From assembly GCA_020851375.1 (NCBI GenBank), contig JADZCV010000014.1:1-64000 (forward strand): a DNA stretch of 64,000 bases, in the 5' to 3' direction. The position numbers and the translations under genes are program-made. This document shows, in pieces, positions 1 to 64,000 of this stretch. The DNA comes from Nitrospirota bacterium (GTDB lineage: Bacteria; Nitrospirota; 9FT-COMBO-42-15; HDB-SIOI813). Positions within the stretch are counted from its first letter, which is position 1, and every line of letters begins with the position of its first letter. The notes beneath the pieces were generated by a model. It was not told where the DNA came from and did not search any database. It was given only the letters and a program-made list of their open reading frames with translations.

Positions 1-2
1 AT

Positions 3-101
3 CTCTTTAACAACCTGCCTGTGGCTCAAAGTGATAAAGATTACAAAGCGCTGTTGCCGCAGTATGCGGATCGTGACATCATCACTAACATGAAATTCTG
101 A
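3..101 (+). CDS. C-terminal end of an unidentified protein (partial)
   Basis: An open frame enters from the left edge and stops at TGA 99-101, leaving 32 residues that end in DIITNMKF. I do not recognise the family. The residues are hydrophilic and gene-like, but the piece is too short to assign. A gene on the plus strand here would converge on the minus-strand pair that follows. Confidence 0.4.
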   Translation, partial: LFNNLPVAQSDKDYKALLPQYADRDIITNMKF

Positions 102-211
102 GGGGTGCGGTTAACTAACCGCTTACGTTTCTCTTCGAGCAGCAGACGTGTGAGGTGCGCCCAAACGCAGTATTGATCGCATTGGTACACATCCAAATTG
201 GATAGTCAGAC

Positions 212-886
212 CTACTTGCATGCGCCCCAACCCTCAAAGTGCCAGCCAGTGCCGGCGTCTCCCTTACCATAGTAAGTCACTTCCAAATAATAGGGCGGAA
301 TATAAAGAGGGCTCGGGTGATCTGCATAATAGATGAGGATTTCTCGTTGCCCCTCTCTCAAGGTTCGCATTTGGCTCCGCTCAAGCCCTGCAGAGACCAA
401 CCCCTCGAACCAGTGCATCCCCTTCAGCACGTCTTCTCTTGTTGCGCCTTGCCTCAACAGTCTTGCGAGCTCGATCCTCGTAGGCGGTTTGCATACCTTC
501 CTGAGGCGATAGTCAGCCTCCTCAATGCTTTCCCTAATCTGCATAGGGGAGTGTTCGATGGGATGATAGAACCCCCACTTGTCTACTACGCCAGATTCGC
601 CTAACCAGATTCTCAGTTCCACCGCAGGAATCACCCACCTTTGGGCTTGTGCGCCAGCAGGAAGAGGAACAGCGGCTACGTTCCGGATCGGATACCGCCA
701 TGTTGTGTACTGGAGACTGCCAATACCATAAGTATCATGCACGAACGGTGGTTCACCAAGGATGACTCTTACATCTTCCTGGCTACTCGTCCGCTGAATG
801 TCTCCAAGGTTGACAACGTAACGATCAAGTTCCGGAACAGATGGAGGACTGTATCCCGAGCCGACTAAGAAAGAAGTAAGGATCAC
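212..886 (-). CDS. Hypothetical protein, SmpA/OmlA-like feel
   Basis: This 224-residue protein is of unknown function. I chose a GTG start at 886 because it overlaps the TGA of the upstream gene (GTGA), a typical coupled arrangement; the open frame itself extends to 985. After a short hydrophobic N-terminus comes a segment reading ELDRYVVNLGDIQRTSSQEDV and then LGEPPFV. This loosely recalls outer-membrane assembly lipoproteins of the SmpA/OmlA type, in which a small domain carries a conserved LG.P turn; that similarity is only an impression. The C-terminal half is rich in Tyr and Trp. It probably works with its upstream partner in the envelope. Base composition looks like that of the neighbouring genes. 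Confidence 0.5.
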   Translation of the reverse strand: MILTSFLVGSGYSPPSVPELDRYVVNLGDIQRTSSQEDVRVILGEPPFVHDTYGIGSLQYTTWRYPIRNVAAVPLPAGAQAQRWVIPAVELRIWLGESGVVDKWGFYHPIEHSPMQIRESIEEADYRLRKVCKPPTRIELARLLRQGATREDVLKGMHWFEGLVSAGLERSQMRTLREGQREILIYYADHPSPLYIPPYYLEVTYYGKGDAGTGWHFEGWGACK

Positions 887-1404
887 GGTCGTGATACGGT
901 TAGCGTAAACCACACATCCTCTTTGTCGTTGCCCGACTTGATCAGTGAAATGCAATAGTCTCCCGGCACTACAGCTATTGACCACTGTGTGCCATATCCA
1001 AGCCTGACATAACTTTGGCCTACGTCACCCCCCGCACAAGTGGCCGCGATACTGACAGCAGCAAACAGCTTGGGAGGCCTTATATCTGACAGGACCAGCG
1101 TGAGTGTACCAGGATCACTTACGTGAACGTTCACATTGTAACCATATACGCCCATTCCTGCAGTTCTGGGAAAGCACCAGGGGATTGACCTGATCTTGGA
1201 TGATAGATCCTCGAACAAGATCAGTCCGTGTTTGCTTGGATAAGACGTACGAAGACGTTCGCATGCTGATATGGGATCGGCGACATGAACTGGAGCAAGG
1301 TCGCGAACGAAGGAACAACCAGTGTGGCAAATCAGAAGACTTAGTGTCAGCAGTACGAAAGACGTTACATATCGAGTCTGTTTGTTTCTCAATAAAGCCC
1401 ACAA
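883..1404 (-). CDS. Hypothetical exported (lipo)protein
   Basis: This 173-residue protein begins with a positively charged stretch (RNKQTR) and a hydrophobic core (FVLLTLSLLICHTGC), so it is exported. The Cys at about residue 30 could be a lipidation site, although HTGC is not an ideal lipobox. The mature part looks beta-rich and small, with several Cys and Gly residues (CAGGDVGQSYVRLGYG) and an ending like DVWFTLTVSRP, reminiscent of small beta-sandwich accessory domains. No family was recognised. It is the first gene of a two-gene minus-strand unit; its stop overlaps the GTG of the next gene. Confidence 0.5.
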   Translation of the reverse strand: MWALLRNKQTRYVTSFVLLTLSLLICHTGCSFVRDLAPVHVADPISACERLRTSYPSKHGLILFEDLSSKIRSIPWCFPRTAGMGVYGYNVNVHVSDPGTLTLVLSDIRPPKLFAAVSIAATCAGGDVGQSYVRLGYGTQWSIAVVPGDYCISLIKSGNDKEDVWFTLTVSRP

Positions 1405-1865
1405 TAGGAATTTGCTTTTCTGAGCATAAGATAGCAGGGTGAGATTATGCAGTCAACAGAAATTTAGATTGTGGTGTTTGAGTGGGTGTATGCAACATAT
1501 TGAGACAGCAGGCATAGATACGGGGGCTTGCGTTTGCCTCATGATATTCTAATGTCCGCCTTCCTCTATTTTTCAGGCATCTCGTAAGGATAAGACCTGC
1601 TGGTTTTCCCGATCGCCTGTATACCTCCAGGAGAGGATCATCCTGACTCTGTCTTCAGTGATCAGTCCCTCAAAGGTGGCAAAGGCGTTTGGAAAGCATC
1701 TGGTTATGAAGCTTGTGACTGTGGCTGACGACGCTGCCTGAGCAGAGAACATCTATCGCAAATTTCGACCATGTGGAGTATATTACCAGATAAACCTTCA
1801 TGCACCGTCGAAACACAAAGGGGGATAAATCCGTGGGAATGACGGGCACAGAGGAGTATTTTGGG
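1405..1865 (+). other. Long intergenic stretch without a supported gene
   Basis: About 460 bases lie between two divergent transcription units. A short plus-strand frame ending at the TGA near 1731 (...FGKHLVMKLVTVADDAA) has no start signal or recognisable family. It may be a gene remnant or chance. No clear promoter, repeat or RNA was seen. Confidence 0.35.
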
Positions 1866-2516
1866 ATGAAAAGCAACCTTTCACAGCCAAATATTGCTAT
1901 ATTCGACAGACATGCCTCAGAATATGATCAATGGTTTACCGGGAATATCTTCGCTTACCAGTCAGAGGTTGAGGCAATCCGCAGGTTAATCCCTCACAGC
2001 GGCACCGGGATTGAAATAGGCGCAGGGACCGGACGGTTCTCTCTGCCATATGGAATCAAGACATGCATAGAGCCATCTAAAGAGATGGCCTATATTGCCC
2101 GCTCAAGGGGGCTATCTGTGATCAGGGCATTGGCAGAGGCGCTGCCCTTTGCGAAAAGCACAATTGATTATGTCTTAATGGTTACAGTCATCTGCTTTTT
2201 GACTGACCCGCCCGCAGCAATTAAAGAAATAAGGCGGGTATTAAAACCAGGAGGCCGCCTCATCATCGGCTTTATTGACAGAGAATCTCCCCTTGGCAGA
2301 AAGTATGAAGCCATGAAAGAATCAAGCAAATTCTACAGAGACGCTGCTTTTTATTCCACCGCTCAGGTGATGGATTCATTGAAAGCGGCGGGCTTTTCAG
2401 ATTTCCAGGTATGTCAGACCATCTTCACTGATCCAAAAGTGATGACTGGGTGCGACCCTGTGCGTGAAGGTCATGGAGATGGCGGCTTCGTAGCCCTGAT
2501 GGGGAGCAGATTGTAA
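1866..2516 (+). CDS. Class I SAM-dependent methyltransferase
   Basis: A 216-residue protein of the UbiE/Methyltransf_11 type. The SAM-binding motif I is GIEIGAGTGRFS, followed by the acidic end of strand 2 (CIEPS) and a typical post-motif ALPFAKSTIDYVLMV, then VLKPGGRLIIGF (motif III). The substrate cannot be told from sequence; relatives act on small molecules or quinone-type compounds. I started at ATG 1866 (MKSNLSQPNIAIFDRHASEYDQW), since the YDQWF segment is where such proteins normally begin; an in-frame ATG at 1800 would add 22 non-conserved residues. It stands alone between a gene-poor region and a convergent peptidase operon. Confidence 0.8.
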   Translation: MKSNLSQPNIAIFDRHASEYDQWFTGNIFAYQSEVEAIRRLIPHSGTGIEIGAGTGRFSLPYGIKTCIEPSKEMAYIARSRGLSVIRALAEALPFAKSTIDYVLMVTVICFLTDPPAAIKEIRRVLKPGGRLIIGFIDRESPLGRKYEAMKESSKFYRDAAFYSTAQVMDSLKAAGFSDFQVCQTIFTDPKVMTGCDPVREGHGDGGFVALMGSRL

Positions 2517-2622
2517 TCCGGTATTCATCCGTCGCAGCGGCATCCTGCATTACCTAATTCACCATTTCTCTGTCTTTTGCCATCTCGCACTCTGTCCTCG
2601 TCCAAGACACTTTTCTGTAGTC

Positions 2623-3933
2623 CTACTTTATTAAACCCCATTTAACCAATTTTCCCCGTGCCTCTTTTCCTGCCTCACCATTTTGGTCAAGCCTTAGAGT
2701 ATCTTTATAATATGTCGCTGCCTCTTCCCTGTTATTAAGCCCTTCGTAACACCTTGCAATATAGAGTTTCACCTGCGAAACATCAGGGATAAGCCTGTCA
2801 GCAGCAAGCATGTGGTCAAGGGACGTCTGATATTTATCCGATTTGTAATATAGGGCGCCTGCCAGAAACCTTGAACCAAAGAGATCAGGCTCTATCCTGA
2901 CAGATGCATCTATTGCGATCCTTGCATCCTCTGTCTTATCCTGCTTAAGCAATGCAAAGGCAAGGCCTGAATAAAATATTGCATCCTTGTGGAGCTCAAG
3001 CGCCTTTCTGTATTCGCCTTCGGCAGTCTTGTAATCCTTCTTTCCAATGGCCGCATCACCCTTATCGTAAAGGGCATAGGCATCTCTAAGGTCCTTTAGA
3101 TGCGCGGTCTTTCTGCTGAACTCATCTGTCTTAAACCCCCTTGATGCAGAACCCTTGTATGTCGTGTTCAATTCCCTGCTGATGGCATCTACCCTTTCCG
3201 TTGTCAATGGGTGGGTCATAAACAGGTTTTCAAGTTTTGAAGGCTCGCTCTTGTGTGCCCTCTGCAGGATCTCCATGGACTGTTTAAGTCCTGCTGGATT
3301 ATAGCCAGCCTTTTCCATGTACATAAGGCCGAGGTCGTCAGACTGCCGCTCCTGATCCCTGCTGTATTTCATGAGCATCAGATAGGCGCCGAAGTTTGAG
3401 CCAAGGCTGTACAACTCCCTGTTTTTTATATCCTTGACAGCGAGCACTGCATCGAGGCTGACAAGGAGTGCTGTGGTGATGGTTGCCCGGCTCATCTGCT
3501 TTGCAGAATGCCTTGCAGTTGCGTGACCTATCTCATGTCCAAGTATCCCTGCAAGCTGGTCCTCGTTTTCAAGGTTCATCAGGAGCCCCCTTGTGATGCT
3601 GATCTTTCCTCCTGGTAGACAGAATGCATTATAGTCAGAGGAATTGACCACATTAAATTCAAATGGGAGGTTTTGTCTGTGGCTTACCGCACCAAGGCGT
3701 CTTCCAACGTTGCTTACATACTTCTGGAGCTCATCATCCATGAAAGGGCCGTTGTTCATCTGTGTGGTTACAGGATAATTTTGGGTGCCGATACTCAACT
3801 CCTCTTCTTCAGATATCAGGACAAATTCCTTTTCACCTGTAACAGGATTCGTGGCACATGAACTTATAAAGATGATAAGAAGGATAATGGACGCATATAA
3901 GGAAATAGACTTAATAAAAGTCAGACTCTTCAT
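2623..3933 (-). CDS. M48 family metallopeptidase lipoprotein with TPR tail (BepA-like)
   Basis: A 436-residue periplasmic zinc protease. Residues 1-26 form a lipoprotein signal ending in ISSC, and the zinc motif HEIGH is at 133-137; a downstream acidic segment (QERQSDDLG) supplies the third ligand region. After about residue 260 the protein turns into tetratricopeptide-like helices (ALYDKGDAAIGKKDYKTAEGEYRKAL and repeats). This protease-plus-TPR layout is that of BepA/YfgC, which checks outer-membrane protein and LPS-transporter assembly. The next gene downstream in the same unit, 9 bases upstream of its ATG on the map, is a polysaccharide deacetylase, so the two are probably co-transcribed. 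Confidence 0.9.
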   Translation of the reverse strand: MKSLTFIKSISLYASIILLIIFISSCATNPVTGEKEFVLISEEEELSIGTQNYPVTTQMNNGPFMDDELQKYVSNVGRRLGAVSHRQNLPFEFNVVNSSDYNAFCLPGGKISITRGLLMNLENEDQLAGILGHEIGHATARHSAKQMSRATITTALLVSLDAVLAVKDIKNRELYSLGSNFGAYLMLMKYSRDQERQSDDLGLMYMEKAGYNPAGLKQSMEILQRAHKSEPSKLENLFMTHPLTTERVDAISRELNTTYKGSASRGFKTDEFSRKTAHLKDLRDAYALYDKGDAAIGKKDYKTAEGEYRKALELHKDAIFYSGLAFALLKQDKTEDARIAIDASVRIEPDLFGSRFLAGALYYKSDKYQTSLDHMLAADRLIPDVSQVKLYIARCYEGLNNREEAATYYKDTLRLDQNGEAGKEARGKLVKWGLIK

Positions 3934-3942
3934 ATCTGATTA

Positions 3943-4839
3943 CTATCTCACCTGTCCCGTATACCGCTCTTCAGGGTGTTTATCGAAATAGCGCAGCCAG
4001 TAATTAAGTTCACTCTCAATGGCCTGGATCCGTGGTATCCGGAGAGGGTTATAGGATTTGTCAGAGGGCGGAACCGCTGGACCGCCTGTGACCATCATCA
4101 CACCCTTATGCTGATATGATACACCTTCGTATGAACCATTCAGGAGTGTGCCTGTATCCTTTGGGTAAATCCCCATTGGAAGGGAAAGGGATTTAACCTG
4201 GTATCCCGGAACCGCCTCCTGGATTGCCTTCACGGCAAGTGCAAGCTGACGCCGGACACCTTCCGGACTTTGTTTTGACAGTGTCGCATGCCACAGCGTA
4301 TGATTTCCGATCTCAAAGCCTTTTCGAACGAGGTAGCGAAGCTTTTCCTGTGCATACTCAGGCTGATTGAAGAGTTTATTCGGCGGATTCGCAGCAGGCA
4401 GGACATAGAAGATTGCAGCAAGCCCGAAGTCAGGATGTGTTGCATAAAAAGATTCGAGTATCCCGACAGCACAGTTTGGATCCACCCTGTAACCGCCCTT
4501 TCCATCAGGGAGGAACCTGAGTTGTCCGGGTGATGAGTCATCGAACGTAAGGATGAGTGGTGTCTTCCCTTTATTAACGCGGATACTGTTTTCCAGAAAA
4601 TCATCCATCCTGATGAGCTGATACCCTTTATCGTAAAACCTCTGCAGGTCTTTCCTGAAATTCTCAGGCGTCCGTGTCCATGCGGCTTCAGGATAGTCAA
4701 TCTTGTGATATTCAAGGACCATGACCCTGCCTTTGGGAGTAGGTGAAACAGATTCAGGGCTGCCTGATGAGGCGGAAAATATAATGGCGAGTTGGATGAT
4801 AAATACTACGCAGAGAATCTTATGAATATGATGTGTCAT
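3943..4839 (-). CDS. Exported polysaccharide deacetylase (NodB homology)
   Basis: A 298-residue protein with an N-terminal hydrophobic signal (ILCVVFIIQLAIIFSAS), followed by the carbohydrate esterase 4 fold. Visible motifs are VLEYHKI, the metal/catalytic motif LTFDD, and the histidine motif GNHTLWHATL. These enzymes remove N-acetyl groups from cell-wall or exopolysaccharide amino sugars outside the cytoplasm. I chose ATG 4839 (MTHHIHK), which sits right before the signal peptide; an upstream ATG at 4872 would add 11 residues. It precedes the M48 peptidase in the same direction with only 9 bases between the genes. Confidence 0.85.
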   Translation of the reverse strand: MTHHIHKILCVVFIIQLAIIFSASSGSPESVSPTPKGRVMVLEYHKIDYPEAAWTRTPENFRKDLQRFYDKGYQLIRMDDFLENSIRVNKGKTPLILTFDDSSPGQLRFLPDGKGGYRVDPNCAVGILESFYATHPDFGLAAIFYVLPAANPPNKLFNQPEYAQEKLRYLVRKGFEIGNHTLWHATLSKQSPEGVRRQLALAVKAIQEAVPGYQVKSLSLPMGIYPKDTGTLLNGSYEGVSYQHKGVMMVTGGPAVPPSDKSYNPLRIPRIQAIESELNYWLRYFDKHPEERYTGQVR

Positions 4840-4908
4840 TATTTTGAGTAATTCCCTGTCAGGCGCGAACATATTACAGCATTATAGTTAGCCTGCTCAA
4901 GAACATTA

Positions 4909-5133
4909 CTATGCAGACTTCTGAATCACTTTCTTGTCAAGATCAAGTTCATACGTGAGAATCGTTTTAATGTTCATCTTCCTGGAAGCGTTAAGAATTT
5001 CTATGCCAACAATTTTATTCTCAGATGTTGTATCTAAATTAACGCCCTCAGCAATCTCAATAACTCCGTCAGGTTTCTGATTGCCTAATTTGATATAAAC
5101 GGCATCAACGTCGGCATCATAATGTACCTTCAT
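4909..5133 (-). CDS. DUF2283 domain protein, probable antitoxin partner
   Basis: A 74-residue protein covering the whole DUF2283 domain: it opens with MKVHYDADVDAVYIKLG, has IEIAEGVNLD in the middle and KIVGIEILNAS as the conserved strand. Its ATG overlaps the last codons of the DUF4258 gene by 4 bases (ATGA-type), so the two are translated together. DUF2283 proteins are repeatedly found beside DUF4258 genes, and the pair is thought to be a toxin-antitoxin-like module; which partner neutralises the other is inferred from order and fold, not from data here. Confidence 0.85.
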   Translation of the reverse strand: MKVHYDADVDAVYIKLGNQKPDGVIEIAEGVNLDTTSENKIVGIEILNASRKMNIKTILTYELDLDKKVIQKSA

Positions 5134-5357
5134 TTTTTCCTCCTTTTCTTTAAGGGATAATTTGTTATTACCGTTACAGTGTCTCCTTCAACGGAGACAA
5201 CAATTTTCAAAGGATACTTAAAGCCCGTGACATTTCTTAATATCTCATGTTCTCCCTTGTGAAAGTCTATACTGGTCAGAAGGTTCAAAATCGTTGATTC
5301 AGGAATTTTGTATAGCTTAGCACGTCTTTTGGCATGACGCGAGATCTTTATCTCCAC
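5130..5357 (-). CDS. DUF4258 domain protein, probable RelE-fold toxin
   Basis: A 75-residue basic protein opening with ISRHAKRRAKLYKI, the typical N-terminus of DUF4258, and finishing with VVSVEGDTVTVITNYPLKKRRKK. The fold is expected to be a small RelE/BrnT-like beta sheet, which often acts as an RNase toxin. It overlaps the DUF2283 gene by 4 bases and comes first in the pair. The highly basic tail is usual for such toxins. No operator palindrome stood out upstream in 5358-5420. Confidence 0.8.
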   Translation of the reverse strand: MEIKISRHAKRRAKLYKIPESTILNLLTSIDFHKGEHEILRNVTGFKYPLKIVVSVEGDTVTVITNYPLKKRRKK

Positions 5358-5538
5358 AGTGTGCCCCCTATAACAACCATCAAGACTTTATAATGGACCG
5401 GCAGTTCATGTCAAGGACAACATTTTATAACCAATCCTTTAGCGCGCTCAATGCTGTAGCTTCAGATGGAGTAAAGATTGTAAAGGTGTTATAATTTATT
5501 ACAGAAGTCGGAATGTAGTGAGGAGGTCAGGCAGGCAG

Positions 5539-6471
5539 ATGATATTCCCCAAAGAACATAATGAGGAAGGTGAGTTCGTCAGGCAGGGAGACCAGTTCAG
5601 GAAGTGGGTGACACAGGACGGCTCAAGCGGCTATCCCGCTGAATCAGGCCGCTATCACCTCTATGTATCCCTTGCCTGCCCATGGGCGCACCGTACTATT
5701 ATCATGCGAAGGTTAAAAGGGCTTGAAGAAGTCGTCGGCATGACGGTCGTTGATCCGATACGTGATGAGCGTGGATGGGCGTTTCGAAATGGGCCGGGCT
5801 ACAGCGAGGACCCTGTCAATGGCTTTCAGTTCCTAAGCGAGGCATACAGGGCCACAGCCCCTTATTATAACGCCAGGGTTACAGTCCCGGTACTCTGGGA
5901 TAAGAAGACAGGCCGGATTGTCTCAAACGCTGACGATGATATCATGCGCATGTTTAACAGCGAATTCAATACATTCACCAGGAGCAAGATTGATTTTTAC
6001 CCCGGACCGCTCCGGTCAGAGATTGATGAGATAAATGACTTTGTTTATACGAATGTAAATGACGGCGTATACAAGGCAGGATTTGCAACCACACAGGATG
6101 CCTATGAACGGGAAGTCCGGGCGCTGTTCGATGCACTGGACATGATCGAGAAACGACTCAGGACAAACAGATACCTGGTGGGCAGTCAGATTACTGAGGC
6201 TGACTGGCGGCTGTTTCCAACTCTGATCCGCTTTGATGCGGTCTACTATGGCCATTTTAAGTGCAACATCCGGCGGATCATTGATTACCCAAACCTCTAT
6301 GGATATTTAAGGGAGTTATACCAGTACGACGGGATTGCAGAGACGGTCAATTTTGACCACATTAAGCGGCACTACTACATCACCCATACTGACATCAATC
6401 CTACTGGCATCGTACCAGTCGGGCCTGAACTTGATTTAAACTCTTCGCACGGGCGTGATGTCGTCAGGTGA
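5539..6471 (+). CDS. yqjG: Glutathionyl-hydroquinone reductase (GST Xi class)
   Basis: A 310-residue omega-like glutathione transferase. The catalytic segment is SLACPWAHRT, with Cys as nucleophile; VVDPIRDERGWAF and RYLVGSQITEADWRLFPTLIRFD are signature blocks of this family. The enzyme reduces glutathionyl-hydroquinones to free hydroquinones. The start at ATG 5539 is supported by AGGAGG at 5521-5526 and by the family N-terminus (GEFVRQGDQFRKWV); the frame also has a GTG at 5518. Its end overlaps the convergent sirtuin gene by 8 bases. Finding a glutathione-dependent enzyme suggests that the cell makes or imports a GSH-type thiol. Confidence 0.9.
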   Translation: MIFPKEHNEEGEFVRQGDQFRKWVTQDGSSGYPAESGRYHLYVSLACPWAHRTIIMRRLKGLEEVVGMTVVDPIRDERGWAFRNGPGYSEDPVNGFQFLSEAYRATAPYYNARVTVPVLWDKKTGRIVSNADDDIMRMFNSEFNTFTRSKIDFYPGPLRSEIDEINDFVYTNVNDGVYKAGFATTQDAYEREVRALFDALDMIEKRLRTNRYLVGSQITEADWRLFPTLIRFDAVYYGHFKCNIRRIIDYPNLYGYLRELYQYDGIAETVNFDHIKRHYYITHTDINPTGIVPVGPELDLNSSHGRDVVR

Positions 6472-7180
6472 GTAATGGCACCACATCGGATGCCCGTCCT
6501 GTGAGCACATCATCAACAAGATAAGAGTTCGGAGTTTCCTCTATATTGATTTCTACAACATACGCCCCTGCGCCTTTGGCTGCTGATACAAAGGAGGCGG
6601 CGGGTTGGACAACACCTGATGTGCCTATGACGAGGAGTACCTCGCATGAGTGCAGGGCATCCATGCCCTTTGTAATGTCTGCCGGGTCCAGGGATTCACC
6701 GAACCAGACGATATGGGGCCTTAACAGGCAATTGCACTTCCTGCAATATGGAAGAATATTTATCGTGACATCAAAATTATGTGATACATCACCACACGCC
6801 GTGCACCTTGTCTTCCATATATTCCCGTGTATCTCAGCGATATTCTTTGAGCCGGCCTTCCCATGGAGGCCATCCACATTCTGGGTAATCAGTGTAAAGG
6901 AGCTGGCATGACTTTCCAGTGTCACCAGCGAATGATGTGCAGCATTCGGATCCTTAGTGGCAATAATCTCCCGGCGCCAGTTATACCACTCCCACACGAG
7001 CACGGGATCTCTCCTGAACGCATCCGGTGTTGCAAGCTCCTCTGCCCTGAAGTTCCGCCAGAGGCCGTCTTTTCCACGGAAAGTCGGCACACCGCTGTCG
7101 GCAGATATACCTGCACCTGTAAGGACTGTGATAGATGATGCGTTTGAAATGCGTGAGCGTACGCGGGCAGTCTTGTCCAC
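6464..7180 (-). CDS. cobB: NAD-dependent protein deacylase (sirtuin, SIRT5/CobB class III)
   Basis: A 238-residue sirtuin. NAD site GAGIS (22-26), TQNVDGLH (99-106), catalytic His in EIHGN (118) and four zinc cysteines (126, 129, 146, 149) are all present. A Tyr-x-x-Arg pair (YNWR, 66-69) is the feature that in class III sirtuins recognises succinyl and malonyl lysines, so desuccinylase activity is likely in addition to deacetylation. It is cytoplasmic and would control metabolic enzymes, perhaps including the CoA-linked ones encoded in this genome. A rhodanese-like gene follows in the same direction on the map, separated by 26 bases. Confidence 0.9.
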   Translation of the reverse strand: MDKTARVRSRISNASSITVLTGAGISADSGVPTFRGKDGLWRNFRAEELATPDAFRRDPVLVWEWYNWRREIIATKDPNAAHHSLVTLESHASSFTLITQNVDGLHGKAGSKNIAEIHGNIWKTRCTACGDVSHNFDVTINILPYCRKCNCLLRPHIVWFGESLDPADITKGMDALHSCEVLLVIGTSGVVQPAASFVSAAKGAGAYVVEINIEETPNSYLVDDVLTGRASDVVPLLT

Positions 7181-7206
7181 TTTTCTGATTGCTGCGAATC
7201 AGTCAA

Positions 7207-7635
7207 TTACGGAATGGGGCCTCCCTGCTCAACAGGGTAGTTCATTTTTTTATATTCCATAACGCCGCCGGTTATATTAAACACCTTCTTAAATCCATGG
7301 CCTGTAAGAAGCTTGCTTGCCGTTACACTCCTTCGGCCCGAACGGCATATAACGTAGATCTCTTTCTCCTCAAGACCTTTCATCTCATCAATACGCCTCT
7401 CCAGTTCTTCAATCGGAATGAGACGGCTTGTCCCCCGAACATGGACATCACGGTACTCCTCCGGAGTCCTGACGTCGAGGAGGAATATCCCGGGATTATC
7501 TTTGAATCTGCCGTAGAAGTCAGACACAGAAATATCCTCATACTCTTTTGGACCGGCAGACACAAAATGCCTGATGCCATAGACAAGAAATATGGATAGG
7601 ATCAGGATAAAGATTATTTTAATTCTGTGTTCCAT
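7207..7635 (-). CDS. Membrane-anchored rhodanese-like protein
   Basis: A 142-residue protein with a hydrophobic N-terminal anchor (KIIFILILSIFLVYGI) followed by one rhodanese domain. The domain contains FLLDVRTPEEYRDVHV and an active loop CRSGRRS with the catalytic Cys. It should sit on the periplasmic side and move sulfane sulfur or act as a thiol redox protein. The gene lies just upstream of the sirtuin gene, in the same direction, and may be co-transcribed with it. Confidence 0.85.
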   Translation of the reverse strand: MEHRIKIIFILILSIFLVYGIRHFVSAGPKEYEDISVSDFYGRFKDNPGIFLLDVRTPEEYRDVHVRGTSRLIPIEELERRIDEMKGLEEKEIYVICRSGRRSVTASKLLTGHGFKKVFNITGGVMEYKKMNYPVEQGGPIP

Positions 7636-7825
7636 CGTTATTTTATAATAAGGTCTTTTTGTTTATAAGTAAATATCTTTTTCACTTACAAAAAAGTCAA
7701 AGTCCCTGGGGGGCTCTGGCAACCAAGGGAGATGAAGTAAATCAAATAATTCACTTTTTGAACAAACGGTAACAGAGTTGTAATGAACACAATAACATAA
7801 TCACCATTTTAAGAAAGGATCAGAA

Positions 7826-8434
7826 TCAGTACCAGTCAAACCCGAGATATGCAATTGTAAATTGCGACGTATCGGGTTCTCCAACACTACCATAATAGAA
7901 TTGTCGTGAGTGATCAAGAGTCAAGGTAAGATTGAAGCTCTTCCCGATCCAGAAGGCATAGCCAACGCCTCCAAGGAGTCCATAGCCTGGCACGACATTC
8001 GTACTTCCCCCAACTTTATACATTATGTTTGAAAGCCCTCCCCCCACACGTACAAATAAACCTTCTTCAATTGGGAAGTGGGTAAGCATTAGAAAATAAT
8101 TATTGATCTGGAGTTGAAGGTCCGAGCCGGCATAGCTCCCCATCTGCCCAACAGCTATTCCATCAAAACCTAAAAGGGTTTTTGGGCTGAGGGTCGCACC
8201 GACCTTAAAATTTAAGGCTACTCGTGTGTCTTTCGTGTCTACCCCTTTGAACCAGTCATCAAATGTTATCTCATTGCCATCGATCGTGTAACGGGCATCA
8301 AGTCCCGCCCCGAGTCCAAAACCAATATACCAGTTGCTCCTCTTATGAGTTTCAGGCGTTTTGGCCATCCCTTTGGCTGGGAAGATTATTAACATAACAA
8401 GAAAAATAAAGAAAAGATTACGCCTTATAAACAT
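7826..8434 (-). CDS. Outer-membrane beta-barrel protein, hypothetical
   Basis: A 202-residue protein with a cleavable signal peptide (LFFIFLVMLIIFPAKGMA). Alternating hydrophobic strands rich in Gly and aromatic residues follow (WYIGFGLGAGLDARYT, FVRVGGGLSNIMYKVGG), and the C-terminus ends in aromatic residues (AYLGFDWY), as in small 8-stranded outer-membrane barrels. No specific family was recognised. It stands alone, with gaps of about 150-190 bases on either side. Confidence 0.7.
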   Translation of the reverse strand: MFIRRNLFFIFLVMLIIFPAKGMAKTPETHKRSNWYIGFGLGAGLDARYTIDGNEITFDDWFKGVDTKDTRVALNFKVGATLSPKTLLGFDGIAVGQMGSYAGSDLQLQINNYFLMLTHFPIEEGLFVRVGGGLSNIMYKVGGSTNVVPGYGLLGGVGYAFWIGKSFNLTLTLDHSRQFYYGSVGEPDTSQFTIAYLGFDWY

Positions 8435-8581
8435 TTTCCCTCCAATTTTGGGGATAGGTTATGCCTATTTATAGGTCTTTATAATGGTTCCTGCTGTCAT
8501 AATCGTCCCCTGTATCCCCCGTAAGACCTTTCGCACCTTTTTCTTAAAACATCGATTTGCAGACTGTCGTCGGTCTGCGTT

Positions 8582-9085
8582 TCAAGGGTGTGGAACGAAT
8601 GATGGTTGCTTTTGTGCCACTTCGGATACAACCGCCACTTTAACGACAATCTTCAAGACGTGGGATGGTGCTCCAGCAGCAAGTCTTGGTGCATGACCAT
8701 CTTCCGGATAAAACACGGCTACTTGTCCGGCGTGCATATATACGAGTGTCAGCTTATCTTTTAGAATCGTTCCGAAACAGATATCCTTGTCCGCATCATA
8801 TGCCTCAGTCACAGTTACTTCGTCAGCAGGGGCCCAGCCAATAACCTCCTCGCCTGATGCAACATACTGGATATCAACATACTTTTTGTGATATTCAATC
8901 TTTGGCACATCTGCAATTACAGTCTCGTACCTCTGGATATTTGCAAAGACCTGCCCTCCTTCTATCTCAACCCTGCCGTCAGCCATATTAAGGATATCCG
9001 GCCTGCGCAGGAATTCAATCGCCTTTTTGATGACAGGCGTCATTGAAGCCTGGTGATCTATACTCCTGAGATCAGTAACAATCAT
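8582..9085 (-). CDS. YhcH/YjgK/YiaL (DUF386) family protein
   Basis: A 167-residue cupin-like protein. Diagnostic blocks are YETVIADVPKIEYHKKYVDIQYV and FYPEDGHAPRL, with the metal-binding His/Glu residues of this family. Relatives act in sialic-acid or sugar-acid metabolism as anomerases; the exact substrate here is unknown. I chose ATG 9085 (MIVTDLRSID); the frame also has a TTG at 9130 that overlaps the small gene before it and adds 15 unlikely residues. The C-terminus continues past the usual family end with KQPSFVPHP. Confidence 0.8.
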   Translation of the reverse strand: MIVTDLRSIDHQASMTPVIKKAIEFLRRPDILNMADGRVEIEGGQVFANIQRYETVIADVPKIEYHKKYVDIQYVASGEEVIGWAPADEVTVTEAYDADKDICFGTILKDKLTLVYMHAGQVAVFYPEDGHAPRLAAGAPSHVLKIVVKVAVVSEVAQKQPSFVPHP

Positions 9086-9126
9086 TATATTCCGTGCAGA
9101 AGCCCTACTTATTACAGATTTAAGAA

Positions 9127-9279
9127 TCAAGTTCGGACAAGTTGCTCATTTGCCTCTTCTCTCATCCATGAAGGTAATGGCTCCCCTGTCGCCTCACTGT
9201 ACAATGTTTCCGGGGTAATATCTACTCCGTCCGGCCAGCATAATACACCCAGTTCCCGGAAGCCATAATCAGCTACCAT
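9127..9279 (-). CDS. Small DUF2442-like protein or remnant
   Basis: A 50-residue frame with its own ATG at 9279, overlapping the stop of the UPF0175 gene by 7 bases. It contains FRELGVLCWPDGVDITPETLY, which matches the C-terminal half of DUF2442 proteins (usual length about 80-100); the N-terminal half is missing. A tail SWMREEANEQLVRT follows. It could be a shortened functional gene translated by coupling, or what remains after deletion. DUF2442 genes are common in toxin-antitoxin surroundings, which fits the two upstream genes. Confidence 0.55.
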   Translation of the reverse strand: MVADYGFRELGVLCWPDGVDITPETLYSEATGEPLPSWMREEANEQLVRT

Positions 9280-9572
9280 ATTCTCTTAATAGCCTTTAAG
9301 CTTTTTAAATAATCTTCATATTCAAGGTTCATTTCTACTCCATATTCCTGAAACAAATCCATCATCTTAGCGATAGATACGCCTGCCAGGTTAGCAGCCT
9401 TCTCAATTGATGCCTCTGATTTCCTGTACTTTTCAATCGCAAACATAATCCTGCCGAGATCAACAAGTTCTCTTACAGCCTTTGATATATCCTCCCTTTC
9501 CTCTTTTGCAAGGGAGGAAAGAAAGCGGTAATCATCATCCTCAATCCTTATACTCAGTGTCTTCGTGGCCAT
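9273..9572 (-). CDS. UPF0175 family antitoxin
   Basis: A 99-residue protein. The N-terminal half (TLSIRIEDDDYRFLSSLAKEE) resembles a ribbon-helix-helix dimerisation unit, followed by the UPF0175 helices (IEKAANLAGVSIAKMMDLFQEYGVE). It lies 2 bases downstream of the PIN-domain gene's expected reading start on the same strand, so it precedes the toxin in the usual antitoxin-first order on the complementary map only if read from the PIN gene; here the PIN gene is actually upstream. UPF0175 and DUF3368 form a known type II-like toxin-antitoxin pair. Confidence 0.8.
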   Translation of the reverse strand: MATKTLSIRIEDDDYRFLSSLAKEEREDISKAVRELVDLGRIMFAIEKYRKSEASIEKAANLAGVSIAKMMDLFQEYGVEMNLEYEDYLKSLKAIKRIW

Positions 9573-9574
9573 GT

Positions 9575-10075
9575 TTAATCGCCTCCTTTCATCTTTTTTT
9601 TTGCATCCTCTATAATTACTCTGCTGTATCTGCTGATTTTTGAAAGCCTTTGTAATTTAATAAGTGCTTCATCTCTATCAATGAGTCCCTTTTCAAAAGC
9701 CCTTATAAGAACAGTAATCGCAGTAATAAATTCAAGATGAAGCATTTTACAAGCCCTCATGGCGTTTCTATCGTCTGTTGCAACCACACTAACGTCATTT
9801 TCCAAAGCAAGGCAAATCGCTTCAGCCTCTCCTTTGCCGATATTGAAATCACTCATAACTTTTTCAATCCGTATCCCACCTTTAATGGACAATACTTGAA
9901 TCTTTTTGCTTCTTATCAATTCTTCTATCAATGGCATTCCCCCTTTGTCCTTCATCAAAACCTCTGACTTAACACTATACGGGATCAAAACCTTGCCCTG
10001 AAAATTTGATAAAAAGAGTTCGAGAATCTCAATCCGTGCAAGCAGGATTAAAGCTGAGGCATCAAATACAATCAT
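9575..10075 (-). CDS. DUF3368 PIN-domain toxin (VapC-like ribonuclease)
   Basis: A 166-residue protein with PIN-fold acidic residues: Asp in MIVFDASALI, Glu in GKGEAEAICLA and Asp-Asp in VATDDRNAMRA. This is the DUF3368 subgroup, predicted to be a Mg-dependent RNase. It is transcribed first, with the UPF0175 antitoxin gene beginning 2 bases after its stop. Toxin-before-antitoxin order is the less common arrangement but is seen in this pair. The C-terminal basic tail (DAKKKMKGG) is normal. Confidence 0.85.
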   Translation of the reverse strand: MIVFDASALILLARIEILELFLSNFQGKVLIPYSVKSEVLMKDKGGMPLIEELIRSKKIQVLSIKGGIRIEKVMSDFNIGKGEAEAICLALENDVSVVATDDRNAMRACKMLHLEFITAITVLIRAFEKGLIDRDEALIKLQRLSKISRYSRVIIEDAKKKMKGGD

Positions 10076-10134
10076 GCCTTAATTGTATGCATTTGTATTA
10101 CAATTGTCAACTCATTCCAGTTATTACTACTGGA

Positions 10135-11637
10135 CTACCCGCCAATGGAAAAGACATTGATGTCTCTGACCGCAATCTCCGGTGAGTATATGACCTCCGG
10201 TGAGCCCCAGAGGAGTGTGGGCTTCCTGTCAGAGGTGACACCTGTGACCTGATTCAGCAGGTTGCGTATATTGTCGGCCAGCCTGATGCTGTTGGGCTTT
10301 AAGGGCGCGGCTATCCTGCCGTTTTCGATAAGATATGAATCACCTATTACAGTGCATGTAAAATCTCCGGCAAGGAGACCGTTTATAGGATACGTATACC
10401 AGATGCGGCCGATGTATATACCATCTCCGACCGTGCGTACAAGTTCATCTGAAGGAATAGCACCTGTTGTCTCTACAATGACATTTGTCGGAACAATCGT
10501 CGGCCTTCCCCTGAAGCATCTGAGCATTGATTCACCTGATCGGAAACCGTTGCGGGGTATCAGTGCACTCTCTATGGTTGTCGGATCCGCACCTATCTTG
10601 TCATTGGCAGAACTGTCATTTAAGACCTTATTCCTGTAATAATTATTTGACAGATAACCCGTGAGCACTCCGGCCTTTATCAGTTCAGTCCTTCCTGTTG
10701 CAAGTCCTTCACAAGTATACCTGCGGCTCATGGGATAATCGTTTAGAGCGCCATCGTCATAGATGGATATACGCCTGTCTGCAACCTCTTTACCATATTG
10801 GCCCGCGAATGCCGAGCTTGCGGCATCTACAACAGCAATATTAAGTGAGGGTAAAATGATGTTCCCGAGCAGGTCTGCAACAGGCTGTGGCCCGAGTATG
10901 AGGTTGTATTTGCCGGATGACACACTGCGGCCATGCCGTGATTTAATTGCGCTCATTGCGGCGCTGCTGCCTGCTTTTTCAGGGGCAAATCCTCCAAGCC
11001 TCATCTCTACTTCGTATCCGCTTCCCTTGGCATTGTCAGATTCTATCATCGCCGTAATAAATGCAGAGGCACTGGCAGCCTCATCATATGCGTTAACGCC
11101 TGTGGTAGAGGCTATGGCCATCTTCTCCTGGACAATGCTTACATCACCACCAATGATCACTGACGCCGTAATATTATGTTCCCTGAATGTCTTAATAGCC
11201 CCTTCAAGCGCCCTCCAGCCAAGCTCCACAAACCCTTCATCTCCAAGATTCATAATGGCATTGTCATGATAGTCAGGTCTCATTAAAGGATGAGCAGACG
11301 GGGGTGGAAGGGAATGGAAGTCCGGGTCCTCAACTGCTGAGAGCCTTGCCTTCTCTACGGCCTCTTTTACACCGTCCAGGGTAATATCAGCAGCCTGACT
11401 GCCGAATCCGATCCTCTTTCGGTCTCCGTCTTTAAACACAATCTGTACGCCTATTCCATAAGACAATGTGGATTTGGGTTCCTCTAACCCGTTGCAAGGG
11501 ATGGATGATGTAAAGTTTATCCGTGTCAGGAGATGCGATATGGAACTGACAAAGATCTCGGCATCTGCAACATCAGGAAGTGTGCGAATGTAGGCAAGGC
11601 CAATGGCTGCGATTTCTTTTAATGTGGCAATTTGCAT
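10135..11637 (-). CDS. tldE: TldE/PmbA family metalloprotease subunit
   Basis: A 500-residue protein of the TldD/PmbA family lacking the HExxxH motif, so it is the TldE-type partner. Conserved segments include SYGIGVQIVFKDG near the N-terminus, KYNLILGPQPVADLLGNII, and RRYTCEGLATGRTELIKAGVLTG. With TldD it forms a heterodimeric protease that unfolds and degrades small peptides and processes modified peptides in the cytoplasm. The gene lies downstream of tldD on the minus strand, separated only by an 80-base repeat element, so co-transcription is likely. The C-terminus ends in a glycine pair. Confidence 0.88.
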   Translation of the reverse strand: MQIATLKEIAAIGLAYIRTLPDVADAEIFVSSISHLLTRINFTSSIPCNGLEEPKSTLSYGIGVQIVFKDGDRKRIGFGSQAADITLDGVKEAVEKARLSAVEDPDFHSLPPPSAHPLMRPDYHDNAIMNLGDEGFVELGWRALEGAIKTFREHNITASVIIGGDVSIVQEKMAIASTTGVNAYDEAASASAFITAMIESDNAKGSGYEVEMRLGGFAPEKAGSSAAMSAIKSRHGRSVSSGKYNLILGPQPVADLLGNIILPSLNIAVVDAASSAFAGQYGKEVADRRISIYDDGALNDYPMSRRYTCEGLATGRTELIKAGVLTGYLSNNYYRNKVLNDSSANDKIGADPTTIESALIPRNGFRSGESMLRCFRGRPTIVPTNVIVETTGAIPSDELVRTVGDGIYIGRIWYTYPINGLLAGDFTCTVIGDSYLIENGRIAAPLKPNSIRLADNIRNLLNQVTGVTSDRKPTLLWGSPEVIYSPEIAVRDINVFSIGG

Positions 11638-11648
11638 CTAAAAATCCC

Positions 11649-11728
11649 CGTTTAAATCCCCCCTCTCCCCCCTTTACTAAAGGGGGGAACTGATTTCCCC
11701 CTTTGAAAAAGGGGGACCAAGGGGGATT
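11649..11728. repeat. Repeat family B, copy 1 (G/C-run palindrome)
   Basis: An 80-base element starting TTTAAATCCCCCCT and ending GGGGGATTTT, with an internal AAAGGGGGGAACTGATTTCC. The two ends are complementary, so RNA of either strand would fold. A nearly identical copy is at 23142-23219 and a shortened one at 25607-25654. It fills the gap between tldD and tldE. Confidence 0.85.
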
Positions 11729-13273
11729 TTATCCTCCACCGCCGACGACCCTGGCCCTGCCCCTCAAGGTAGGCCCGCCGTTTCCAAGCCTCTTTGTCTG
11801 CATCGGCTGTCCCTTGCCGCAATTTGCAATGGGGTAGATCCTGAAGTCGTTGCCGACCGCATCAATACTCATCAGGAAGTTCATGCTGTCTGCACTGATG
11901 CCGCCGCCCCTGTAGAGCTCCTTCAACTCACCCCGATGGATCCTGTATGTCTTTATGGCAGATATAGTGAAGTTCTCCCTCGACTCTGAAATTGAAGGTG
12001 TGTGCATCCCCCACAGATAATAGCCGTCACTGACATCGCCGATTATCTTCATTGGATCGGTATTGCCACTTGCAAATACGGTAGTAGACATACGGATCAA
12101 AGGGACCAAAGATGCATCGGTTGCTGTATAAGATCCATTCGGCGTCATGCCAAGCAAAGACGCTGTTTGCCTGCTGTTCATAAAATCTTTCAAAATACCT
12201 TTCTCAATATGAACAACCTTCTTCCCCTTTGTACCTTCATGGTCATACACATAATGACCATAGCCCGGAAGGGCAGGATCAGAATATGTAGTTATCAGAG
12301 GAGAAGTCACCATTTTACCTATATAGTTGTCATTAAGACCTTTGAAAAACCAGCTCCTGCCTGCATAGGCGGTCTCGTATTTCAACACCCTGTCTGCCTC
12401 CATAGGGTGTCCTATAATCTCATGCGACAGCAGCGTATTGAAATAGGGGTCTGTAACCACTACAGCCTCTTTCTCTGTAGTCTTCAGCATCTTTGCATCA
12501 GATAACTCTGCGGCATCCCTGGCAACTCGCAGGGCAAAATCCGGCAAGTTCAGCCCCATCGCATTGACGCCGCCGCTGACAGCCTCCCACCCGCGCTGGT
12601 CACCGATGCTTTCATAAAGCTCCTGCTGACCCTCTTTTCCTGATGCAACAACGTATATATTACCCTGACTGTACGCATAATACTGATCAATAAGGGCGCC
12701 CTCTGTGCTGGCAAAGAGCGTCCCGATTGATTGGGTATATGCAGTTATGTCATTAAACCGGATTGCAGATACATCCCTGACGATTTTTGATGTATCTTCA
12801 ACAAGGGACAAAATATCCTGAGGAGAAACTGTTTCAGGTGATATCTTAAAGACCGCCGGAATTGTATCCCTGTGGATTTCCACACCGGCGAGAGATGTAC
12901 TGTAGAGTATGCTGCTGAGTCCTTCTATGGATGACGCCACTCTGCTCTTATGCCTGCTGTTTGCAACAGCACGTGCATGGGCGTGGTCCAAACCATCTTT
13001 TATAATCTCATTTATGCGGGATAAATCCTTAATGCTGAATATAACGCCGTAATAGCCGGGAGCCTTCTTCTCACCCCCTGCAATCACCCTGATGCCGAGT
13101 GAACCGCCCTCATCCCTGCCTGCTGACCTGGGCTTTCCATCTTCTGCAGATGCCCAGCGGGTGTCACTTATTTCAAGGCGGATATCCGCATAAAGGCAGT
13201 CAATGAGGCCAATAGTATATGAAGTAAAAAACTCACTGATCTTGTGTTTAAGGTCACCAAGGTTATTTATCAA
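11729..13273 (-). CDS. tldD: TldD metalloprotease catalytic subunit
   Basis: A 514-residue TldD-type protease. The catalytic HEIIGH lies at 284-289 in an HExxxH arrangement, which is the zinc-binding mark that distinguishes TldD from TldE. Also visible are the glycine-rich end RGRARVVGGGG and SYTATDASLVPLIRMS. Unlike many TldD proteins it has an insertion-like N-terminus of about 110 residues rich in charged residues (GEKKAPGYYGVIF). It works in the cytoplasm with TldE, encoded just downstream, on unfolded or modified small peptides. Confidence 0.9.
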   Translation of the reverse strand: MINNLGDLKHKISEFFTSYTIGLIDCLYADIRLEISDTRWASAEDGKPRSAGRDEGGSLGIRVIAGGEKKAPGYYGVIFSIKDLSRINEIIKDGLDHAHARAVANSRHKSRVASSIEGLSSILYSTSLAGVEIHRDTIPAVFKISPETVSPQDILSLVEDTSKIVRDVSAIRFNDITAYTQSIGTLFASTEGALIDQYYAYSQGNIYVVASGKEGQQELYESIGDQRGWEAVSGGVNAMGLNLPDFALRVARDAAELSDAKMLKTTEKEAVVVTDPYFNTLLSHEIIGHPMEADRVLKYETAYAGRSWFFKGLNDNYIGKMVTSPLITTYSDPALPGYGHYVYDHEGTKGKKVVHIEKGILKDFMNSRQTASLLGMTPNGSYTATDASLVPLIRMSTTVFASGNTDPMKIIGDVSDGYYLWGMHTPSISESRENFTISAIKTYRIHRGELKELYRGGGISADSMNFLMSIDAVGNDFRIYPIANCGKGQPMQTKRLGNGGPTLRGRARVVGGGG

Positions 13274-13315
13274 TATAAAGACCTCTTTGTTTCACTCGAA
13301 AATCCCTGTATACCC

Positions 13316-13411
13316 GTCATTCCCACGGAACCTGTCCCCGCAGAATTTAAGCGGAGAGTAGAAATCCAGAATCAAGCCCTGGTTCTGGATTCCCGCTTAC
13401 GCGGGAATGAC
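13316..13411. repeat. Repeat family A, copy 1 (GTCATTCCC palindrome)
   Basis: A 96-base element bounded by GTCATTCCCACGG and CGCGGGAATGAC, with an internal GGTTCTGGATTCCCGC half that pairs with GAAATCCAGAATC. The whole unit can form a long cruciform or hairpin. Other copies lie at 20800, 21039, 22990 and 24803. Here it separates the convergent-facing ends of trxB and the tldD start. Confidence 0.9.
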
Positions 13412-13415
13412 ATAT

Positions 13416-14342
13416 TCATCCCTCCAGAAACCTCTCCGCGTCTATCGCAGCCATGCATCCCATCCCTGCGGCAGTAATTGCCTGACGGTAGTATGGGTCT
13501 GCAACATCTCCTGCGGCAAAGACGCCAGGGATGTTTGTATATGTCCTCTCTTTGAGAATAATGTAACCCTTATCATCAAGTGTGATCTTGCCTTCAAATA
13601 TCTTTGTATTCGGTGTATGACCTATCGCTATGAAGACACCATCACACGGGACATCTGATACAGCACCGGTCTTGACATTCTTAAGCCGTATCCCTGTCAC
13701 ATGCCCGGCATCCACGCCAAGGATATCTTCAACTACCGAGTCCCATATGAAAGAGAGCTTCTCGTTTTTAGCAGCCTTCTCCTGCATTATCTTTGATGCA
13801 CGCAACTGATCCCGTCTGTGAACTAAACTTACTTTATTGGCAAATCTTGTCAGGAAAACAGCCTCTTCAACTGCCGTATCTCCGCCGCCCACCACTACGA
13901 TATCCATACCTTTAAAAAAGAAACCATCACAGGTAGCACATCCTGAGACGCCGCTGCCGCGAAGTCTGCTCTCAGACTCTATCCCAAGCCACCTTGCACA
14001 CGCCCCTGTCGCAATAATGATGGTTCTTGCCCTGTAAGAGGCGTCACCGGTATTTATCGTATACGGGGATTTGGAAAAATCTACAGACATCACATCACCT
14101 GAGACAAACTCCGTCTCAAAACGTTCCGCCTGTCTTTTCATATCCATGACAAGCTCAGGCCCCATTATCCCGTCTGGAAAACCAGGATAATTCTCCACAT
14201 CAGTCGTTATTGTAAGCTGGCCGCCGGTCTGAGAACCCTCTATCACAAGGGGCTTTAAGTCAGCCCTTGCTGCATAGATGGCTGCTGTAAGCCCCGCTGG
14301 CCCTGAACCTATTATAATAACATTACGTACATCGTCACTCAT
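13416..14342 (-). CDS. trxB: Thioredoxin reductase
   Basis: A 308-residue low-molecular-weight thioredoxin reductase. It has the FAD site GSGPAGLTAAIYAA, the redox pair in CATC, the NADPH site GGGDTAVEEA and the second FAD motif GVFAAGDVADPYYRQ. It reduces thioredoxin with NADPH in the cytoplasm. I chose ATG 14342 (MSDDVRN), preceded by GGGGG about 5 bases upstream; an ATG at 14357 would add five residues. Repeat A copy 1 begins 5 bases past its stop. Confidence 0.95.
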   Translation of the reverse strand: MSDDVRNVIIIGSGPAGLTAAIYAARADLKPLVIEGSQTGGQLTITTDVENYPGFPDGIMGPELVMDMKRQAERFETEFVSGDVMSVDFSKSPYTINTGDASYRARTIIIATGACARWLGIESESRLRGSGVSGCATCDGFFFKGMDIVVVGGGDTAVEEAVFLTRFANKVSLVHRRDQLRASKIMQEKAAKNEKLSFIWDSVVEDILGVDAGHVTGIRLKNVKTGAVSDVPCDGVFIAIGHTPNTKIFEGKITLDDKGYIILKERTYTNIPGVFAAGDVADPYYRQAITAAGMGCMAAIDAERFLEG

Positions 14343-14397
14343 TACTGCCCCCATCATTATTCAACGCCTTCTGCCTCATATTCATTGTTTTTTGTTT

Positions 14398-14441
14398 TTG
14401 CTTCTTACTCATTGCCTTCCACTCATTACTCATTGCTTCTT
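14398..14441. repeat. Short tandem TCATTGC-type repeat, locus 1
   Basis: Imperfect tandem units around ACTCATTGC (TTACTCATTGCC, CACTCATTACTCATTGC) fill the short gap between trxB and the carbonic anhydrase gene. Similar runs recur at 23255-23297 and 25657-25686, always just outside a coding end. Confidence 0.7.
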
Positions 14442-14443
14442 AA

Positions 14444-15181
14444 TCAATGTCCGTGCTTCTCGTCCTTCTTATCCTGCTCGCCGTGATGCGCCGGCTTCTT
14501 GCCATTGTAGCCATCAGCAAACTGGATATTTACATGAACAACCGCCTTATTCAGGTCCTTGAACGCATAGGTATCCGTAATCTCAGGAAGTGCATCTGCA
14601 TCAGCCTGCTTTGTTATTACGCTGCCTGCAGGGACGTATCTGTTAGAAGCAATCTTCACACCGACTACCTTTGCCCCAGGCTCCAACACAACGCCGTCTC
14701 CCAGTGTGGCCTTGAACACAAGGGCCTGCATCCCGATGAAGGAATCACTGCCGACAAGCGCAGGGCCATGAACCTGTGACTGATGGGCCATAGAGACCCT
14801 GTCGCCAACATAAACAGAATACTTATTGCCGCCGACCTCAACCTGATTCTTCTCTATTACCTTCCCCTCTTCCATCGTCTCAAGTCCATGGAGGACCACG
14901 CCATCCTGCACATTGCTGTCATTCCCAACATGGATAGGCTGCCCCTCATCACCCCTTATAGATGCAGCAGGCGCCACATAAACCCTCTCACCAAGATTGA
15001 CATCACCTATCACTGATGCAAGCTGGTGGACAAATGCCGATTTTGCAATCACAGGCTTATTCACATCATCATTAAATGATGTCAGGACATTGGGCCCTGT
15101 AAATCCCGACAACATAAGACCTGCCAGGACCAGGTTTCCTGCAATGCTCACCCCAAGCACAGCTTTACCAAATTTCTTCAT
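14444..15181 (-). CDS. cam: Exported gamma-class carbonic anhydrase (Cam type)
   Basis: A 245-residue protein with a signal peptide (AVLGVSIAGNLVLAGLMLSG) and a left-handed beta-helix. Zinc ligands are His98, His133 and His138 (spacing 35 and 5; Methanosarcina Cam has 36 and 5). Glu79 lies 19 before the first His and Glu101 three after it, matching the catalytic Glu62 and the proton-shuttle Glu84 of Cam; the acidic loop ETMEEGKV is kept. The enzyme should hydrate CO2 in the periplasm. A lysine/histidine-rich tail (HHGEQDKKDEKHGH) is unusual and might bind metal. A strong promoter and GGGAGGAG ribosome site precede it. Confidence 0.92.
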   Translation of the reverse strand: MKKFGKAVLGVSIAGNLVLAGLMLSGFTGPNVLTSFNDDVNKPVIAKSAFVHQLASVIGDVNLGERVYVAPAASIRGDEGQPIHVGNDSNVQDGVVLHGLETMEEGKVIEKNQVEVGGNKYSVYVGDRVSMAHQSQVHGPALVGSDSFIGMQALVFKATLGDGVVLEPGAKVVGVKIASNRYVPAGSVITKQADADALPEITDTYAFKDLNKAVVHVNIQFADGYNGKKPAHHGEQDKKDEKHGH

Positions 15182-15257
15182 AACATTCTCCTCCCTTGGT
15201 TTAAAATAAGTTGATGAACTATCGGTGCATGACCGTATTTGTGAACTGAGACACTTA

Positions 15258-15287
15258 GTTATAATAGATTGTTGCTGATTATGTCAA
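15258..15287 (-). promoter_or_regulatory. Sigma-70-like promoter for the carbonic anhydrase gene
   Basis: On the minus strand TTGACA (15287-15282) is followed after 18 bases by TATAAC (15263-15258). The ATG is at 15181, leaving a leader of roughly 70 bases with a good Shine-Dalgarno. Confidence 0.6.
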
Positions 15288-15399
15288 GTTTTATGGTCTC
15301 GCTTATAGTGGTCTGAAACATACATATACGATAAACAAACCCGAACCAAATTGACCACATTGTTCGTATTTACATCATTTCCCTTTCCTGCTACGATAA

Positions 15400-15573
15400 C
15401 TCAATAATAAACAAATTACTGACCCATATGCCGACTACTTTCGCCATAATATTGAGCTTGAAGGGGGGGGAGATGTCACCATTGCGGAAAAGCTCATTAC
15501 TTACCGTAGCGGAGCAGAAGCAATTGATTCAGGCTTGCGCTTTCCTGATAGAAAGGAGAAGGGGGTAACATGA
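15400..15573 (+). pseudogene. Remnant frame upstream of the BRO gene
   Basis: An open frame of 57 residues without a plausible start codon, containing YADYFRHNIELEGGG and then VTIAEKLITYRSGAEAID. Its TGA overlaps the ATG of the BRO-family gene (ATGA), as in a coupled operon. It includes a run of eight G at 15473-15480 where a frameshift could lie. I do not recognise the family. It looks like the tail of a gene lost when the region decayed. The rest of 15182-15399 holds only the carbonic anhydrase promoter. Confidence 0.35.
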
Positions 15574-16397
15574 CTGAAACACATTTGGCGGTTTTCAAGG
15601 GTAAAAAAACCAGGAGAACATTACATAAAAAAGAATGGTGGTTTGTCATTGCAGACGTTGTATCTGCACTTACAGACTCAGTTGACCCCAGCGGCTATAT
15701 AAAAGATATGCGTCGCAGGGATGAAGAACTTTCCAAAGGGTGGGGGCAAATTGCCACCCCCCTTCCAGTTCAGACGGATGGCGGACCTCAGAAAATAAAT
15801 TGTGCTAACACGGAGGGCATTTTCCGTATTATCCAGTCAATCCCATCCCCCAAAGCAGAACCCTTCAAACTATGGCTGGCAAAGGTAGGCTACGAACGGG
15901 TACAGGAGATAGAAGACCCTGAGCTCGCTACTAAAAGGACACGGGCACTGTACAAGGCCAAGGGCTATTCTGATGACTGGATAGAAAAGCGGATGCGCGG
16001 CATCGCTATTCGTGAGGAACTGACAGATGAATGGAAAAAGCGGGAAGTCAGAGAGAAACGGGAATATGAGATACTCACGGCTGAGATTGCGAAGGCTGCA
16101 TTCGGCATAACCCCGGGCCAGCATAAGGATCTTAAGGGCTTGAGGCATCAGAACCTGCGCGATCACATGACCGACCTTGAACTTATATTTTCAATGCTCG
16201 GCGAGGCCGCAACAACAGAGATAACAAGGGTTGATGATGCCAAGGGATTTCACAAAAACAAACAGGCTGCACGCAAAGGTGGAGAAGTGGCTGGCAAGGC
16301 AAGAAAAGACCTTGAAAAGAAGACCGGCAGGAAGGTGGTGTCGCCAGATAACTATTTGACAGAACCGGAAAGCCGGAAGAGATTGGGTAGAAAATGA
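15570..16397 (+). CDS. BRO family (Bro-N) phage antirepressor-like protein
   Basis: A 275-residue protein. Residues 1-110 form a Bro-N domain (WWFVIADVVSALTDS, TEGIFRIIQSIPSPKAEPFKLWLAKVGYERVQE), a DNA-binding fold found in phage antirepressors and baculovirus BRO proteins. The rest is charged helices (DEWKKREVREKREYEILTAEI) and a basic tail with RKGGEVAGKARKDLEKKTGRK. It sits where type I-C effector genes (cas8c-cas7-cas4) would normally precede cas1, and its stop overlaps the cas1 ATG by 4 bases. It is probably a mobile-element or host-defence regulator; any link to CRISPR is inference. Confidence 0.85.
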   Translation: MTETHLAVFKGKKTRRTLHKKEWWFVIADVVSALTDSVDPSGYIKDMRRRDEELSKGWGQIATPLPVQTDGGPQKINCANTEGIFRIIQSIPSPKAEPFKLWLAKVGYERVQEIEDPELATKRTRALYKAKGYSDDWIEKRMRGIAIREELTDEWKKREVREKREYEILTAEIAKAAFGITPGQHKDLKGLRHQNLRDHMTDLELIFSMLGEAATTEITRVDDAKGFHKNKQAARKGGEVAGKARKDLEKKTGRKVVSPDNYLTEPESRKRLGRK

Positions 16398-17427
16398 AGA
16401 AACATCTAAATACACTTTTTGTGACCACTCAGGGGGGCGTATCTCTCCAAAGAAGGAGAAACGGTCGTCGTGAAGGTGGATAATGAAGTGCGTCTGCGCA
16501 CACCTGTTCACACAATCGGTGGCATTGTCTGCTTCGGGCAGATATCCTGCAGCCCATACCTGATGGGATTCTGTGCTGAGAATAGTGTGGCTGTCAGTTT
16601 TCTCACAGAAAACGGTGTTTTATCTTGCAAAGATTCAGGGGCCGGTATCCGGCAATGTCCTTCTGCGGCGGGAACAGTACCGCCGGGCAGATGACCAGAA
16701 TAAATCTGCATTCATAGCACGCTCGGTATTGACGGGCAAGATCGCCAACTGCCGGACCGTGCTTCAGCGTGCACTGAGAGATCATTCAGACAAGATTGAT
16801 GCAGAGGCAATATCACAGGCATCACAGCGACTTTCAGGTTATCTTAGGAGATTAAGTTCTGATCAGACGCTGGATGTATTGCGGGGAATCGAGGGGGAAT
16901 CGGCGTATACATACTTTAGTGTCTTTGACCATCTCGTAACTTCACAGAAAGATGATTTCAAATTCCATGAACGTAGCCGCAGACCGCCGCTGGATAAGGT
17001 AAACTGCATGCTTTCATTTCTCTACACGATTGTAATGCATGATGTACGTTCAGCGCTTGAGACGGCAGGACTTGACCCTGCGGTCGGTTTCCTCCACAGG
17101 GACCGCCCTGGCAGATACGGGCTTGCCCTTGACATGATGGAGGAATTTCGCCCCTTCTTTGCTGACCGTCTTGCCATCTCATTGATAAATCTTTGCCAGG
17201 TTCAGGGAAGGGGTTTCCAGAAAAAAGAATCTGGTGCTGTGATGATGGATGATGACACGAGAAAGACGGTACTGGTGGCCTATCAGAAGCGGAAACAGGA
17301 GGAAATATTGCATCCCTTTCTAAAAGAGAGAGTGACGATAGGTCTGATTTTTCATACGCAGGCATTGTTAATGGCGCGTTATCTGCGGGGGGACATGGAT
17401 AATTATCCTCCATTCATATGGAAGTGA
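16394..17427 (+). pseudogene. cas1: cas1 (type I-C) broken by two +1 frameshifts
   Basis: Joined over three frames this is a full type I-C Cas1 of about 343 residues, the adaptation integrase. Frame 1 starts at ATG 16394 (MKKHLNTLFVTTQG) and shifts in a run of six G (16432-16437); removing one G gives AYLSKEGETVVVKVDNEV. The second shift lies in TTTT at 16618-16621; removing one T gives ENGVYLAKIQGPVSGN. The catalytic set is intact: Glu in GIEGESAYTYF, His in GFLHRDRPG and the acidic MMEEFRPF. Both lesions are in homopolymers, so sequencing error is possible. It is followed 9 bases later by cas2. Confidence 0.85.
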
Positions 17428-17436
17428 GTACAAGAT

Positions 17437-17727
17437 ATGTTTGTGATTGTAAGTTATGATGTTGCTACTGATGATGGTAAAGGACAGCGCCGTTTGCGCA
17501 GGGTGGCTCGTGCATGTATGGATTATGGACAAAGGGTTCAGTATTCTGTGTTTGAATGTATTGTTGATCCGGCACAGTGGACGATGTTGAAGAATAGGTT
17601 TATTTCTGAGATTGATCCGCAGAAAGACAGCCTGAGATTTTACTATCTTGGCTCTAACTGGAAACATCGGGTGGAGCATGTCGGCGCAAAGACGCCTGTT
17701 GATCAGGAAGGACCGCTGATTATTTAA
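17437..17727 (+). CDS. cas2: CRISPR-associated endoribonuclease/integration factor Cas2
   Basis: A 96-residue Cas2 of the I-C type, opening with MFVIVSYDVATDDGKGQRRLRRVARAC; the Asp in SYD is the conserved active-site residue. RVQYSVFECIVDPAQW and RFYYLGSNW are further family blocks. Cas2 dimers bridge Cas1 dimers during spacer integration. The frame is intact although cas1 just upstream is not. An AT-rich leader-like region and a single degenerate repeat follow. Confidence 0.95.
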   Translation: MFVIVSYDVATDDGKGQRRLRRVARACMDYGQRVQYSVFECIVDPAQWTMLKNRFISEIDPQKDSLRFYYLGSNWKHRVEHVGAKTPVDQEGPLII

Positions 17728-17909
17728 TATATCTGCGAACCTCAAGTTCGCAGGATTTTCCTGCAGGGTTCGCATAGCTTTAAAAGTTATTTATTTTCCG
17801 GAGTTATGGAAAAGTTCTTTGACAACTTAATATTTTTTTACACTAAATTTAAGGATTCGCACAAAATAGGAAAAAAAGTTGTTTGCGTTCAATAAGTTAT
17901 AAGAACACC
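17728..17909 (+). promoter_or_regulatory. CRISPR leader-like AT-rich region
   Basis: Between cas2 and the relic repeat lie about 180 bases. They begin with an inverted TGCGAACC/GGGTTCGCA pair (17733-17776), a feature often seen just behind cas2 in I-C loci, and continue with A/T runs up to AATAAGTTATAAGAACACC, directly abutting the repeat. This is what a leader would look like. Confidence 0.55.
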
Positions 17910-17941
17910 GTCGCCACTCGTGCAGGGGCGTGGTATGTAAA
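17910..17941 (+). CRISPR. Single degenerate type I-C repeat (array collapsed)
   Basis: The 32 bases begin GTCGCCACTCGTGCAGGGG and continue CGTGGTATGTAAA. The first 24 follow the I-C repeat pattern (GTCGC, CCT stem, GGGGCGTGG) and can form a stem CGCCACT/AGGGGCG with one mismatch; the usual ATTGAAAC end has decayed to TATGTAAA. No second repeat or spacer was found up to the next gene, so the array is reduced to one terminal unit. Confidence 0.6.
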
Positions 17942-18029
17942 AAGAATAGAACAAAGCATTTATTAAATGATACTGTAGACATCAGGAGTGCCCCGGTATA
18001 CGATTACTGTAGAATAAAAGGGGACAGAC

Positions 18030-19103
18030 GTGATTATTCCAGAACCTCGCATCTATATGACGGTCGTGGCATTCTCAGTAATCATTTTTCTCTGTGAAGG
18101 TTTTGAGACTGCAACTGCTCAGGAGAGTAATACCGTTCCTGAGCATCAATCTGAGGCAACCACTGTAACACCGGAGAAACCAGTGATGGAAACAGGCCCA
18201 TGCGCCGCCTCCGAAGTTAGCGGAGAGACATGGCTGGATCAGACGCATAATTTCATGGCCCAAAAATTCTGTGAGCCGGCAATATGGTTTGATAGTTTTT
18301 TTGGTGAGGAACATGTTTTGGAGGATCTCCTGCCCGGCACTTTTGTCAAATTGAGAAATTCAGCCAGGTGGACAGAGGGGGAGAACCTTGAATATCTCCC
18401 TGATTTCAGTGCCTCGTGGCGACTGCCCCGACTCGAGAAATTGCTGAAAAAGGCGAGGGTTTTTATCGTCTCGGGATCTGATGCTGACAAATTCACGACC
18501 CAGCCAGGCCTGCCTTTCAATCCGGGAGTTGACCCGGCAACGGGAATCAGAAAAGCCAGCGTAGGCGTACGAATGGACTTCGTTACCTGGCTTCGTTCAC
18601 TTGTCAGTATTGATACGGGTATGATAATCAATGCGCCCCTCGACCCCTTTATCAGGATACGGTACCAGTACACGAAGCCATTTGGCAAGGTTTTCCTCAT
18701 CCGCTTTACCGAATCCGCTCTTACGAGATATACGGAAAATTTCACTGAAACATCGCAGATAGATATTGAGAGAGAGATTACCACATTTACATTAATCCGG
18801 TGGAACAATTATGCAACCTATACCGGTGGAATGGCAGGAATTACCGGGAATACCGGTGTCAGCCTTATCACTCAATTGACACCCGTGAGCGCAATTTCCT
18901 ATGATTTGAGCATGTGGGGGGTGAATCATCCAGAGTGGACTGTTCAAAATGTCCGGGTAGGGTCACGATATCGGCAGAATTTCTACCGGCCCTGGCTTTT
19001 TTTCGAGGTTTCCCCTGAAGTGCTCTGGCCTGAAGATGAGAGAAGCCACAGGCATGCCGTCTATGCTGCTATGGCTACGATTGAAATGCAATTCGGCAAA
19101 TAA
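18030..19103 (+). CDS. Exported outer-membrane-like protein, hypothetical
   Basis: A 357-residue protein starting with GTG at 18030 behind GGGGACA. A hydrophobic signal (VVAFSVIIFLCEGFETATA) is followed by a Thr/Glu-rich linker to about residue 60. A domain with WFDSFFGEE, SARWTEGENLEYLPDF and many amphipathic strands follows (FLIRFTESALTRYTENF, SLITQLTPVSAISYDLSMWG), finishing with the strand ATIEMQFGK. This resembles a barrel of about 14 strands in the outer membrane. I do not recognise a named family. Its neighbours (CRISPR relic, Fic) suggest no shared job. Confidence 0.75.
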   Translation: MIIPEPRIYMTVVAFSVIIFLCEGFETATAQESNTVPEHQSEATTVTPEKPVMETGPCAASEVSGETWLDQTHNFMAQKFCEPAIWFDSFFGEEHVLEDLLPGTFVKLRNSARWTEGENLEYLPDFSASWRLPRLEKLLKKARVFIVSGSDADKFTTQPGLPFNPGVDPATGIRKASVGVRMDFVTWLRSLVSIDTGMIINAPLDPFIRIRYQYTKPFGKVFLIRFTESALTRYTENFTETSQIDIEREITTFTLIRWNNYATYTGGMAGITGNTGVSLITQLTPVSAISYDLSMWGVNHPEWTVQNVRVGSRYRQNFYRPWLFFEVSPEVLWPEDERSHRHAVYAAMATIEMQFGK

Positions 19104-19154
19104 ACACCTGCCTTAAATTGTTATCCCTATGAGATGCCGGGCTTTACAATAACC

Positions 19155-19184
19155 TTGACATAAACTTTACAAAACAGCTATGAT
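19155..19184 (+). promoter_or_regulatory. Promoter of fic, likely leaderless
   Basis: TTGACA (19155-19160), an 18-base spacer and TATGAT (19179-19184). The first in-frame ATG of the open frame (19180) lies inside the -10, so the ATG at 19192, seven bases behind the -10, is the probable start and the transcript would have essentially no leader. Confidence 0.6.
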
Positions 19185-19191
19185 TTACAGT

Positions 19192-20211
19192 ATGTATAAA
19201 CCTGTTTTCAGGATAAGCACTGAGCTGCTTAGCCTTCTGACTCTTGCAGCAGAGATCAGGGCATGGATCAACTCTGCATTGCTTGACGTCACGTGGCTGC
19301 CGGTCCTTCAACGTGAAACATCGGTACGACTTGCCCATTCCTCGACCGCCATCGAGGGAAACCCACTGACACTACCGGAGGTGGAGGCACTCGCCCGAGG
19401 AGAGGAAATCGGCGCGAGAGCCAGGGACAGGCAGGAGATACTTAATGCCCTTGCGGCCATGAACTGGATATGGGACAGGAAGACCGGCACGCCAATTAAA
19501 GAATCCGACCTTTTGCGCCTTCACCGGATGCTCACCCGCAAGACTCTGCCAGACGAACAATCAGGGCATTACAAGACTCGTCAGAACAGAATAGTTGACC
19601 ACAGGGGCATTACTGTCAATACGCCACCTATACCGGATAAGGCCAGTCCGCTAACACTGGAGCTCATAGAATGGATTAATTCCAAAGGATCTGAAACCCT
19701 GCATCCCATCATCGCAGGAGCTATAGCCCATCACCGGCTTGTCTCCATCCATCCCTTTACAGACGGAAACGGACGTATCTCAAGAGCGCTTGCCATCTGG
19801 CTTTTCTACACGAGGGGCTTTGATACTCATCATCTTTTTGCCCTTGACGAGTTTTTTGAACAGGACAGGCAGCGTTATTATCAGAAGATCCAGCAGGCAA
19901 GGGACCTTGATGATGATCTCACTTATTGGCTTGAATATGTGGCAGAGGGAATAGTGGCAACACTGAATAAGGTAAAAGAACGGATAGTCGGGCTGCAGAT
20001 TACAACAAGGGCTCCCCGAATAATGCTTACGAAGCGGCAGGAAGATATACTCCGGCTTTTAAGAGACAAGGGGAGGGTCAGGTCGCCAGATATAGAAAAG
20101 GCCTTTTCTATTACAAGGGCACGCATCAGTCAGATAATCAAACCTCTGATAGACGCAGGGCTCGTCATCCGTGAAGGCCGGACCAGGGCTACAACATATC
20201 GCCTCCTCTGA
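19192..20211 (+). CDS. Fic family AMP-transferase with N-terminal inhibitory helix and HTH
   Basis: A 339-residue class II Fic protein. The inhibitory helix motif S-x-x-x-E-G is SSTAIEG (about residues 50-56 from this start), followed by the Fic core HPFTDGNGRISRA with catalytic His and the phosphate-binding loop. A C-terminal winged helix (RQEDILRLLRDKGRVRSPDIEKAF) implies DNA binding. Such proteins transfer AMP to hydroxyl groups of target proteins and are usually self-inhibited. ATG 19192 was preferred because the earlier ATG overlaps the -10. The gene converges on the last gene of the Ehr operon. Confidence 0.9.
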   Translation: MYKPVFRISTELLSLLTLAAEIRAWINSALLDVTWLPVLQRETSVRLAHSSTAIEGNPLTLPEVEALARGEEIGARARDRQEILNALAAMNWIWDRKTGTPIKESDLLRLHRMLTRKTLPDEQSGHYKTRQNRIVDHRGITVNTPPIPDKASPLTLELIEWINSKGSETLHPIIAGAIAHHRLVSIHPFTDGNGRISRALAIWLFYTRGFDTHHLFALDEFFEQDRQRYYQKIQQARDLDDDLTYWLEYVAEGIVATLNKVKERIVGLQITTRAPRIMLTKRQEDILRLLRDKGRVRSPDIEKAFSITRARISQIIKPLIDAGLVIREGRTRATTYRLL

Positions 20212-20238
20212 TCCGTCCATCATGGGGCCAAATAATTC

Positions 20239-20757
20239 TCAGGCAGCCTCAGGTCTGATAACGCTAAGAATGCCCCTGAGCAAATCAACCGGTTTGGGCG
20301 GACAGCCTTTTATATATGCATCTACCATGATGACCTTTCCTATGCCGCCGAGGGATGCATAGCCTTCACCGAATATTCCACCATTAAATCCGCAATCACC
20401 TGCTGCAACGACCAGTTTTGGGGGAGGGGTTGCGTTGTAGGTCCTTCGTAACGCAATCTCCATGTTCCGCGTAGCAGGTCCTGTAACAAGGAGCATGTCG
20501 GCAAATCTTGGAGAGGCGGTGAAATGGATGCCGAAGCGCTCGCAGTTATAGATAGGATTATTCATGGCATGGAGTTCCAGTTCGCAGGCATTGCATGAAC
20601 CGGCATCCACTGCACGGATGGTCAGACTCCCATGAAAACACCTGCGTATGGTCTCTTCTAGTTCCTGACCGACTATCTCGATCTCTGCCTCTGCAATGGC
20701 TGGTAGAGGTTCGGTAACTATGCCTGTCCTGAAAATTTGATGAAGAATTCTTAGCAT
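20239..20757 (-). CDS. hyfI: Ehr/Hyf-like small subunit (NuoB family)
   Basis: A 172-residue NuoB/HyfI-type iron-sulfur protein. The four cysteines of the proximal cluster N2 are seen: the pair in GSCNACELEL, one in AAGDCGF and one in KGCPPKP. It would pass electrons next to the large subunit HyfG on the cytoplasmic face. It is the last gene of the operon and is cut off from hyfG by 542 bases of repeats and hairpins, so its level may be set separately. No NuoI/HyfH polyferredoxin gene accompanies it. Confidence 0.88.
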   Translation of the reverse strand: MLRILHQIFRTGIVTEPLPAIAEAEIEIVGQELEETIRRCFHGSLTIRAVDAGSCNACELELHAMNNPIYNCERFGIHFTASPRFADMLLVTGPATRNMEIALRRTYNATPPPKLVVAAGDCGFNGGIFGEGYASLGGIGKVIMVDAYIKGCPPKPVDLLRGILSVIRPEAA

Positions 20758-20799
20758 TTTCTATCTCCCAGCTTCACTCGAAAATACTCCTAAGTACCC

Positions 20800-20894
20800 G
20801 TCATTCCCACGGAACCTGTCCCCGCATGATTTAAGCGGGGAGTGGGAATCCAGAACCAGGCCTCGGTCTGGATTCCCGCTTACGCGGGAATGAC
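20800..20894. repeat. Repeat family A, copy 2
   Basis: 95 bases from GTCATTCCCACGG to CGCGGGAATGAC. It is almost identical to the copy at 22990-23084, which lies on the other side of hyfG. Confidence 0.9.
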
Positions 20895-20911
20895 GTTTTC
20901 ATGAACCTTGA

Positions 20912-20938
20912 TGAGCCCTGAGCTTGTCGAAAGGCTCA
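20912..20938. repeat. TGAGCC palindrome, copy 1
   Basis: TGAGCCCTGAGCTTGTCGA then AAGGCTCA; the ends TGAGCC and GGCTCA pair. It is followed by TGACGGTTC, shared with 21126-21152 and 23102-23116. Confidence 0.75.
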
Positions 20939-21038
20939 TGACGGTTCATCTGAAAACTCCCATTATTTACCACAAAGATATAAAGGACGCAAAAAATTAT
21001 ATTTCAGATACATCATCCAATAATGCTCTTGTCTACCT

Positions 21039-21107
21039 GTCATTCCCACGCAAGTGGGAATCCAGAACCAAGCCATCGTTCTGGATTCCCGCTTACGCGG
21101 GAATGAC
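21039..21107. repeat. Repeat family A, copy 3 (short form)
   Basis: 69 bases from GTCATTCCCACGCAAGTGGG to CGCGGGAATGAC; the middle CCTGTCCCCGC segment of the long form is absent. Confidence 0.9.
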
Positions 21108-21125
21108 GTTTTTCATGACCCTTGG

Positions 21126-21152
21126 TGAGCCCTGAGCTGGTCGAGGGGCTCA
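21126..21152. repeat. TGAGCC palindrome, copy 2
   Basis: TGAGCCCTGAGCTGGTCGA then GGGGCTCA, with paired ends. It follows repeat A copy 3 by 18 bases, as copy 1 follows repeat A copy 2. Confidence 0.75.
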
Positions 21153-21183
21153 TGACGGTTCACCTGAAAAGCCTCTTTGTGAT

Positions 21184-21225
21184 GGGGGCACATCTCATCG
21201 GGCGTTCCAAATGCGATGTGTCCCC
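21184..21225. repeat. Inverted repeat GGGGGCACATC/GATGTGTCCCC
   Basis: Eleven-base arms (21184-21194 and 21215-21225, one G-T pair) around a 20-base loop. It could be a structured RNA element between hyfG and hyfI. Confidence 0.55.
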
Positions 21226-21264
21226 AAGTGCCTCTTCATATTTACCTATTCAAGCAACGTCGAA

Positions 21265-21301
21265 AGTTGACGCTCAAAAAGGTCCATTTGAGGCGTCAAC
21301 T
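21265..21301. repeat. Inverted repeat just behind the hyfG stop
   Basis: AGTTGACGCTCAAA pairs with TTTGAGGCGTCAACT with a one-base bulge. It reaches into the hyfG stop codon. No T-run follows on the minus strand, so it is more likely a processing or stability hairpin than an intrinsic terminator. Confidence 0.55.
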
Positions 21302-22961
21302 ATAAATCGTGTCCTGAATATGACTGATTAAAACTCTTATTGCATACCGGAAAATCAGGGACGATATTCCCATGGATTGCAAGTTCCAGTGCAATCCAGT
21401 TTACACTTGATGGGTCTCTGACCATGCACCGGTTGATCTCCCCTTTCGGACCTGACTGAAGCCAGTATATAATCTCTCCCCGCCATCCCTCGACTACGGC
21501 AAATCCTGTACGTTCTGCCGAAGCCCCCACCCTCACCCTTTCCCTCTCCCTGAGGGAGAGGGAATTTTCATTTTCCCTGGTGGGCTGCACTCTCATGATC
21601 GGTTCACCCGATGGAAGATCAATCCTGCCTTCCGGCATATTATCCAGTATTTCACGAATCATTCGTAGTGATTCCCTTATCTCTTCAATCCTAACCCATA
21701 CGCGGGCATGAATGTCACCGCTATGCAGGACTGTCATCTTCGGGATTATCCGGTCATATGGTGGAAACGGGTTCTGAACACGGCAGTCTAAACCTATCCC
21801 GCTGGCCCGCGCTACAAAGCCAACCACACCGAGTTCCCTTGCATCTTCCTCAGGGAGAACGCCTGCATCCCTTACCCTGTCTTCGAGTGATGAGTTTCCA
21901 TCATATATTATAACGAGCCTTTCGAACTCTGACTTTAACCGAGCCACTTCTCTAAGTATCTCCTCTTTCCCTTCTGTTGTTAAGTCAACAGAGACTCCAC
22001 CTGGAACGACCCTGTCCATCATAAAGCGATGACCAAATAGTTTGTCATTTGTCCGCAACACAGTCTCTCTCAGAATAGAGAACTGATGGTGTATAAATGC
22101 AAATGCAACGTCATTGCATATGGCGCCTATATCGCCAAAATGATTGGCTACCCTCTCCATTTCAAGCATCAGTGCTCGAAGCCATAAGGCACGCCCGGGA
22201 GGCACACATCCTGTCATTGCCTCCAATGCCCTGCAATAAGCAAGTGTATGCGCAACGGTGGTATCGCCAGATACACGCCCGGCAAGCTTTGCACCCTCCA
22301 CCCAGGTCAGGGACTCAAACTTTTTTTCTATCCCCTTGTGAACATAGCCCAACCTTTCTTCCAGGTGGAGAATGTCCTCTCCTACTGCCTGAAAGCGGAA
22401 GTGGCCCGGCTCGATAATCCCGGCATGGATAGGTCCGACGGCTATCTCATAAACACCTTCCCCTTCAGCCCTTATCCACTGATATTCACCAGTTATGCGC
22501 TCCATCGTCCTTGATGGATCGAATCCCTTTCTCAGTGGATATGCATCCTCCGGCCAGTCCTCGTGCTTAATCCATGGCCTTGGATCAGGATGGCCGGCAG
22601 GTATAACCCCCATGAGGCTTCTCATCTGCCTTTCAAAACGGGAGGCAGGGATAAACTTTTTGGTAAGGCTTGGGAATGTTGGATCCTCAGCGGGTAAGCG
22701 ACAATAGATAATGATATACTCAGAATCCAGATAAAAACAGGCATAGATGCCAAATCCCGCCCCTCCCGCTCTCCCCATTCTTGTTTCGTCTGTCGCCCAT
22801 TCGGCGGCAAGCCTTGCCCCGGCCTTCTTCATCGCCCTCGCGGCATCTATGAATCTTTCGAGTGGAACGAGAAATGCGGGTATAGTATCCGGATAAGCCA
22901 ACTCATCTCTGCTGGCATCGGAACCTAATGTTGTGATGATGGTATGTAATAAGTTATCCAT
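21300..22961 (-). CDS. hyfG: Ehr/Hyf-like large subunit without NiFe ligands (NuoCD fusion)
   Basis: A 553-residue protein. The first 170 residues are a NuoC-like 30-kDa domain, the rest a NuoD/[NiFe] large-subunit-like domain (GPIHAGIIEPGHFRFQAVGE, HLEERLGYVHKGIEKKFE). At the place of the first NiFe motif it reads GRVSGDTTVAH without the Cys pair, and the C-terminus (RDPSSVNWIALELAIHGNI, then PVCNKSFNQSYSGHDL) has no DPCxxC. It therefore cannot hold a NiFe centre and belongs with the energy-converting hydrogenase-related (Ehr) complexes. The true electron acceptor is unknown. Confidence 0.9.
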   Translation of the reverse strand: MDNLLHTIITTLGSDASRDELAYPDTIPAFLVPLERFIDAARAMKKAGARLAAEWATDETRMGRAGGAGFGIYACFYLDSEYIIIYCRLPAEDPTFPSLTKKFIPASRFERQMRSLMGVIPAGHPDPRPWIKHEDWPEDAYPLRKGFDPSRTMERITGEYQWIRAEGEGVYEIAVGPIHAGIIEPGHFRFQAVGEDILHLEERLGYVHKGIEKKFESLTWVEGAKLAGRVSGDTTVAHTLAYCRALEAMTGCVPPGRALWLRALMLEMERVANHFGDIGAICNDVAFAFIHHQFSILRETVLRTNDKLFGHRFMMDRVVPGGVSVDLTTEGKEEILREVARLKSEFERLVIIYDGNSSLEDRVRDAGVLPEEDARELGVVGFVARASGIGLDCRVQNPFPPYDRIIPKMTVLHSGDIHARVWVRIEEIRESLRMIREILDNMPEGRIDLPSGEPIMRVQPTRENENSLSLRERERVRVGASAERTGFAVVEGWRGEIIYWLQSGPKGEINRCMVRDPSSVNWIALELAIHGNIVPDFPVCNKSFNQSYSGHDL

Positions 22962-22989
22962 ATTTCACCTGAAAATGCTCCTAAGTACC

Positions 22990-23084
22990 CTCATTCCCAC
23001 GGAACCTGTCCCCGCATGATTTAAGCGGGGAGTTGGAATCCAGAACCAGGCCTCGGTCTGGATTCCCGCTTACGCGGGAATGAC
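22990..23084. repeat. Repeat family A, copy 4
   Basis: 95 bases from CTCATTCCCACGG to CGCGGGAATGAC, followed by the small palindrome TGAACCTGAGGTTCA (23102-23116). The first base differs from the other copies. Confidence 0.9.
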
Positions 23085-23141
23085 GTTTTCATGAACCTTG
23101 GTGAACCTGAGGTTCATGACGGTTCACCTGAAAACCCGGTT

Positions 23142-23219
23142 CAAATCCCCCCTATCCCCCCTTTACTAAAGGGGGGAACTGATTTCCCCCTTTGAAAAAG
23201 GGGGACTAAGGGGGATTTT
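23142..23219. repeat. Repeat family B, copy 2
   Basis: A close copy of 11649-11728, from AAATCCCCCCTATCC to AAGGGGGATTTT. It sits in the 337-base gap between hyfG and hyfF together with a repeat A copy and a TCATTGC run; the gap contains no gene. Confidence 0.85.
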
Positions 23220-23254
23220 CATCTGCCTTTGTAAACACTGTCTTACATCGGTTT

Positions 23255-23297
23255 ACTCATTGCTCATTACTCATTGCTCATTGCTTCCCATTCATTG
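23255..23297. repeat. Short tandem TCATTGC-type repeat, locus 2
   Basis: ACTCATTGCTCATTACTCA and TTGCTCATTGCTTCCC in a row, ending at the stop of hyfF. It matches the runs at 14398-14441 and 25657-25686. Confidence 0.7.
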
Positions 23298-23298
23298 C

Positions 23299-24747
23299 CT
23301 ATTTTAACAGTTCCACTGCCATATGAAACCACCTGGACAGAAAATCCGGCATATACAATCCTATTACAAGGACAAGCGCCATATGCAGAACAACCGGAAT
23401 GTGCGCCACCTTAATTCTGTGCTGATCCGGCGGTATAAGCCCTGAGACCATCGGCTGGACGCGCCGGAAGATGGCTGCAAATGCCACTCCGAGTCCCAGC
23501 AGTAGAAACGGCGTCAGATATGGAGCATCCTTCATCGTTGCTGTAAGGATCAGGAACTCACTGGTAAATACGCCGAAAGGAGGCATTCCTACAATGGCCA
23601 TAACCCCAAAGAGGAGACCCCATCCCACAAGCGGATTACCACGAACAAGTCCCTTTATCTTACTCATCTCCTGCGTACCATGCATCTGTGCCGCATGTCC
23701 CACTGTAAAGAATATGGAGGACTTTGTAAGGCTGTGTACCAGCATGTGAAGCAATGCACCAAAGGTTGCTATAGGTCCCCCAAGTCCAAAGGCAAATGTC
23801 GCGATCCCCATATGCTCTATAGAGGAGTACGCAAACATCCTCTTTATATCCTTCTGACGAAGCAGGGAAAAGGCTGAAACAATTATGGAGAGGATGCCGA
23901 AACCCATCATGACAGCCCCGGCCAGGTTCGTCCCTAATGAGCCATCCACCAGCACCTTGCACCTGACAAGGGCATAGAGGGCTATGTTTAGCAGAAGACC
24001 GGAAAGAACTGCCGATATGGGTGTAGGCCCTTCGCTGTGTGCATCGGGAAGCCAGTTATGAAGGGGTACAAGACCCACCTTTGTCCCGTATCCTACCATA
24101 AGGAACACGAATGCCAACTGAAGCACTGTAGGTTCAAGCTGTCCGCTCACCATATTAAGATTAGTCCAAAGCAATGCCTCTCCACCTTCTCCGAGGACCT
24201 TCTCTGCTGCGAAATAAAGCAGCACTGTCCCGAAGAGAGCGAGGGCTATTCCCACACCACAGAGGATAAAATATTTCCACGCTGCCTCAATTGCTGTAGG
24301 CGTCCTGTAGAGGGACACAAGCAGCACTGTCGAAAGTGTTGCCAGCTCCATCGAGATCCAGAGGACGCCAAGATTATTCGTCAGAAGACAGAGGAGCATG
24401 GCAAATATGAAGAGCTGAAACATGGCGTGGTAGAAACGCATGCCCCATTGGCCGACGCGGCCGTGCTCCCTCTCCCTCCTCATGTAACGCCGGCTGAACA
24501 CAGCAGTAGTCATTGAAACAAAAGAGGTCAGTACAACAAGATACACATTAAATGCATCAATGAAGAAAAACTTCCCTCCTGCGATAAATGAGCCCTGATT
24601 ATAGACCTGAATAGCAAGTGCAACGCTTACGGCAAACGTAGCCAGTGAACAGGCAATATTTATCTCAGGCGCAAACTTCCTGTCCCCGACAAATGCGAGG
24701 ATCGCCGCTGCTATAAATGAGACGCCTAATAAAAGTAAGATCAGCAT
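23299..24747 (-). CDS. hyfF: Ehr/Hyf-like antiporter-type membrane subunit (NuoN/HyfF)
   Basis: A 482-residue membrane protein with about 13-14 helices, of the Mrp/NuoLMN antiporter family. The proton-channel blocks LWISMELATLSTVLLVSLYRT, VPLHNWLPDAHSEGPTPISA with its key Lys/His, and MFAYSSIEHMGIATF are well preserved. It should carry proton or sodium translocation. The size and place match HyfF. The operon order on the minus strand is B, C, E, F, G, I. Confidence 0.9.
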   Translation of the reverse strand: MLILLLLGVSFIAAAILAFVGDRKFAPEINIACSLATFAVSVALAIQVYNQGSFIAGGKFFFIDAFNVYLVVLTSFVSMTTAVFSRRYMRREREHGRVGQWGMRFYHAMFQLFIFAMLLCLLTNNLGVLWISMELATLSTVLLVSLYRTPTAIEAAWKYFILCGVGIALALFGTVLLYFAAEKVLGEGGEALLWTNLNMVSGQLEPTVLQLAFVFLMVGYGTKVGLVPLHNWLPDAHSEGPTPISAVLSGLLLNIALYALVRCKVLVDGSLGTNLAGAVMMGFGILSIIVSAFSLLRQKDIKRMFAYSSIEHMGIATFAFGLGGPIATFGALLHMLVHSLTKSSIFFTVGHAAQMHGTQEMSKIKGLVRGNPLVGWGLLFGVMAIVGMPPFGVFTSEFLILTATMKDAPYLTPFLLLGLGVAFAAIFRRVQPMVSGLIPPDQHRIKVAHIPVVLHMALVLVIGLYMPDFLSRWFHMAVELLK

Positions 24748-24802
24748 AATTAATAACCTTTTACTTGATAATTCCCTATAGTTTGCTACAGGGTTTTCTC
24801 AT

Positions 24803-24889
24803 GTCATTCCCACTCCCCGCAGGATTTAAGCGGGGAGTGGGAATCCAGAATCATGCATCGTTCTGGATTCCTGCTTACGCAGGAATGAC
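24803..24889. repeat. Repeat family A, copy 5
   Basis: 87 bases from GTCATTCCCACTCCCCGC to CGCAGGAATGAC; the inner arms CCCACTCCCCGC/GCGGGGAGTGGG and outer arms nest into a cruciform. It lies between hyfF and hyfE. Confidence 0.9.
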
Positions 24890-24930
24890 TTGGGATGTAC
24901 CTGAATACATTCCAGTTTGCTACAATGTTT

Positions 24931-25596
24931 TCATTCTTCTTCTTTCAATCGTGCCATCTGCTCCACATCCAGACTTTCAAACGTAGTCCTTATATGGAAA
25001 AAGAAGATGCCGAATATAAACGCCGCAATCAGGATGTCCAGCGCCACTCCTAATTCCACCACGAGCGGCATCCCGTAAGTCGCGCTCGTTGCAGCAAAGA
25101 ATAAACCGTTCTCCATTGCAAGGAAACCTATGATCTGGGTCACGGCGTGTTTTCTTGTAATCATCATCAGGAGACCCAGCATAACAGTCGCCAGCGCTAC
25201 CGATATAGTAGACTTGGTAACAAGGTTCGACAACTCCCTGATGGGTGAAGTCAGATAATATGAGAAGATCACAAGGGCTATTCCCATCATCATGGTGGTA
25301 GGGATGTTGATTACCGACTCAACCTCTTTATGTATCTGAAGGCGGATGATGAGGATGTGGAGTATATATGGCAGCGCAATGACCTTGAGTAGCAGGGTAA
25401 GGACAGAGGATATATAAAGGTGATGCTGCCCCGCCACAAACCCAACGATAGCCGTACTTACAGATAGAAACAGCCCCTGCCATGCAAAGAGGTGCAGGAG
25501 TCCGTAGATCCTGCGTTGAGCAAGGAGGCCAAAGGCGGTCAGTAGTATCAGTGCTGCAAGGACACTATTTAGTTGTGCTGCAAATTGTGTAGACAT
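24931..25596 (-). CDS. hyfE: Ehr/Hyf-like membrane subunit HyfE
   Basis: A 221-residue protein with about seven helices. The C-terminal half holds the NuoK-like segment (IGFLAMENGLFFAATSATYGMPLVVELGVALDIL) with the membrane Glu residues typical of this proton-channel unit. The C-terminus turns polar (DVEQMARLKEEE). It bridges the antiporter-like subunits to the membrane foot of the complex. Confidence 0.88.
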   Translation of the reverse strand: MSTQFAAQLNSVLAALILLTAFGLLAQRRIYGLLHLFAWQGLFLSVSTAIVGFVAGQHHLYISSVLTLLLKVIALPYILHILIIRLQIHKEVESVINIPTTMMMGIALVIFSYYLTSPIRELSNLVTKSTISVALATVMLGLLMMITRKHAVTQIIGFLAMENGLFFAATSATYGMPLVVELGVALDILIAAFIFGIFFFHIRTTFESLDVEQMARLKEEE

Positions 25597-25606
25597 ATCT
25601 GAATCC

Positions 25607-25654
25607 CCGTTTAAATCCCCCCTGCCCCCCTTTAGTAACGGGGGGAACTAATTT
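25607..25654. repeat. Repeat family B, copy 3 (shortened)
   Basis: About 48 bases, CCCGTTTAAATCCCCCCTG through GGGGGGAACTAATTTC, i.e. the left half of family B; the right half is missing. Confidence 0.75.
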
Positions 25655-25656
25655 CT

Positions 25657-25686
25657 CGTTGCTTTCCGCTCATTGCTCATTGCTTC
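25657..25686. repeat. Short tandem TCATTGC-type repeat, locus 3
   Basis: GTTGCTTTCCGCTCATTGC then TCATTGCTTCC, adjoining the stop of hyfC. Confidence 0.65.
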
Positions 25687-26637
25687 CTATTCCAGCATAA
25701 AAAATGACAACATCCCGAGTGTTGCAAACAGAAAGGCGCTTCCAAGGAACTCGGGGACTCTGAAGAACCTCATCTTTGCGAGGCCTGTTTCTATGAGTAC
25801 AAGTCCAAGGCCTGCAAGAACCAATTTCACGACCAATACCAGGAAGGCCACCGGAACTGCCATTAAGTTTCCTGCACCTGCAATCCCCCATGGGAAGAAT
25901 GCGGCGATTCCGAGGACAGCAAAAAGGTATAACTTCATCATCCCGCTCCACTCTATCAGCGCCAGGTGACGGCCTGAGTACTCAAGGATCATGGCCTCAT
26001 GGATCATAGTAAGCTCCAGATGAGTCGCTGGATTGTCAACAGGTATCCTGCCGGTCTCCGCCAGTGAAATAAAGATAAACGCGAGGAGGGCGAAGGCAAG
26101 GGACGGCCTGAGTACTAAATCTCCATGCGCAATGACCTGAACGATCTGCGATAGCGACGTTGACTGACTGGCCAAAGATACGGTAAATACCGCCATAAGC
26201 ATGGCAGGCTCAGCAAGTGAGGCTATCGTCATCTCCCTGCTCGCCCCCATCCCGCCGAATGCAGTGCCTATATCCATTCCTGCCAGGGCTGTGAAGAATC
26301 GCGACATGGCAAACAGCGACACAATGGCAATTACATCCGCAGTGGATGACAATGGCAGGTCCACAGACAACACAGGGACAATAGCGCCTATCAATACAGT
26401 AAAACCAAATACGAGATATGGGGTAACTCTGAATATCCACGATGCGTTTTCTGCAAGGACGATATCCTTGTGAAATAGCTTGACCAGATCCCTGTAAGGC
26501 TGAAATATGCCTGCTGTAGTCCGTCCCTGAAACCAGCATTTTAATGTCCTCACCCATCCTATGAACACAGGTGCAACGGCAAGGAGCAATATTATCTGTA
26601 CCACTTCCAGGATATAAGTAGCAATCACTCCACTCAT
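25687..26637 (-). CDS. hyfC: Ehr/Hyf-like membrane anchor (NuoH/HyfC)
   Basis: A 316-residue membrane protein of the NuoH/HycD family. Blocks FQGRTTAGIFQPYRDLVKLFHKD (cytoplasmic loop), ETGRIPVDNPATHLELTMIHEA and EYSGRHLALIEW are diagnostic and line the entry of the proton path near the large subunit. The ATG at 26637 overlaps the hyfB stop by 4 bases; the open frame extends further upstream, but that part lies inside hyfB and is not family-like. Confidence 0.92.
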   Translation of the reverse strand: MSGVIATYILEVVQIILLLAVAPVFIGWVRTLKCWFQGRTTAGIFQPYRDLVKLFHKDIVLAENASWIFRVTPYLVFGFTVLIGAIVPVLSVDLPLSSTADVIAIVSLFAMSRFFTALAGMDIGTAFGGMGASREMTIASLAEPAMLMAVFTVSLASQSTSLSQIVQVIAHGDLVLRPSLAFALLAFIFISLAETGRIPVDNPATHLELTMIHEAMILEYSGRHLALIEWSGMMKLYLFAVLGIAAFFPWGIAGAGNLMAVPVAFLVLVVKLVLAGLGLVLIETGLAKMRFFRVPEFLGSAFLFATLGMLSFFMLE

Positions 26638-28676
26638 CTCAGCAGCACCAGCAACAGGATGATCGTTGCAAAGGAATATATGAGATATACCTGTATGCGC
26701 CCCTTTTGCAGTTTTCCTGTCTTCCTCGCAATCCAGAAAGAGGCACCGGCAACAGGCTGATACAGCCATCCCAGGAAACGATCCCTCGTCTTCAGTGAAT
26801 AACGGATACTCTTAACAAATGCCTTATGCTCCTGAATATGTTTTGCCTCCCGCCTTTCCCTGATATGAAAATAAAATCCGAATATCCTCCTGACAGGCAT
26901 GGAAAAAGCTGTTGATGTATACTGCATCCTCGTAGTCACTTTTTCAAAACCGCAGTCCCACAGCGGACCCGTATGAATGGTCTTCCTGCGGGCGTGCAGC
27001 AGTAGAAACACTATCAATACGACCCCGACAAGCCCCGATAAAACAATCGGCCCGGAGTACGATGCCCTCTCATGTGAAATGGGCGTAAGCCACATCCATC
27101 CTGAAGCGCCTGCAGATTCAGACAGCTCACCGCCGACAAACCGGCCTGCAATAATATCCATCCAGTGAATGACAGCTGTTGGAAAGATTCCGAGGCAAAG
27201 GCATGCTATTGCAGTCATCGCCATACCTGCCTTCATAAACCAGTCAACCTCATGAACATGCTGCTGGTGCTGCCCCCTCCATTGCCCAAGGAATGTGACG
27301 CCGAACGCCTTGACGAAACACATTGCTGCAAGGGCTGCGGTAAGGGCCAGAAGCGCCGCTCCCAGCGGTATCAGGAATTTGAGCAGCGTACCCGGAAGGG
27401 CAGGAGAGAGCAGGAAGGCCTGAAAGGTCAGCCACTCGGAGACAAAGCCGTTAAACGGCGGGAGGGCTGATATGGAGATGCAGCCTGTCAGGAAGAGGGC
27501 AGATGTCCATGGCATCCTGTGAATAAGCCCTCCCATCCCTTCCATATTGCGTTCATGGGTCGCATGAAGAACTGCACCTGCCCCCATGAAGAGCAGCCCC
27601 TTGAACATCGCATGGTTTATGGCATGATAAAGCCCGGCGGTAAGCGCGAGGGCAGACAGGACAGGGAGATCGAAGGATGAGAATGTCATGGATAAACCTA
27701 TCCCTATCAGGATGATGCCTATATTTTCCACTGATGAATAGGCAAGCAGTTTCTTAAGATCCTGCTGCTGCAGGGCAAAGAGGATCCCGAGCAGAGCTGA
27801 GATCAAACCAAGTATCAATACCACAGCCCCCCACCACCAGGGGAAATCTCTTATAAGATCGAAGGCCACGCGTATAATACCGTATATAGCCGTCTTCAGC
27901 ATAATACCGCTCATCAGGGCCGAGACATTAGATGGGGCGACAGGATGAGCCTCAGGGAGCCAGACATGCAGCGGAACAACACCGGCCTTGGCTGCAAAAC
28001 CAAAGAAGGCAAGGAAGAACACCAGGGCCGCCCAGCCGGAAGGGAATGAAGCATTCCGCATAGCATCAAATGTATACCCGTTGAAGCTCTCAAATCCTGT
28101 TGCGAAACCGGCCATAAGACCGAAGGAGAGGAGGATGGCAATGGCCCCAATATGGGCTATGACCAGATAGAGAAATGCAGCCCTCCTGTTCTCTGTCCTC
28201 TCGTCTTCAAACATGACAAGGAAATATGAGGCAGCTGCCATAACCTCCCACGATATCAGAAAGAAAAATGCATCATCAGCAAGAACCACCATAAACATCC
28301 CTGCAAGAAAGAGGGAGTAGAAGATAGAAAGGCTCGTCACAGGCCTGTGCCCCAGGAAACCCTTTACATAGCCGATAGAATAGACAGACACAATAGACCC
28401 AAGGGCGCCCATCATTGTCAGAAAGAATCCTGAGAGGGGGTCGAGCCGGAGGTGAAACGGGAGGTCAGGGAGCCCCATCAATACAATGCAGGACTCGGTT
28501 ATGCCGTATTGCACCGTCCAGATACCCGCAACAAGCGACAGGACAGAGGCAATGGTTGTCAGGGAGAAAACAGAATATATCAACAGCCGCTGGTTCCGGT
28601 AAAATAACGGCGCTATTAATACGACGGAGAAAAAGATAATCAGCGCTGCTGAAATTAACGAAAATGGCGATATCAT
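26634..28676 (-). CDS. hyfB: Ehr/Hyf-like antiporter-type membrane subunit HyfB
   Basis: A 680-residue NuoL-like subunit with roughly 16 helices. Channel blocks LISWEVMAAASYFLVMFE, VPLHVWLPEAHPVAPSNVSALMSG and LAYSSVENIGIILIGIGLS are intact, and ALPPFNGFVSEWLTFQAFLLS follows. The start at ATG 28676 lies 1 base after the stop of the regulator gene; a GTG nine bases earlier (28685) would overlap it. It is the first structural gene of the complex and overlaps hyfC. Confidence 0.9.
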   Translation of the reverse strand: MISPFSLISAALIIFFSVVLIAPLFYRNQRLLIYSVFSLTTIASVLSLVAGIWTVQYGITESCIVLMGLPDLPFHLRLDPLSGFFLTMMGALGSIVSVYSIGYVKGFLGHRPVTSLSIFYSLFLAGMFMVVLADDAFFFLISWEVMAAASYFLVMFEDERTENRRAAFLYLVIAHIGAIAILLSFGLMAGFATGFESFNGYTFDAMRNASFPSGWAALVFFLAFFGFAAKAGVVPLHVWLPEAHPVAPSNVSALMSGIMLKTAIYGIIRVAFDLIRDFPWWWGAVVLILGLISALLGILFALQQQDLKKLLAYSSVENIGIILIGIGLSMTFSSFDLPVLSALALTAGLYHAINHAMFKGLLFMGAGAVLHATHERNMEGMGGLIHRMPWTSALFLTGCISISALPPFNGFVSEWLTFQAFLLSPALPGTLLKFLIPLGAALLALTAALAAMCFVKAFGVTFLGQWRGQHQQHVHEVDWFMKAGMAMTAIACLCLGIFPTAVIHWMDIIAGRFVGGELSESAGASGWMWLTPISHERASYSGPIVLSGLVGVVLIVFLLLHARRKTIHTGPLWDCGFEKVTTRMQYTSTAFSMPVRRIFGFYFHIRERREAKHIQEHKAFVKSIRYSLKTRDRFLGWLYQPVAGASFWIARKTGKLQKGRIQVYLIYSFATIILLLVLLR

Positions 28677-28677
28677 C

Positions 28678-29223
28678 TCATACACCCGGAATCACCAGCA
28701 TAATCATGGCCTCTTTCTTTCCGGCATTCTCCCATTTATGCGGCCTCGTCGAATTAAAGTAGACGCTGTCGCCCTTTGACAGTGTGTATTCTTTACTGTC
28801 AAGGATGAACCTGACCTTACCGTTCATGACGATTCCAAACTCCTCGCCATGATGAGATGAATAAGGATGCTCACCGCTTTCACCGCCTTCTTCAAGGGTA
28901 AGCATGAATGGTTCTATCTTTTTCTTGCTCAACTCGTGGGCAAGCGGCTGGATAAAGGCCTTTGACCCCTGACTGTATATCTTCTTTCTCTCAGACTTTC
29001 TGATGACAACACTGTCTTCCCTGGACGGGTCGTCGAAGAAGTATGTGATGTGTACATTGAGGGCATTGGCAATACTCTCAAGAGATGCAATGGAAGGAGA
29101 TCCCTGCCCGAGCTCAAGCTGTGAAATGAAACTGGCAGAGAGATTCGTCTTCTCTCCAAGGTCCCGAAGAGAAAGCCTCGCATCCTCCCTGAGTTTCTTG
29201 ATCTTGTTGCCGAGGTTAATCAT
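28678..29223 (-). CDS. XRE-family regulator with cupin sensor domain
   Basis: A 181-residue protein. Residues 1-65 are a Cro/XRE helix-turn-helix (IKKLREDARLSLRDLGEKT, SASFISQLELGQGSPSIASLE) and residues 110-180 a cupin_2 barrel (HPYSSHHGEEFGIVMNGKVRF, STRPHKWENAG) with His and Glu metal or ligand residues. Such regulators sense small ligands. It leads the Ehr operon with no gap before hyfB, and an inverted repeat overlaps its own promoter, so it probably controls itself and the complex. Confidence 0.9.
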   Translation of the reverse strand: MINLGNKIKKLREDARLSLRDLGEKTNLSASFISQLELGQGSPSIASLESIANALNVHITYFFDDPSREDSVVIRKSERKKIYSQGSKAFIQPLAHELSKKKIEPFMLTLEEGGESGEHPYSSHHGEEFGIVMNGKVRFILDSKEYTLSKGDSVYFNSTRPHKWENAGKKEAMIMLVIPGV

Positions 29224-29238
29224 CTGACAGAGATATTT

Positions 29239-29280
29239 TATTTACGCTTTATATTTACATTTGTCAAGTTATATTTGACA
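29239..29280 (-). promoter_or_regulatory. Promoter with inverted-repeat operator for the regulator-Ehr operon
   Basis: On the minus strand TTGACA (29267-29262), a 17-base spacer and TAAATA (29244-29239). The -35 is one arm of TGTCAAATATAACTTGACA (29262-29280), a perfect six-base inverted repeat with a seven-base spacer, a likely binding site for the XRE-cupin protein encoded 40 bases on. Confidence 0.6.
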
Positions 29281-29398
29281 CATTAGATGCAACACACCTC
29301 TGTCTTTGTCATTTATTAACACCTTACATAATATTAATAGTCATCGATTATCGTAGAAATGTTCCACAAAAGGTTTGTGAAAATCACTGTGACAACTG

Positions 29399-30118
29399 TC
29401 ACTCTGTCTGCCGGCCATCTCCGGCCTCTTCATGGGTGCGGCCGTCACGGATGTGGTAGATTCTCCTGAAGGTCGGGATGATCTTCTCGTCATGAGTGAC
29501 GACTATGACGGCGGTCTCATATTGCCGTGCCATCTGATTTAATATGCGGATCACCGACAGTGCACGCTCGCTGTCGAGCGGCGCTGTTGGCTCATCGGCA
29601 AGTATAACAGGCGGCCGGTTGATCAATGCACGGGCTATTGCCACACGCTGCTGCTCACCCCCTGAGAGTTGTGACGGCATGGCTTTGGCGCGGTGCGCCA
29701 CGTCAAGGGCTTCGAGCAGTTCCATTGCCCTCGAACGGGCTTCGGCATTGGACTTTCCTGCCAGCATCGGCAGCAGTGCGACATTGTCAGTAACATCAAG
29801 AAATGAGATCAGGTACGGCGACTGAAAGACAAATCCGATCTTGTCGCGGCGCAGCGCACGCAGGTCGCGGATCTTCCAGCCCCTGTCATATATCACCGCT
29901 TCACCGAGGGTCATCTGTCCGTCAGTGGGTTCAATTACTGCGCCAAGACATTTCAGCAGGGTGCTTTTGCCGGAACCTGAAGGACCGACCAGCCCCACTA
30001 CTTCACCGGCTGTAACCTGCATATCAACGCCCTTAAGGGCATCAACAGCGGTCTCCCCTTTGCCATATCGCTTGCGCAGGCCGCTGATCCGGATACCTGT
30101 TGCATTTATATCAGCCAC
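29399..30118 (-). CDS. devA: DevA/MacB-type ABC transporter ATPase
   Basis: A 239-residue ATPase. Walker [10 protein letters not shown], signature [15 protein letters not shown], Walker [13 protein letters not shown] and the switch His in VVTHDEK are all present. I placed the start at GTG 30118 ([19 protein letters not shown]), overlapping the permease stop by 8 bases; the longer frame runs into the permease gene and is not family-like. Together with the adjoining permease and fusion protein it forms a DevBCA-like tripartite exporter, which pumps lipids, glycolipids or peptides across the envelope. Confidence 0.9.
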
Positions 30119-31313
30119 CGATCGCCTCCGCAGGGTCCACCCTGAGCGCGGCCCGGATGGCGAGCACACTCGACATCACACAGATTATTAACACGGCAGC
30201 CAGGCTGCGTACAGAGTCCAATGGTTCAAGCAGTACATATTTAGGAAAGTAAGGCGCCCAGAATGTGGCAGCTATCCTTCCCACGACAAAGCCTATTAAG
30301 CCAAGGCCCAGCGCCTGCTGCAGGATCATCATCGCAATAGTACGATTTCTCGTGCCAATCAATTTTAGCACCGCTATCTCGCGGATCTTTCCAAGTGTAA
30401 GTGTATATATTATGAACGCAACTATAGCCGCGCTCACTATGGCAAGGATTACAAGAAACATCCCGATCTGTCGCGATGACGTAGCAATCAGCTTTCCGAT
30501 GAGTATTCCTTCCATCTGCTCCCGTGTGTAAACCTGAAGCCGCAGCCAGCGCCGGATGGGATCAGCCACTTCCCCCGGGGTATAGCCCGGTGCGATCTGC
30601 ACGAGCACGGCATTTACATAAGGATTGGAGCCCTGGGAGGCTATCACCGCATCCGTCAGCCCGGGTACCGCTGGAATATTAAATGCCGGGTTCGCCTCTG
30701 TGCGGCGGCGCTGACCAACAATGGCGTCGTTGTCTTTTAAGAACTGGGCCTCCTGCGCATCCCTCAGCGGTATAAACACCATCGGGTCTCCGCCGGATGA
30801 CACCATACGCCTGGTAAGCCCTACTACAGTATAGTCGTTGCGGCGGATCCTGATACGGTCACCAGTCCTGAACCCTGTCGCCATGTCAGCCACTGCCTCA
30901 TAATGACCGCGTGTGATATGGCGTCCATCAACAAGATAGCCTGGCTGTCCAGGCTCACCGGGCCCGCCAGGCACTACCCCCACCACCATAGCCCTCACAT
31001 CGCTTTCTCCATGGTGCACCTGCATCGTCAGGTATGTAGTGTTTGCTGCACGGGCTACCCCTGACATGCCAAGTATGCTGCGATAGACATCGTCATACAG
31101 GCTGGATGATTCAGCATACGGGCCAAGCGTATCCTTTTGAACTACCCAGAGGTCAGCGCCGCTGTTATCAAGCAGGGCTTTGGCGTCATCTATCATGCCG
31201 CGGTAAACCCCTGCCATTGTAAGGGTTACGCCTATCAACAACCCCAGACCAAGACCTGTGAAGACAAACTTCCCCCACGAGTGCATGATGTCCCGTCCTG
31301 CAAGGTTTATCAT
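30111..31313 (-). CDS. devC: DevC/FtsX-type ABC permease
   Basis: A 400-residue permease of the MacB/FtsX fold: one N-terminal helix (KFVFTGLGLGLLIGVTLTMAG), a periplasmic domain of about 230 residues (MacB_PCD) and three C-terminal helices ([17 protein letters not shown] end). It overlaps both neighbours (4 bases with the fusion-protein gene, 8 with the ATPase gene), so the three are one translation unit. Confidence 0.88.
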   Translation of the reverse strand: MINLAGRDIMHSWGKFVFTGLGLGLLIGVTLTMAGVYRGMIDDAKALLDNSGADLWVVQKDTLGPYAESSSLYDDVYRSILGMSGVARAANTTYLTMQVHHGESDVRAMVVGVVPGGPGEPGQPGYLVDGRHITRGHYEAVADMATGFRTGDRIRIRRNDYTVVGLTRRMVSSGGDPMVFIPLRDAQEAQFLKDNDAIVGQRRRTEANPAFNIPAVPGLTDAVIASQGSNPYVNAVLVQIAPGYTPGEVADPIRRWLRLQVYTREQMEGILIGKLIATSSRQIGMFLVILAIVSAAIVAFIIYTLTLGKIREIAVLKLIGTRNRTIAMMILQQALGLGLIGFVVGRIAATFWAPYFPKYVLLEPLDSVRSLAAVLIICVMSSVLAIRAALRVDPAEAIGG

Positions 31314-32503
31314 TTTGACACCCCTGGCAGGCGTTCAACTATCCTGACCCGGCTGCGGGCATTGAGCGCCTTTTGGCTATAGACCACCACCTCATCCCCT
31401 GCACTCAATCCATCGAGCACCTGCACCCTGCCGTCAGGATCTGTTGCACCCAGCTTTACAGGGGCAAAACGAATGCCGCCATCACCTGTAACCCAGACAC
31501 CTTTAGCACCGTTTACCCGGTGCACACTTGCATTAGGCACAACCGGCAGGGGGGCAAGCCCGGGCAGTCCTACAGAGACCTCTGCCAATTCCCCGACAGG
31601 CGGCAGGGGTTCCGGCACATCATCAAACACAACTTTCGCCAAAATCTCCTCGGTAACTGCATCAGCCAGGGGCTCTACCAGAAGCACCCTGCCGGGCAGA
31701 ATCTGACTGGCCTTTGAACGCAGGACGATCCGGGCTTGAAGACCAGGCCGCAGGCCGGAGGAGTCAAGCTGATTGAACCTGACATTGATCCAGACAGACT
31801 CAGGATTGATCAGCTCCACTACTGCCTGCCCTGCAACAGCCGTGGTACCAGGGTCAGCATTGCGTGCTGTGACCAGGCCATTCACCGGTGAGAAAAGCCG
31901 CAGACTAACCCGTTGTTTAATAACACCCTCACGGTCAGCCCTTGCAGCCAAAAGCTCCTGTCGTACTGCCTCGAGATTCGCCCGTGCTGAGGCAAGGCCA
32001 GCCCAGGCAACATCGCGTTCCTGCCTTCTCGATTCTACTGCCTCTTCACTTACAGATTGTGACTGCAAAAGTTTTTCGTAACGCTGTGCCTGGGTATCCG
32101 AATAGTTAAAGCGGGCAAGGGTGTCACGCTCATGGGCCTCTGCTGCCAGCACTGCAGACCCTGCCCGCCTGATAGCCGCATCCTGCGCAGCTACACGGTC
32201 GTCCAGATCCACCGGGTCCATTTCACCAAGCAGTTGGCCTGCCTTTACCCTGTCACCGATATGCACGTTTACGTTTTTAATCCGTCCGGGGATCGTAGGG
32301 CCGATACGGTAGGTATAACGGGCCCCGATAGTGCCAACTCCAAAAAGGGACGGTGAAACAGCGATATCTTCCACTGTCGTCACTGTCACAGGGACAAGGG
32401 CAAGCGGCCCTGAACGTAAGGCAACATATATTAAGAGTACAAGCAGGGGAACTATCACTGCCACTAAAGAGAGTTTTCTGATATTTATGGATAGTCTTGC
32501 CAT
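31310..32503 (-). CDS. devB: DevB/HlyD-type membrane fusion protein
   Basis: A 397-residue periplasmic adaptor with one N-terminal helix (LVAVIVPLLVLLIYVALRS). The lipoyl halves are GRIKNVNVHIGDRVKAGQLLGEM and FSPVNGLVTARNADPG, separated by a coiled-coil hairpin of about 95 residues (AQDAAIRRAG to RADREGV). Beta-barrel and membrane-proximal domains follow. It would link the DevCA pump to an outer-membrane channel such as TolC, which is not encoded here. Confidence 0.9.
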   Translation of the reverse strand: MARLSINIRKLSLVAVIVPLLVLLIYVALRSGPLALVPVTVTTVEDIAVSPSLFGVGTIGARYTYRIGPTIPGRIKNVNVHIGDRVKAGQLLGEMDPVDLDDRVAAQDAAIRRAGSAVLAAEAHERDTLARFNYSDTQAQRYEKLLQSQSVSEEAVESRRQERDVAWAGLASARANLEAVRQELLAARADREGVIKQRVSLRLFSPVNGLVTARNADPGTTAVAGQAVVELINPESVWINVRFNQLDSSGLRPGLQARIVLRSKASQILPGRVLLVEPLADAVTEEILAKVVFDDVPEPLPPVGELAEVSVGLPGLAPLPVVPNASVHRVNGAKGVWVTGDGGIRFAPVKLGATDPDGRVQVLDGLSAGDEVVVYSQKALNARSRVRIVERLPGVSK

Positions 32504-32504
32504 A

Positions 32505-33107
32505 TTATGCCCCCAGACCCCGGCGATAGATTGCGAACACTCCGGATGCTTCTCTACGCATATGATTTATGTCCCGTGCCAATAGTGACTGCATGATAAG
32601 GCCCTGCAGCATACCCACAAAGAGAGACGCAGCAGCATCCACATCAACATCCCCGGACAATTCGCCCTGGGATTTTCCCTGTCCGATTATCGTTCGAAGG
32701 CGCTTGCTATAATGCATGAGAAGCGTCTGGACCATGCGTTTGGCAGGCGTATCTTCAGCATGCTGAAGTTCGCCAAACAATATCCGCGGGACCCCCGGGT
32801 GCCGGGATATGAAATCAATGTGAGTCATGAACATGGCCTCCAGTGCTGCGATGGGTGACGCGGTCATTTGAACCGCCTTATCTGTCCTGGCAAGTAGCTG
32901 CACGGAAACCCACTCCATTACAGCCTGCCAGATCGAGTCCTTGTCCGGAAAGTGCCTGAAGATCGCCCCCTGAGTGAGGTTCATCCGTTTGGCAATAGCC
33001 GCTGTGGTAATGTCATTCGGGTTCTGCTCTGCAGCCAGTTCTACTACTGCATCAACAGTGGCTGCTCTCCGCTCATCAGCAGGAAGATATTTTGGACTAG
33101 CCTGCAT
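32505..33107 (-). CDS. TetR/AcrR family regulator of the exporter
   Basis: A 200-residue regulator; the HTH is TTAAIAKRMNLTQGAIFRHF followed by PDKDSIWQAVMEW. The C-terminal helices bind an unknown ligand, perhaps a substrate of the exporter. It is the first gene of the unit and ends 1 base before devB begins. A 24-base perfect palindrome lies 12 bases upstream of its ATG and overlaps the -10, so autoregulation of the whole unit is likely. GGAG precedes the ATG. Confidence 0.9.
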   Translation of the reverse strand: MQASPKYLPADERRAATVDAVVELAAEQNPNDITTAAIAKRMNLTQGAIFRHFPDKDSIWQAVMEWVSVQLLARTDKAVQMTASPIAALEAMFMTHIDFISRHPGVPRILFGELQHAEDTPAKRMVQTLLMHYSKRLRTIIGQGKSQGELSGDVDVDAAASLFVGMLQGLIMQSLLARDINHMRREASGVFAIYRRGLGA

Positions 33108-33119
33108 GTCAGATCTCCA

Positions 33120-33143
33120 AAGATAGTAATTAATTACTATCTT
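33120..33143. promoter_or_regulatory. TetR operator palindrome
   Basis: A perfect 24-base palindrome with half-site AAGATAGTAATT. On the minus strand TTGACA (near 33161-33166) with a 15-17-base spacer leads to TATAAG/TAAGAT that merges into the palindrome, so a bound repressor would block the polymerase. Confidence 0.75.
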
Positions 33144-33211
33144 ATATCACAGAGTGTATCGTGTCAAGATATGACAGCCTCAAAGCATATTGTATTTTTT
33201 AGCACCAGGGC

Positions 33212-33240
33212 TTGACAGTTGGCTTACCGGGAGTTAATAA
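33212..33240 (+). promoter_or_regulatory. Promoter of the small secreted-protein gene
   Basis: TTGACA (33212-33217), a 17-base spacer and TAATAA (33235-33240), 47 bases before the ATG at 33288; GAAAGGGGG serves as ribosome site. Confidence 0.45.
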
Positions 33241-33287
33241 TAAGCATACTTTTTTATGGATAATTTATTCCTGAAAGGGGGAAAAAG

Positions 33288-33899
33288 ATGAAAAACCAAT
33301 TATACCGTTGTCTTATTATTGCCGGCATTATCTTTTCTTTTCTGATTCCTGCCGGGGCAATTGCGCAGGACAGGGACAGGACCCATGACAGAGACCTTAT
33401 TGAGTTGAAACAGCAGCTCCGTGATCAGGTCAGGCTCTCGCAGGAGGAGATTGACGCCGTGGATCCTGAACTGAGGGAGTGTCTTAATCTCAAGGGAAGC
33501 CACGTACAGATCAGGGAAATGGTGCAGGCTGCGGTGCAGAATAACTGCAAAGGCACATGCCTTGGTGAGATGCTAAGGAATATGAACCGTGCCATGTCAC
33601 GGGGGCTCTCTGACAAAGAGGCACAGGAGATGGTGACTTCTGCGATGCGTGAACAGATTCAGGACCTGGAACAAAAGCGTCTTCAGCTGAATGATAAGGA
33701 GTTCGGAGACAGGGTACGGGAACGCATCGAAAATCGCCTTACAGAGAGAGAGCAGATGCAGAAAAGGATGCAGGAAAAGACGATGGAGCATGAAGGCATG
33801 CATCCGATGGACAGAGGAATGGATCAGAAGAGATTGGGGCCTGATGGCAGCGGCACCAAAGGCAGCGGCAATGGAAGTGGAAAAGGCAGCGGAAGATAA
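33288..33899 (+). CDS. Secreted helical protein with Gly/Ser tail, unknown
   Basis: A 203-residue protein with a clear signal peptide (CLIIAGIIFSFLIPAGAIAQ). The mature part is almost all charged helix (ELKQQLRDQVRLSQEEIDAV). Three cysteines sit in one patch (RECLNLKG, then NNCKGTCLGEML), likely forming a disulfide or metal site. From about residue 150 it becomes Met/Glu/Arg-rich and ends in a repetitive GSGTKGSGNGSGKGSGR tail. No family was recognised. It stands alone between the exporter and sucC and could be a stress-type periplasmic protein. Confidence 0.75.
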   Translation: MKNQLYRCLIIAGIIFSFLIPAGAIAQDRDRTHDRDLIELKQQLRDQVRLSQEEIDAVDPELRECLNLKGSHVQIREMVQAAVQNNCKGTCLGEMLRNMNRAMSRGLSDKEAQEMVTSAMREQIQDLEQKRLQLNDKEFGDRVRERIENRLTEREQMQKRMQEKTMEHEGMHPMDRGMDQKRLGPDGSGTKGSGNGSGKGSGR

Positions 33900-33985
33900 T
33901 TAAGGTAAGCTTGAAAGTTTGAACTGGAGAGGATGGCGCCGGCGATAGCCATACAATCCAGATTAGGCCCCAGCCAAAACAATAC

Positions 33986-34049
33986 AATCAAGAGGGGGTG
34001 ATTTGCCTACTTATCCAGGCATCACCCCCGCCCCCAAATCCTCTTGATT
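33986..34049 (+). terminator. Large nested hairpin behind the secreted-protein gene
   Basis: AATCAAGAGG pairs with CCTCTTGATT, GGGGGTGAT with ATCACCCCC and GCCT with AGGC around a small loop. The outer arm ends in TTTCTT. It could end the upstream gene or shape the sucC leader (ATG 34143). Confidence 0.5.
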
Positions 34050-34142
34050 TCTTCCAGTACAAATGATAATATCTGCCCTCACAGGAAGCGGTTAATCCCA
34101 ATATTTCCCATCTCAATTGGGAAGAGACAACAGGAGTAAAAT

Positions 34143-35312
34143 ATGAACATTCATGAGTTTCAGGCAAAGTCGTTATTTTCGCAATACGGGATACCGGTCC
34201 CTTTTGGAAAGGCCGTATACTCTGTTGATGAGGCTGAGCAGGTTGCCAAGGAAATCAAGACTGATGTTGCTGTTGTCAAGGCCCAGATACACGCTGGTGG
34301 AAGGGGAAAGGCAGGCGGCGTCAAGCTTGCCAAAGATAAGAAGGATGTCGGAAAGTTCGCCAATGAGATTTTGGGCAAGGTGCTTGTAACCCATCAGACA
34401 GGCCCTGAAGGCAGGTGTGTCAGGAAGTTGCTGGTTGAAGAGGGTGTCAATATCGCGAAGGAGCTTTACCTGAGTCTCCTCGTGGACAGGACATACAGCC
34501 GGCCTGTCTTCATTACAAGCCTCGAAGGCGGGATGGAGATAGAAGAGGTTGCGGCACGGACACCGGAGAAGGTCATTAAAGAATACATTGACCCCTGTGC
34601 CGGCTTCCAGCAGTTCAACGGCCGCAATATGGCCTTCAAACTTGGCCTGGAGCCGGATATCATTAAGCAGTTTGTATCAATGGCAGGGAAGCTGTACAGG
34701 TTGTTTGTGGAAAAAGGGGCATCACTCGTTGAAATAAACCCCCTTGTCATTACAAAGGACAACAGGCTAATTGCACTCGATGCAAAAATCAGCTTCGACG
34801 ACAATTCATTGTTCAGGCACGAGGACATCAAGGCATTCCGTGACCTTGATGAGGAAGAAGAGCTTGAGATTGAGGCATCAAAACACGGGCTGAACTATGT
34901 CAAGTTAAACGGCAACATAGGCTGTATGGTAAACGGTGCCGGGCTTGCAATGGCAACGATGGATGTTATAAAGCTCGCAGGGAGTGAGCCGGCAAACTTC
35001 CTCGATGTAGGCGGCGGCGCATCAAAAGAGACAGTAAAGCACGCCTTTCAGATACTCCTTGCAGATAAGAACGTCAAAGGTGTATTCGTTAACATATTCG
35101 GCGGGATAGTTCGCTGCGAGAGGATTGCCGGCGGCATCATGGAAGCTGCGAAAGAGGTAAAACTCACAGTGCCGCTTGTTGTAAGGCTGGATGGTACCAA
35201 TGCGAAGGAAGGGCTTGAGATGCTCCGGAGTTCGGGACTGAACCTCGAGGTCGCATCCACCATATGGGAAGGGGCACAGAAGATCGTTAAGCTGGCTGGA
35301 AGCAGTAAATAA
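34143..35312 (+). CDS. sucC: Succinyl-CoA synthetase (ADP-forming) beta subunit
   Basis: A 389-residue ATP-grasp protein. MNIHEFQAKSLFSQYGIPVPFG opens it as usual; KAQIHAGGRGKAGGVKLA binds nucleotide, and the C-terminal flavodoxin-like part has NFLDVGGGA and FVNIFGGIVRCE. With SucD it makes ATP from succinyl-CoA, or runs in reverse in a reductive TCA cycle. The specificity segment looks ADP-type but this is not decisive. GGAG precedes the ATG; sucD follows after 27 bases. Confidence 0.95.
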   Translation: MNIHEFQAKSLFSQYGIPVPFGKAVYSVDEAEQVAKEIKTDVAVVKAQIHAGGRGKAGGVKLAKDKKDVGKFANEILGKVLVTHQTGPEGRCVRKLLVEEGVNIAKELYLSLLVDRTYSRPVFITSLEGGMEIEEVAARTPEKVIKEYIDPCAGFQQFNGRNMAFKLGLEPDIIKQFVSMAGKLYRLFVEKGASLVEINPLVITKDNRLIALDAKISFDDNSLFRHEDIKAFRDLDEEEELEIEASKHGLNYVKLNGNIGCMVNGAGLAMATMDVIKLAGSEPANFLDVGGGASKETVKHAFQILLADKNVKGVFVNIFGGIVRCERIAGGIMEAAKEVKLTVPLVVRLDGTNAKEGLEMLRSSGLNLEVASTIWEGAQKIVKLAGSSK

Positions 35313-35339
35313 TCTGTAAATTAATGAGAGGATATCAAA

Positions 35340-36215
35340 ATGAGTATACTTGTCAATAAATCTACACGGCTTATGGTACAGGGGATCACAGGCAAGGAGG
35401 GTTCATTCCACACGAGTGCCTGCATGGAGTATGGCACCAATATAGTTGCCGGAGTTACCCCGGGCAAAGGGGGCATGGATTTTGAGGGTGTGCCTGTATT
35501 CAATACCGTGAGTGAGGCAGTTGCAGCAACGAAACCCAATGTCTCAATGATCTTTGTTCCTCCCGGATTTGCAGGAGATGCCATCATGGAGTCTGTTGAT
35601 GCAGGCATCCCGCTTGTGGTCTGTATTACTGAAGGGATCCCTGTCAATGATATGGTGCAGGTAAAGAGATTCATGGCTGGAAGGAACAGCAGGCTTATCG
35701 GACCCAATTGTCCCGGCATTATCACACCCGAGGAATGCAAGATAGGGATAATGCCCGGCTTCATCCATAAAAAGGGACGCGTTGGTGTCATATCAAGAAG
35801 CGGCACACTTACTTATGAGGCGGTGTGGCAGATAACAAAGGTCGGCCTAGGGCAATCAACCTGCATTGGTATCGGAGGTGACCCTGTCAATGGAACAAAC
35901 TTCATTGACCTCCTTGAGATGTTCCAGAACGACAAAGAGACAGATGCCATTGTCATGATAGGTGAGATCGGCGGCGACGCAGAGGAGCATGCTGCAGAAT
36001 TTATCAGGAGTAATGTCTCAAAGCCTGTGATCGGCTTTATTGCAGGCATCACGGCACCACCAGGAAGGCGCATGGGACACGCAGGCGCCATTATATCCGG
36101 CGGAAAAGGGACAGCATCAGAAAAGATGGCTGCCATGGAAAAGGCCGGCATTAATGTCGTGCGTAACCCGGCCTTAATCGGTCAGACAGTAGCTGAGTCA
36201 CTTCAGAAATCGTAA
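35340..36215 (+). CDS. sucD: Succinyl-CoA synthetase alpha subunit
   Basis: A 291-residue protein. The CoA-binding Rossmann segment is [13 protein letters not shown], then GVTPGKGG, and the phospho-His lies in [33 protein letters not shown] is typical of this subunit. It carries the phosphorylated His between succinyl-phosphate and ADP. It is the second gene of the two-gene unit, closed by a hairpin terminator at 36269. Confidence 0.95.
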
Positions 36216-36268
36216 TATCACATAATAGGACAAATAAAATAACCCCGTGCTTAATTACCTCATTGAAA

Positions 36269-36300
36269 GCCGGCCAGACAGGCCGGCGCTGCATATTTTT
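36269..36300 (+). terminator. Intrinsic terminator after sucD
   Basis: GCCGGCC, loop AGACA, GGCCGGC (36269-36287), then GCTGCATATTTTT. The T-run runs into the first DnaA-box-like motif. Confidence 0.7.
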
Positions 36301-36349
36301 CCACAACCTATCCACAGATTATCCGCACATTTTCCACCATGTATCCACA
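36297..36349 (+). promoter_or_regulatory. Five DnaA-box-like 9-mers at exact 11-bp steps
   Basis: TTTTCCACA (36297), CTATCCACA (36308), TTATCCGCA (36319), TTTTCCACC (36330) and GTATCCACA (36341) follow each other with two-base gaps, all on the same strand and one helical turn apart. Each is within one or two bases of the bacterial DnaA box TTATCCACA. They lie 50 bases before a sigma-70 promoter and 180 bases before the ribonucleotide reductase gene. The rest of the 313-base gap (36216-36528) holds only the terminator and the promoter. Confidence 0.65.
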
Positions 36350-36399
36350 AAATAATGGGTATATCGAATAAATAAATCGCAATATGTAGTTTTTTCCCC

Positions 36400-36428
36400 T
36401 TGACAAGAAATCCAAACAGGTGTAAACT
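36400..36428 (+). promoter_or_regulatory. Promoter of nrdJ
   Basis: TTGACA (36400-36405), a 17-base spacer and TAAACT (36423-36428), about 100 bases before the ATG; AGGAGG at 36519-36524 is the ribosome site. Confidence 0.55.
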
Positions 36429-36528
36429 TTTTTTCGCATTTTAGGATTTGATTTTTTAACTATTCTGAGCGCGAGCACCCACATATTTTTTCATAAATTA
36501 ATCTATTTTCTTTTACAGGAGGTCTCTT

Positions 36529-38832
36529 ATGCCCACAAGAGAAGTTTTAGCCCCGGTTTTTTCCCAGAACGCAATCAAAGTCCTTGAGAAAAGGTACCTT
36601 GCAAAGAATGACAAGGGACAGGTAACAGAAACACCTGCAGAGATGTTCAGGAGGGTTGCGCGGAACATAGCCCAGGCAGACTTCATCTATGACAGCAATG
36701 CAGGTGCGGCACAGAGTGAGGAAAAGTTCTACCAGCTCATGGTTAAAAAGGAATTCCTGCCAAACTCACCCACTCTGATGAACGCGGGCAGGGAACTTCA
36801 GCAGTTATCTGCATGCTTTGTCCTTCCTATAGAAGATTCCATGGATGGAATATTTGAATCCGTAAAGCAGGCCGCTATCATACACAAGTCCGGAGGCGGG
36901 ACTGGCTTCTCCTTTTCAAGGCTGAGACCAAAGAACGATGTGGTTCGTACTACAGGCGGCATTGCCTCAGGCCCTATCTCGTTTATGAAGGTATTTAACC
37001 ATGCAACTGAGGCTGTAAAGCAGGGTGGAACAAGGCGCGGTGCAAATATGGGCATACTGAGGGTAGACCACCCTGATATAACAGAATTCATAGATTGTAA
37101 GATCAATGAGAGTGATGTGACAAACTTCAATATAAGTGTGGCTGTTACTGATAAATTCATGGAGGCTGTTGCAAAAGATGAGTTGTATGACCTGTTAAGT
37201 CCGAGGACAGGGGAGCCGGTCTCAAAACTCCGCGCAAGGGAGATATTTGACAAGATAGCAAATAACGCATGGAAAAACGGAGAGCCGGGGCTGTTTTTCA
37301 TAGATACGACAAACAGGGCAAACCCGACTCCACACGCAGGCGGCATAGAGGCTACAAACCCATGCGGCGAACAGCCTCTTATCCCGTTTGAGTCCTGCAA
37401 CCTCGGCAGTATAAATCTTGAGGTTCATGTAACCCACATGGATGGGAGGGCTGTTGTTGACTGGGACAGGCTTGAGCGGACAGTCAGAACATCGGTTCAC
37501 TTCCTCGATAATGTTATTGATATGAACCACTACCCTATTTCACAGATAGAGGAGGTTACAAAGGCAAATCGTAAGATAGGCCTTGGGGTAATGGGTTTTG
37601 CAAGGATGCTCTATAAACTTGGAATAGCATATGACTCAACAGAAGGGATAGAGTGCGCCCGCAATGTAATGCGGTTTATCAGGGACATGGGACACAGTGA
37701 GTCAGAGAGGGTGTCGGACAGACGTGGTGTATTCCCCAACTGGAAGGGCTCAGCATATGAGAAACAGGGGAAGAGGCTCAGAAATGCCTATATTACTACA
37801 GTCGCCCCTACAGGGACTCTTAGCATGATTGCAGACACATCCGGAGGTTGTGAACCTGAGTTCAGTCTTATATGGTATAAGAATGTAATGGGAGGAGAGC
37901 ACCTTCCATATGTTCAGGAATCATTCATAGAAACCGCCATGTCTGAGGGATTCTGGAGCGAAGAGCTTATCAATAAGATAATAGCAAACCATGGATCGGT
38001 ACGGGGGATTAGCGAAGTACCGGCAAAATGGCAGACTATTTTTGCTACGGCCCATGATGTTTCGTCCGAATGGCATGTACGTATGCAGTCTGCATTCCAG
38101 GAATACACGGACAGCGCGGTTTCAAAAACAATCAATATGCCTTTAGGCGCCACAATAGATGATGTTAAAGACGCCTATGTCCTCGCCTATAAACTCGGCT
38201 GTAAAGGGATTACAGTATACAGGGATGGCAGCCGCTCTGAACAGGTAATGAATGTAGGAAAGAGTGGGGACAAGGCCAGGACAGAGATAAATATCAAACA
38301 GGCGCCGGAAATTACTCAGCAGGATGACCGCAGGGAGACCAGGCCGTCGCTTCCTGTTATCGAACCAAGACCAAGGCCCAAGACCACAACCGGCGTTACA
38401 AATAAGATGAAGACATCCTGCGGCGACCTTTATGTAACTATCAATGAAGATGAAGACGGAAGGCCCTTTGAGGTGTTTTGCAACATGGGAAAGGCAGGCG
38501 GGTGTGAGGGCTCCCAGAATGAGGCTATTGGAAGGCTTATATCCCTTGCATTCAGGAGCGGCGTATCACCACAATCCATTATAAGACAGTTGATCGGCAT
38601 AAGATGCAATCAACCGTATGGACTTGGCAAGAACATAATTCACTCATGCGCTGATGCGATTTCAAAGGCAGTGCTTGAGTACATGATGGCTAAACAGGAA
38701 AATGCCGGGCCTGAAGTGAATTTTCAGTTTGACAGGCGTATTGGGTCTGCATGTCCTGATTGCGGATGCGAGATGGAGTTCTCAGAAGGGTGTGAGAAGT
38801 GCCATTTCTGCGGCCACTCCAAGTGCTACTAA
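36529..38832 (+). CDS. nrdJ: Vitamin B12-dependent (class II) ribonucleotide reductase
   Basis: A 767-residue enzyme reducing ribonucleoside diphosphates with adenosylcobalamin, with no oxygen needed. Core motifs are LSACFVLPIEDSMDGIF, the active-site block NPCGEQPLIPFESCNLGSINL and TVAPTGTLSMIADTSGGCEPE. A TSCPD domain (MKTSCGDLYVTINEDEDGRPF) and a C-terminal zinc ribbon (CPDCGCEMEF, CEKCHFCGHSKC) follow, the latter holding thiols that re-reduce the active site. The N-terminus has no ATP cone, so dATP overall control may be missing. A DnaA-box-like array lies upstream. Confidence 0.95.
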   Translation: MPTREVLAPVFSQNAIKVLEKRYLAKNDKGQVTETPAEMFRRVARNIAQADFIYDSNAGAAQSEEKFYQLMVKKEFLPNSPTLMNAGRELQQLSACFVLPIEDSMDGIFESVKQAAIIHKSGGGTGFSFSRLRPKNDVVRTTGGIASGPISFMKVFNHATEAVKQGGTRRGANMGILRVDHPDITEFIDCKINESDVTNFNISVAVTDKFMEAVAKDELYDLLSPRTGEPVSKLRAREIFDKIANNAWKNGEPGLFFIDTTNRANPTPHAGGIEATNPCGEQPLIPFESCNLGSINLEVHVTHMDGRAVVDWDRLERTVRTSVHFLDNVIDMNHYPISQIEEVTKANRKIGLGVMGFARMLYKLGIAYDSTEGIECARNVMRFIRDMGHSESERVSDRRGVFPNWKGSAYEKQGKRLRNAYITTVAPTGTLSMIADTSGGCEPEFSLIWYKNVMGGEHLPYVQESFIETAMSEGFWSEELINKIIANHGSVRGISEVPAKWQTIFATAHDVSSEWHVRMQSAFQEYTDSAVSKTINMPLGATIDDVKDAYVLAYKLGCKGITVYRDGSRSEQVMNVGKSGDKARTEINIKQAPEITQQDDRRETRPSLPVIEPRPRPKTTTGVTNKMKTSCGDLYVTINEDEDGRPFEVFCNMGKAGGCEGSQNEAIGRLISLAFRSGVSPQSIIRQLIGIRCNQPYGLGKNIIHSCADAISKAVLEYMMAKQENAGPEVNFQFDRRIGSACPDCGCEMEFSEGCEKCHFCGHSKCY

Positions 38833-38842
38833 GCTAACCAGG

Positions 38843-38878
38843 GAAAAGAGGGTCAGATTTATCTCCTTTCCTCTTTTC
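38843..38878 (+). terminator. Hairpin after nrdJ
   Basis: GAAAAGAGG (38843-38851) and CCTCTTTTC (38870-38878) pair perfectly around a 18-base loop; TTCC follows rather than a T-run, so termination strength is uncertain. Confidence 0.5.
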
Positions 38879-38886
38879 TTCCAGGC

Positions 38887-38916
38887 TTGACACTGCTTGT
38901 CCTGACAGGCTATTCT
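38887..38916 (+). promoter_or_regulatory. Promoter of the radical SAM gene, likely leaderless
   Basis: TTGACA (38887-38892), an 18-base spacer and TATTCT (38911-38916); the family-supported ATG is at 38923, six bases later, with no Shine-Dalgarno. Confidence 0.6.
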
Positions 38917-38922
38917 GAGAAT

Positions 38923-39753
38923 ATGTTGTATGCAGACCATAGCCGCACCTTTGCACGGAACAAGTATGTCTATGCTGTCCTTTCGAGAAGGTCCAGGGGT
39001 ATATCTATAGGTATAAACCTCAATCCTGACAGGGTGTGTAACTTTGACTGTATCTATTGTCAGGTTGACCGGACCAGTTACGTCCCTCAATTAAAGGTAG
39101 ATATCAAATGCATCAGCACAGAGTTAAAAGAGACTATTGATTCAGTAATTTCCGGCAGATTGTATTCCATAGAACCGTTTGACAAGATACCAATAGAATT
39201 AAGACACCTCTCGGACATTGCGCTTTCCGGCGACGCAGAACCCACTACTTTTACAAATTTCTACGAAGTTGTTGAAGAGATCATTAAGGTCAAACAGGAT
39301 GAAACCAGGCTCGTGCTGATAACAAATGCCTCCTGTCTGAACCGTTTAAAGGTTCAGGATGCAGTGGACCTGATGTACAGATACAACGGAGAGGTATGGG
39401 CCAAGCTGGATGCAGGCAGTGAGGATTTCTTCAGGAAGATATCACGAAGCAACATTGAGTATTCAGATATACTGGGCAATATAATCCTGACATCAAGGAA
39501 ACATCCTGTCGTCATCCAAAGCTGTTTCTGCAGGATTGAGGGTACGCCTCCTCCCCCTGATGAGATCACTTTATATTGTAAAAGGCTGAAAGAGATAGTG
39601 GATCATGGCGGGAGGATACGCCTGGTGCAGTTATACACTGTAGCAAGACCGCCTGCCGAAAAATATGTCACCCCCCTGACAGAGGGTGAGCTTGATTCAA
39701 TTGCACTGGAGGTCAGGGAAACCACAGGTTTGACTGCAGAGATATTCCCCTGA
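38923..39753 (+). CDS. Radical SAM protein, unknown substrate
   Basis: A 276-residue radical SAM enzyme. The cluster motif is VCNFDCIYC (Cx3Cx2C), followed by GDAEPTT as the SAM-binding GGE-like strand. An N-terminal segment HSRTFARNKYVYAVLSRRSRG precedes it. Related proteins are described only as Fe-S oxidoreductases of the YfkB/wyosine-like kind; substrate unknown. I chose ATG 38923 since the longer frame (from 38887) includes the promoter. It follows nrdJ in the same direction but has its own promoter. Confidence 0.85.
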   Translation: MLYADHSRTFARNKYVYAVLSRRSRGISIGINLNPDRVCNFDCIYCQVDRTSYVPQLKVDIKCISTELKETIDSVISGRLYSIEPFDKIPIELRHLSDIALSGDAEPTTFTNFYEVVEEIIKVKQDETRLVLITNASCLNRLKVQDAVDLMYRYNGEVWAKLDAGSEDFFRKISRSNIEYSDILGNIILTSRKHPVVIQSCFCRIEGTPPPPDEITLYCKRLKEIVDHGGRIRLVQLYTVARPPAEKYVTPLTEGELDSIALEVRETTGLTAEIFP

Positions 39754-39774
39754 CTTCAATTTAATACGTTAAAC

Positions 39775-40227
39775 TTAATTCCCAACTTCCATCTTCATTA
39801 ACACCTTAATCCCTGCTTCATTTCTGACATCATCTATCCAGGCATAACCAAGAGCCCCGGCGGTTTTCATAATAGCCTGAATCATCTCAGAAGATGTCCC
39901 TTTGGCTGCGGGCGGCATAATGCCCTCCTGGAAAAACTTCTTTATCCAGTATGCCTTATACCCATCAATAGTACTCCCCATCACCCTTTCTATAAACATT
40001 TTCCTGATTGCCTCATCTCTTTGCTCCATGGGTCTAATCTTAATATTCCCGTCTATTGTCTTTTCACCCAAATATATATCCTTCACAACAGAGACAGAGA
40101 TTGAATTCATTGGATATTCTCTGTTTGCTATAACGGCGAGTTCCCGAGCAAAGACATCTGCACAGAGAATAACTGACAAAATCAATGCGGTTGATCCGGC
40201 AACAAATATGAATTTTGCATCTTTCAT
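39775..40227 (-). CDS. Small PstS-like periplasmic binding protein, copy 1
   Basis: A 150-residue exported protein (signal VAGSTALILSVILCADVFA). It matches half of a PstS-type domain: SISVSVVKDIYLGEKT, AYWIKKFFQEGIMPP and GALGYAWIDDV are the strand-loop blocks of phosphate-binding-like proteins. The single-domain size suggests an accessory anion binder, not a full transporter component. It follows a porin gene by 16 bases, and both have close paralogues at 41341-42894. A metal-reduction or anion uptake role is only a guess. Confidence 0.8.
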   Translation of the reverse strand: MKDAKFIFVAGSTALILSVILCADVFARELAVIANREYPMNSISVSVVKDIYLGEKTIDGNIKIRPMEQRDEAIRKMFIERVMGSTIDGYKAYWIKKFFQEGIMPPAAKGTSSEMIQAIMKTAGALGYAWIDDVRNEAGIKVLMKMEVGN

Positions 40228-40243
40228 CTAAACACCAGGTTCG

Positions 40244-41305
40244 CTAAAAGGCAATGGCCCACTGTAACGCAAATTCATTCCAGTCTTTGTTATCCCTTTT
40301 AACAGCCCTAACCTCTCCTTTTAAAGAACTCATGTAGGAAATATTATACCTGACCCCGAGCGTGGTTTTGGTAACATCCTTAGTATTAAGTGTCTGAAAA
40401 TATGGATCACTTTCATTTATTAACATTTTATCATATAAAATATACGGAACCCATTTTTCTGTAAGATTATATGTGATCAACCCAAAATACGCGCTACTGT
40501 TGTAGTTCTTATCTGATTCTGCTCGGTTGCCAATGTTAAAATACTCTCCCGCCAAATTGACATTACCCGGAGAATATGTAAAGGCAGCTACATATATTTC
40601 CTGATTGACATCAGCCATTAAGGGGGGCGTTGCAGTATCATCTTTCACTCTGGAAAAATGGCCTGACACGCCAACCTTGAGGTCCTCTATCATAACCGGA
40701 CATATGGCAGCATTAAAACTGACGGCCTTCCCAATATTATTATCAGAGGTATTATTAGGATTAAGCACCTTATTACTGCCTGACAATACAATCTTTGGCC
40801 CGTTGGCAACCTGGATACCATATTCCAGCAACCCGGCTGAAGTCCTTGAACGTCCGGTAACCCAGGCTCCAACTGAGTGAGCAGGAAAGATGCCCCCTTC
40901 GAACTCGAACCTGAGCGCCTCCGGCCTCAGGATTGTGGGCTGGAGTTGTTTCCCATGGTGGTACGATGTATTCCAGAAACCGAGTGGTGTATGGAACCTG
41001 CCAACCCGTAATTTCAGTTGATCACTGAAAACATAGCCCAGGTAAAGCCTCTCTGCATTTATACTACCTGTGGTAGTCACTATCAACTCCGAAAGGAGCT
41101 CCACTTCATCCAGTGATTCTGCAAAATAAAGATCAACTGCGCCAAAAGCAAAACTGCCGTTTCTGTACCTGTCGCTGTCTGCATCCTTTGTACTCTTGGT
41201 TAAAGAGGTATCGGCAAACCCCTTAAACTCAAAGGCATGGCTGACGGAAAAAGCCTGTGCGGAAATAGTGATAACCATAATGAATGCCTGCAAAACTCGC
41301 CTCAT
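40244..41305 (-). CDS. Porin-like outer-membrane protein, copy 1
   Basis: A 353-residue barrel with a signal peptide ending at VSHA. It opens with FEFKGFADTSLTKSTKDADS and contains RVGRFHTPLGFWNTSYHHG, a block strongly kept in the second copy (RMGRFHTPLGFWNTAYHHG). The C-terminus WNEFALQWAIAF ends in Phe as required for BAM insertion. Copy 2 lies at 41845-42894. It is transcribed before the small binding protein, so the pair probably moves one solute from outside into the periplasm. Confidence 0.85.
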   Translation of the reverse strand: MRRVLQAFIMVITISAQAFSVSHAFEFKGFADTSLTKSTKDADSDRYRNGSFAFGAVDLYFAESLDEVELLSELIVTTTGSINAERLYLGYVFSDQLKLRVGRFHTPLGFWNTSYHHGKQLQPTILRPEALRFEFEGGIFPAHSVGAWVTGRSRTSAGLLEYGIQVANGPKIVLSGSNKVLNPNNTSDNNIGKAVSFNAAICPVMIEDLKVGVSGHFSRVKDDTATPPLMADVNQEIYVAAFTYSPGNVNLAGEYFNIGNRAESDKNYNSSAYFGLITYNLTEKWVPYILYDKMLINESDPYFQTLNTKDVTKTTLGVRYNISYMSSLKGEVRAVKRDNKDWNEFALQWAIAF

Positions 41306-41340
41306 ATCTTCTCCGTTCTCTCTTTGGCATACTGCATCAA

Positions 41341-41793
41341 TTAATTCCCTACCTCTATCTTTAATAATACCTTTACCCCTGAGTCCTTCTTAACATCATC
41401 AATCCAGATATAGCCGACAGCCCCTTTGGTCTGACTGATCACAGTAAGCACCTCAGAGGGTGTCCCTTTTACTGCAGGCGGCATCACACCTTCCTGAAAA
41501 AATTTCTTTATCCAGTAAGCCTTATATCCGTCCATTGAACTACCCAGAACCCTTTCTATAAACCTGGACTTTATCTCCTCATCCCTCTGCTCCATGGGTT
41601 TTATTTTTATTCCCCTTTCCGATGTCTTTTCGCCAAGGTAAATATCTTTTACAGTAGTGGCAGAGATTGAATCAGATGGGTAATCTTTATTGGCTATGAT
41701 AGCAAGTTCCCTCGCGTAGGCACTTGCATAGATCGTCCCTGACAACAGCAATATAATAAGTCCGGACAAAAGACCAAATTTAACATTAGTCAT
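41341..41793 (-). CDS. Small PstS-like periplasmic binding protein, copy 2
   Basis: A 150-residue paralogue of 39775-40227: same length, ARELAIIANKDYPSDSISATTVKDIYLG and AYWIKKFFQEGVMPPAVKG, ending KVLLKIEVGN (copy 1 ends KVLMKMEVGN). Signal peptide YASAYA. It follows porin copy 2 by 51 bases. Differences are mostly conservative, so both copies look functional. Confidence 0.8.
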   Translation of the reverse strand: MTNVKFGLLSGLIILLLSGTIYASAYARELAIIANKDYPSDSISATTVKDIYLGEKTSERGIKIKPMEQRDEEIKSRFIERVLGSSMDGYKAYWIKKFFQEGVMPPAVKGTPSEVLTVISQTKGAVGYIWIDDVKKDSGVKVLLKIEVGN

Positions 41794-41844
41794 TTATACC
41801 CTCCTGTTTGCAAACCGTATATCTAAGCCATCAACCAGGATCAG

Positions 41845-42894
41845 CTAAAATGCAAGGGCCCACTGCAGTGCAACTTCGTCCCAGTCTTTTCCACCCTCAT
41901 CAATGATATTTCTGTATTCCCCCTTCAAGGAGCTCCTGTAGCTAATGTTATAGCGCAGCCCCAGGGTCATTTCTTTATTATCTATGCCTGCCTGTAATAC
42001 ACTCATATAGGGATCATCGTCTCCAACTGAAAGCTTTTCATACATTAAGTAAGGCTCCCACTTCTCTTTTATCGAATATTTTATCAATCCGTAATAGGCC
42101 GTGTTCGTAAAATCACCCGCCGATTTACTTTTATCTTCAATCCTGAAGTACTCTGCAGCCATACCAAGGGGGCCTTTTGTATAGACTGCGGACAGGGCAT
42201 ATATTGTCTGGTCAACGTCTATAGTAACAGGATCATCATTACTGGTTACCTCAGCAATATGTCCGGAGACACCAAGCTTCAGCCCTGCTATCACAGACGG
42301 CGATATGGAAACATTAAAGGCCGCCGACTTGCCAATGTTATTGTCAGAAGTATTGTTTGGGGTAAGCACAGCTTTGCCCAGGTCAATCATGGGTCCGTTG
42401 CCCAGCATAGCAGAATAGTCTACAGCACCTGCCCTCGTATTCACACGGCCCAGCAGATTCACGCCTACAACGTGAGTGGGAAGGATGCCTCCGGCATCGT
42501 CGAATGTCAGAAACTTCGGCCTTTCAATCGTTGGCTGAAGCTGGACACCATGATGATAGGCAGTATTCCAGAAACCAAGAGGAGTATGAAACCTGCCCAT
42601 ACGAAGCTTTGCTGCATCATTAAAGGTATATCCAATCGTAAGCCGCTCAATATCCAGTTCATCACCTTCTTCAATTAATGTCTCAATCAATATTTCCACA
42701 TCTTCCACAACCTCCGCTACATACAGATCAAGGGAACCAAAGGCAAAATCCCCGTTTCTATGCGCATCAGCATCTTTGGTGCTCTTTGTGAAGGAAACAT
42801 CGGCAAACCCTTTAAATTCAAAGGCATAAACACAGGGAAGACCAGCAACAAATATCAGTGCCAGCAATGAGACAATTTGTGCAATCATTTTCAT
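41845..42894 (-). CDS. Porin-like outer-membrane protein, copy 2
   Basis: A 349-residue paralogue of 40244-41305, sharing FEFKGFADVSFTKSTKDADAHRNG, the RMGRFHTPLG block, NNTSDNNIGKSAAFN and the ending DEVALQWALAF. The signal ends at VYA. It is the first gene of the four-gene minus-strand unit porin2-PBP2-porin1-PBP1. Divergence is clearly protein-wide, so the duplication is not recent. Confidence 0.85.
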   Translation of the reverse strand: MKMIAQIVSLLALIFVAGLPCVYAFEFKGFADVSFTKSTKDADAHRNGDFAFGSLDLYVAEVVEDVEILIETLIEEGDELDIERLTIGYTFNDAAKLRMGRFHTPLGFWNTAYHHGVQLQPTIERPKFLTFDDAGGILPTHVVGVNLLGRVNTRAGAVDYSAMLGNGPMIDLGKAVLTPNNTSDNNIGKSAAFNVSISPSVIAGLKLGVSGHIAEVTSNDDPVTIDVDQTIYALSAVYTKGPLGMAAEYFRIEDKSKSAGDFTNTAYYGLIKYSIKEKWEPYLMYEKLSVGDDDPYMSVLQAGIDNKEMTLGLRYNISYRSSLKGEYRNIIDEGGKDWDEVALQWALAF

Positions 42895-43070
42895 GCGCTT
42901 TCCTCCTCAATTATTTCTAACACAACTAAAATATCAAATTCAACAAAAATCATTCAACACAATAACCCGATTTAATGAAAAAAATCAATAAATTAGAATA
43001 TGTCATGACACTACGTCAATTAAGCACATTATTGACCAGCTATGCTGCAGCAAGCAGCTCTATTGTGGAC

Positions 43071-45128
43071 TCACAAAAACGATTCTAAGGTATCCGGTTC
43101 AGTGAGGGGTGGAGAACACGCAAAGTCTTTACAAATGTAGACAGTGACTTTTCCAGTCTCCTGACGCTTGCCTCTTGAAAATTGAGGTGCGCATTCTTCC
43201 CCCTGATTTGTCTCATCAATAAGAAAAATTACCATTTCAGGGGCATACGACTCTCTTATTTTACTCAACATCATCTTTGCTCTTTCGCTGTCTCTGTTTC
43301 CAATGACAGTAACCTCTGTAACACAAGCAAGATTAAACATGGCAGACGAAAGTATTGAGGCATACTTAAAGGGAGACGATAAAGCTTCATTGTAATACAG
43401 CCTTATCGTCTCCTCAGCCAATGCCTTGTACCTTATGTTATCCCTGTATAGAGAAAGCCTCAGCAGATTCATGGCAGCAATTCCATTTCCGGAAGGTATT
43501 GACTGATCAGTGCCTGTCTTAAGCCTGTAAAACAGTCTGTCAGGATCAGCTGCTGCACTGAAAAAACCACCACCGTCATGATCCATGAAGATATTAATCA
43601 TCGAATCTGTCATTTCTTCCGCCAATTGGAGATATTTTCGATCAAAAGTCACCTCAAACATATCAATGAGAGCTGACGCAAGGAATGCATAATCATCCAG
43701 GTTTCCGCTGATCTTTGCCGACCCATCCTTCCAGACATGAAGGAGTCTACCATCCCTTAACCATAAATTGGATATAATAAAATCGGATGATCTTACAGCA
43801 ACATCAAGATATTGATTGAGACCTGTAGTCCTGTACGCATCAGCAAAGGCAGATATTGCCAGTCCGTTCCAGCTTGTTATCACCTTTGTATCCTGAAATG
43901 GCCTCTCCCTCACCCCCCGCTCTGCAAACAGTTTCTCTTTTCCTTTTGCAATTATGCAAAGGAGCTCATTGTCCGGTCTGTCAAATTCATGGGCGAGGGC
44001 CTTCAGCCCCCTGTCAACATGCAATACGTTTCCACCCTCAATATTTCCTTCATCTGTAACTCCGAAATATCTAATCACCACATCCGAATCCTCACCAAGG
44101 CATGCTGATATCTCATCCTGGGACCAGACATAGAATTTTCCTTCCACCCCTTCACTGTCAGCATCCTCAGACGCAAAGAATCCCCCCTCAGGATGTTTCA
44201 TATCACGCAGCAGATAATTAAGGGTTTCTTCGGCAATTCGCCTGTAAAATGGATTTTTGGTAATCTTAAAGACATCAAGGTAAATCCTTGAGATTATCGC
44301 ATTATCATAGAGCATTTTTTCAAAATGAGGTATCTGCCACCTTTCGTCAACAGAGTAACGGTGGAATCCGCCTCCAAGCTGGTCGTATATTCCGCCTTCA
44401 GCCATCTGATGAAGTGTCTTCTCTGCAGCCTCAAGTATCATGCTGTCATTATTCCTCCTGTATAGCCTGAGGAGCAATGACAATTGTATTGCAGACGGGA
44501 ACTTGGGGGCTGAACCAAAACCACCGTGAGAAGGATCATAATCCCTGAGAATAGATGATGCAGCAGACTCCGCCTCAGCAATCTTCAGTCCATCACCCGA
44601 CGGACTCTTTAAAGTAATCCGTTTTAAGACACCGGTCAAATCCTCAATCGTACTTTCCAGCGCCCATTTTCTGCTTTTGTACGCATCCGAGACTGCGGCA
44701 AGGACATCCGGAAAGGCCTGTTGTCCATACCTTTCTTCAGGCGGAAAGTATGTACCTCCAAAAAAGGGCTGCCTCTCCGGTGTAAGAAATACTGTCAAAG
44801 GCCAGCCACCCCCTCTGCCGAGGATTTGCATCGCATACTGATATAGCTCATCTATATCCGGGAACTCTTCCCTGTCAACCTTAATATTTACAAATAACCT
44901 GTTCATCAGGCCGGCAATTTTTTCATCTTCAAAAGACTCCTTCTCCATAACATGGCACCAGTGGCATGCAGAATATCCTATGCTCAGAAGAACTGGCATA
45001 TCGTCCGCCCTGGCCTTCTGAAATGCCTCATCCCCCCACGGATACCAGTCTACAGGATTGTGGGCATGCTGAAGGAGATACGGGCTGGTCTCGTTAATCA
45101 ATCTGTTTGTGTATTTATAATTCACCAC
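43071..45128 (-). CDS. YyaL/spermatogenesis-associated protein 20 family (thioredoxin-like plus glycan epimerase-like domain)
   Basis: A 685-residue protein. The N-terminal DUF255 domain has a thioredoxin-like CHWCH (Cys55, Cys58) within [20 protein letters not shown], and the opening [24 protein letters not shown] is a family signature. From about 180 to 560 an alpha/alpha-barrel like N-acylglucosamine epimerases follows ([33 protein letters not shown] in conserved pieces). The function is not known; a redox role is inferred. No signal peptide, so cytoplasmic. It lies 9 bases behind the AI-2E transporter gene. Confidence 0.9.
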
Positions 45129-45137
45129 AGGATATCC

Positions 45138-46208
45138 TCATGCATTGAGACCTGAATATTTCTCAATCAATCTTATCAAAAGGGTAAGCAGCAGCGGCCC
45201 TAAAAAGATCCCTGCAAATCCAAAGGCAGACATACCTCCTATTATACCGATAAATGACAGGATCACATGAAATCCGAGCCTCTTGCTTATGAAATATGGC
45301 CTTAAAAAATTGTCTATCATCCCAACCGCAAGTATTCCCCATATAATCAGGAATATCCCTCTTCCTGTCATGCCGTAGTAAATTAAATAAATGGACGCTG
45401 GTCCCCACACAATGACCGTGCCTGCAAAGGGGACAATGGCCGTTATAAACATGATTGCGCCGAAAAGCACCGGCGCCGGAAGACCCGTAACCCAGAAGCC
45501 TATTCCACCAAGCAGCCCCTGCAGCATTGCGGTGAAGACTACTCCATAGATCACCGCCCTGATGACTTCCCCTGTCTCTCTGACAAAGATCTCAACATCC
45601 GCTGAAGGTACAAGCGGCGAATCCATGAGTTTTTTTATAAAACTCTCTCCGTCCCGGAAAATAAAATACAATATAAGTACGGCAACACTCATCTGAAACA
45701 GGATAGAAAGCGCATCACCTGTCGCTGAACTCACATAGCCGGCGATAAACTTGCCTGCATCTCTTGAACCAGATATTATACTTTCTTTCAGGCCTGCATC
45801 TTCTACAGGGACAAGTTGCGATATCCTGTCCAAAATAAAAGGGATCTGAGGATAGACCTTCTCATACATATAAGAAACCTGTGTAACAAGAGATGTTATA
45901 ATGAAGGCAGAAGGTACAAGGAAAAAGAGGAGCACACATGCAACACTAATCAGTGAACTTAGCATCCCCTTTCCTCTGAAGACGAGTCTGAGTTTTCTAT
46001 TAAGAGGCCAAAAGGTCACTCCGGCTATCACTGCCCAGAGTATGGCCTTATAGAATGGCTTAAATACGAGGTGTGCACCATATAATACAAGGACAGATAT
46101 AACAACAAGGACTACGGCGGTAACTTTCTTGCGGTCTATCTCCACAGCCAGCCCCCTGGTGACAGGAAACAGGGTATCAGATACAATCCTAAATTTCAAA
46201 TGAATCAT
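45138..46208 (-). CDS. AI-2E family transporter (PerM-like)
   Basis: A 356-residue membrane protein with about eight helices: a pair near the N-terminus (VVLVVISVLVLYGAHLVF, AILWAVIAGVTFWPL), a soluble helical part and a conserved C-terminal bundle (GGIGFWVTGLPAPVLFGAIMF, PFAGTVIVWGPASIYLIYYG, GGMSAFGFAGIFLGPLLLTL). Members export autoinducer-2 or act as ion antiporters; which one applies here is open. I took ATG 46208; the frame also has an ATG at 46253, but that would put the coding region under the divergent resB promoter. It probably is co-transcribed with the YyaL gene. Confidence 0.8.
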   Translation of the reverse strand: MIHLKFRIVSDTLFPVTRGLAVEIDRKKVTAVVLVVISVLVLYGAHLVFKPFYKAILWAVIAGVTFWPLNRKLRLVFRGKGMLSSLISVACVLLFFLVPSAFIITSLVTQVSYMYEKVYPQIPFILDRISQLVPVEDAGLKESIISGSRDAGKFIAGYVSSATGDALSILFQMSVAVLILYFIFRDGESFIKKLMDSPLVPSADVEIFVRETGEVIRAVIYGVVFTAMLQGLLGGIGFWVTGLPAPVLFGAIMFITAIVPFAGTVIVWGPASIYLIYYGMTGRGIFLIIWGILAVGMIDNFLRPYFISKRLGFHVILSFIGIIGGMSAFGFAGIFLGPLLLTLLIRLIEKYSGLNA

Positions 46209-46234
46209 CACAGGCGGCATCTCGGGCGGCTTCC

Positions 46235-46263
46235 TTGACAACAGATACCTCATGGTTTATTCT
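46235..46263 (+). promoter_or_regulatory. Promoter of resB, likely leaderless
   Basis: TTGACA (46235-46240), a 17-base spacer and TATTCT (46258-46263); the GTG start of resB follows after eight bases, with no ribosome site. Confidence 0.6.
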
Positions 46264-46271
46264 ACGCGTAA

Positions 46272-47303
46272 GTGCGGAAAATTTATAACTTTTTAAGTTC
46301 AATCAGATTAGCGGTTGCAATCTTTTTTTTGTTGGCTGCAGGTTCAATAGCAGGAACTTTTGTTGATCAGGAAATAAACGACGTCTACCATAGCTGGTGG
46401 TTCTCAGGTCTCCTCGTGCTGCTGGCTGTAAACCTTGCCGTTTGCCTTTCAAAGAGGCTGCCTTCCATATGGAGGACATATTCTAATGTTGATTGCGATT
46501 TCACCCATAACCTTATACTGAACTTCAGGCATCACACATCATTACATTTCGAAGGAACTGTGCATGAAGCAAACAGACAAGTTGAAGCATCCCTCAGGAA
46601 GAGGAAGTATAAAATTTGGTTTGAAAATTACCACGACAAAATCTCCATGTTTGCAACAAAAGGTGCCATAGGCAGACTTGGGCCGGTAATAAGCCATGTC
46701 AGCATCTTCCTCATTCTGACAGGGGCTGCATTAAGCAGTGCAACCGGATTCAGGAGTCCCCTCCCTGTCTATAAAGGCATGCCTGTTAATGTGCCCCATG
46801 GTAACTTCTCAGTCGTCCTTGACAAGTTCTGGGTAGACTACTATGAAAATGGCAAGATTAAAGATTACTTCAGCACCCTCTCCATCATTGACAACGGAAT
46901 AACCGTTCTGACCAGAACTGTCCAGGTAAATGAACCTATGCATTACAAAGGCATATGGTTTTATCAGAGCAGTTACGGCAAGACAGAATATCATTCTGAT
47001 GGCGAGTTTATGCAAATAACCGGCAGGGAAAGCGGCAATGTATTTAATGATGCAGCACTTCTTCAGATAGCGAAAGACCCTGGTGTGAATATTGTGTGGG
47101 TGGGGAGCGGCCTTCTGATGGCCGGACTTTTTACATCCTTTTTCATATTCCACAGGAGGCTCTGGGTCAGGATCGAACCTTCTGAAAACAGTTCAGTAAT
47201 TTATATTGGCGGACTGTCAAATAAGGATATTACAGGATTTGAAAGGGAAATGGACAACCTGATTTGTGATATACTAAGGCATCAACGTACCAGAGGAGGC
47301 TGA
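46272..47303 (+). CDS. resB: Cytochrome c biogenesis protein ResB
   Basis: A 343-residue ResB family protein: N-terminal helices (SSIRLAVAIFFLLAAGSIAGT, WFSGLLVLLAVNLAVCL), a third (VISHVSIFLILTGAALSSATG), a large periplasmic part and a last helix near 275-295 (WVGSGLLMAGLFTSFFIFH). It starts at GTG directly behind the -10. ResB belongs to system II of heme attachment, where it works with ResC; no separate resC is in the window, while CcmC and CcmF of system I follow in the same run. Confidence 0.9.
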   Translation: MRKIYNFLSSIRLAVAIFFLLAAGSIAGTFVDQEINDVYHSWWFSGLLVLLAVNLAVCLSKRLPSIWRTYSNVDCDFTHNLILNFRHHTSLHFEGTVHEANRQVEASLRKRKYKIWFENYHDKISMFATKGAIGRLGPVISHVSIFLILTGAALSSATGFRSPLPVYKGMPVNVPHGNFSVVLDKFWVDYYENGKIKDYFSTLSIIDNGITVLTRTVQVNEPMHYKGIWFYQSSYGKTEYHSDGEFMQITGRESGNVFNDAALLQIAKDPGVNIVWVGSGLLMAGLFTSFFIFHRRLWVRIEPSENSSVIYIGGLSNKDITGFEREMDNLICDILRHQRTRGG

Positions 47304-47305
47304 CA

Positions 47306-48043
47306 ATGGATTACTCTCACATATCTGTCTTTGTTGCTTTTTCAGCAGGATTCCTGTCATTTGTATCACCCTGTGTCCTGCCGCTGGTACCATCTTTTGT
47401 AACTTACATAACAGGACTGACCTTTGAAGACATTACAGCAACTGAAGAAAAAAACAGGGTACGGTATATAACTATCACCAACTCCCTTGCATTTATAGCC
47501 GGATTTTCTTCTGTATTCGTTCTCCTTGGCGCCTCTGCAACTTATATAGGCGCGGTCTTTCTTTCATACCAGGATATTGTTCAGAAAACAGGCGGCATCC
47601 TCATTATACTGTTTGGATTATACATAATGGGTGTAATTAAATTAAGCTTCCTGTCTGCTCAGAAAAAGTTTCATATAGAGAACAAACCAGCAGGTCTTAT
47701 AGGTTCGTTCCTGGTAGGAATGGCATTCGCGGCAGGATGGACACCATGCGTCGGGCCTATACTCGGTTCAATCCTTCTGTATGCAAGCACGACCGGATCT
47801 ATCACTAAAGGCATGGGGCTCCTGGCTGTATATTCTCTTGGACTTGGACTGCCACTCTTCATCTCGGCCCTTGCGATAAATTCATTTCTGGCGACATTTA
47901 AGGTCCTCTCCCGTTACATGAGGTGGATAACGATTCTTAGCGGGGCATTCCTCATCATTGTAGGGATAATGATATTTACAGATTCATTCACATATCTCAC
48001 TTCCTGGTTTCAGAAACATGGAATCGGGTGGAGCCTTGAGTAA
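47306..48043 (+). CDS. ccdA: Thiol-disulfide membrane transporter CcdA
   Basis: A 245-residue protein with six helices. The two redox cysteines are in FVSPCVLPLVPSF and GWTPCVGPILG, the paired motif of CcdA/DsbD-beta. It carries electrons from cytoplasmic thioredoxin (trxB is at 13.4 kb) to periplasmic apocytochrome c or CcmG. GAGGAGG precedes the ATG; resB ends 2 bases before it. Confidence 0.93.
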   Translation: MDYSHISVFVAFSAGFLSFVSPCVLPLVPSFVTYITGLTFEDITATEEKNRVRYITITNSLAFIAGFSSVFVLLGASATYIGAVFLSYQDIVQKTGGILIILFGLYIMGVIKLSFLSAQKKFHIENKPAGLIGSFLVGMAFAAGWTPCVGPILGSILLYASTTGSITKGMGLLAVYSLGLGLPLFISALAINSFLATFKVLSRYMRWITILSGAFLIIVGIMIFTDSFTYLTSWFQKHGIGWSLE

Positions 48044-48046
48044 GAA

Positions 48047-48811
48047 ATGCACCCTATACTCATAAAAATAGGTTCTATTGAGATACGATATTATGGGGTC
48101 ATGATTGCCCTTGCCTTTATCGCAGGGGCGATAGTCGGTGAAAAAGAGGCCAGGAGAAAGGGGTTTCAGTATGGCGTGGTCTATGACCTTCTTTCATATC
48201 TCCTTGTTGCAGCAATCATAGGGGCGCGTCTATACTATGTACTTTTCGCTGATCTTTTATGGTTTATTTCTCACCCGATGGAGATACTTGCCATCTGGAA
48301 GGGGGGGCTATCGCTTCACGGCGGAGTGCTGGGGGGAGTGCTTGCCGGTATCTGGTACTGCAGGAAAAAGGGGCTTCCTGTCTGGAAATTCACTGATGTT
48401 CTTGCACCTTCGATAGCGCTTGGGCAAGCTATCGGAAGGATAGGCTGCGCCATGAATGGATGCTGCTTTGGCAGACCCACAACCCTTCCATGGGGTATAA
48501 TTTTTACTAACCCTGACTCCATTGCCCCCTCTGGCATACGGCTTCACCCGACACAGATATATGAATCATTGATGAGCTTCGGACTCTTTCTGGTTTTGTG
48601 GTATATGAGGAAAAAGACACCCTTTGACGGACAGCTGTTTATCACTTATCTAATAGGATATGGGGTAATAAGATTTTTCCTTGAATTCTTCAGGGGAGAT
48701 TCGTTATTATTATTCAACTTGATACCAGTTCCTCATGCTGTTAGTGTCGTAATAATTGTTTTGGGAATTATTCTCTACAGATACAGGAGCAAAGCAGTCA
48801 GTACTTTATGA
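48047..48811 (+). CDS. lgt: Prolipoprotein diacylglyceryl transferase
   Basis: A 254-residue membrane enzyme that attaches diacylglycerol to the Cys of prolipoproteins. Lgt signature segments RYYGVMIALAFIAGAIVG, KGGLSLHGGVLGGVLAG and the key GQAIGRIGCAMNGCCFG are present, along with HPTQIYES. It sits inside the cytochrome c run, 3 bases after ccdA and overlapping the next gene by 4. Confidence 0.95.
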   Translation: MHPILIKIGSIEIRYYGVMIALAFIAGAIVGEKEARRKGFQYGVVYDLLSYLLVAAIIGARLYYVLFADLLWFISHPMEILAIWKGGLSLHGGVLGGVLAGIWYCRKKGLPVWKFTDVLAPSIALGQAIGRIGCAMNGCCFGRPTTLPWGIIFTNPDSIAPSGIRLHPTQIYESLMSFGLFLVLWYMRKKTPFDGQLFITYLIGYGVIRFFLEFFRGDSLLLFNLIPVPHAVSVVIIVLGIILYRYRSKAVSTL

Positions 48812-49980
48812 TGCAGGTATACGATGTTATAGTAGCAGGGTCCGGTCCTGCAGGCGCCACAGCCGCTTATAAACTTGCAAAGGCAGGCCACAGTGTCCTT
48901 ATCCTCGAACGGGACAAGCTCCCAAGGTACAAACCCTGCGGAGGCGGCCTTTCACTTAAGATTAACCGTATCCTTGACATAGATATCAGTGACCTAATAG
49001 AGGCCACGGTCAACGGCGCATACTTCAGCTATGGACATAAAGAGGGCACCCGCCTCATGTCTGAACAACCGGTGGCGTATATGGTAATGCGTGATAAGTT
49101 CGACTCCCGGCTGACTTATGAGGCTGTAAAGGCAGGGGCTACACTTCTAACAGGTAAAAAGGTGGCGGGTATCGCTGATAATAAATCCGGATATGATGTA
49201 TTTACGAATGGGGAAACCTTTTCAGGAAGATATGTAGTTGGGGCTGACGGAGTAAATGGGGCAGTACGCAAATATATTCACCCAAAATCCGTCAGGACCA
49301 TAGCCGCCTCAATAGAGGCAGAGATTGAGGTAGACCAGACAGTGCTTGATCAGCATTCAAATTATGTACATATAGATTTTGGGGTCATACCATACGGGTA
49401 TGCATGGGTCTTCCCCAAAAAGGGGATGTTGTCTGTAGGCATCGCAGGATTTAAGGGTGTCGTAAAGAGGCCTAAAGAGTTCTTTGATACCTTTATTAAT
49501 GGACATGCTGCATTGTCCGGATTAAATAGATTTTCATGCAGGGGCTACCCGCTCCCCCTCTTCAGGAATCAGCAATTACTTGCAAAAGGGGGAGTCCTTC
49601 TGACCGGTGACGCCGGCAATCTCGTAGACCCTTTTTTCGGAGAGGGGATATATTATGCGATCAGAAGCGCACAACTCGCATCATCAGTAATATCTGACAG
49701 TATTCGCAATGGGAACACCGACCTGAGCAGATACGACAAACTTCTCAGCAATGAGTTATACCCTGAGTTCAGGGCAGCGCAGAAGGTCTCACAATTTGTT
49801 TATGCATTTCCGAGGGTCTGGTATGACATACTGACTGAGAGGCCGGAGCTCGCAGAGATGTACTTCAATGTTCTCAGAGGCAAGAGCAGGTATGAGCTAT
49901 TTATGAAGGATTTAAAGGCCATAGGTGGATCGCTTGTCAAAACAGCAATCAAGAAAGGTATTGTACGTTTGTTTCGTTAG
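48808..49980 (+). CDS. Geranylgeranyl reductase family flavoprotein
   Basis: A 390-residue FAD protein. The dinucleotide site is VIVAGSGPAGATAAYKLAKAG, the family mark PRYKPCGGGLS follows, and GDAGNLVDPFFGEGIYYAI is the second FAD motif. Such enzymes saturate isoprenoid double bonds in chlorophyll side chains, quinones or archaeal lipids. In this bacterium without photosynthesis genes nearby, a menaquinone or polyprenol substrate is a fair guess. The gene is locked between lgt (4-base overlap) and ccmA (6-base gap). Confidence 0.88.
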   Translation: MMQVYDVIVAGSGPAGATAAYKLAKAGHSVLILERDKLPRYKPCGGGLSLKINRILDIDISDLIEATVNGAYFSYGHKEGTRLMSEQPVAYMVMRDKFDSRLTYEAVKAGATLLTGKKVAGIADNKSGYDVFTNGETFSGRYVVGADGVNGAVRKYIHPKSVRTIAASIEAEIEVDQTVLDQHSNYVHIDFGVIPYGYAWVFPKKGMLSVGIAGFKGVVKRPKEFFDTFINGHAALSGLNRFSCRGYPLPLFRNQQLLAKGGVLLTGDAGNLVDPFFGEGIYYAIRSAQLASSVISDSIRNGNTDLSRYDKLLSNELYPEFRAAQKVSQFVYAFPRVWYDILTERPELAEMYFNVLRGKSRYELFMKDLKAIGGSLVKTAIKKGIVRLFR

Positions 49981-49986
49981 CTGATT

Positions 49987-50664
49987 ATGAAAGCTATACA
50001 GTGCATTTCCATTTGCAAGGCATACCGTCACTATGAAGTACTGAAGGACATTTCCCTTGAAATCAACCCCGGTGAATGCTACGCACTTTTTGGCCCAAAC
50101 GGGGCAGGAAAGACAACACTGCTCAGGATCCTTGCAACCATCCATCGTCCTTCAGGTGGTCAGTTCATAATTGACGGGCACGATGGGGTCCGCGAGAAAA
50201 TCAGGGTGCGGGAGTCATTGTTTCTGATAGCCCATGGTTCTTATCTCTATGATGACCTGAGCGCTGTCGAAAATATTCGTTTTGCTGCCGGCCTCCGCGG
50301 GAAAGGCCCATCTGACCGTGAAATTAAGCTCGCACTCGACCGGGTTGGAATAGGTGCATTCTCGGAGCTCAGAACCCGTTATTTTTCTGCAGGGATGAAA
50401 AAGCGACTGTCCATTGCAAAATCAATCCTTATCCGGCCACAGGTACTGCTGATGGATGAACCATACGCATCACTTGATGAAAAGGGACAGCAGATGGTCA
50501 ATAATTATCTCAGTGAAATTACCAGATCAGGCGGAACAGTCTTTATGACGACTCATGACCGGGCACGCACCGCTGAAGTAGCCCATCGCGCCGGCGTCCT
50601 GACACAGGGAATACTCAGCGAGATTCCGGTACAACTGTTGAAAGAGATACATGATATTTTTTAA
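49987..50664 (+). CDS. ccmA: Heme exporter ATPase CcmA
   Basis: A 225-residue ABC ATPase: Walker A GPNGAGKTTLLR, signature YFSAGMKKRLSIAKS, Walker B VLLMDEPYASLD, and His in TTHDRA. With CcmB and CcmC it releases holo-CcmE. It overlaps ccmB by 14 bases. Confidence 0.93.
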   Translation: MKAIQCISICKAYRHYEVLKDISLEINPGECYALFGPNGAGKTTLLRILATIHRPSGGQFIIDGHDGVREKIRVRESLFLIAHGSYLYDDLSAVENIRFAAGLRGKGPSDREIKLALDRVGIGAFSELRTRYFSAGMKKRLSIAKSILIRPQVLLMDEPYASLDEKGQQMVNNYLSEITRSGGTVFMTTHDRARTAEVAHRAGVLTQGILSEIPVQLLKEIHDIF

Positions 50665-51328
50665 AGTAATCCGGTGGATCGTCTGGAAAGACCTGTTAAG
50701 CGAGATACGGAGTCGTGAAAACATCTCATCAATGTTTTTTTTCGCGCTGATTGTAATCCTGATATTCAGTTTCAGCCTGTCAATGGATCAGGAAATTGCA
50801 GCAGAAATAATACCGGGGATTTTATGGATCGCATTCAGTTTCACAGGAATCATCGGTTTGGGGAAATCCTTTCTGGTGGAAACCCAGAACGACTGCATGG
50901 AAAACCTACTTATGGCCCCGATACCGAAGGGGGCTGTCTACATTGGGAAGCTGCTTGGGAATTTTCTATTTATGTTCATTGTCGAGATCATCCTTTTCCC
51001 CCTGTTTATCATCTTTTTTAACCTCGACATACTTGGACAGATCCCTATGATTATGTTAATATGTTTCCTTGGCACGCTTGGCCTTTCGGCCATGGGAACC
51101 CTTCTCTCAGCCATGACGGTTCAGATCAAGGCAAGGGAGGTTATGTTCCCGCTGATGCTGCTCCCGCTTGTTGTCCCGGTAATTATAGGTGCGGTTGAGG
51201 CAACGAAGGGCGCGCTGAATGGAGACCCGCTAAAGCTTTATCAGCAGTGGCTGCAGCTGCTTACTGTATTCGATATTGTTTTTCTGATTGTGTCGTACTG
51301 GTTATTTGAGTTTATACTGGAGGATTAG
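50651..51328 (+). CDS. ccmB: Heme exporter membrane subunit CcmB
   Basis: A 225-residue protein with six helices; IVWKDLLSEIRSRENISSMFFF opens it as in CcmB, and the segment LLMAPIPKGAVYIGKLLGNFLF is highly typical. MLLPLVVPVIIGAVEATKGAL and the final SYWLFEFILED match the family end. It pairs with CcmA. Confidence 0.92.
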   Translation: MIFFKVIRWIVWKDLLSEIRSRENISSMFFFALIVILIFSFSLSMDQEIAAEIIPGILWIAFSFTGIIGLGKSFLVETQNDCMENLLMAPIPKGAVYIGKLLGNFLFMFIVEIILFPLFIIFFNLDILGQIPMIMLICFLGTLGLSAMGTLLSAMTVQIKAREVMFPLMLLPLVVPVIIGAVEATKGALNGDPLKLYQQWLQLLTVFDIVFLIVSYWLFEFILED

Positions 51329-51334
51329 GTTTAA

Positions 51335-52042
51335 ATGAATAAATTGATTCAGTGGATGAGACGCCTTGAAGGATGGTTCGGACTTGCAACAGCCATTTTT
51401 CTTGCAGTTGGACTGTATATGTCCCTCATCTCTTCTCCGCCGGATTACTATCAGGGAGAAATCGTCAGAATAATGTATGTCCACGTACCATTTGCCCAAA
51501 CCTCGCTCCTTTCATATCTGGTGCTGTTTATTGGAAGCATCTGGTACCTGTGGAAAAAAGACAGTGTGATCGACAACCTCAGCCATGCAACTGCCGGTAT
51601 TGGGGTATTCTTTACTGCCGGAGAACTGGTTACCGGGTCCATCTGGGGAAAACCGGCATGGAATACCTGGTGGTCATGGGATGCACGGATGACATCCGCC
51701 TTAGTCCTTCTCCTGATATTGGTGGCCTATCTGATGCTGCGGGTGTTTATGGATGACAGGGATAAAGAGGCCCGCTATGCCGCAATACTCGCCATTGTCG
51801 GTTTTATAGACCTGCCGATAGTTTATTTCTCTGTAGAATGGTGGAGAACTCTTCATCAGCCACTCTCTGTCTCTCAAAGGGGGCTTGCCATTTCACAGGA
51901 AATCCTGATACCATTGATTGTGATGACTATCGGATTCTACCTGCTCTTTACCTACATGGTAATGGTCCGGACCAGGATGCTTTACCTGGGGCACCTCCTC
52001 GAAGCCAAGAAAGGACGTTTTCTGAGTCAGGCGCATCTATGA
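51335..52042 (+). CDS. ccmC: Heme-handling protein CcmC
   Basis: A 235-residue six-helix protein with the tryptophan-rich WWD block (WGKPAWNTWWSWDARMTSA) and the flanking heme-ligand histidines (YVHVPFAQ, WWRTLHQP). It loads heme on CcmE. It starts 6 bases after ccmB, and its TGA overlaps the next ATG. Confidence 0.93.
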   Translation: MNKLIQWMRRLEGWFGLATAIFLAVGLYMSLISSPPDYYQGEIVRIMYVHVPFAQTSLLSYLVLFIGSIWYLWKKDSVIDNLSHATAGIGVFFTAGELVTGSIWGKPAWNTWWSWDARMTSALVLLLILVAYLMLRVFMDDRDKEARYAAILAIVGFIDLPIVYFSVEWWRTLHQPLSVSQRGLAISQEILIPLIVMTIGFYLLFTYMVMVRTRMLYLGHLLEAKKGRFLSQAHL

Positions 52043-52542
52043 GCAGGGTAAAGACTTTGTTTTACATTAGATGGGGTATTATACTCCTTGTCATATTTAC
52101 AATTGCTGTTTTGGGATACCAGAGATATCTGCGGGATGTGGCCAGTCTCACACCGGATCAGATTCTTGAGCACCCTTCCAATGAAACAGTGCGGATAAGC
52201 GGGATGATCCAGGGTGGCAGTCTGACCAGGGAAGATGACGGCCTGAGTGCGTCATTCAGTCTTCAGGGTAACAACAGGAGCCTTATTGTCCGCTACCACG
52301 GTCAGGACACCGATTCACTAAGAGACCTCAAGGTAGTTGTAGTTACCGGAAGGATGAATACCAAAACAGCAGAATTTGAAGGCGAGGCCCTTTCCCTCGT
52401 TCCCAACTACGGATTTGTGGCAGTTTCGTATCTGCTGGGCATATTGCCAACCTGCCTTTTCCTGTTTTTGATGGAACGAAAGCTTCGCTTACTATACACA
52501 GAGGTTAAAGAGGCAAAGCTCTACGAACCGGAGGTCATGTAG
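52039..52542 (+). CDS. OB-fold (CcmE-like) protein with CcmD-like C-terminal helix
   Basis: A 167-residue protein at the position where ccmD normally lies (between ccmC and ccmE). After one helix (WGIILLVIFTIAVLGYQRYL) comes an OB-fold-like beta domain (ETVRISGMIQGGS, RSLIVRYHGQD, LKVVVVTGRM) similar to CcmE but without its heme-binding His. A second helix (FVAVSYLLGILPTCLFLFLM) is followed by ERKLRLLYTEVKEA, the kind of basic helical tail CcmD has. I read it as a CcmE-like domain joined to a CcmD-like one. ATGA overlap with ccmC sets the start. Confidence 0.7.
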   Translation: MSRVKTLFYIRWGIILLVIFTIAVLGYQRYLRDVASLTPDQILEHPSNETVRISGMIQGGSLTREDDGLSASFSLQGNNRSLIVRYHGQDTDSLRDLKVVVVTGRMNTKTAEFEGEALSLVPNYGFVAVSYLLGILPTCLFLFLMERKLRLLYTEVKEAKLYEPEVM

Positions 52543-52543
52543 T

Positions 52544-52996
52544 TTGACAAAAGGCAGAAAGATTGGCATTGGCGTAAGCATTCTCATTATTGCAGGAGCG
52601 CTTGGATATCTTGCGCTTGGAAACTTCGGGGAAAATCTGATCTATTTTTATACCCCATCGGAGATCCGTACGCTTTCCCCTGATTATTACGGCAGGAAGG
52701 TTCGGGTAGGAGGAATGGTTGTAATGGGAAGCCTGAAAGTCATTCCCAATACCCTTCGTATGAACTTTGACCTCACTGACGGTGCTGAGACAATCCAGGT
52801 AGCCTTTGAAGGTGTGCCTCCGGACCTCTTCAAGGAGGGGACCGGGGCTGTTGCAGAGGGCTATTGGGACTCCGGCAAAATCTTTCACTCCAATATGATT
52901 ATGGCCAAACATTCAGAAGACTATATGCCAATAGAGATGAAACGGGCAGGTGTGGAGCTGCCAAAGAAGGACTTTATAAAATCACTGCAGGAATAG
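52544..52996 (+). CDS. ccmE: Heme chaperone CcmE
   Basis: A 150-residue CcmE. An N-terminal helix is followed by the OB fold (GRKVRVGGMVVMGSLKVI, IQVAFEGVPPDLFKEGTGAVAEG) and the covalent heme site AKHSEDY with His123 and Tyr127 (HxxxY). It takes heme from CcmC and gives it to CcmF. It starts with TTG at 52544 behind GGAGGT; an ATG upstream is followed at once by a stop. Confidence 0.92.
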   Translation: MTKGRKIGIGVSILIIAGALGYLALGNFGENLIYFYTPSEIRTLSPDYYGRKVRVGGMVVMGSLKVIPNTLRMNFDLTDGAETIQVAFEGVPPDLFKEGTGAVAEGYWDSGKIFHSNMIMAKHSEDYMPIEMKRAGVELPKKDFIKSLQE

Positions 52997-53026
52997 ATAA
53001 TTTATGCAACACTGGAAATACACAGT

Positions 53027-54979
53027 ATGATGATAGAGCTCGGTTACTTCGCTGTAATCACTGCACTAATGGTATCCATAGCCGGAATAATCATCCCTGT
53101 TGCCGGCCTTTGGACAGTAAATAACAGCTTGATACGGGCCGGACGGCAGATTGTCACAGTAAACTTCCTCCTGATTTCACTTGCCTGCGGAACCCTTATT
53201 TACTCCTTCCTGATGCGCGACTTCTCGGTGAAATATGTTGCAATGAACTCCAACAGCCGGCTGCCTGTCTTCTATACAATTGCAGCCCTTTGGGGAGGAC
53301 ATGAGGGTTCTCTGCTGTTCTGGACATGGATCCTTAGCGCTTTTGCCGCCCTTGCCGCATGGATCCACTGGAAGAAACACCCTGCAACTATCCCGTACCT
53401 TATAGCTATCGAGTCCGCAGTAACAGCCGGGTTCCTTGCACTCATTGTATTTCTGTCGAGTCCCTTTGAGCGCATATTTCCCGCCCCTTCTGAAGGCATG
53501 GATCTGAATCCCCTGCTGCAGGACCCGGGCATGGTGTTTCATCCGCCTTTTCTTTATCTCGGGTATGTAGGTTTTTCCATTCCATTTTCCTTTGCCATGG
53601 CAGCCCTTCTCTCCGGCCGGCTGGGGGAAGAATGGATTCGGTCAACCCACCGGTGGACACTCCTGTCCTGGATCATGCTGACATTCGGCATCCTGATGGG
53701 AGGATACTGGGCCTACTACGAATTGGGTTGGGGAGGGTACTGGGCGTGGGACCCGGTTGAAAACGCATCTTTTATGCCGTGGCTGGTCGGAACCGCATAT
53801 CTTCACTCTGTGATGGTTCAGGAAAAGCGTAAGATGTTCAAGGTCTGGAACCTCTTTTTGATTATCGTGACATTCTCTCTCTCTCTGCTTGGGACATTCC
53901 TTGTTCGAAGCGGGATACTCTCTTCTGTTCATGCCTTCGCAAATGATCCCGGAAGAGGTGTGTATATACTGATTTTTATGTCCGCTGTACTGCTCTTCTC
54001 CTTCGGCACTCTCATCATACGGTCAAACCTGCTAAAGACAAAAATCGAAATGGATTCTATCGTATCCCGCGAGTCAGCTTACTTATTCAACAACCTTTTC
54101 CTGCTCATAGCTACTGCAACTGTATTTCTTGGAACACTATACCCCCTGCTCGTTGACACCCTGTACGGGACAAAGGTAACTGTTGGCGCCCCTTACTACA
54201 ACAAGGTCTTCATGCCCATCGTCCTGATTATACTTATTCTGATGGGGATTGCGCCAATGATCGCCTGGCGTAAGGCCTCAGCGGAAAACATACGCAGGAA
54301 CTTTCTGATACCATTAATAGCCGGTTTGGCCAGTGCAGCTATTTTCGCCATCTTTGGCATTAGAATGGCTTATCCTTTGATTATAGTGTTTATTGCCTGT
54401 TTTGTCTCCGCAACAATCATAATTGACCTGTATAAAACCAGCTCCTACTGGTCAAGTCATTCCGGAGTAAGTCTTCCAGCCGGCATTTATAAGGCATGGC
54501 ACCACAATCAGCGGCGCTACGGCGGGCTTGTAACCCACATTGGAGTCCTGGTCCTCATACTCGGAATAGTCGGATCATCTGCCTACAAACTGGAAAAGAC
54601 CGTTATGCTGAAACCAGGAGATGAGTTCAAGCTTGGAAGCTACTCCTACAAGTTCCTGGGGATTCAGGATGCGGCAGGAATCAACTGGCGCGGTGTTGAG
54701 GCCCTGTTTAATGTCTATGAGAAAGATCGTTTTGTAGCAGAGATGCGGCCCCAGAAGCGCCAATATATGGGCGGTTCTCAAATGCCGACGACAGAGGCTG
54801 CCATCGAACCTCGCCGTATGGGAGATCTATACCTCTCACTCAGTGAAATCACAGAGGAGGGATGGATCACGGTTATGGCCTTTCAGAATCCTTTAATCCA
54901 CTGGATCTGGTATGGCGGCGGGATCATGGGTCTGGGTGTAGTCCTGATACTCTTTAAGAGAAGGCGGAGGGATTCATAA
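53027..54979 (+). CDS. ccmF: Cytochrome c heme lyase subunit CcmF
   Basis: A 650-residue membrane protein with about 15 helices. The WWD block is WGGYWAWDPVENASFMPWL, and the histidine loops (LWGGHEGSLLFW, GMVFHPPFLYLGYVG) are kept. It joins heme from CcmE to the CxxCH of apocytochromes with CcmH and CcmI. It overlaps the next gene by one base. Confidence 0.95.
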   Translation: MMIELGYFAVITALMVSIAGIIIPVAGLWTVNNSLIRAGRQIVTVNFLLISLACGTLIYSFLMRDFSVKYVAMNSNSRLPVFYTIAALWGGHEGSLLFWTWILSAFAALAAWIHWKKHPATIPYLIAIESAVTAGFLALIVFLSSPFERIFPAPSEGMDLNPLLQDPGMVFHPPFLYLGYVGFSIPFSFAMAALLSGRLGEEWIRSTHRWTLLSWIMLTFGILMGGYWAYYELGWGGYWAWDPVENASFMPWLVGTAYLHSVMVQEKRKMFKVWNLFLIIVTFSLSLLGTFLVRSGILSSVHAFANDPGRGVYILIFMSAVLLFSFGTLIIRSNLLKTKIEMDSIVSRESAYLFNNLFLLIATATVFLGTLYPLLVDTLYGTKVTVGAPYYNKVFMPIVLIILILMGIAPMIAWRKASAENIRRNFLIPLIAGLASAAIFAIFGIRMAYPLIIVFIACFVSATIIIDLYKTSSYWSSHSGVSLPAGIYKAWHHNQRRYGGLVTHIGVLVLILGIVGSSAYKLEKTVMLKPGDEFKLGSYSYKFLGIQDAAGINWRGVEALFNVYEKDRFVAEMRPQKRQYMGGSQMPTTEAAIEPRRMGDLYLSLSEITEEGWITVMAFQNPLIHWIWYGGGIMGLGVVLILFKRRRRDS

Positions 54980-55533
54980 TGAAAGGGTGGCATGTCGCAA
55001 TTATTATTGCCCTTATCGGGATCATAGGGCTTTTTTACGCAGGACTCGGCCGTGACCCGCGCAGCATCCCCTCAGTACTTGTCGGAAAAGAGGCACCCCC
55101 ATTTTCAGGTCCGGATGTCCAGACCGGCGAAAACCTTTCCCTCAGTTCATACAAAGGGAAGGTAGTAGTCCTTAATTTCTGGGCATCATGGTGTCAGGAA
55201 TGCAGATTGGAGCATCAGGCACTCCTCTCCATAAATGGACAGTTCAGGAGTCATCCTGATTTCGTAATGCTTGGCATTGATTACCAGGACCAGCCAGGGG
55301 ATGCAATAGCCTTTCTCAGTTCCTTCGGCAGCACCTATCCCCATGTAAGGGATATCAAAGGCACAATCGCAATTGATTATGGTGTATATGGGGTGCCTGA
55401 AACATTTGTTATAGACAGACAGGGAATTATTCGTTTCAAGTATGTCGGTCCGATAATGGGGCCTGTCTATTCACAAATGACTGAACAAATCATACGCCCT
55501 CTCTTAGAGGGCAGGGAGCCTCAACGTTCATGA
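54979..55533 (+). CDS. ccmG: Thiol-disulfide reductase CcmG/DsbE
   Basis: A 184-residue membrane-anchored thioredoxin. One N-terminal helix, then KVVVLNFWASWCQECRLEH with the redox pair Cys72 and Cys75, and the cis-Pro block YGVYGVPETFVIDRQG typical of CcmG. It keeps apocytochrome thiols reduced and receives electrons from CcdA, encoded in the same run. Confidence 0.93.
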   Translation: MKGWHVAIIIALIGIIGLFYAGLGRDPRSIPSVLVGKEAPPFSGPDVQTGENLSLSSYKGKVVVLNFWASWCQECRLEHQALLSINGQFRSHPDFVMLGIDYQDQPGDAIAFLSSFGSTYPHVRDIKGTIAIDYGVYGVPETFVIDRQGIIRFKYVGPIMGPVYSQMTEQIIRPLLEGREPQRS

Positions 55534-56006
55534 AGAAAGTTATATGGATTGTCTCATTCCTCCTTCTGTTCACTGCTGCAACCGTCATCAGGGCTGAAAT
55601 AAGGGATGAGACTGACCTGGATGCAAGGACAAGGGATGTGGCAAAAACACTTCGATGCACAGTGTGCCAGAATGAATCCATCTGGGACTCCAAAGCTGAC
55701 CTGGCAAAGCAGATGAGAGAGGTGGTCAGGGAACGGCTTGCGCAGGGCCAAAGCCCGGAAGAGATCCAGGCATATTTTCAAAGCCGCTATGGTGACTATA
55801 TACTGCTCGAACCACGAAAGTCCGGATTGAACTGGCTCCTATGGGCAGGCCCGTTCGTCCTGCTTATCGTTGGAGGGGTCATCCTCTACATTGTTATGCG
55901 CCGCTGGGTCTCAGGGACAAAGGATACCAGCGTTGAAGAAATGCCTGCACTGGATGAGGCACACCGCAGACGAATCGAAGAAGAGCTGAAATCTTTCGAC
56001 AAATAA
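55530..56006 (+). CDS. ccmH: Cytochrome c maturation protein CcmH (CcmL)
   Basis: A 158-residue protein with a signal helix, the redox motif LRCTVCQNESIWDS (Cys43, Cys46), RERLAQGQSPEEIQAYFQSRYGDYI and a C-terminal helix (LLWAGPFVLLIVGGVILYIV). It overlaps ccmG by 4 bases. Confidence 0.93.
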   Translation: MKKVIWIVSFLLLFTAATVIRAEIRDETDLDARTRDVAKTLRCTVCQNESIWDSKADLAKQMREVVRERLAQGQSPEEIQAYFQSRYGDYILLEPRKSGLNWLLWAGPFVLLIVGGVILYIVMRRWVSGTKDTSVEEMPALDEAHRRRIEEELKSFDK

Positions 56007-56023
56007 TGGAGGCGCATTAGAAA

Positions 56024-56968
56024 ATGTTCATTGTTTATGCAGCAGTGCTTATAATAATTGTACTGCTCCTGATTGCATGGCCGCTATTTAGAAATAGCAG
56101 GCGTCAGCCCCTGTCTCAGGCTGACGCCGCAACAGGAGACGCAGCAGCAGATCTGGAAACAGAAAAAGAGAACATACTCGCATCAATCAGGGATCTGGAG
56201 GCTGACATCCAGGGCGGAAAACTCTCTCCGGCCGACTATAAACGGCTCAGGGATATGGAAGAACACCGTCTTGCTGAAATACTTGACCGGATAGACAGCA
56301 TAGAAGCAGCAGAAGATGAAACGCCTGAACGACGCAAAGGCCTGGCAAATGACAATGAGCCATCTGCCAGGTTCCGGGCCATGAATATAGCAGTATTGAC
56401 GATACTTATCCTTCTTATCGCAGGGGGCGCTTCCGCAGTCTATTATTATCATTCTGTGAAAATTCAGGAACAAAACCTGGAAGCCATGATGGAGAATCCC
56501 GGGGCCGTCTCAATGGAAGGTACACCAGGCCCCGTCGAAATGGTCGCCAGACTGGAACGAAAGCTCAGGCAAAACCCAAATGACCTCGATGGCCAGATTA
56601 TGGCCGGACGGTCCTATATGACAATTCAAAGGCCGGAAGAGGCCCGGAAGGCATGGAGCAAGGTCATAGAGCTTGATCCCAATAATATAGAGGCCTATTA
56701 CAGCATGGGATACCTGCTTATTCAGTCAGCTGCCCCGGGCAATCCGGACAGCTATAACAAGTCAATAGAATATCTCGATCATGCACTTTTGCTCTCCCCC
56801 GGATTACCGGCTGCCCTCTACTATAAAGGGCTTGCCCTTGCACATCTGAAGCAGTATGATGAGGCAGTAAAGAACTGGGAGGGGGCAATTCAAAATCTCC
56901 CGCCAGGCAGTGAAGACTCGGAATTCGTAAAGGACGCACTCAGAAAGCTAAAGAGCGGGAATCTCTAA
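56024..56968 (+). CDS. ccmI: Cytochrome c maturation protein CcmI with TPR domain
   Basis: A 314-residue protein with an N-terminal helix, a cytoplasmic stretch of about 90 residues (REMEEHRL-like charged helices), a second helix (AMNIAVLTILILLIAGGASAVYY) and periplasmic TPR repeats (LDGQIMAGRSYMTIQRPEEARKAW, AALYYKGLALAHLKQYDEAVK). It binds apocytochrome C-termini. The M50 gene begins right behind its stop. Confidence 0.9.
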   Translation: MFIVYAAVLIIIVLLLIAWPLFRNSRRQPLSQADAATGDAAADLETEKENILASIRDLEADIQGGKLSPADYKRLRDMEEHRLAEILDRIDSIEAAEDETPERRKGLANDNEPSARFRAMNIAVLTILILLIAGGASAVYYYHSVKIQEQNLEAMMENPGAVSMEGTPGPVEMVARLERKLRQNPNDLDGQIMAGRSYMTIQRPEEARKAWSKVIELDPNNIEAYYSMGYLLIQSAAPGNPDSYNKSIEYLDHALLLSPGLPAALYYKGLALAHLKQYDEAVKNWEGAIQNLPPGSEDSEFVKDALRKLKSGNL

Positions 56969-58099
56969 ATGCTTACCGCCGGTTTTAAACTTTTCAGGGT
57001 CCTGGGTATACCCATATATGTAAACTACACCTGGTTTATTGTATTTTCCCTTGTTGTATATACACTTGCTGTCAGCTACTTTCCTTATCTTGGACCATAC
57101 TACGAGCCATGGATCAGGTGGATGATGGCTTTTATCGCAGCCATCATCTTATTCTCCTCCATACTGCTGCATGAATTATCTCATTCCTATGTTGCACAAA
57201 AACAGGGCATCAGGATTAAGAGCATAACCCTTTTTGTGTTCGGCGGCATAGCTCAAATGGTTGGAGAATCCCGCACCCCTTCAGGAGAAATTAAGATTGC
57301 TGCAGCAGGACCTGCCTTGAGCCTTTTCATATCAGGAATATTCTGGACTATAGTATTCGTGTTTAAGCGGGATATGGCTACATCCCCTGTACTGGCAATA
57401 TCATATTTCCTTGCATACACAAACATGATGCTTGCCGTATTTAACCTTATACCAGGTTTTCCCCTTGACGGCGGGCGTATGCTAAGGGCATTCATTTGGA
57501 AGCGCACCAATAACCTGAACAGGGCGACACTTATAACAAGCAGGATAGGCAAAGGTTTTGCCATCCTGCTGATTGTCGGCGGATTGTGGGACTTGCTGAA
57601 TGGTGTGTTTATAAGCGGCCTCTGGCTTATATTCGTGGGAATGTTCCTTCAGCAGGCGGCTGATGAGGGATACAGGCAGACCCTGCTTCACCGCACCCTC
57701 TCCTCTGTCAGGATCAGGAATATCATGGTATCACCCGCAATATCAGTTAATGACAATATGACCATTGACCATATAGTAAACAACTTTTTCTTCCGCTATC
57801 GCTTTAACAGTTTTCCGGTTGTTTCAGGAGAGGAGTTGGCCGGCATCATCTCTATTCATGATATAAAGGTTGTAGAAAAAGAGAAATGGCCTTATACTAT
57901 TGTACGGGATGTAATGTTTAAGGACATTTCTGCCTTTACCATCTCACCTGAGAGCGGAGCACTTGAAGCCCTCGACAAGATGATTGATACCCACCGTGGC
58001 AGGCTTGTTGTGCTCGAAGACAGAAGGATAGCCGGCATGATCAGTCAGCGTGACATAATGCAGATGCTGAAATTAAAGGCAGACCTGGGAAATTCATAA
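56969..58099 (+). CDS. Site-2 protease (M50) with two CBS domains
   Basis: A 376-residue intramembrane metalloprotease. Zinc motif HELSH (68-72) lies in a helix, and NLIPGFPLDGGRMLRA supplies the third ligand. Residues from about 240 form a CBS pair (IRNIMVSPAISVNDN, IVRDVMFKDISAFTI) that would sense adenine nucleotides. These enzymes release membrane-bound regulators. It begins at once after ccmI, so it belongs to the same run. Confidence 0.9.
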   Translation: MLTAGFKLFRVLGIPIYVNYTWFIVFSLVVYTLAVSYFPYLGPYYEPWIRWMMAFIAAIILFSSILLHELSHSYVAQKQGIRIKSITLFVFGGIAQMVGESRTPSGEIKIAAAGPALSLFISGIFWTIVFVFKRDMATSPVLAISYFLAYTNMMLAVFNLIPGFPLDGGRMLRAFIWKRTNNLNRATLITSRIGKGFAILLIVGGLWDLLNGVFISGLWLIFVGMFLQQAADEGYRQTLLHRTLSSVRIRNIMVSPAISVNDNMTIDHIVNNFFFRYRFNSFPVVSGEELAGIISIHDIKVVEKEKWPYTIVRDVMFKDISAFTISPESGALEALDKMIDTHRGRLVVLEDRRIAGMISQRDIMQMLKLKADLGNS

Positions 58100-58122
58100 C
58101 AATTAAAAGGACTCCGGCAACA

Positions 58123-59589
58123 ATGAAAAAGAAGTTATCCATTCTTTATTGTACACCTGAGGTCACGCCATTCTCCAAGACAGGAGGGCTTGGAGATGTT
58201 GCCGGGAGCTTGCCCAGGGCGCTTGCTGCAGCCGGATGTGATATCCGGGTTATTACACCCAAATATGCCGGGATCAATGAATCATTACATAAATTAAAGA
58301 AGGTTGCAGAAAACATATCTTTTAAAATAGGAACCAGGGACGAAACAGGGGGGCTTTATAAGGGGACTCTTCCCGGGAGCAGGATCCCGGTTTATTTCGT
58401 CAGTAGCGGCAAATATTTCAACAGAAAGGAACTTTACCAGGAAGGCGGGAAAGATTATGTAGACAACATGGAAAGATTTTCCTTTTTCTCCATGATGGCT
58501 CTCCACTCCATGGAAAGGCTGGGTTGGCAGCCTGACATCATTCACTGCAATGACTGGCAGACCGCCCTGATACCCGTGTACTTAAAAACCTTTTTGAGGA
58601 CAGCAAATATCCGGACCCTTTTTACGATCCATAACCTTGGTTATCAGGGGCTGTTTGGCATGGATAAACTCCCGCTCACAGGGCTTGACTGGAGCCTCTT
58701 CAGGATGAACGGACTCGAATTTTACGGACAGATAAATTTACTTAAAGGAGGTATAGTCTTTTCCGATATTGTAACAACAGTGAGTCCGACATACAGCAGG
58801 GAAATACAGACTAAGGAATACGGTTGTGGCCTTGAGGGAGTCCTTCAGGAGCATAGTAAAAACCTTTACGGCATTATAAACGGCGTTGACTATGATGAGT
58901 GGGATCCATCCGCAGACAATCACATCTCAGTTAAATATGGTATTAAATCGATCATCCGCAAAAAGGACTGTAAAGGAGACCTGCAAAAAAATTGCGGACT
59001 CCCGGTTTCAGACGCTCCTCTGATTGGAATGGTATCGAGACTGGACGACCATAAGGGATATGACATACTTGCAGAAATTATGGATGAATTAATGCAACTC
59101 GACATACAGATGGTAATGCTTGGCACAGGCAGGGCTAAATATCAGGATATGTTCAGGAAGTTTAAAGAGAAATACCCCGCTAAATTATCTGTTAACCTCT
59201 TTTTTGACAATACGCTCGCACACAAGATAGAGGCAGGAGCGGACCTGTTTCTTATACCTTCGAAGTACGAGCCGTGCGGTCTGAGCCAGCTTTATAGTTT
59301 CAGGTACGGCACCATACCTGTGGCGCATAAGACAGGTGGGCTTGCTGATACAATAACAGACTATCTCCCTTCGACCATTGCAGGCAAAACAGCCACAGGT
59401 TTTCTATTCAGCCATTACAGTCCGGATGACCTGTTAAAGGCCATACTGCTGGCGCTTTGTGTTTATGATGACAAAAAGGCATGGAAGAACCTCGTTACCG
59501 CAGGGATGAAGTCAGACTTTTCATGGAAACAACCGGCAAAAGAATATCTGGGGCTTTATAAAAAAATTCTTGATAAGGAGGCGTATTAA
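58123..59589 (+). CDS. glgA: Glycogen synthase (ADP-glucose)
   Basis: A 488-residue GT5 enzyme. ADP-glucose binding motif SKTGGLGDVAGSLPRAL is near the N-terminus, and the C-terminal Rossmann part has PSKYEPCGLSQLYSFRYGTIPVAHKTGGL with the catalytic Glu. It extends alpha-1,4-glucan. Its TAA overlaps the ATG of the next gene by one base. Confidence 0.95.
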   Translation: MKKKLSILYCTPEVTPFSKTGGLGDVAGSLPRALAAAGCDIRVITPKYAGINESLHKLKKVAENISFKIGTRDETGGLYKGTLPGSRIPVYFVSSGKYFNRKELYQEGGKDYVDNMERFSFFSMMALHSMERLGWQPDIIHCNDWQTALIPVYLKTFLRTANIRTLFTIHNLGYQGLFGMDKLPLTGLDWSLFRMNGLEFYGQINLLKGGIVFSDIVTTVSPTYSREIQTKEYGCGLEGVLQEHSKNLYGIINGVDYDEWDPSADNHISVKYGIKSIIRKKDCKGDLQKNCGLPVSDAPLIGMVSRLDDHKGYDILAEIMDELMQLDIQMVMLGTGRAKYQDMFRKFKEKYPAKLSVNLFFDNTLAHKIEAGADLFLIPSKYEPCGLSQLYSFRYGTIPVAHKTGGLADTITDYLPSTIAGKTATGFLFSHYSPDDLLKAILLALCVYDDKKAWKNLVTAGMKSDFSWKQPAKEYLGLYKKILDKEAY

Positions 59590-60617
59590 TGAATATTGGC
59601 ATTCTGACGGGCGGAGGAGACTGCCCGGGACTGAATTCTGTAATCAGGGCAGTTGTTAAAAAGGCATCACAACTTGGACATCACGTAATTGGTATCAGGG
59701 ACGGATGGAAAGGGCTGATCGAACTCAACTATAAAGAACTCGACAAAGGGTCTGCCTCCGGGATACTCCATTTGGGAGGCACTATACTCGGGACATCACG
59801 GACCAATCCCTTTGCAAAGGAGGGCAATCCTCAGAGGGTAATTGAGAACATAAAGAAACTGGGGCTCGATGTCCTTGTTGCAATCGGAGGGGATGACACA
59901 CTGGGTGTTGCAAATAAACTTTATGGAATGGGAATCAATACAATAGGAGTACCCAAGACCATAGATAATGACCTGTCAGCCACTGATTTTACATTTGGCT
60001 TTGATTCTGCAGTAAACATCGTCATGAATGCCCTTGACAATCTCCACAGCACGGCAGAATCCCATCACAGGGTATTGGTAGTCGAGGTGATGGGACGGCA
60101 TGCAGGATGGATTGCCACGTATGGAGGACTTGCAGGAGGCGCTGACTATATACTCATCCCTGAGAAGCCTTTCACTATTGATGAGGTATGTGATAGCATA
60201 AAACGGAGACAGGCGTCAGGGAAAAGATTCAGCATAATTGTCGCGGCAGAGGGTGCTGTGCTGGCAGAGGGTGAGACAGTCATCACAAAGGATATAAAGA
60301 AAGACGCCTTTGGCCATGTAATGCTCGGAGGCATAGGAAAATTCCTGTGTGCAGAGATCGAAAACCGCACAGGGGCGGAGTGCAGGGATGTGGTCCTGGG
60401 TCACCTGCAGCGTGGAGGAAGCCCGACGGCCTTTGACAGGATACTGGCAACACGCTATGGAATCGCTGCTGTTGATCTTATAGAAAAAAAGGACTTTGGC
60501 AAGATGGTTGCCCTCAGGGGCAATCAGATAGTTGCCGTAAGTCTCGAAGAAGGCGTACAAAAGGCCAAGACAGTGGATATGGATATCTATGAGATTGCCA
60601 CAACATTTTTCGGGTAA
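59589..60617 (+). CDS. pfkA: 6-phosphofructokinase, residues of the pyrophosphate type
   Basis: A 342-residue group A phosphofructokinase. Phosphoryl-donor loop: GGDDTLG with Asp103 where ATP enzymes have Gly, and PKTIDND with Lys123 where ATP enzymes have Gly; these two changes mark pyrophosphate use. Fructose-6-phosphate sites MGRHAGW and the [14 protein letters not shown] block are intact. If PPi-linked, the step is reversible and could feed glycogen made by the neighbouring GlgA. It overlaps glgA and the acylphosphatase gene by one base each. Confidence 0.9.
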
Positions 60618-60898
60618 TGAAGACGAGGGTGCATCTGTTCATCAATGGTATTGTCCAGGGGGTTTTTTTCAGGGATTCAGCCAAACAGGTTGCCCAATCA
60701 CTTGGTATAACCGGTTTTGTAAAAAACCTGCCGGATGGACGGGTAGAACTGGTTGCTGAAGGGGAAAAGGATTCAGTGGATAAGTTGGTACAATGGTGCC
60801 GCAAGGGACCTCCGGCAGCAATAGTCGAATCAGTAGAAGCAAATCCTGAACCTTATAATGATGAGTTTGAACTCTTCGATGTGAAGAGATCACGGTAA
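60617..60898 (+). CDS. acyP: Acylphosphatase
   Basis: A 93-residue protein with [17 protein letters not shown] (phosphate loop with the catalytic Arg) and [17 protein letters not shown] with the catalytic Asn. It hydrolyses acyl phosphates such as 1,3-bisphosphoglycerate. It is tied to pfkA by TAATG overlap. Confidence 0.93.
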
Positions 60899-60917
60899 AG
60901 AAATCTGGGGGTACGGT

Positions 60918-63104
60918 TTGAAGAAAATCAACTTCGCAATGGCATTGCACTTTCATCAACCTGTTGACAACTTTGACAGTGTCTTTAAGGAAGCATATGA
61001 AAAGAGTTACAAACCATTCATTGATGTCCTGGAGAAGTATCCTTCTATAAAGGTTACCCTGCATTACTCCGGAAGCCTGCTTGAATGGATCGAGTCCAAC
61101 AGGCCTGAGCTTATTAAGAGAATCAGCGATTTAGTCGCCAGCGGACAGGTGGAAATGATGACAGGCGGGTTTTATGAACCAATATTGTGTGTCATACCAC
61201 GGCGTGATTCTATCGGTCAGATCAGCATGATGACGGAATATTTAAAAAACAAATTCCACGCTGAAGCCAGGGGGATGTGGCTTACAGAACGGATATGGGA
61301 GCCTCACCTCCCGAGCCTGCTTCATGATTCTGGCATAAGGTATCTGATAATTGATGATATCCACTTTCGCTATGCGGGACTGTCTGAAGACCAGCTTCAT
61401 GGATATTATTCAACAGAGGACGAGGGTAAGGTTGTTTATCTCTTTCCGTCCAGTGAAAGGCTCAGGTATTCGATCCCTTTCAGGGAAGTTCATGAGACTA
61501 TAGACTACCTTAAAGGAGCGGCCACAGAAGAAGGAGACCGGCTTCTTGTTTATGGCGATGACGGAGAGAAGTTCGGGTTGTGGCCGGATACTTACAACTG
61601 GGTTTATAACGAGAAGTGGCTTGAACGGTTTTTTGAAGCCCTGAGCCATGAATCGTCCTGGCTCAACCTCACGACAATCAGCGAGGCCGCTAAAAATATA
61701 CGGCCGCATGGAAGAGTATACATACCGACAGCATCTTACAGGGAAATGATGGAATGGGCGCTTCCCTATGAAAGCTGTGCCCATTTTGAAAATGTCCTTT
61801 TGGACATACGAAACAACGGAAAAGAAGGTTATTATGCACCCTTTATCCGGGGTGGCTTCTGGCGTAATTTCCTCGAAAAATATCCTGAATCCAATAATAT
61901 GCATAAGAAGATGCTCAGGGTAAGTACCAAGGTATCAGAACTGACAGATGGGAGCAGCAAGCCTATTGATCCTGACTACATCGGAAGGTGCGTTGCAAGG
62001 AAGGGTGAGGGCCTCCCGCCTAATGTTTATGAGGCATACCTTGAATTATGGAGGGGGCAGGTAAATTGCCCGTACTGGCATGGCATTTTCGGAGGACTCT
62101 ACCTTGGGCATTTAAGGGCAGCGGTATACAGACACCTGATCAGTGCAGAAAGGATCTCAGATGATGCAAGACATGGACACGGCAACTGGATCGAGGTCGA
62201 ACACTATGATTTTGATTGCGACGGCAGCGATGAGATATTAGTAACTACTCCGGCAATCTCCATGGTTGTAGATACTCACAAGGGCGGTATAATTACTGAA
62301 CTTGACTACAGGCCTGCATCATTTAATATTCTTAATACACTGGCGAGAAGACCTGAAGTCTACCATAAGAAGATACATAACTCGGCTGGCAGCGCTCACA
62401 ATGAAGAAGGGCCGGCCTCCATACATGACATTTCCAAATCAAAAGAGGCTGACCTCCACCTGCATCTTCACTATGACACTTACCGCCGGGGCATGCTGAT
62501 AGATCACATATTAGGCAGTGACACATCTCTTGAAGCTGTCATGCAAAACAGACAGACTGATCTTGGCGGATTTCCCTACGCACCTTATAAATCTTCCATA
62601 AAAGATATCCGGAATGGGAGGATTATAGTCCTTGAGGGAGAGGGTGTTGTTAATGGGACAAAGGTCTGTGTAACAAAGAATATAAAGATTGAAGATGGAA
62701 GTCCTGATCTTGAGATAAATTATTCATTGAGGTATATATCAGGCAATCCTTGTGATATTTGGTTCGGCCCTGAATTTAATTTTGCCATGCTCAATGGCAG
62801 GACTGACCTCTGCAGGTATTACACAGAAGGCGGCTATCTTGAAGACTCATGTCAGACAAGCAGGGGCGAAAGCAAAAATGTATCATACTTCGGAATAGAA
62901 AACAGGCTTATAGCAGTCAATATTGGCCTGACATTTTCTGAGAAATGCACGCTCTGGAGATTCCCTGTTGAGACCGTATCCCAGTCTGAAAGCGGATTTG
63001 AGAAAGAATACCAGGGCTCTGTACTGATCCCGCAATGGAAGTTTTCTCTTGATAGTGGCATGGAATGGGGTGTCAGGATAATACTTACCATGCGAAATAT
63101 CTGA
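60918..63104 (+). CDS. GH57 family alpha-amylase/4-alpha-glucanotransferase
   Basis: A 728-residue GH57 enzyme. HFHQPV starts the first motif; the nucleophile Glu87 is in GGFYEPIL and the acid/base Asp at 214-215 in YGDDGEKFG; WLTERIWEPHLP is another signature. C-terminal beta domains (DUF1925/1926-like) follow from about 300. It acts on alpha-1,4-glucan in the cytoplasm (no signal peptide), fitting the glycogen gene nearby. The start is TTG at 60918 behind GGGGGT. Confidence 0.9.
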   Translation: MKKINFAMALHFHQPVDNFDSVFKEAYEKSYKPFIDVLEKYPSIKVTLHYSGSLLEWIESNRPELIKRISDLVASGQVEMMTGGFYEPILCVIPRRDSIGQISMMTEYLKNKFHAEARGMWLTERIWEPHLPSLLHDSGIRYLIIDDIHFRYAGLSEDQLHGYYSTEDEGKVVYLFPSSERLRYSIPFREVHETIDYLKGAATEEGDRLLVYGDDGEKFGLWPDTYNWVYNEKWLERFFEALSHESSWLNLTTISEAAKNIRPHGRVYIPTASYREMMEWALPYESCAHFENVLLDIRNNGKEGYYAPFIRGGFWRNFLEKYPESNNMHKKMLRVSTKVSELTDGSSKPIDPDYIGRCVARKGEGLPPNVYEAYLELWRGQVNCPYWHGIFGGLYLGHLRAAVYRHLISAERISDDARHGHGNWIEVEHYDFDCDGSDEILVTTPAISMVVDTHKGGIITELDYRPASFNILNTLARRPEVYHKKIHNSAGSAHNEEGPASIHDISKSKEADLHLHLHYDTYRRGMLIDHILGSDTSLEAVMQNRQTDLGGFPYAPYKSSIKDIRNGRIIVLEGEGVVNGTKVCVTKNIKIEDGSPDLEINYSLRYISGNPCDIWFGPEFNFAMLNGRTDLCRYYTEGGYLEDSCQTSRGESKNVSYFGIENRLIAVNIGLTFSEKCTLWRFPVETVSQSESGFEKEYQGSVLIPQWKFSLDSGMEWGVRIILTMRNI

Positions 63105-63151
63105 TACTTTCCAATCCTGTGGAAAACTTCGAATCCCGCTGTGGGAAAACC

Positions 63152-63180
63152 TTGCAAAATTATTTTTCCTGTATTATACT
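63152..63180 (+). promoter_or_regulatory. Promoter of the FnIII-dockerin gene
   Basis: TTGCAA (63152-63157), a 17-base spacer and TATACT (63175-63180), 86 bases before the ATG. Confidence 0.5.
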
Positions 63181-63266
63181 GATGTCCGATATCAATAATT
63201 ATCCAACTTTGTTTTTCACATCAGATATCATCCGTAGCAGAACTTACTCTGACAGGTCGTAACAAG

Positions 63267-63797
63267 ATGCTGAAAAGAAATCTTATCTTAATATGTTTGT
63301 GTTATCTGCTTTTTTGGGAATTAATTCCCATCGCAAGTGCCGGAGAGGTTATGCTTGCATGGGACCCACCAACAACCGACTCTGATGGCTACCCTCTGAC
63401 AGACCTTGGCGGCTATAAAGTCTATTATGGGACTGCGTCAGGAACCTATAACACCAGCATAAATGTGAATAATGTTACATCCTGGACTGTGACCAACCTG
63501 TCTGAGGGACGAGGTTACTACTTCGCTGTTACTGCCTATGACATTGCAGGAAATGAGAGTGACTTTTCCAATGAGGTAATAAAAAGAATCCCAGGTATTA
63601 TTCCTGGTAATATTGACACAATCACGCCAGGCTCTGTAAACCGCGTAGACGGCTATGACCTGATTGCATTGGAACGGGCTTTTGGTACTACCCCTGTAAG
63701 TGCAAACTGGAATCCTCTCGCGGATATTGATGGCAACGGGATGGTTGATCAGCAGGACCTCGGCATATTGATTGGGAACTTTGGCGCCGTAGAATAA
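63267..63797 (+). CDS. Exported protein with fibronectin III and dockerin-like domains
   Basis: A 176-residue protein: signal peptide (ILICLCYLLFWELIPIASA), an FnIII domain at about 27-107 (VMLAWDPPTTDSDGYPL, GYYFAVTAYDIAGNESDFSN), then a type I dockerin-like pair of Ca-binding repeats: GSVNRVDGYDLIALERAFG and ADIDGNGMVDQQDLGILIG. Dockerins bind cohesin domains on partner proteins. The next gene, 14 bases on, may hold such a cohesin. It is likely attached to a cell-surface assembly. Confidence 0.88.
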   Translation: MLKRNLILICLCYLLFWELIPIASAGEVMLAWDPPTTDSDGYPLTDLGGYKVYYGTASGTYNTSINVNNVTSWTVTNLSEGRGYYFAVTAYDIAGNESDFSNEVIKRIPGIIPGNIDTITPGSVNRVDGYDLIALERAFGTTPVSANWNPLADIDGNGMVDQQDLGILIGNFGAVE

Positions 63798-63811
63798 AAA
63801 AGGAGTTTCTG

Positions 63812-64000
63812 ATGAAAAATAAAATTTCGTTGTCGTTGTTTTGGGCGCTGGCCGTACTATGCCTTTTCCCATTATCGCCGGTTAATGCCTTCGTATACTC
63901 ACAGGAAAATCCTGCACCTGGAACCGGAAGCATATATCTAAGCTACAATTCAACACAGAGTCAGGGAAATATTCTCGCATTAGATGTAAGGGTTAACTCT
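63812..64000 (+). CDS. N-terminal part of an exported protein, possibly cohesin-like (cut by the window)
   Basis: 63 codons are visible, starting at ATG 63812 behind AAGGAG. A signal peptide (SLFWALAVLCLFPLSPVNA) is followed by GSIYLSYNSTQSQGNILALD and VRVNS, which resembles the first strands of cohesin domains in bacterial surface proteins. The call is tentative because only the first strands are seen. Confidence 0.6.
   Translation, partial: MKNKISLSLFWALAVLCLFPLSPVNAFVYSQENPAPGTGSIYLSYNSTQSQGNILALDVRVNS

Follow-up and report, generated by a model that had tools for sequence, protein, structure and literature searches.

In E. coli, the control of ribonucleotide reductase (RNR) genes by DnaA via closely spaced boxes is already known: ChIP-seq places DnaA at the nrdA and nrdD promoters, and in vivo the protein prefers box pairs 2-3 bp apart, including those at nrdA and nrdD (PMC11317965). 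At nrdAB, DnaA can act as activator or repressor, according to its abundance and bound nucleotide (PMC8203912). Sites for NrdR at bacterial RNR promoters come as a pair of boxes with a common spacer of 15-16 bp (PMC12051234), and the boxes described overlap the RNA polymerase site (PMC12176259). Detailed study of DnaA control of RNR genes has so far been carried out mainly in E. coli.

We analysed a 64-kb window (the whole stretch of 64,000 nucleotides, to which coordinates refer unless a contig is named) from the genome (2.5 Mb in 49 contigs, 98% complete) of a member of the Nitrospirota, which are little studied and known mostly from environmental sequence. The main RNR gene of this genome, the class II gene nrdJ, is preceded by an array of DnaA-like boxes. 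As with the double boxes of E. coli nrdAB and nrdDG, boxes lie 2-3 bp apart upstream of an RNR gene (PMC11317965, PMC8203912); however, the E. coli genes belong to RNR classes I and III and carry a box pair (three boxes at nrdAB according to a review, PMC8203912), whereas array-bearing Nitrospirota have 3-5 boxes in one register upstream of a class II gene and, at the locus studied here, the last box overlaps an NrdR box. At E. coli oriC, closely spaced weak DnaA sites (cited in PMC11317965) likewise stand head to tail a few bp apart, many of them imperfect, and are suited to cooperative binding, but the present array is tied to a promoter and an RNR gene and has no adjacent DnaA-trio run. It is a variation on the known DnaA-controlled RNR promoter, not a separate kind of system.

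The nrdJ gene and its upstream region

The nrdJ gene (36529-38832, + strand) encodes a protein of 767 aa, which the sequence-only reading had named a B12-dependent RNR. This holds, as the product scores 1136.9 bits against the NF006417 equivalog, above the cut-off of 961, and 742.1 bits against TIGR02504 (cut-off 399.95), and it also matches PF02867, PF00317 and PF12637. A putative ribosome-binding site, AGGAGG (36517-36522, + strand), lies 6 nt before the ATG. A genome search with PF02867 returned nrdJ and one shorter paralogue on contig C44, and nothing else; no class III NrdD was found in the genome search. The paralogue (G000:C44:20749-22443, a 581-codon frame) is a class II RNR with 54% identity to NrdJ, and its upstream region has neither an array nor a clear NrdR pair. 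The nrdJ promoter is immediately preceded by both subunit genes of a succinyl-CoA ligase-type enzyme (34143-36215), which share its strand; a sucD-like end was also seen upstream of nrdJ in the same-family loci L013, L014, L015 and L023 and was not seen in other same-family loci.

Re-reading of the sequence bears out the five 9-mers resembling TTATCCACA on the + strand, each with one or two mismatches to it, and the exact 11-bp step between them: box 1, TTTTCCACA (36297-36305); box 2, CTATCCACA (36308-36316); box 3, TTATCCGCA (36319-36327); box 4, TTTTCCACC (36330-36338); and box 5, GTATCCACA (36341-36349). Where at least two TTATCCACA-like boxes on one strand, 2 or 3 bp apart, are taken to define closely spaced boxes, the locus has five. 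The array had been called gapless, which is incorrect, since each 9-bp box is followed by a 2-bp linker; it had also been placed on one face of the helix, which is approximately right, with a slow drift of about 17 degrees per 11-bp step (at 10.5 bp per turn).

The five boxes match the consensus TTWTCCACA at 41/45 positions, compared with a best five-box score of 29 in 100 dinucleotide shuffles of the window. The second-best array with an 11-bp step in the window scores 28, and the top five-box arrays at other steps (8-10 and 12-14 bp) in the 64 kb score 26-29. Box pairs with an 11-bp step were observed four times in the window, against 0.07 expected. Taken singly, boxes are about as frequent in the window as expected (18 against 17.2, at one mismatch or fewer), and so it is the phasing that constitutes the signal. 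Counted over the whole genome (2.5 Mb), three boxes in a row at 0 or 1 mismatch occur at the nrdJ array and nowhere else.

We scored the region for an NrdR operator, with a consensus of two 16-bp boxes (aCaCwAtATaTwGtgt) an integer number of turns apart and a spacer usually of 15-16 bp. Two such boxes are present, NrdR box 1, CCACAAAATAATGGGT, an imperfect palindrome that is kept in relatives (36345-36360), and NrdR box 2, TCGCAATATGTAGTTT (36377-36392), 32 bp apart from start to start with a 16-bp spacer. The pair scores 33/42, while 200 shuffles reach at most 28.5. The nrdR gene itself (TIGR00244, 205.6 bits) is on the same contig as nrdJ, at C14:74164-74601, and its upstream region has no array. 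NrdR box 1 overlaps DnaA-like box 5 by 5 bp; the fifth motif is indeed present as a member of the array, but its CCACA is common to the NrdR box, which the sequence-only reading had overlooked.

Downstream of the NrdR pair lies a sigma70-type promoter (36400-36428, + strand). Its -35 hexamer, TTGACA (36400-36405), is present in relatives and stands 50 bp past the end of the array, and its -10 hexamer, TAAACT (36423-36428), follows after a 17-bp spacer and reads TA[A/C/G]ACT in nearly all same-family loci. From the -10 position, the nrdJ start site would be near 36435, which would put the centre of box 5 at about -90. The locus shares with the NrdR-box pairs of bacterial RNR promoters the two 16-bp boxes, the 15-16 bp spacer and an nrdR gene in the genome (PMC12051234, PMC12176259). 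Unlike the described boxes, which sit on the polymerase site (PMC12176259), neither NrdR box here overlaps the RNA polymerase site: the pair precedes the -35, and its first box shares bases with a DnaA-like box.

Conservation and promoter position of the array

Relatives of NrdJ were collected from named MAGs and from a set of 99 genomes of the phylum, and genomes present under two locus ids (e.g., L011 and L079) were counted once. Divergent boxes were already known when the scan motif was loosened to TTWTNNACA. The doubt that the array might lack conservation upstream of nrdJ is dispelled: the 11-bp step recurs in 9/9 same-family genomes (L078-L086), with 4-5 boxes in one register, as well as in other Nitrospirota lineages, although in L078, from the same genus, the array is degenerate. 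Boxes 3 and 4 keep their register in the relatives. Family-wide, the information per column is 1.53 bits for the boxes, 0.79 for the linkers and 0.34 for the flank upstream of the array, the random expectation being 0.31; position 7 of the box is variable within the family, being A, G, C or T in some boxes.

The same fused layout is found in Manganitrophaceae and other Nitrospirota MAGs (L017-L022, L024, L025, L041, L052, L057), and family f3 (L089, L099, L112) has the layout of the window's family. Linkers are 2 bp, with one 3-bp linker in f3 and in L017/L052. In families f5, f11, f13 and f19, three AACA- or TTCACA-type boxes follow each other at an 11-bp step, and the NrdR boxes overlap the core promoter, apart from the array. 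The array appears to have been kept through deep divergence within the Nitrospirota, with NrdR boxes at differing places relative to it.

In per-locus shuffles, p is at the floor (1/301) or twice the floor for most array loci, uncorrected for the number of loci, and weaker (0.017-0.053) for L099, L091, L111, L117, L119 and L052. Two arrays are not significant, that of L089 (p = 0.076), whose register is broken by the 3-bp linker, and that of L120 (p = 0.96), which was recognised only by analogy and position. No array was recognised at nrdJ in the Nitrospirota families f4, f6, f8, f10, f15, f16 and f17. In a small sample of nrdJ relatives from other phyla, in which some genes are perhaps inside operons, there was no convincing array; a few reach p near 0.01 but without the consensus. 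We rejected the array as a general trait of all nrdJ genes, since it is lacking at the C44 copy and unconvincing in the small sample from other phyla.

On the NrdJ tree, which has long branches and an arbitrary root, array-bearing genes appear in three places, namely f1 with the Manganitrophaceae-type loci, f3, and f5/f11/f13/f19, the last within a clade shared with families in which no array was recognised. The tree is compatible both with a single old origin and later losses and with parallel gains.

Array end and -35 are separated by 49-51 bp in 24/24 fused loci and by 47 bp in 6/6 separate loci, an overall range of 47-51 bp for the 30 loci measured (in L020, the canonical TTGACA was used as the -35 and not the overlapping TTGACC, which gives a distance of 45). 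From array to start codon, the fused loci span 115-477 bp. With a nearly constant distance to the -35 but a changing one to the gene, the array is bound in position to the promoter, and its place hardly shifts where the NrdR boxes sit elsewhere. This bears on the idea that the array is a DnaA titration locus or a datA-like locus for the hydrolysis of DnaA-ATP, which came to lie near nrdJ by happenstance. It is the strongest phased box run of the genome, as such a locus might be; however, its position is locked to the nrdJ -35 across lineages despite varying gene distances and upstream neighbours, a lock that a reservoir would not need, and we regard this idea as highly improbable.

The same loci speak to whether the array is an extended NrdR operator, in which NrdR oligomers would contact CCAC(A) at each helical turn and DnaA would be uninvolved. 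In f1, f3 and the Manganitrophaceae-type loci, the array does run into NrdR box 1, and CCACA is common to both. However, the repeats are not palindromic and keep the 5' TTWT of the DnaA box, which is missing from the NrdR box, and known NrdR sites are pairs of boxes (PMC12051234). In f5, f11, f13 and f19, moreover, the NrdR boxes sit on the core promoter and the array keeps its place 47 bp before the -35, and so the two are separable. An extended NrdR operator is thus very improbable; because it is separate from the NrdR boxes in these families, the array is an element of its own. A chance origin is ruled out by the shuffles, the other step sizes and the conservation. In summary, the array is a real, conserved and informative regulatory element.

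The putative origin and the ligand of the array

One full-length DnaA was found in the genome. Upstream of dnaA, CTATCCACA is followed by CTA-TTA-ATA-CTA-CTA-CTA, a DnaA-trio-like run, with an adjoining AT-rich stretch, and we take this region, by analogy, as the putative oriC. Its box is identical to box 2 of the array, so that the host has both a DnaA and, with oriC assigned by analogy, an origin box of the array type. A different DnaA box at the origin had been named as a finding that would speak against DnaA binding; instead, the putative oriC carries CTATCCACA, and box pairs with 2-bp linkers also occur upstream of dnaA in the phylum. The array itself was rejected as the origin: there is no trio run beside it, and the box-plus-trio region sits upstream of dnaA.

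Many Nitrospirota dnaA upstream regions show a same-strand box pair with a 2-bp gap and, near the start codon, a third box in the opposite orientation (e.g., L107 6300-6700), and about 250 bp further upstream in those loci, a box is followed by a DnaA-trio-like run of CTA repeats. The box type of the dnaA region changes from CCACA/CAACA in the window's family to TTAACA/AAACA in f5, f11, f13 and f19, and by eye these four families tend to AACA-type boxes at both the dnaA region and nrdJ. Strict covariation between the two sites is suggestive but is broken by G001, which has TTATCAACA beside the trio run, yet CCACA boxes at nrdJ.

DnaA is by far the likeliest ligand of the array, judged from the match to the oriC box, the paired boxes of the dnaA regions and the spacing preference of E. 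coli DnaA. Against this reading count the variable position 7, which is unusual for strong DnaA boxes, the lack of strict covariation between the nrdJ and dnaA-region boxes, and the array-less families. Binding of the array by a different regulator that recognises a TTATCCACA-like site would fit the loose position 7, and the link to DnaA is drawn from motif likeness, spacing and comparative data only; nevertheless, the consensus, the linker lengths, the oriC and dnaA-region boxes and the RNR target all point to DnaA, which makes another regulator very unlikely.

Proposed action on nrdJ transcription

We consider it probable that the array and the NrdR boxes form a composite promoter element of nrdJ, with a site for a DnaA oligomer that acts on RNA polymerase under NrdR feedback; the binding, activation and antagonism that this entails are what we infer from sequence. 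On the 3-5 mostly imperfect, head-to-tail boxes, a short DnaA oligomer would assemble about 50 bp upstream of the -35, probably in the ATP form, since weak, closely spaced boxes need cooperativity. An upstream activator near -90 can contact RNA polymerase, and the oligomer would act on the polymerase, most likely as an activator that raises nrdJ expression. NrdR loaded with dATP would occupy, as a tetramer, its own pair of boxes, which shares bases with the last DnaA box and fills the space from there towards the -35. Bound to NrdR box 1, it would mask half of box 5, and the complex would stand between DnaA and the polymerase; we therefore propose that DnaA turns nrdJ on and NrdR turns it off: NrdR-dATP would exclude, displace or insulate DnaA, as a dNTP feedback brake. 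A more specific form of this, to which we lean only tentatively and slightly less than we lean away, is a two-input promoter at which the DnaA oligomer and the NrdR tetramer compete for one overlapping site, such that initiator activity and dATP level are compared on the DNA.

The sign of the DnaA effect on nrdJ is uncertain, because E. coli DnaA also represses nrdAB (PMC8203912). By that precedent, in which abundant DnaA-ATP is the repressing form (PMC8203912), DnaA on the array could mainly repress nrdJ, or set its level rather than its timing. However, with 47-51 bp between it and the -35, the array stands clear of the core promoter, so that simple polymerase occlusion is not expected unless the oligomer spreads, and we consider this unlikely, although less so than the other alternatives to activation by DnaA under NrdR feedback.

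Since relatives hold the array at a fixed distance from the promoter, the locus suggests a link between replication control and dNTP supply at the nrdJ promoter. If a phylum so distant conserves as many as five boxes at a class II RNR promoter, the coupling of initiator activity to dNTPs would be ancient or would have arisen more than once, whatever the RNR class, and the overlap of array and NrdR operator would give a concrete wiring for combining replication demand with nucleotide feedback. We found no description of a fused DnaA-NrdR operator in the open-access full-text literature, and its novelty is provisional.

A second cluster of DnaA boxes lies outside the window, at G000:C26:351-370 (- strand), and reads TTATCCACAGGTTATCCACT nnnnn TGTGGGAAA. 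Two of its boxes are direct repeats with a 2-bp gap, the third is inverted, and the intergenic stretch around them is poorly conserved. Clusters of this type are present in seven genomes of the family, including that of the window (L127, L128, L132, L140, L141, L142 and L144), near locus position 1501, and mostly precede a small conserved ORF and, after it, an ORF that resembles a GAF domain (domains assigned by eye). This cluster may serve as a further target of DnaA or as a datA/DARS-like site.
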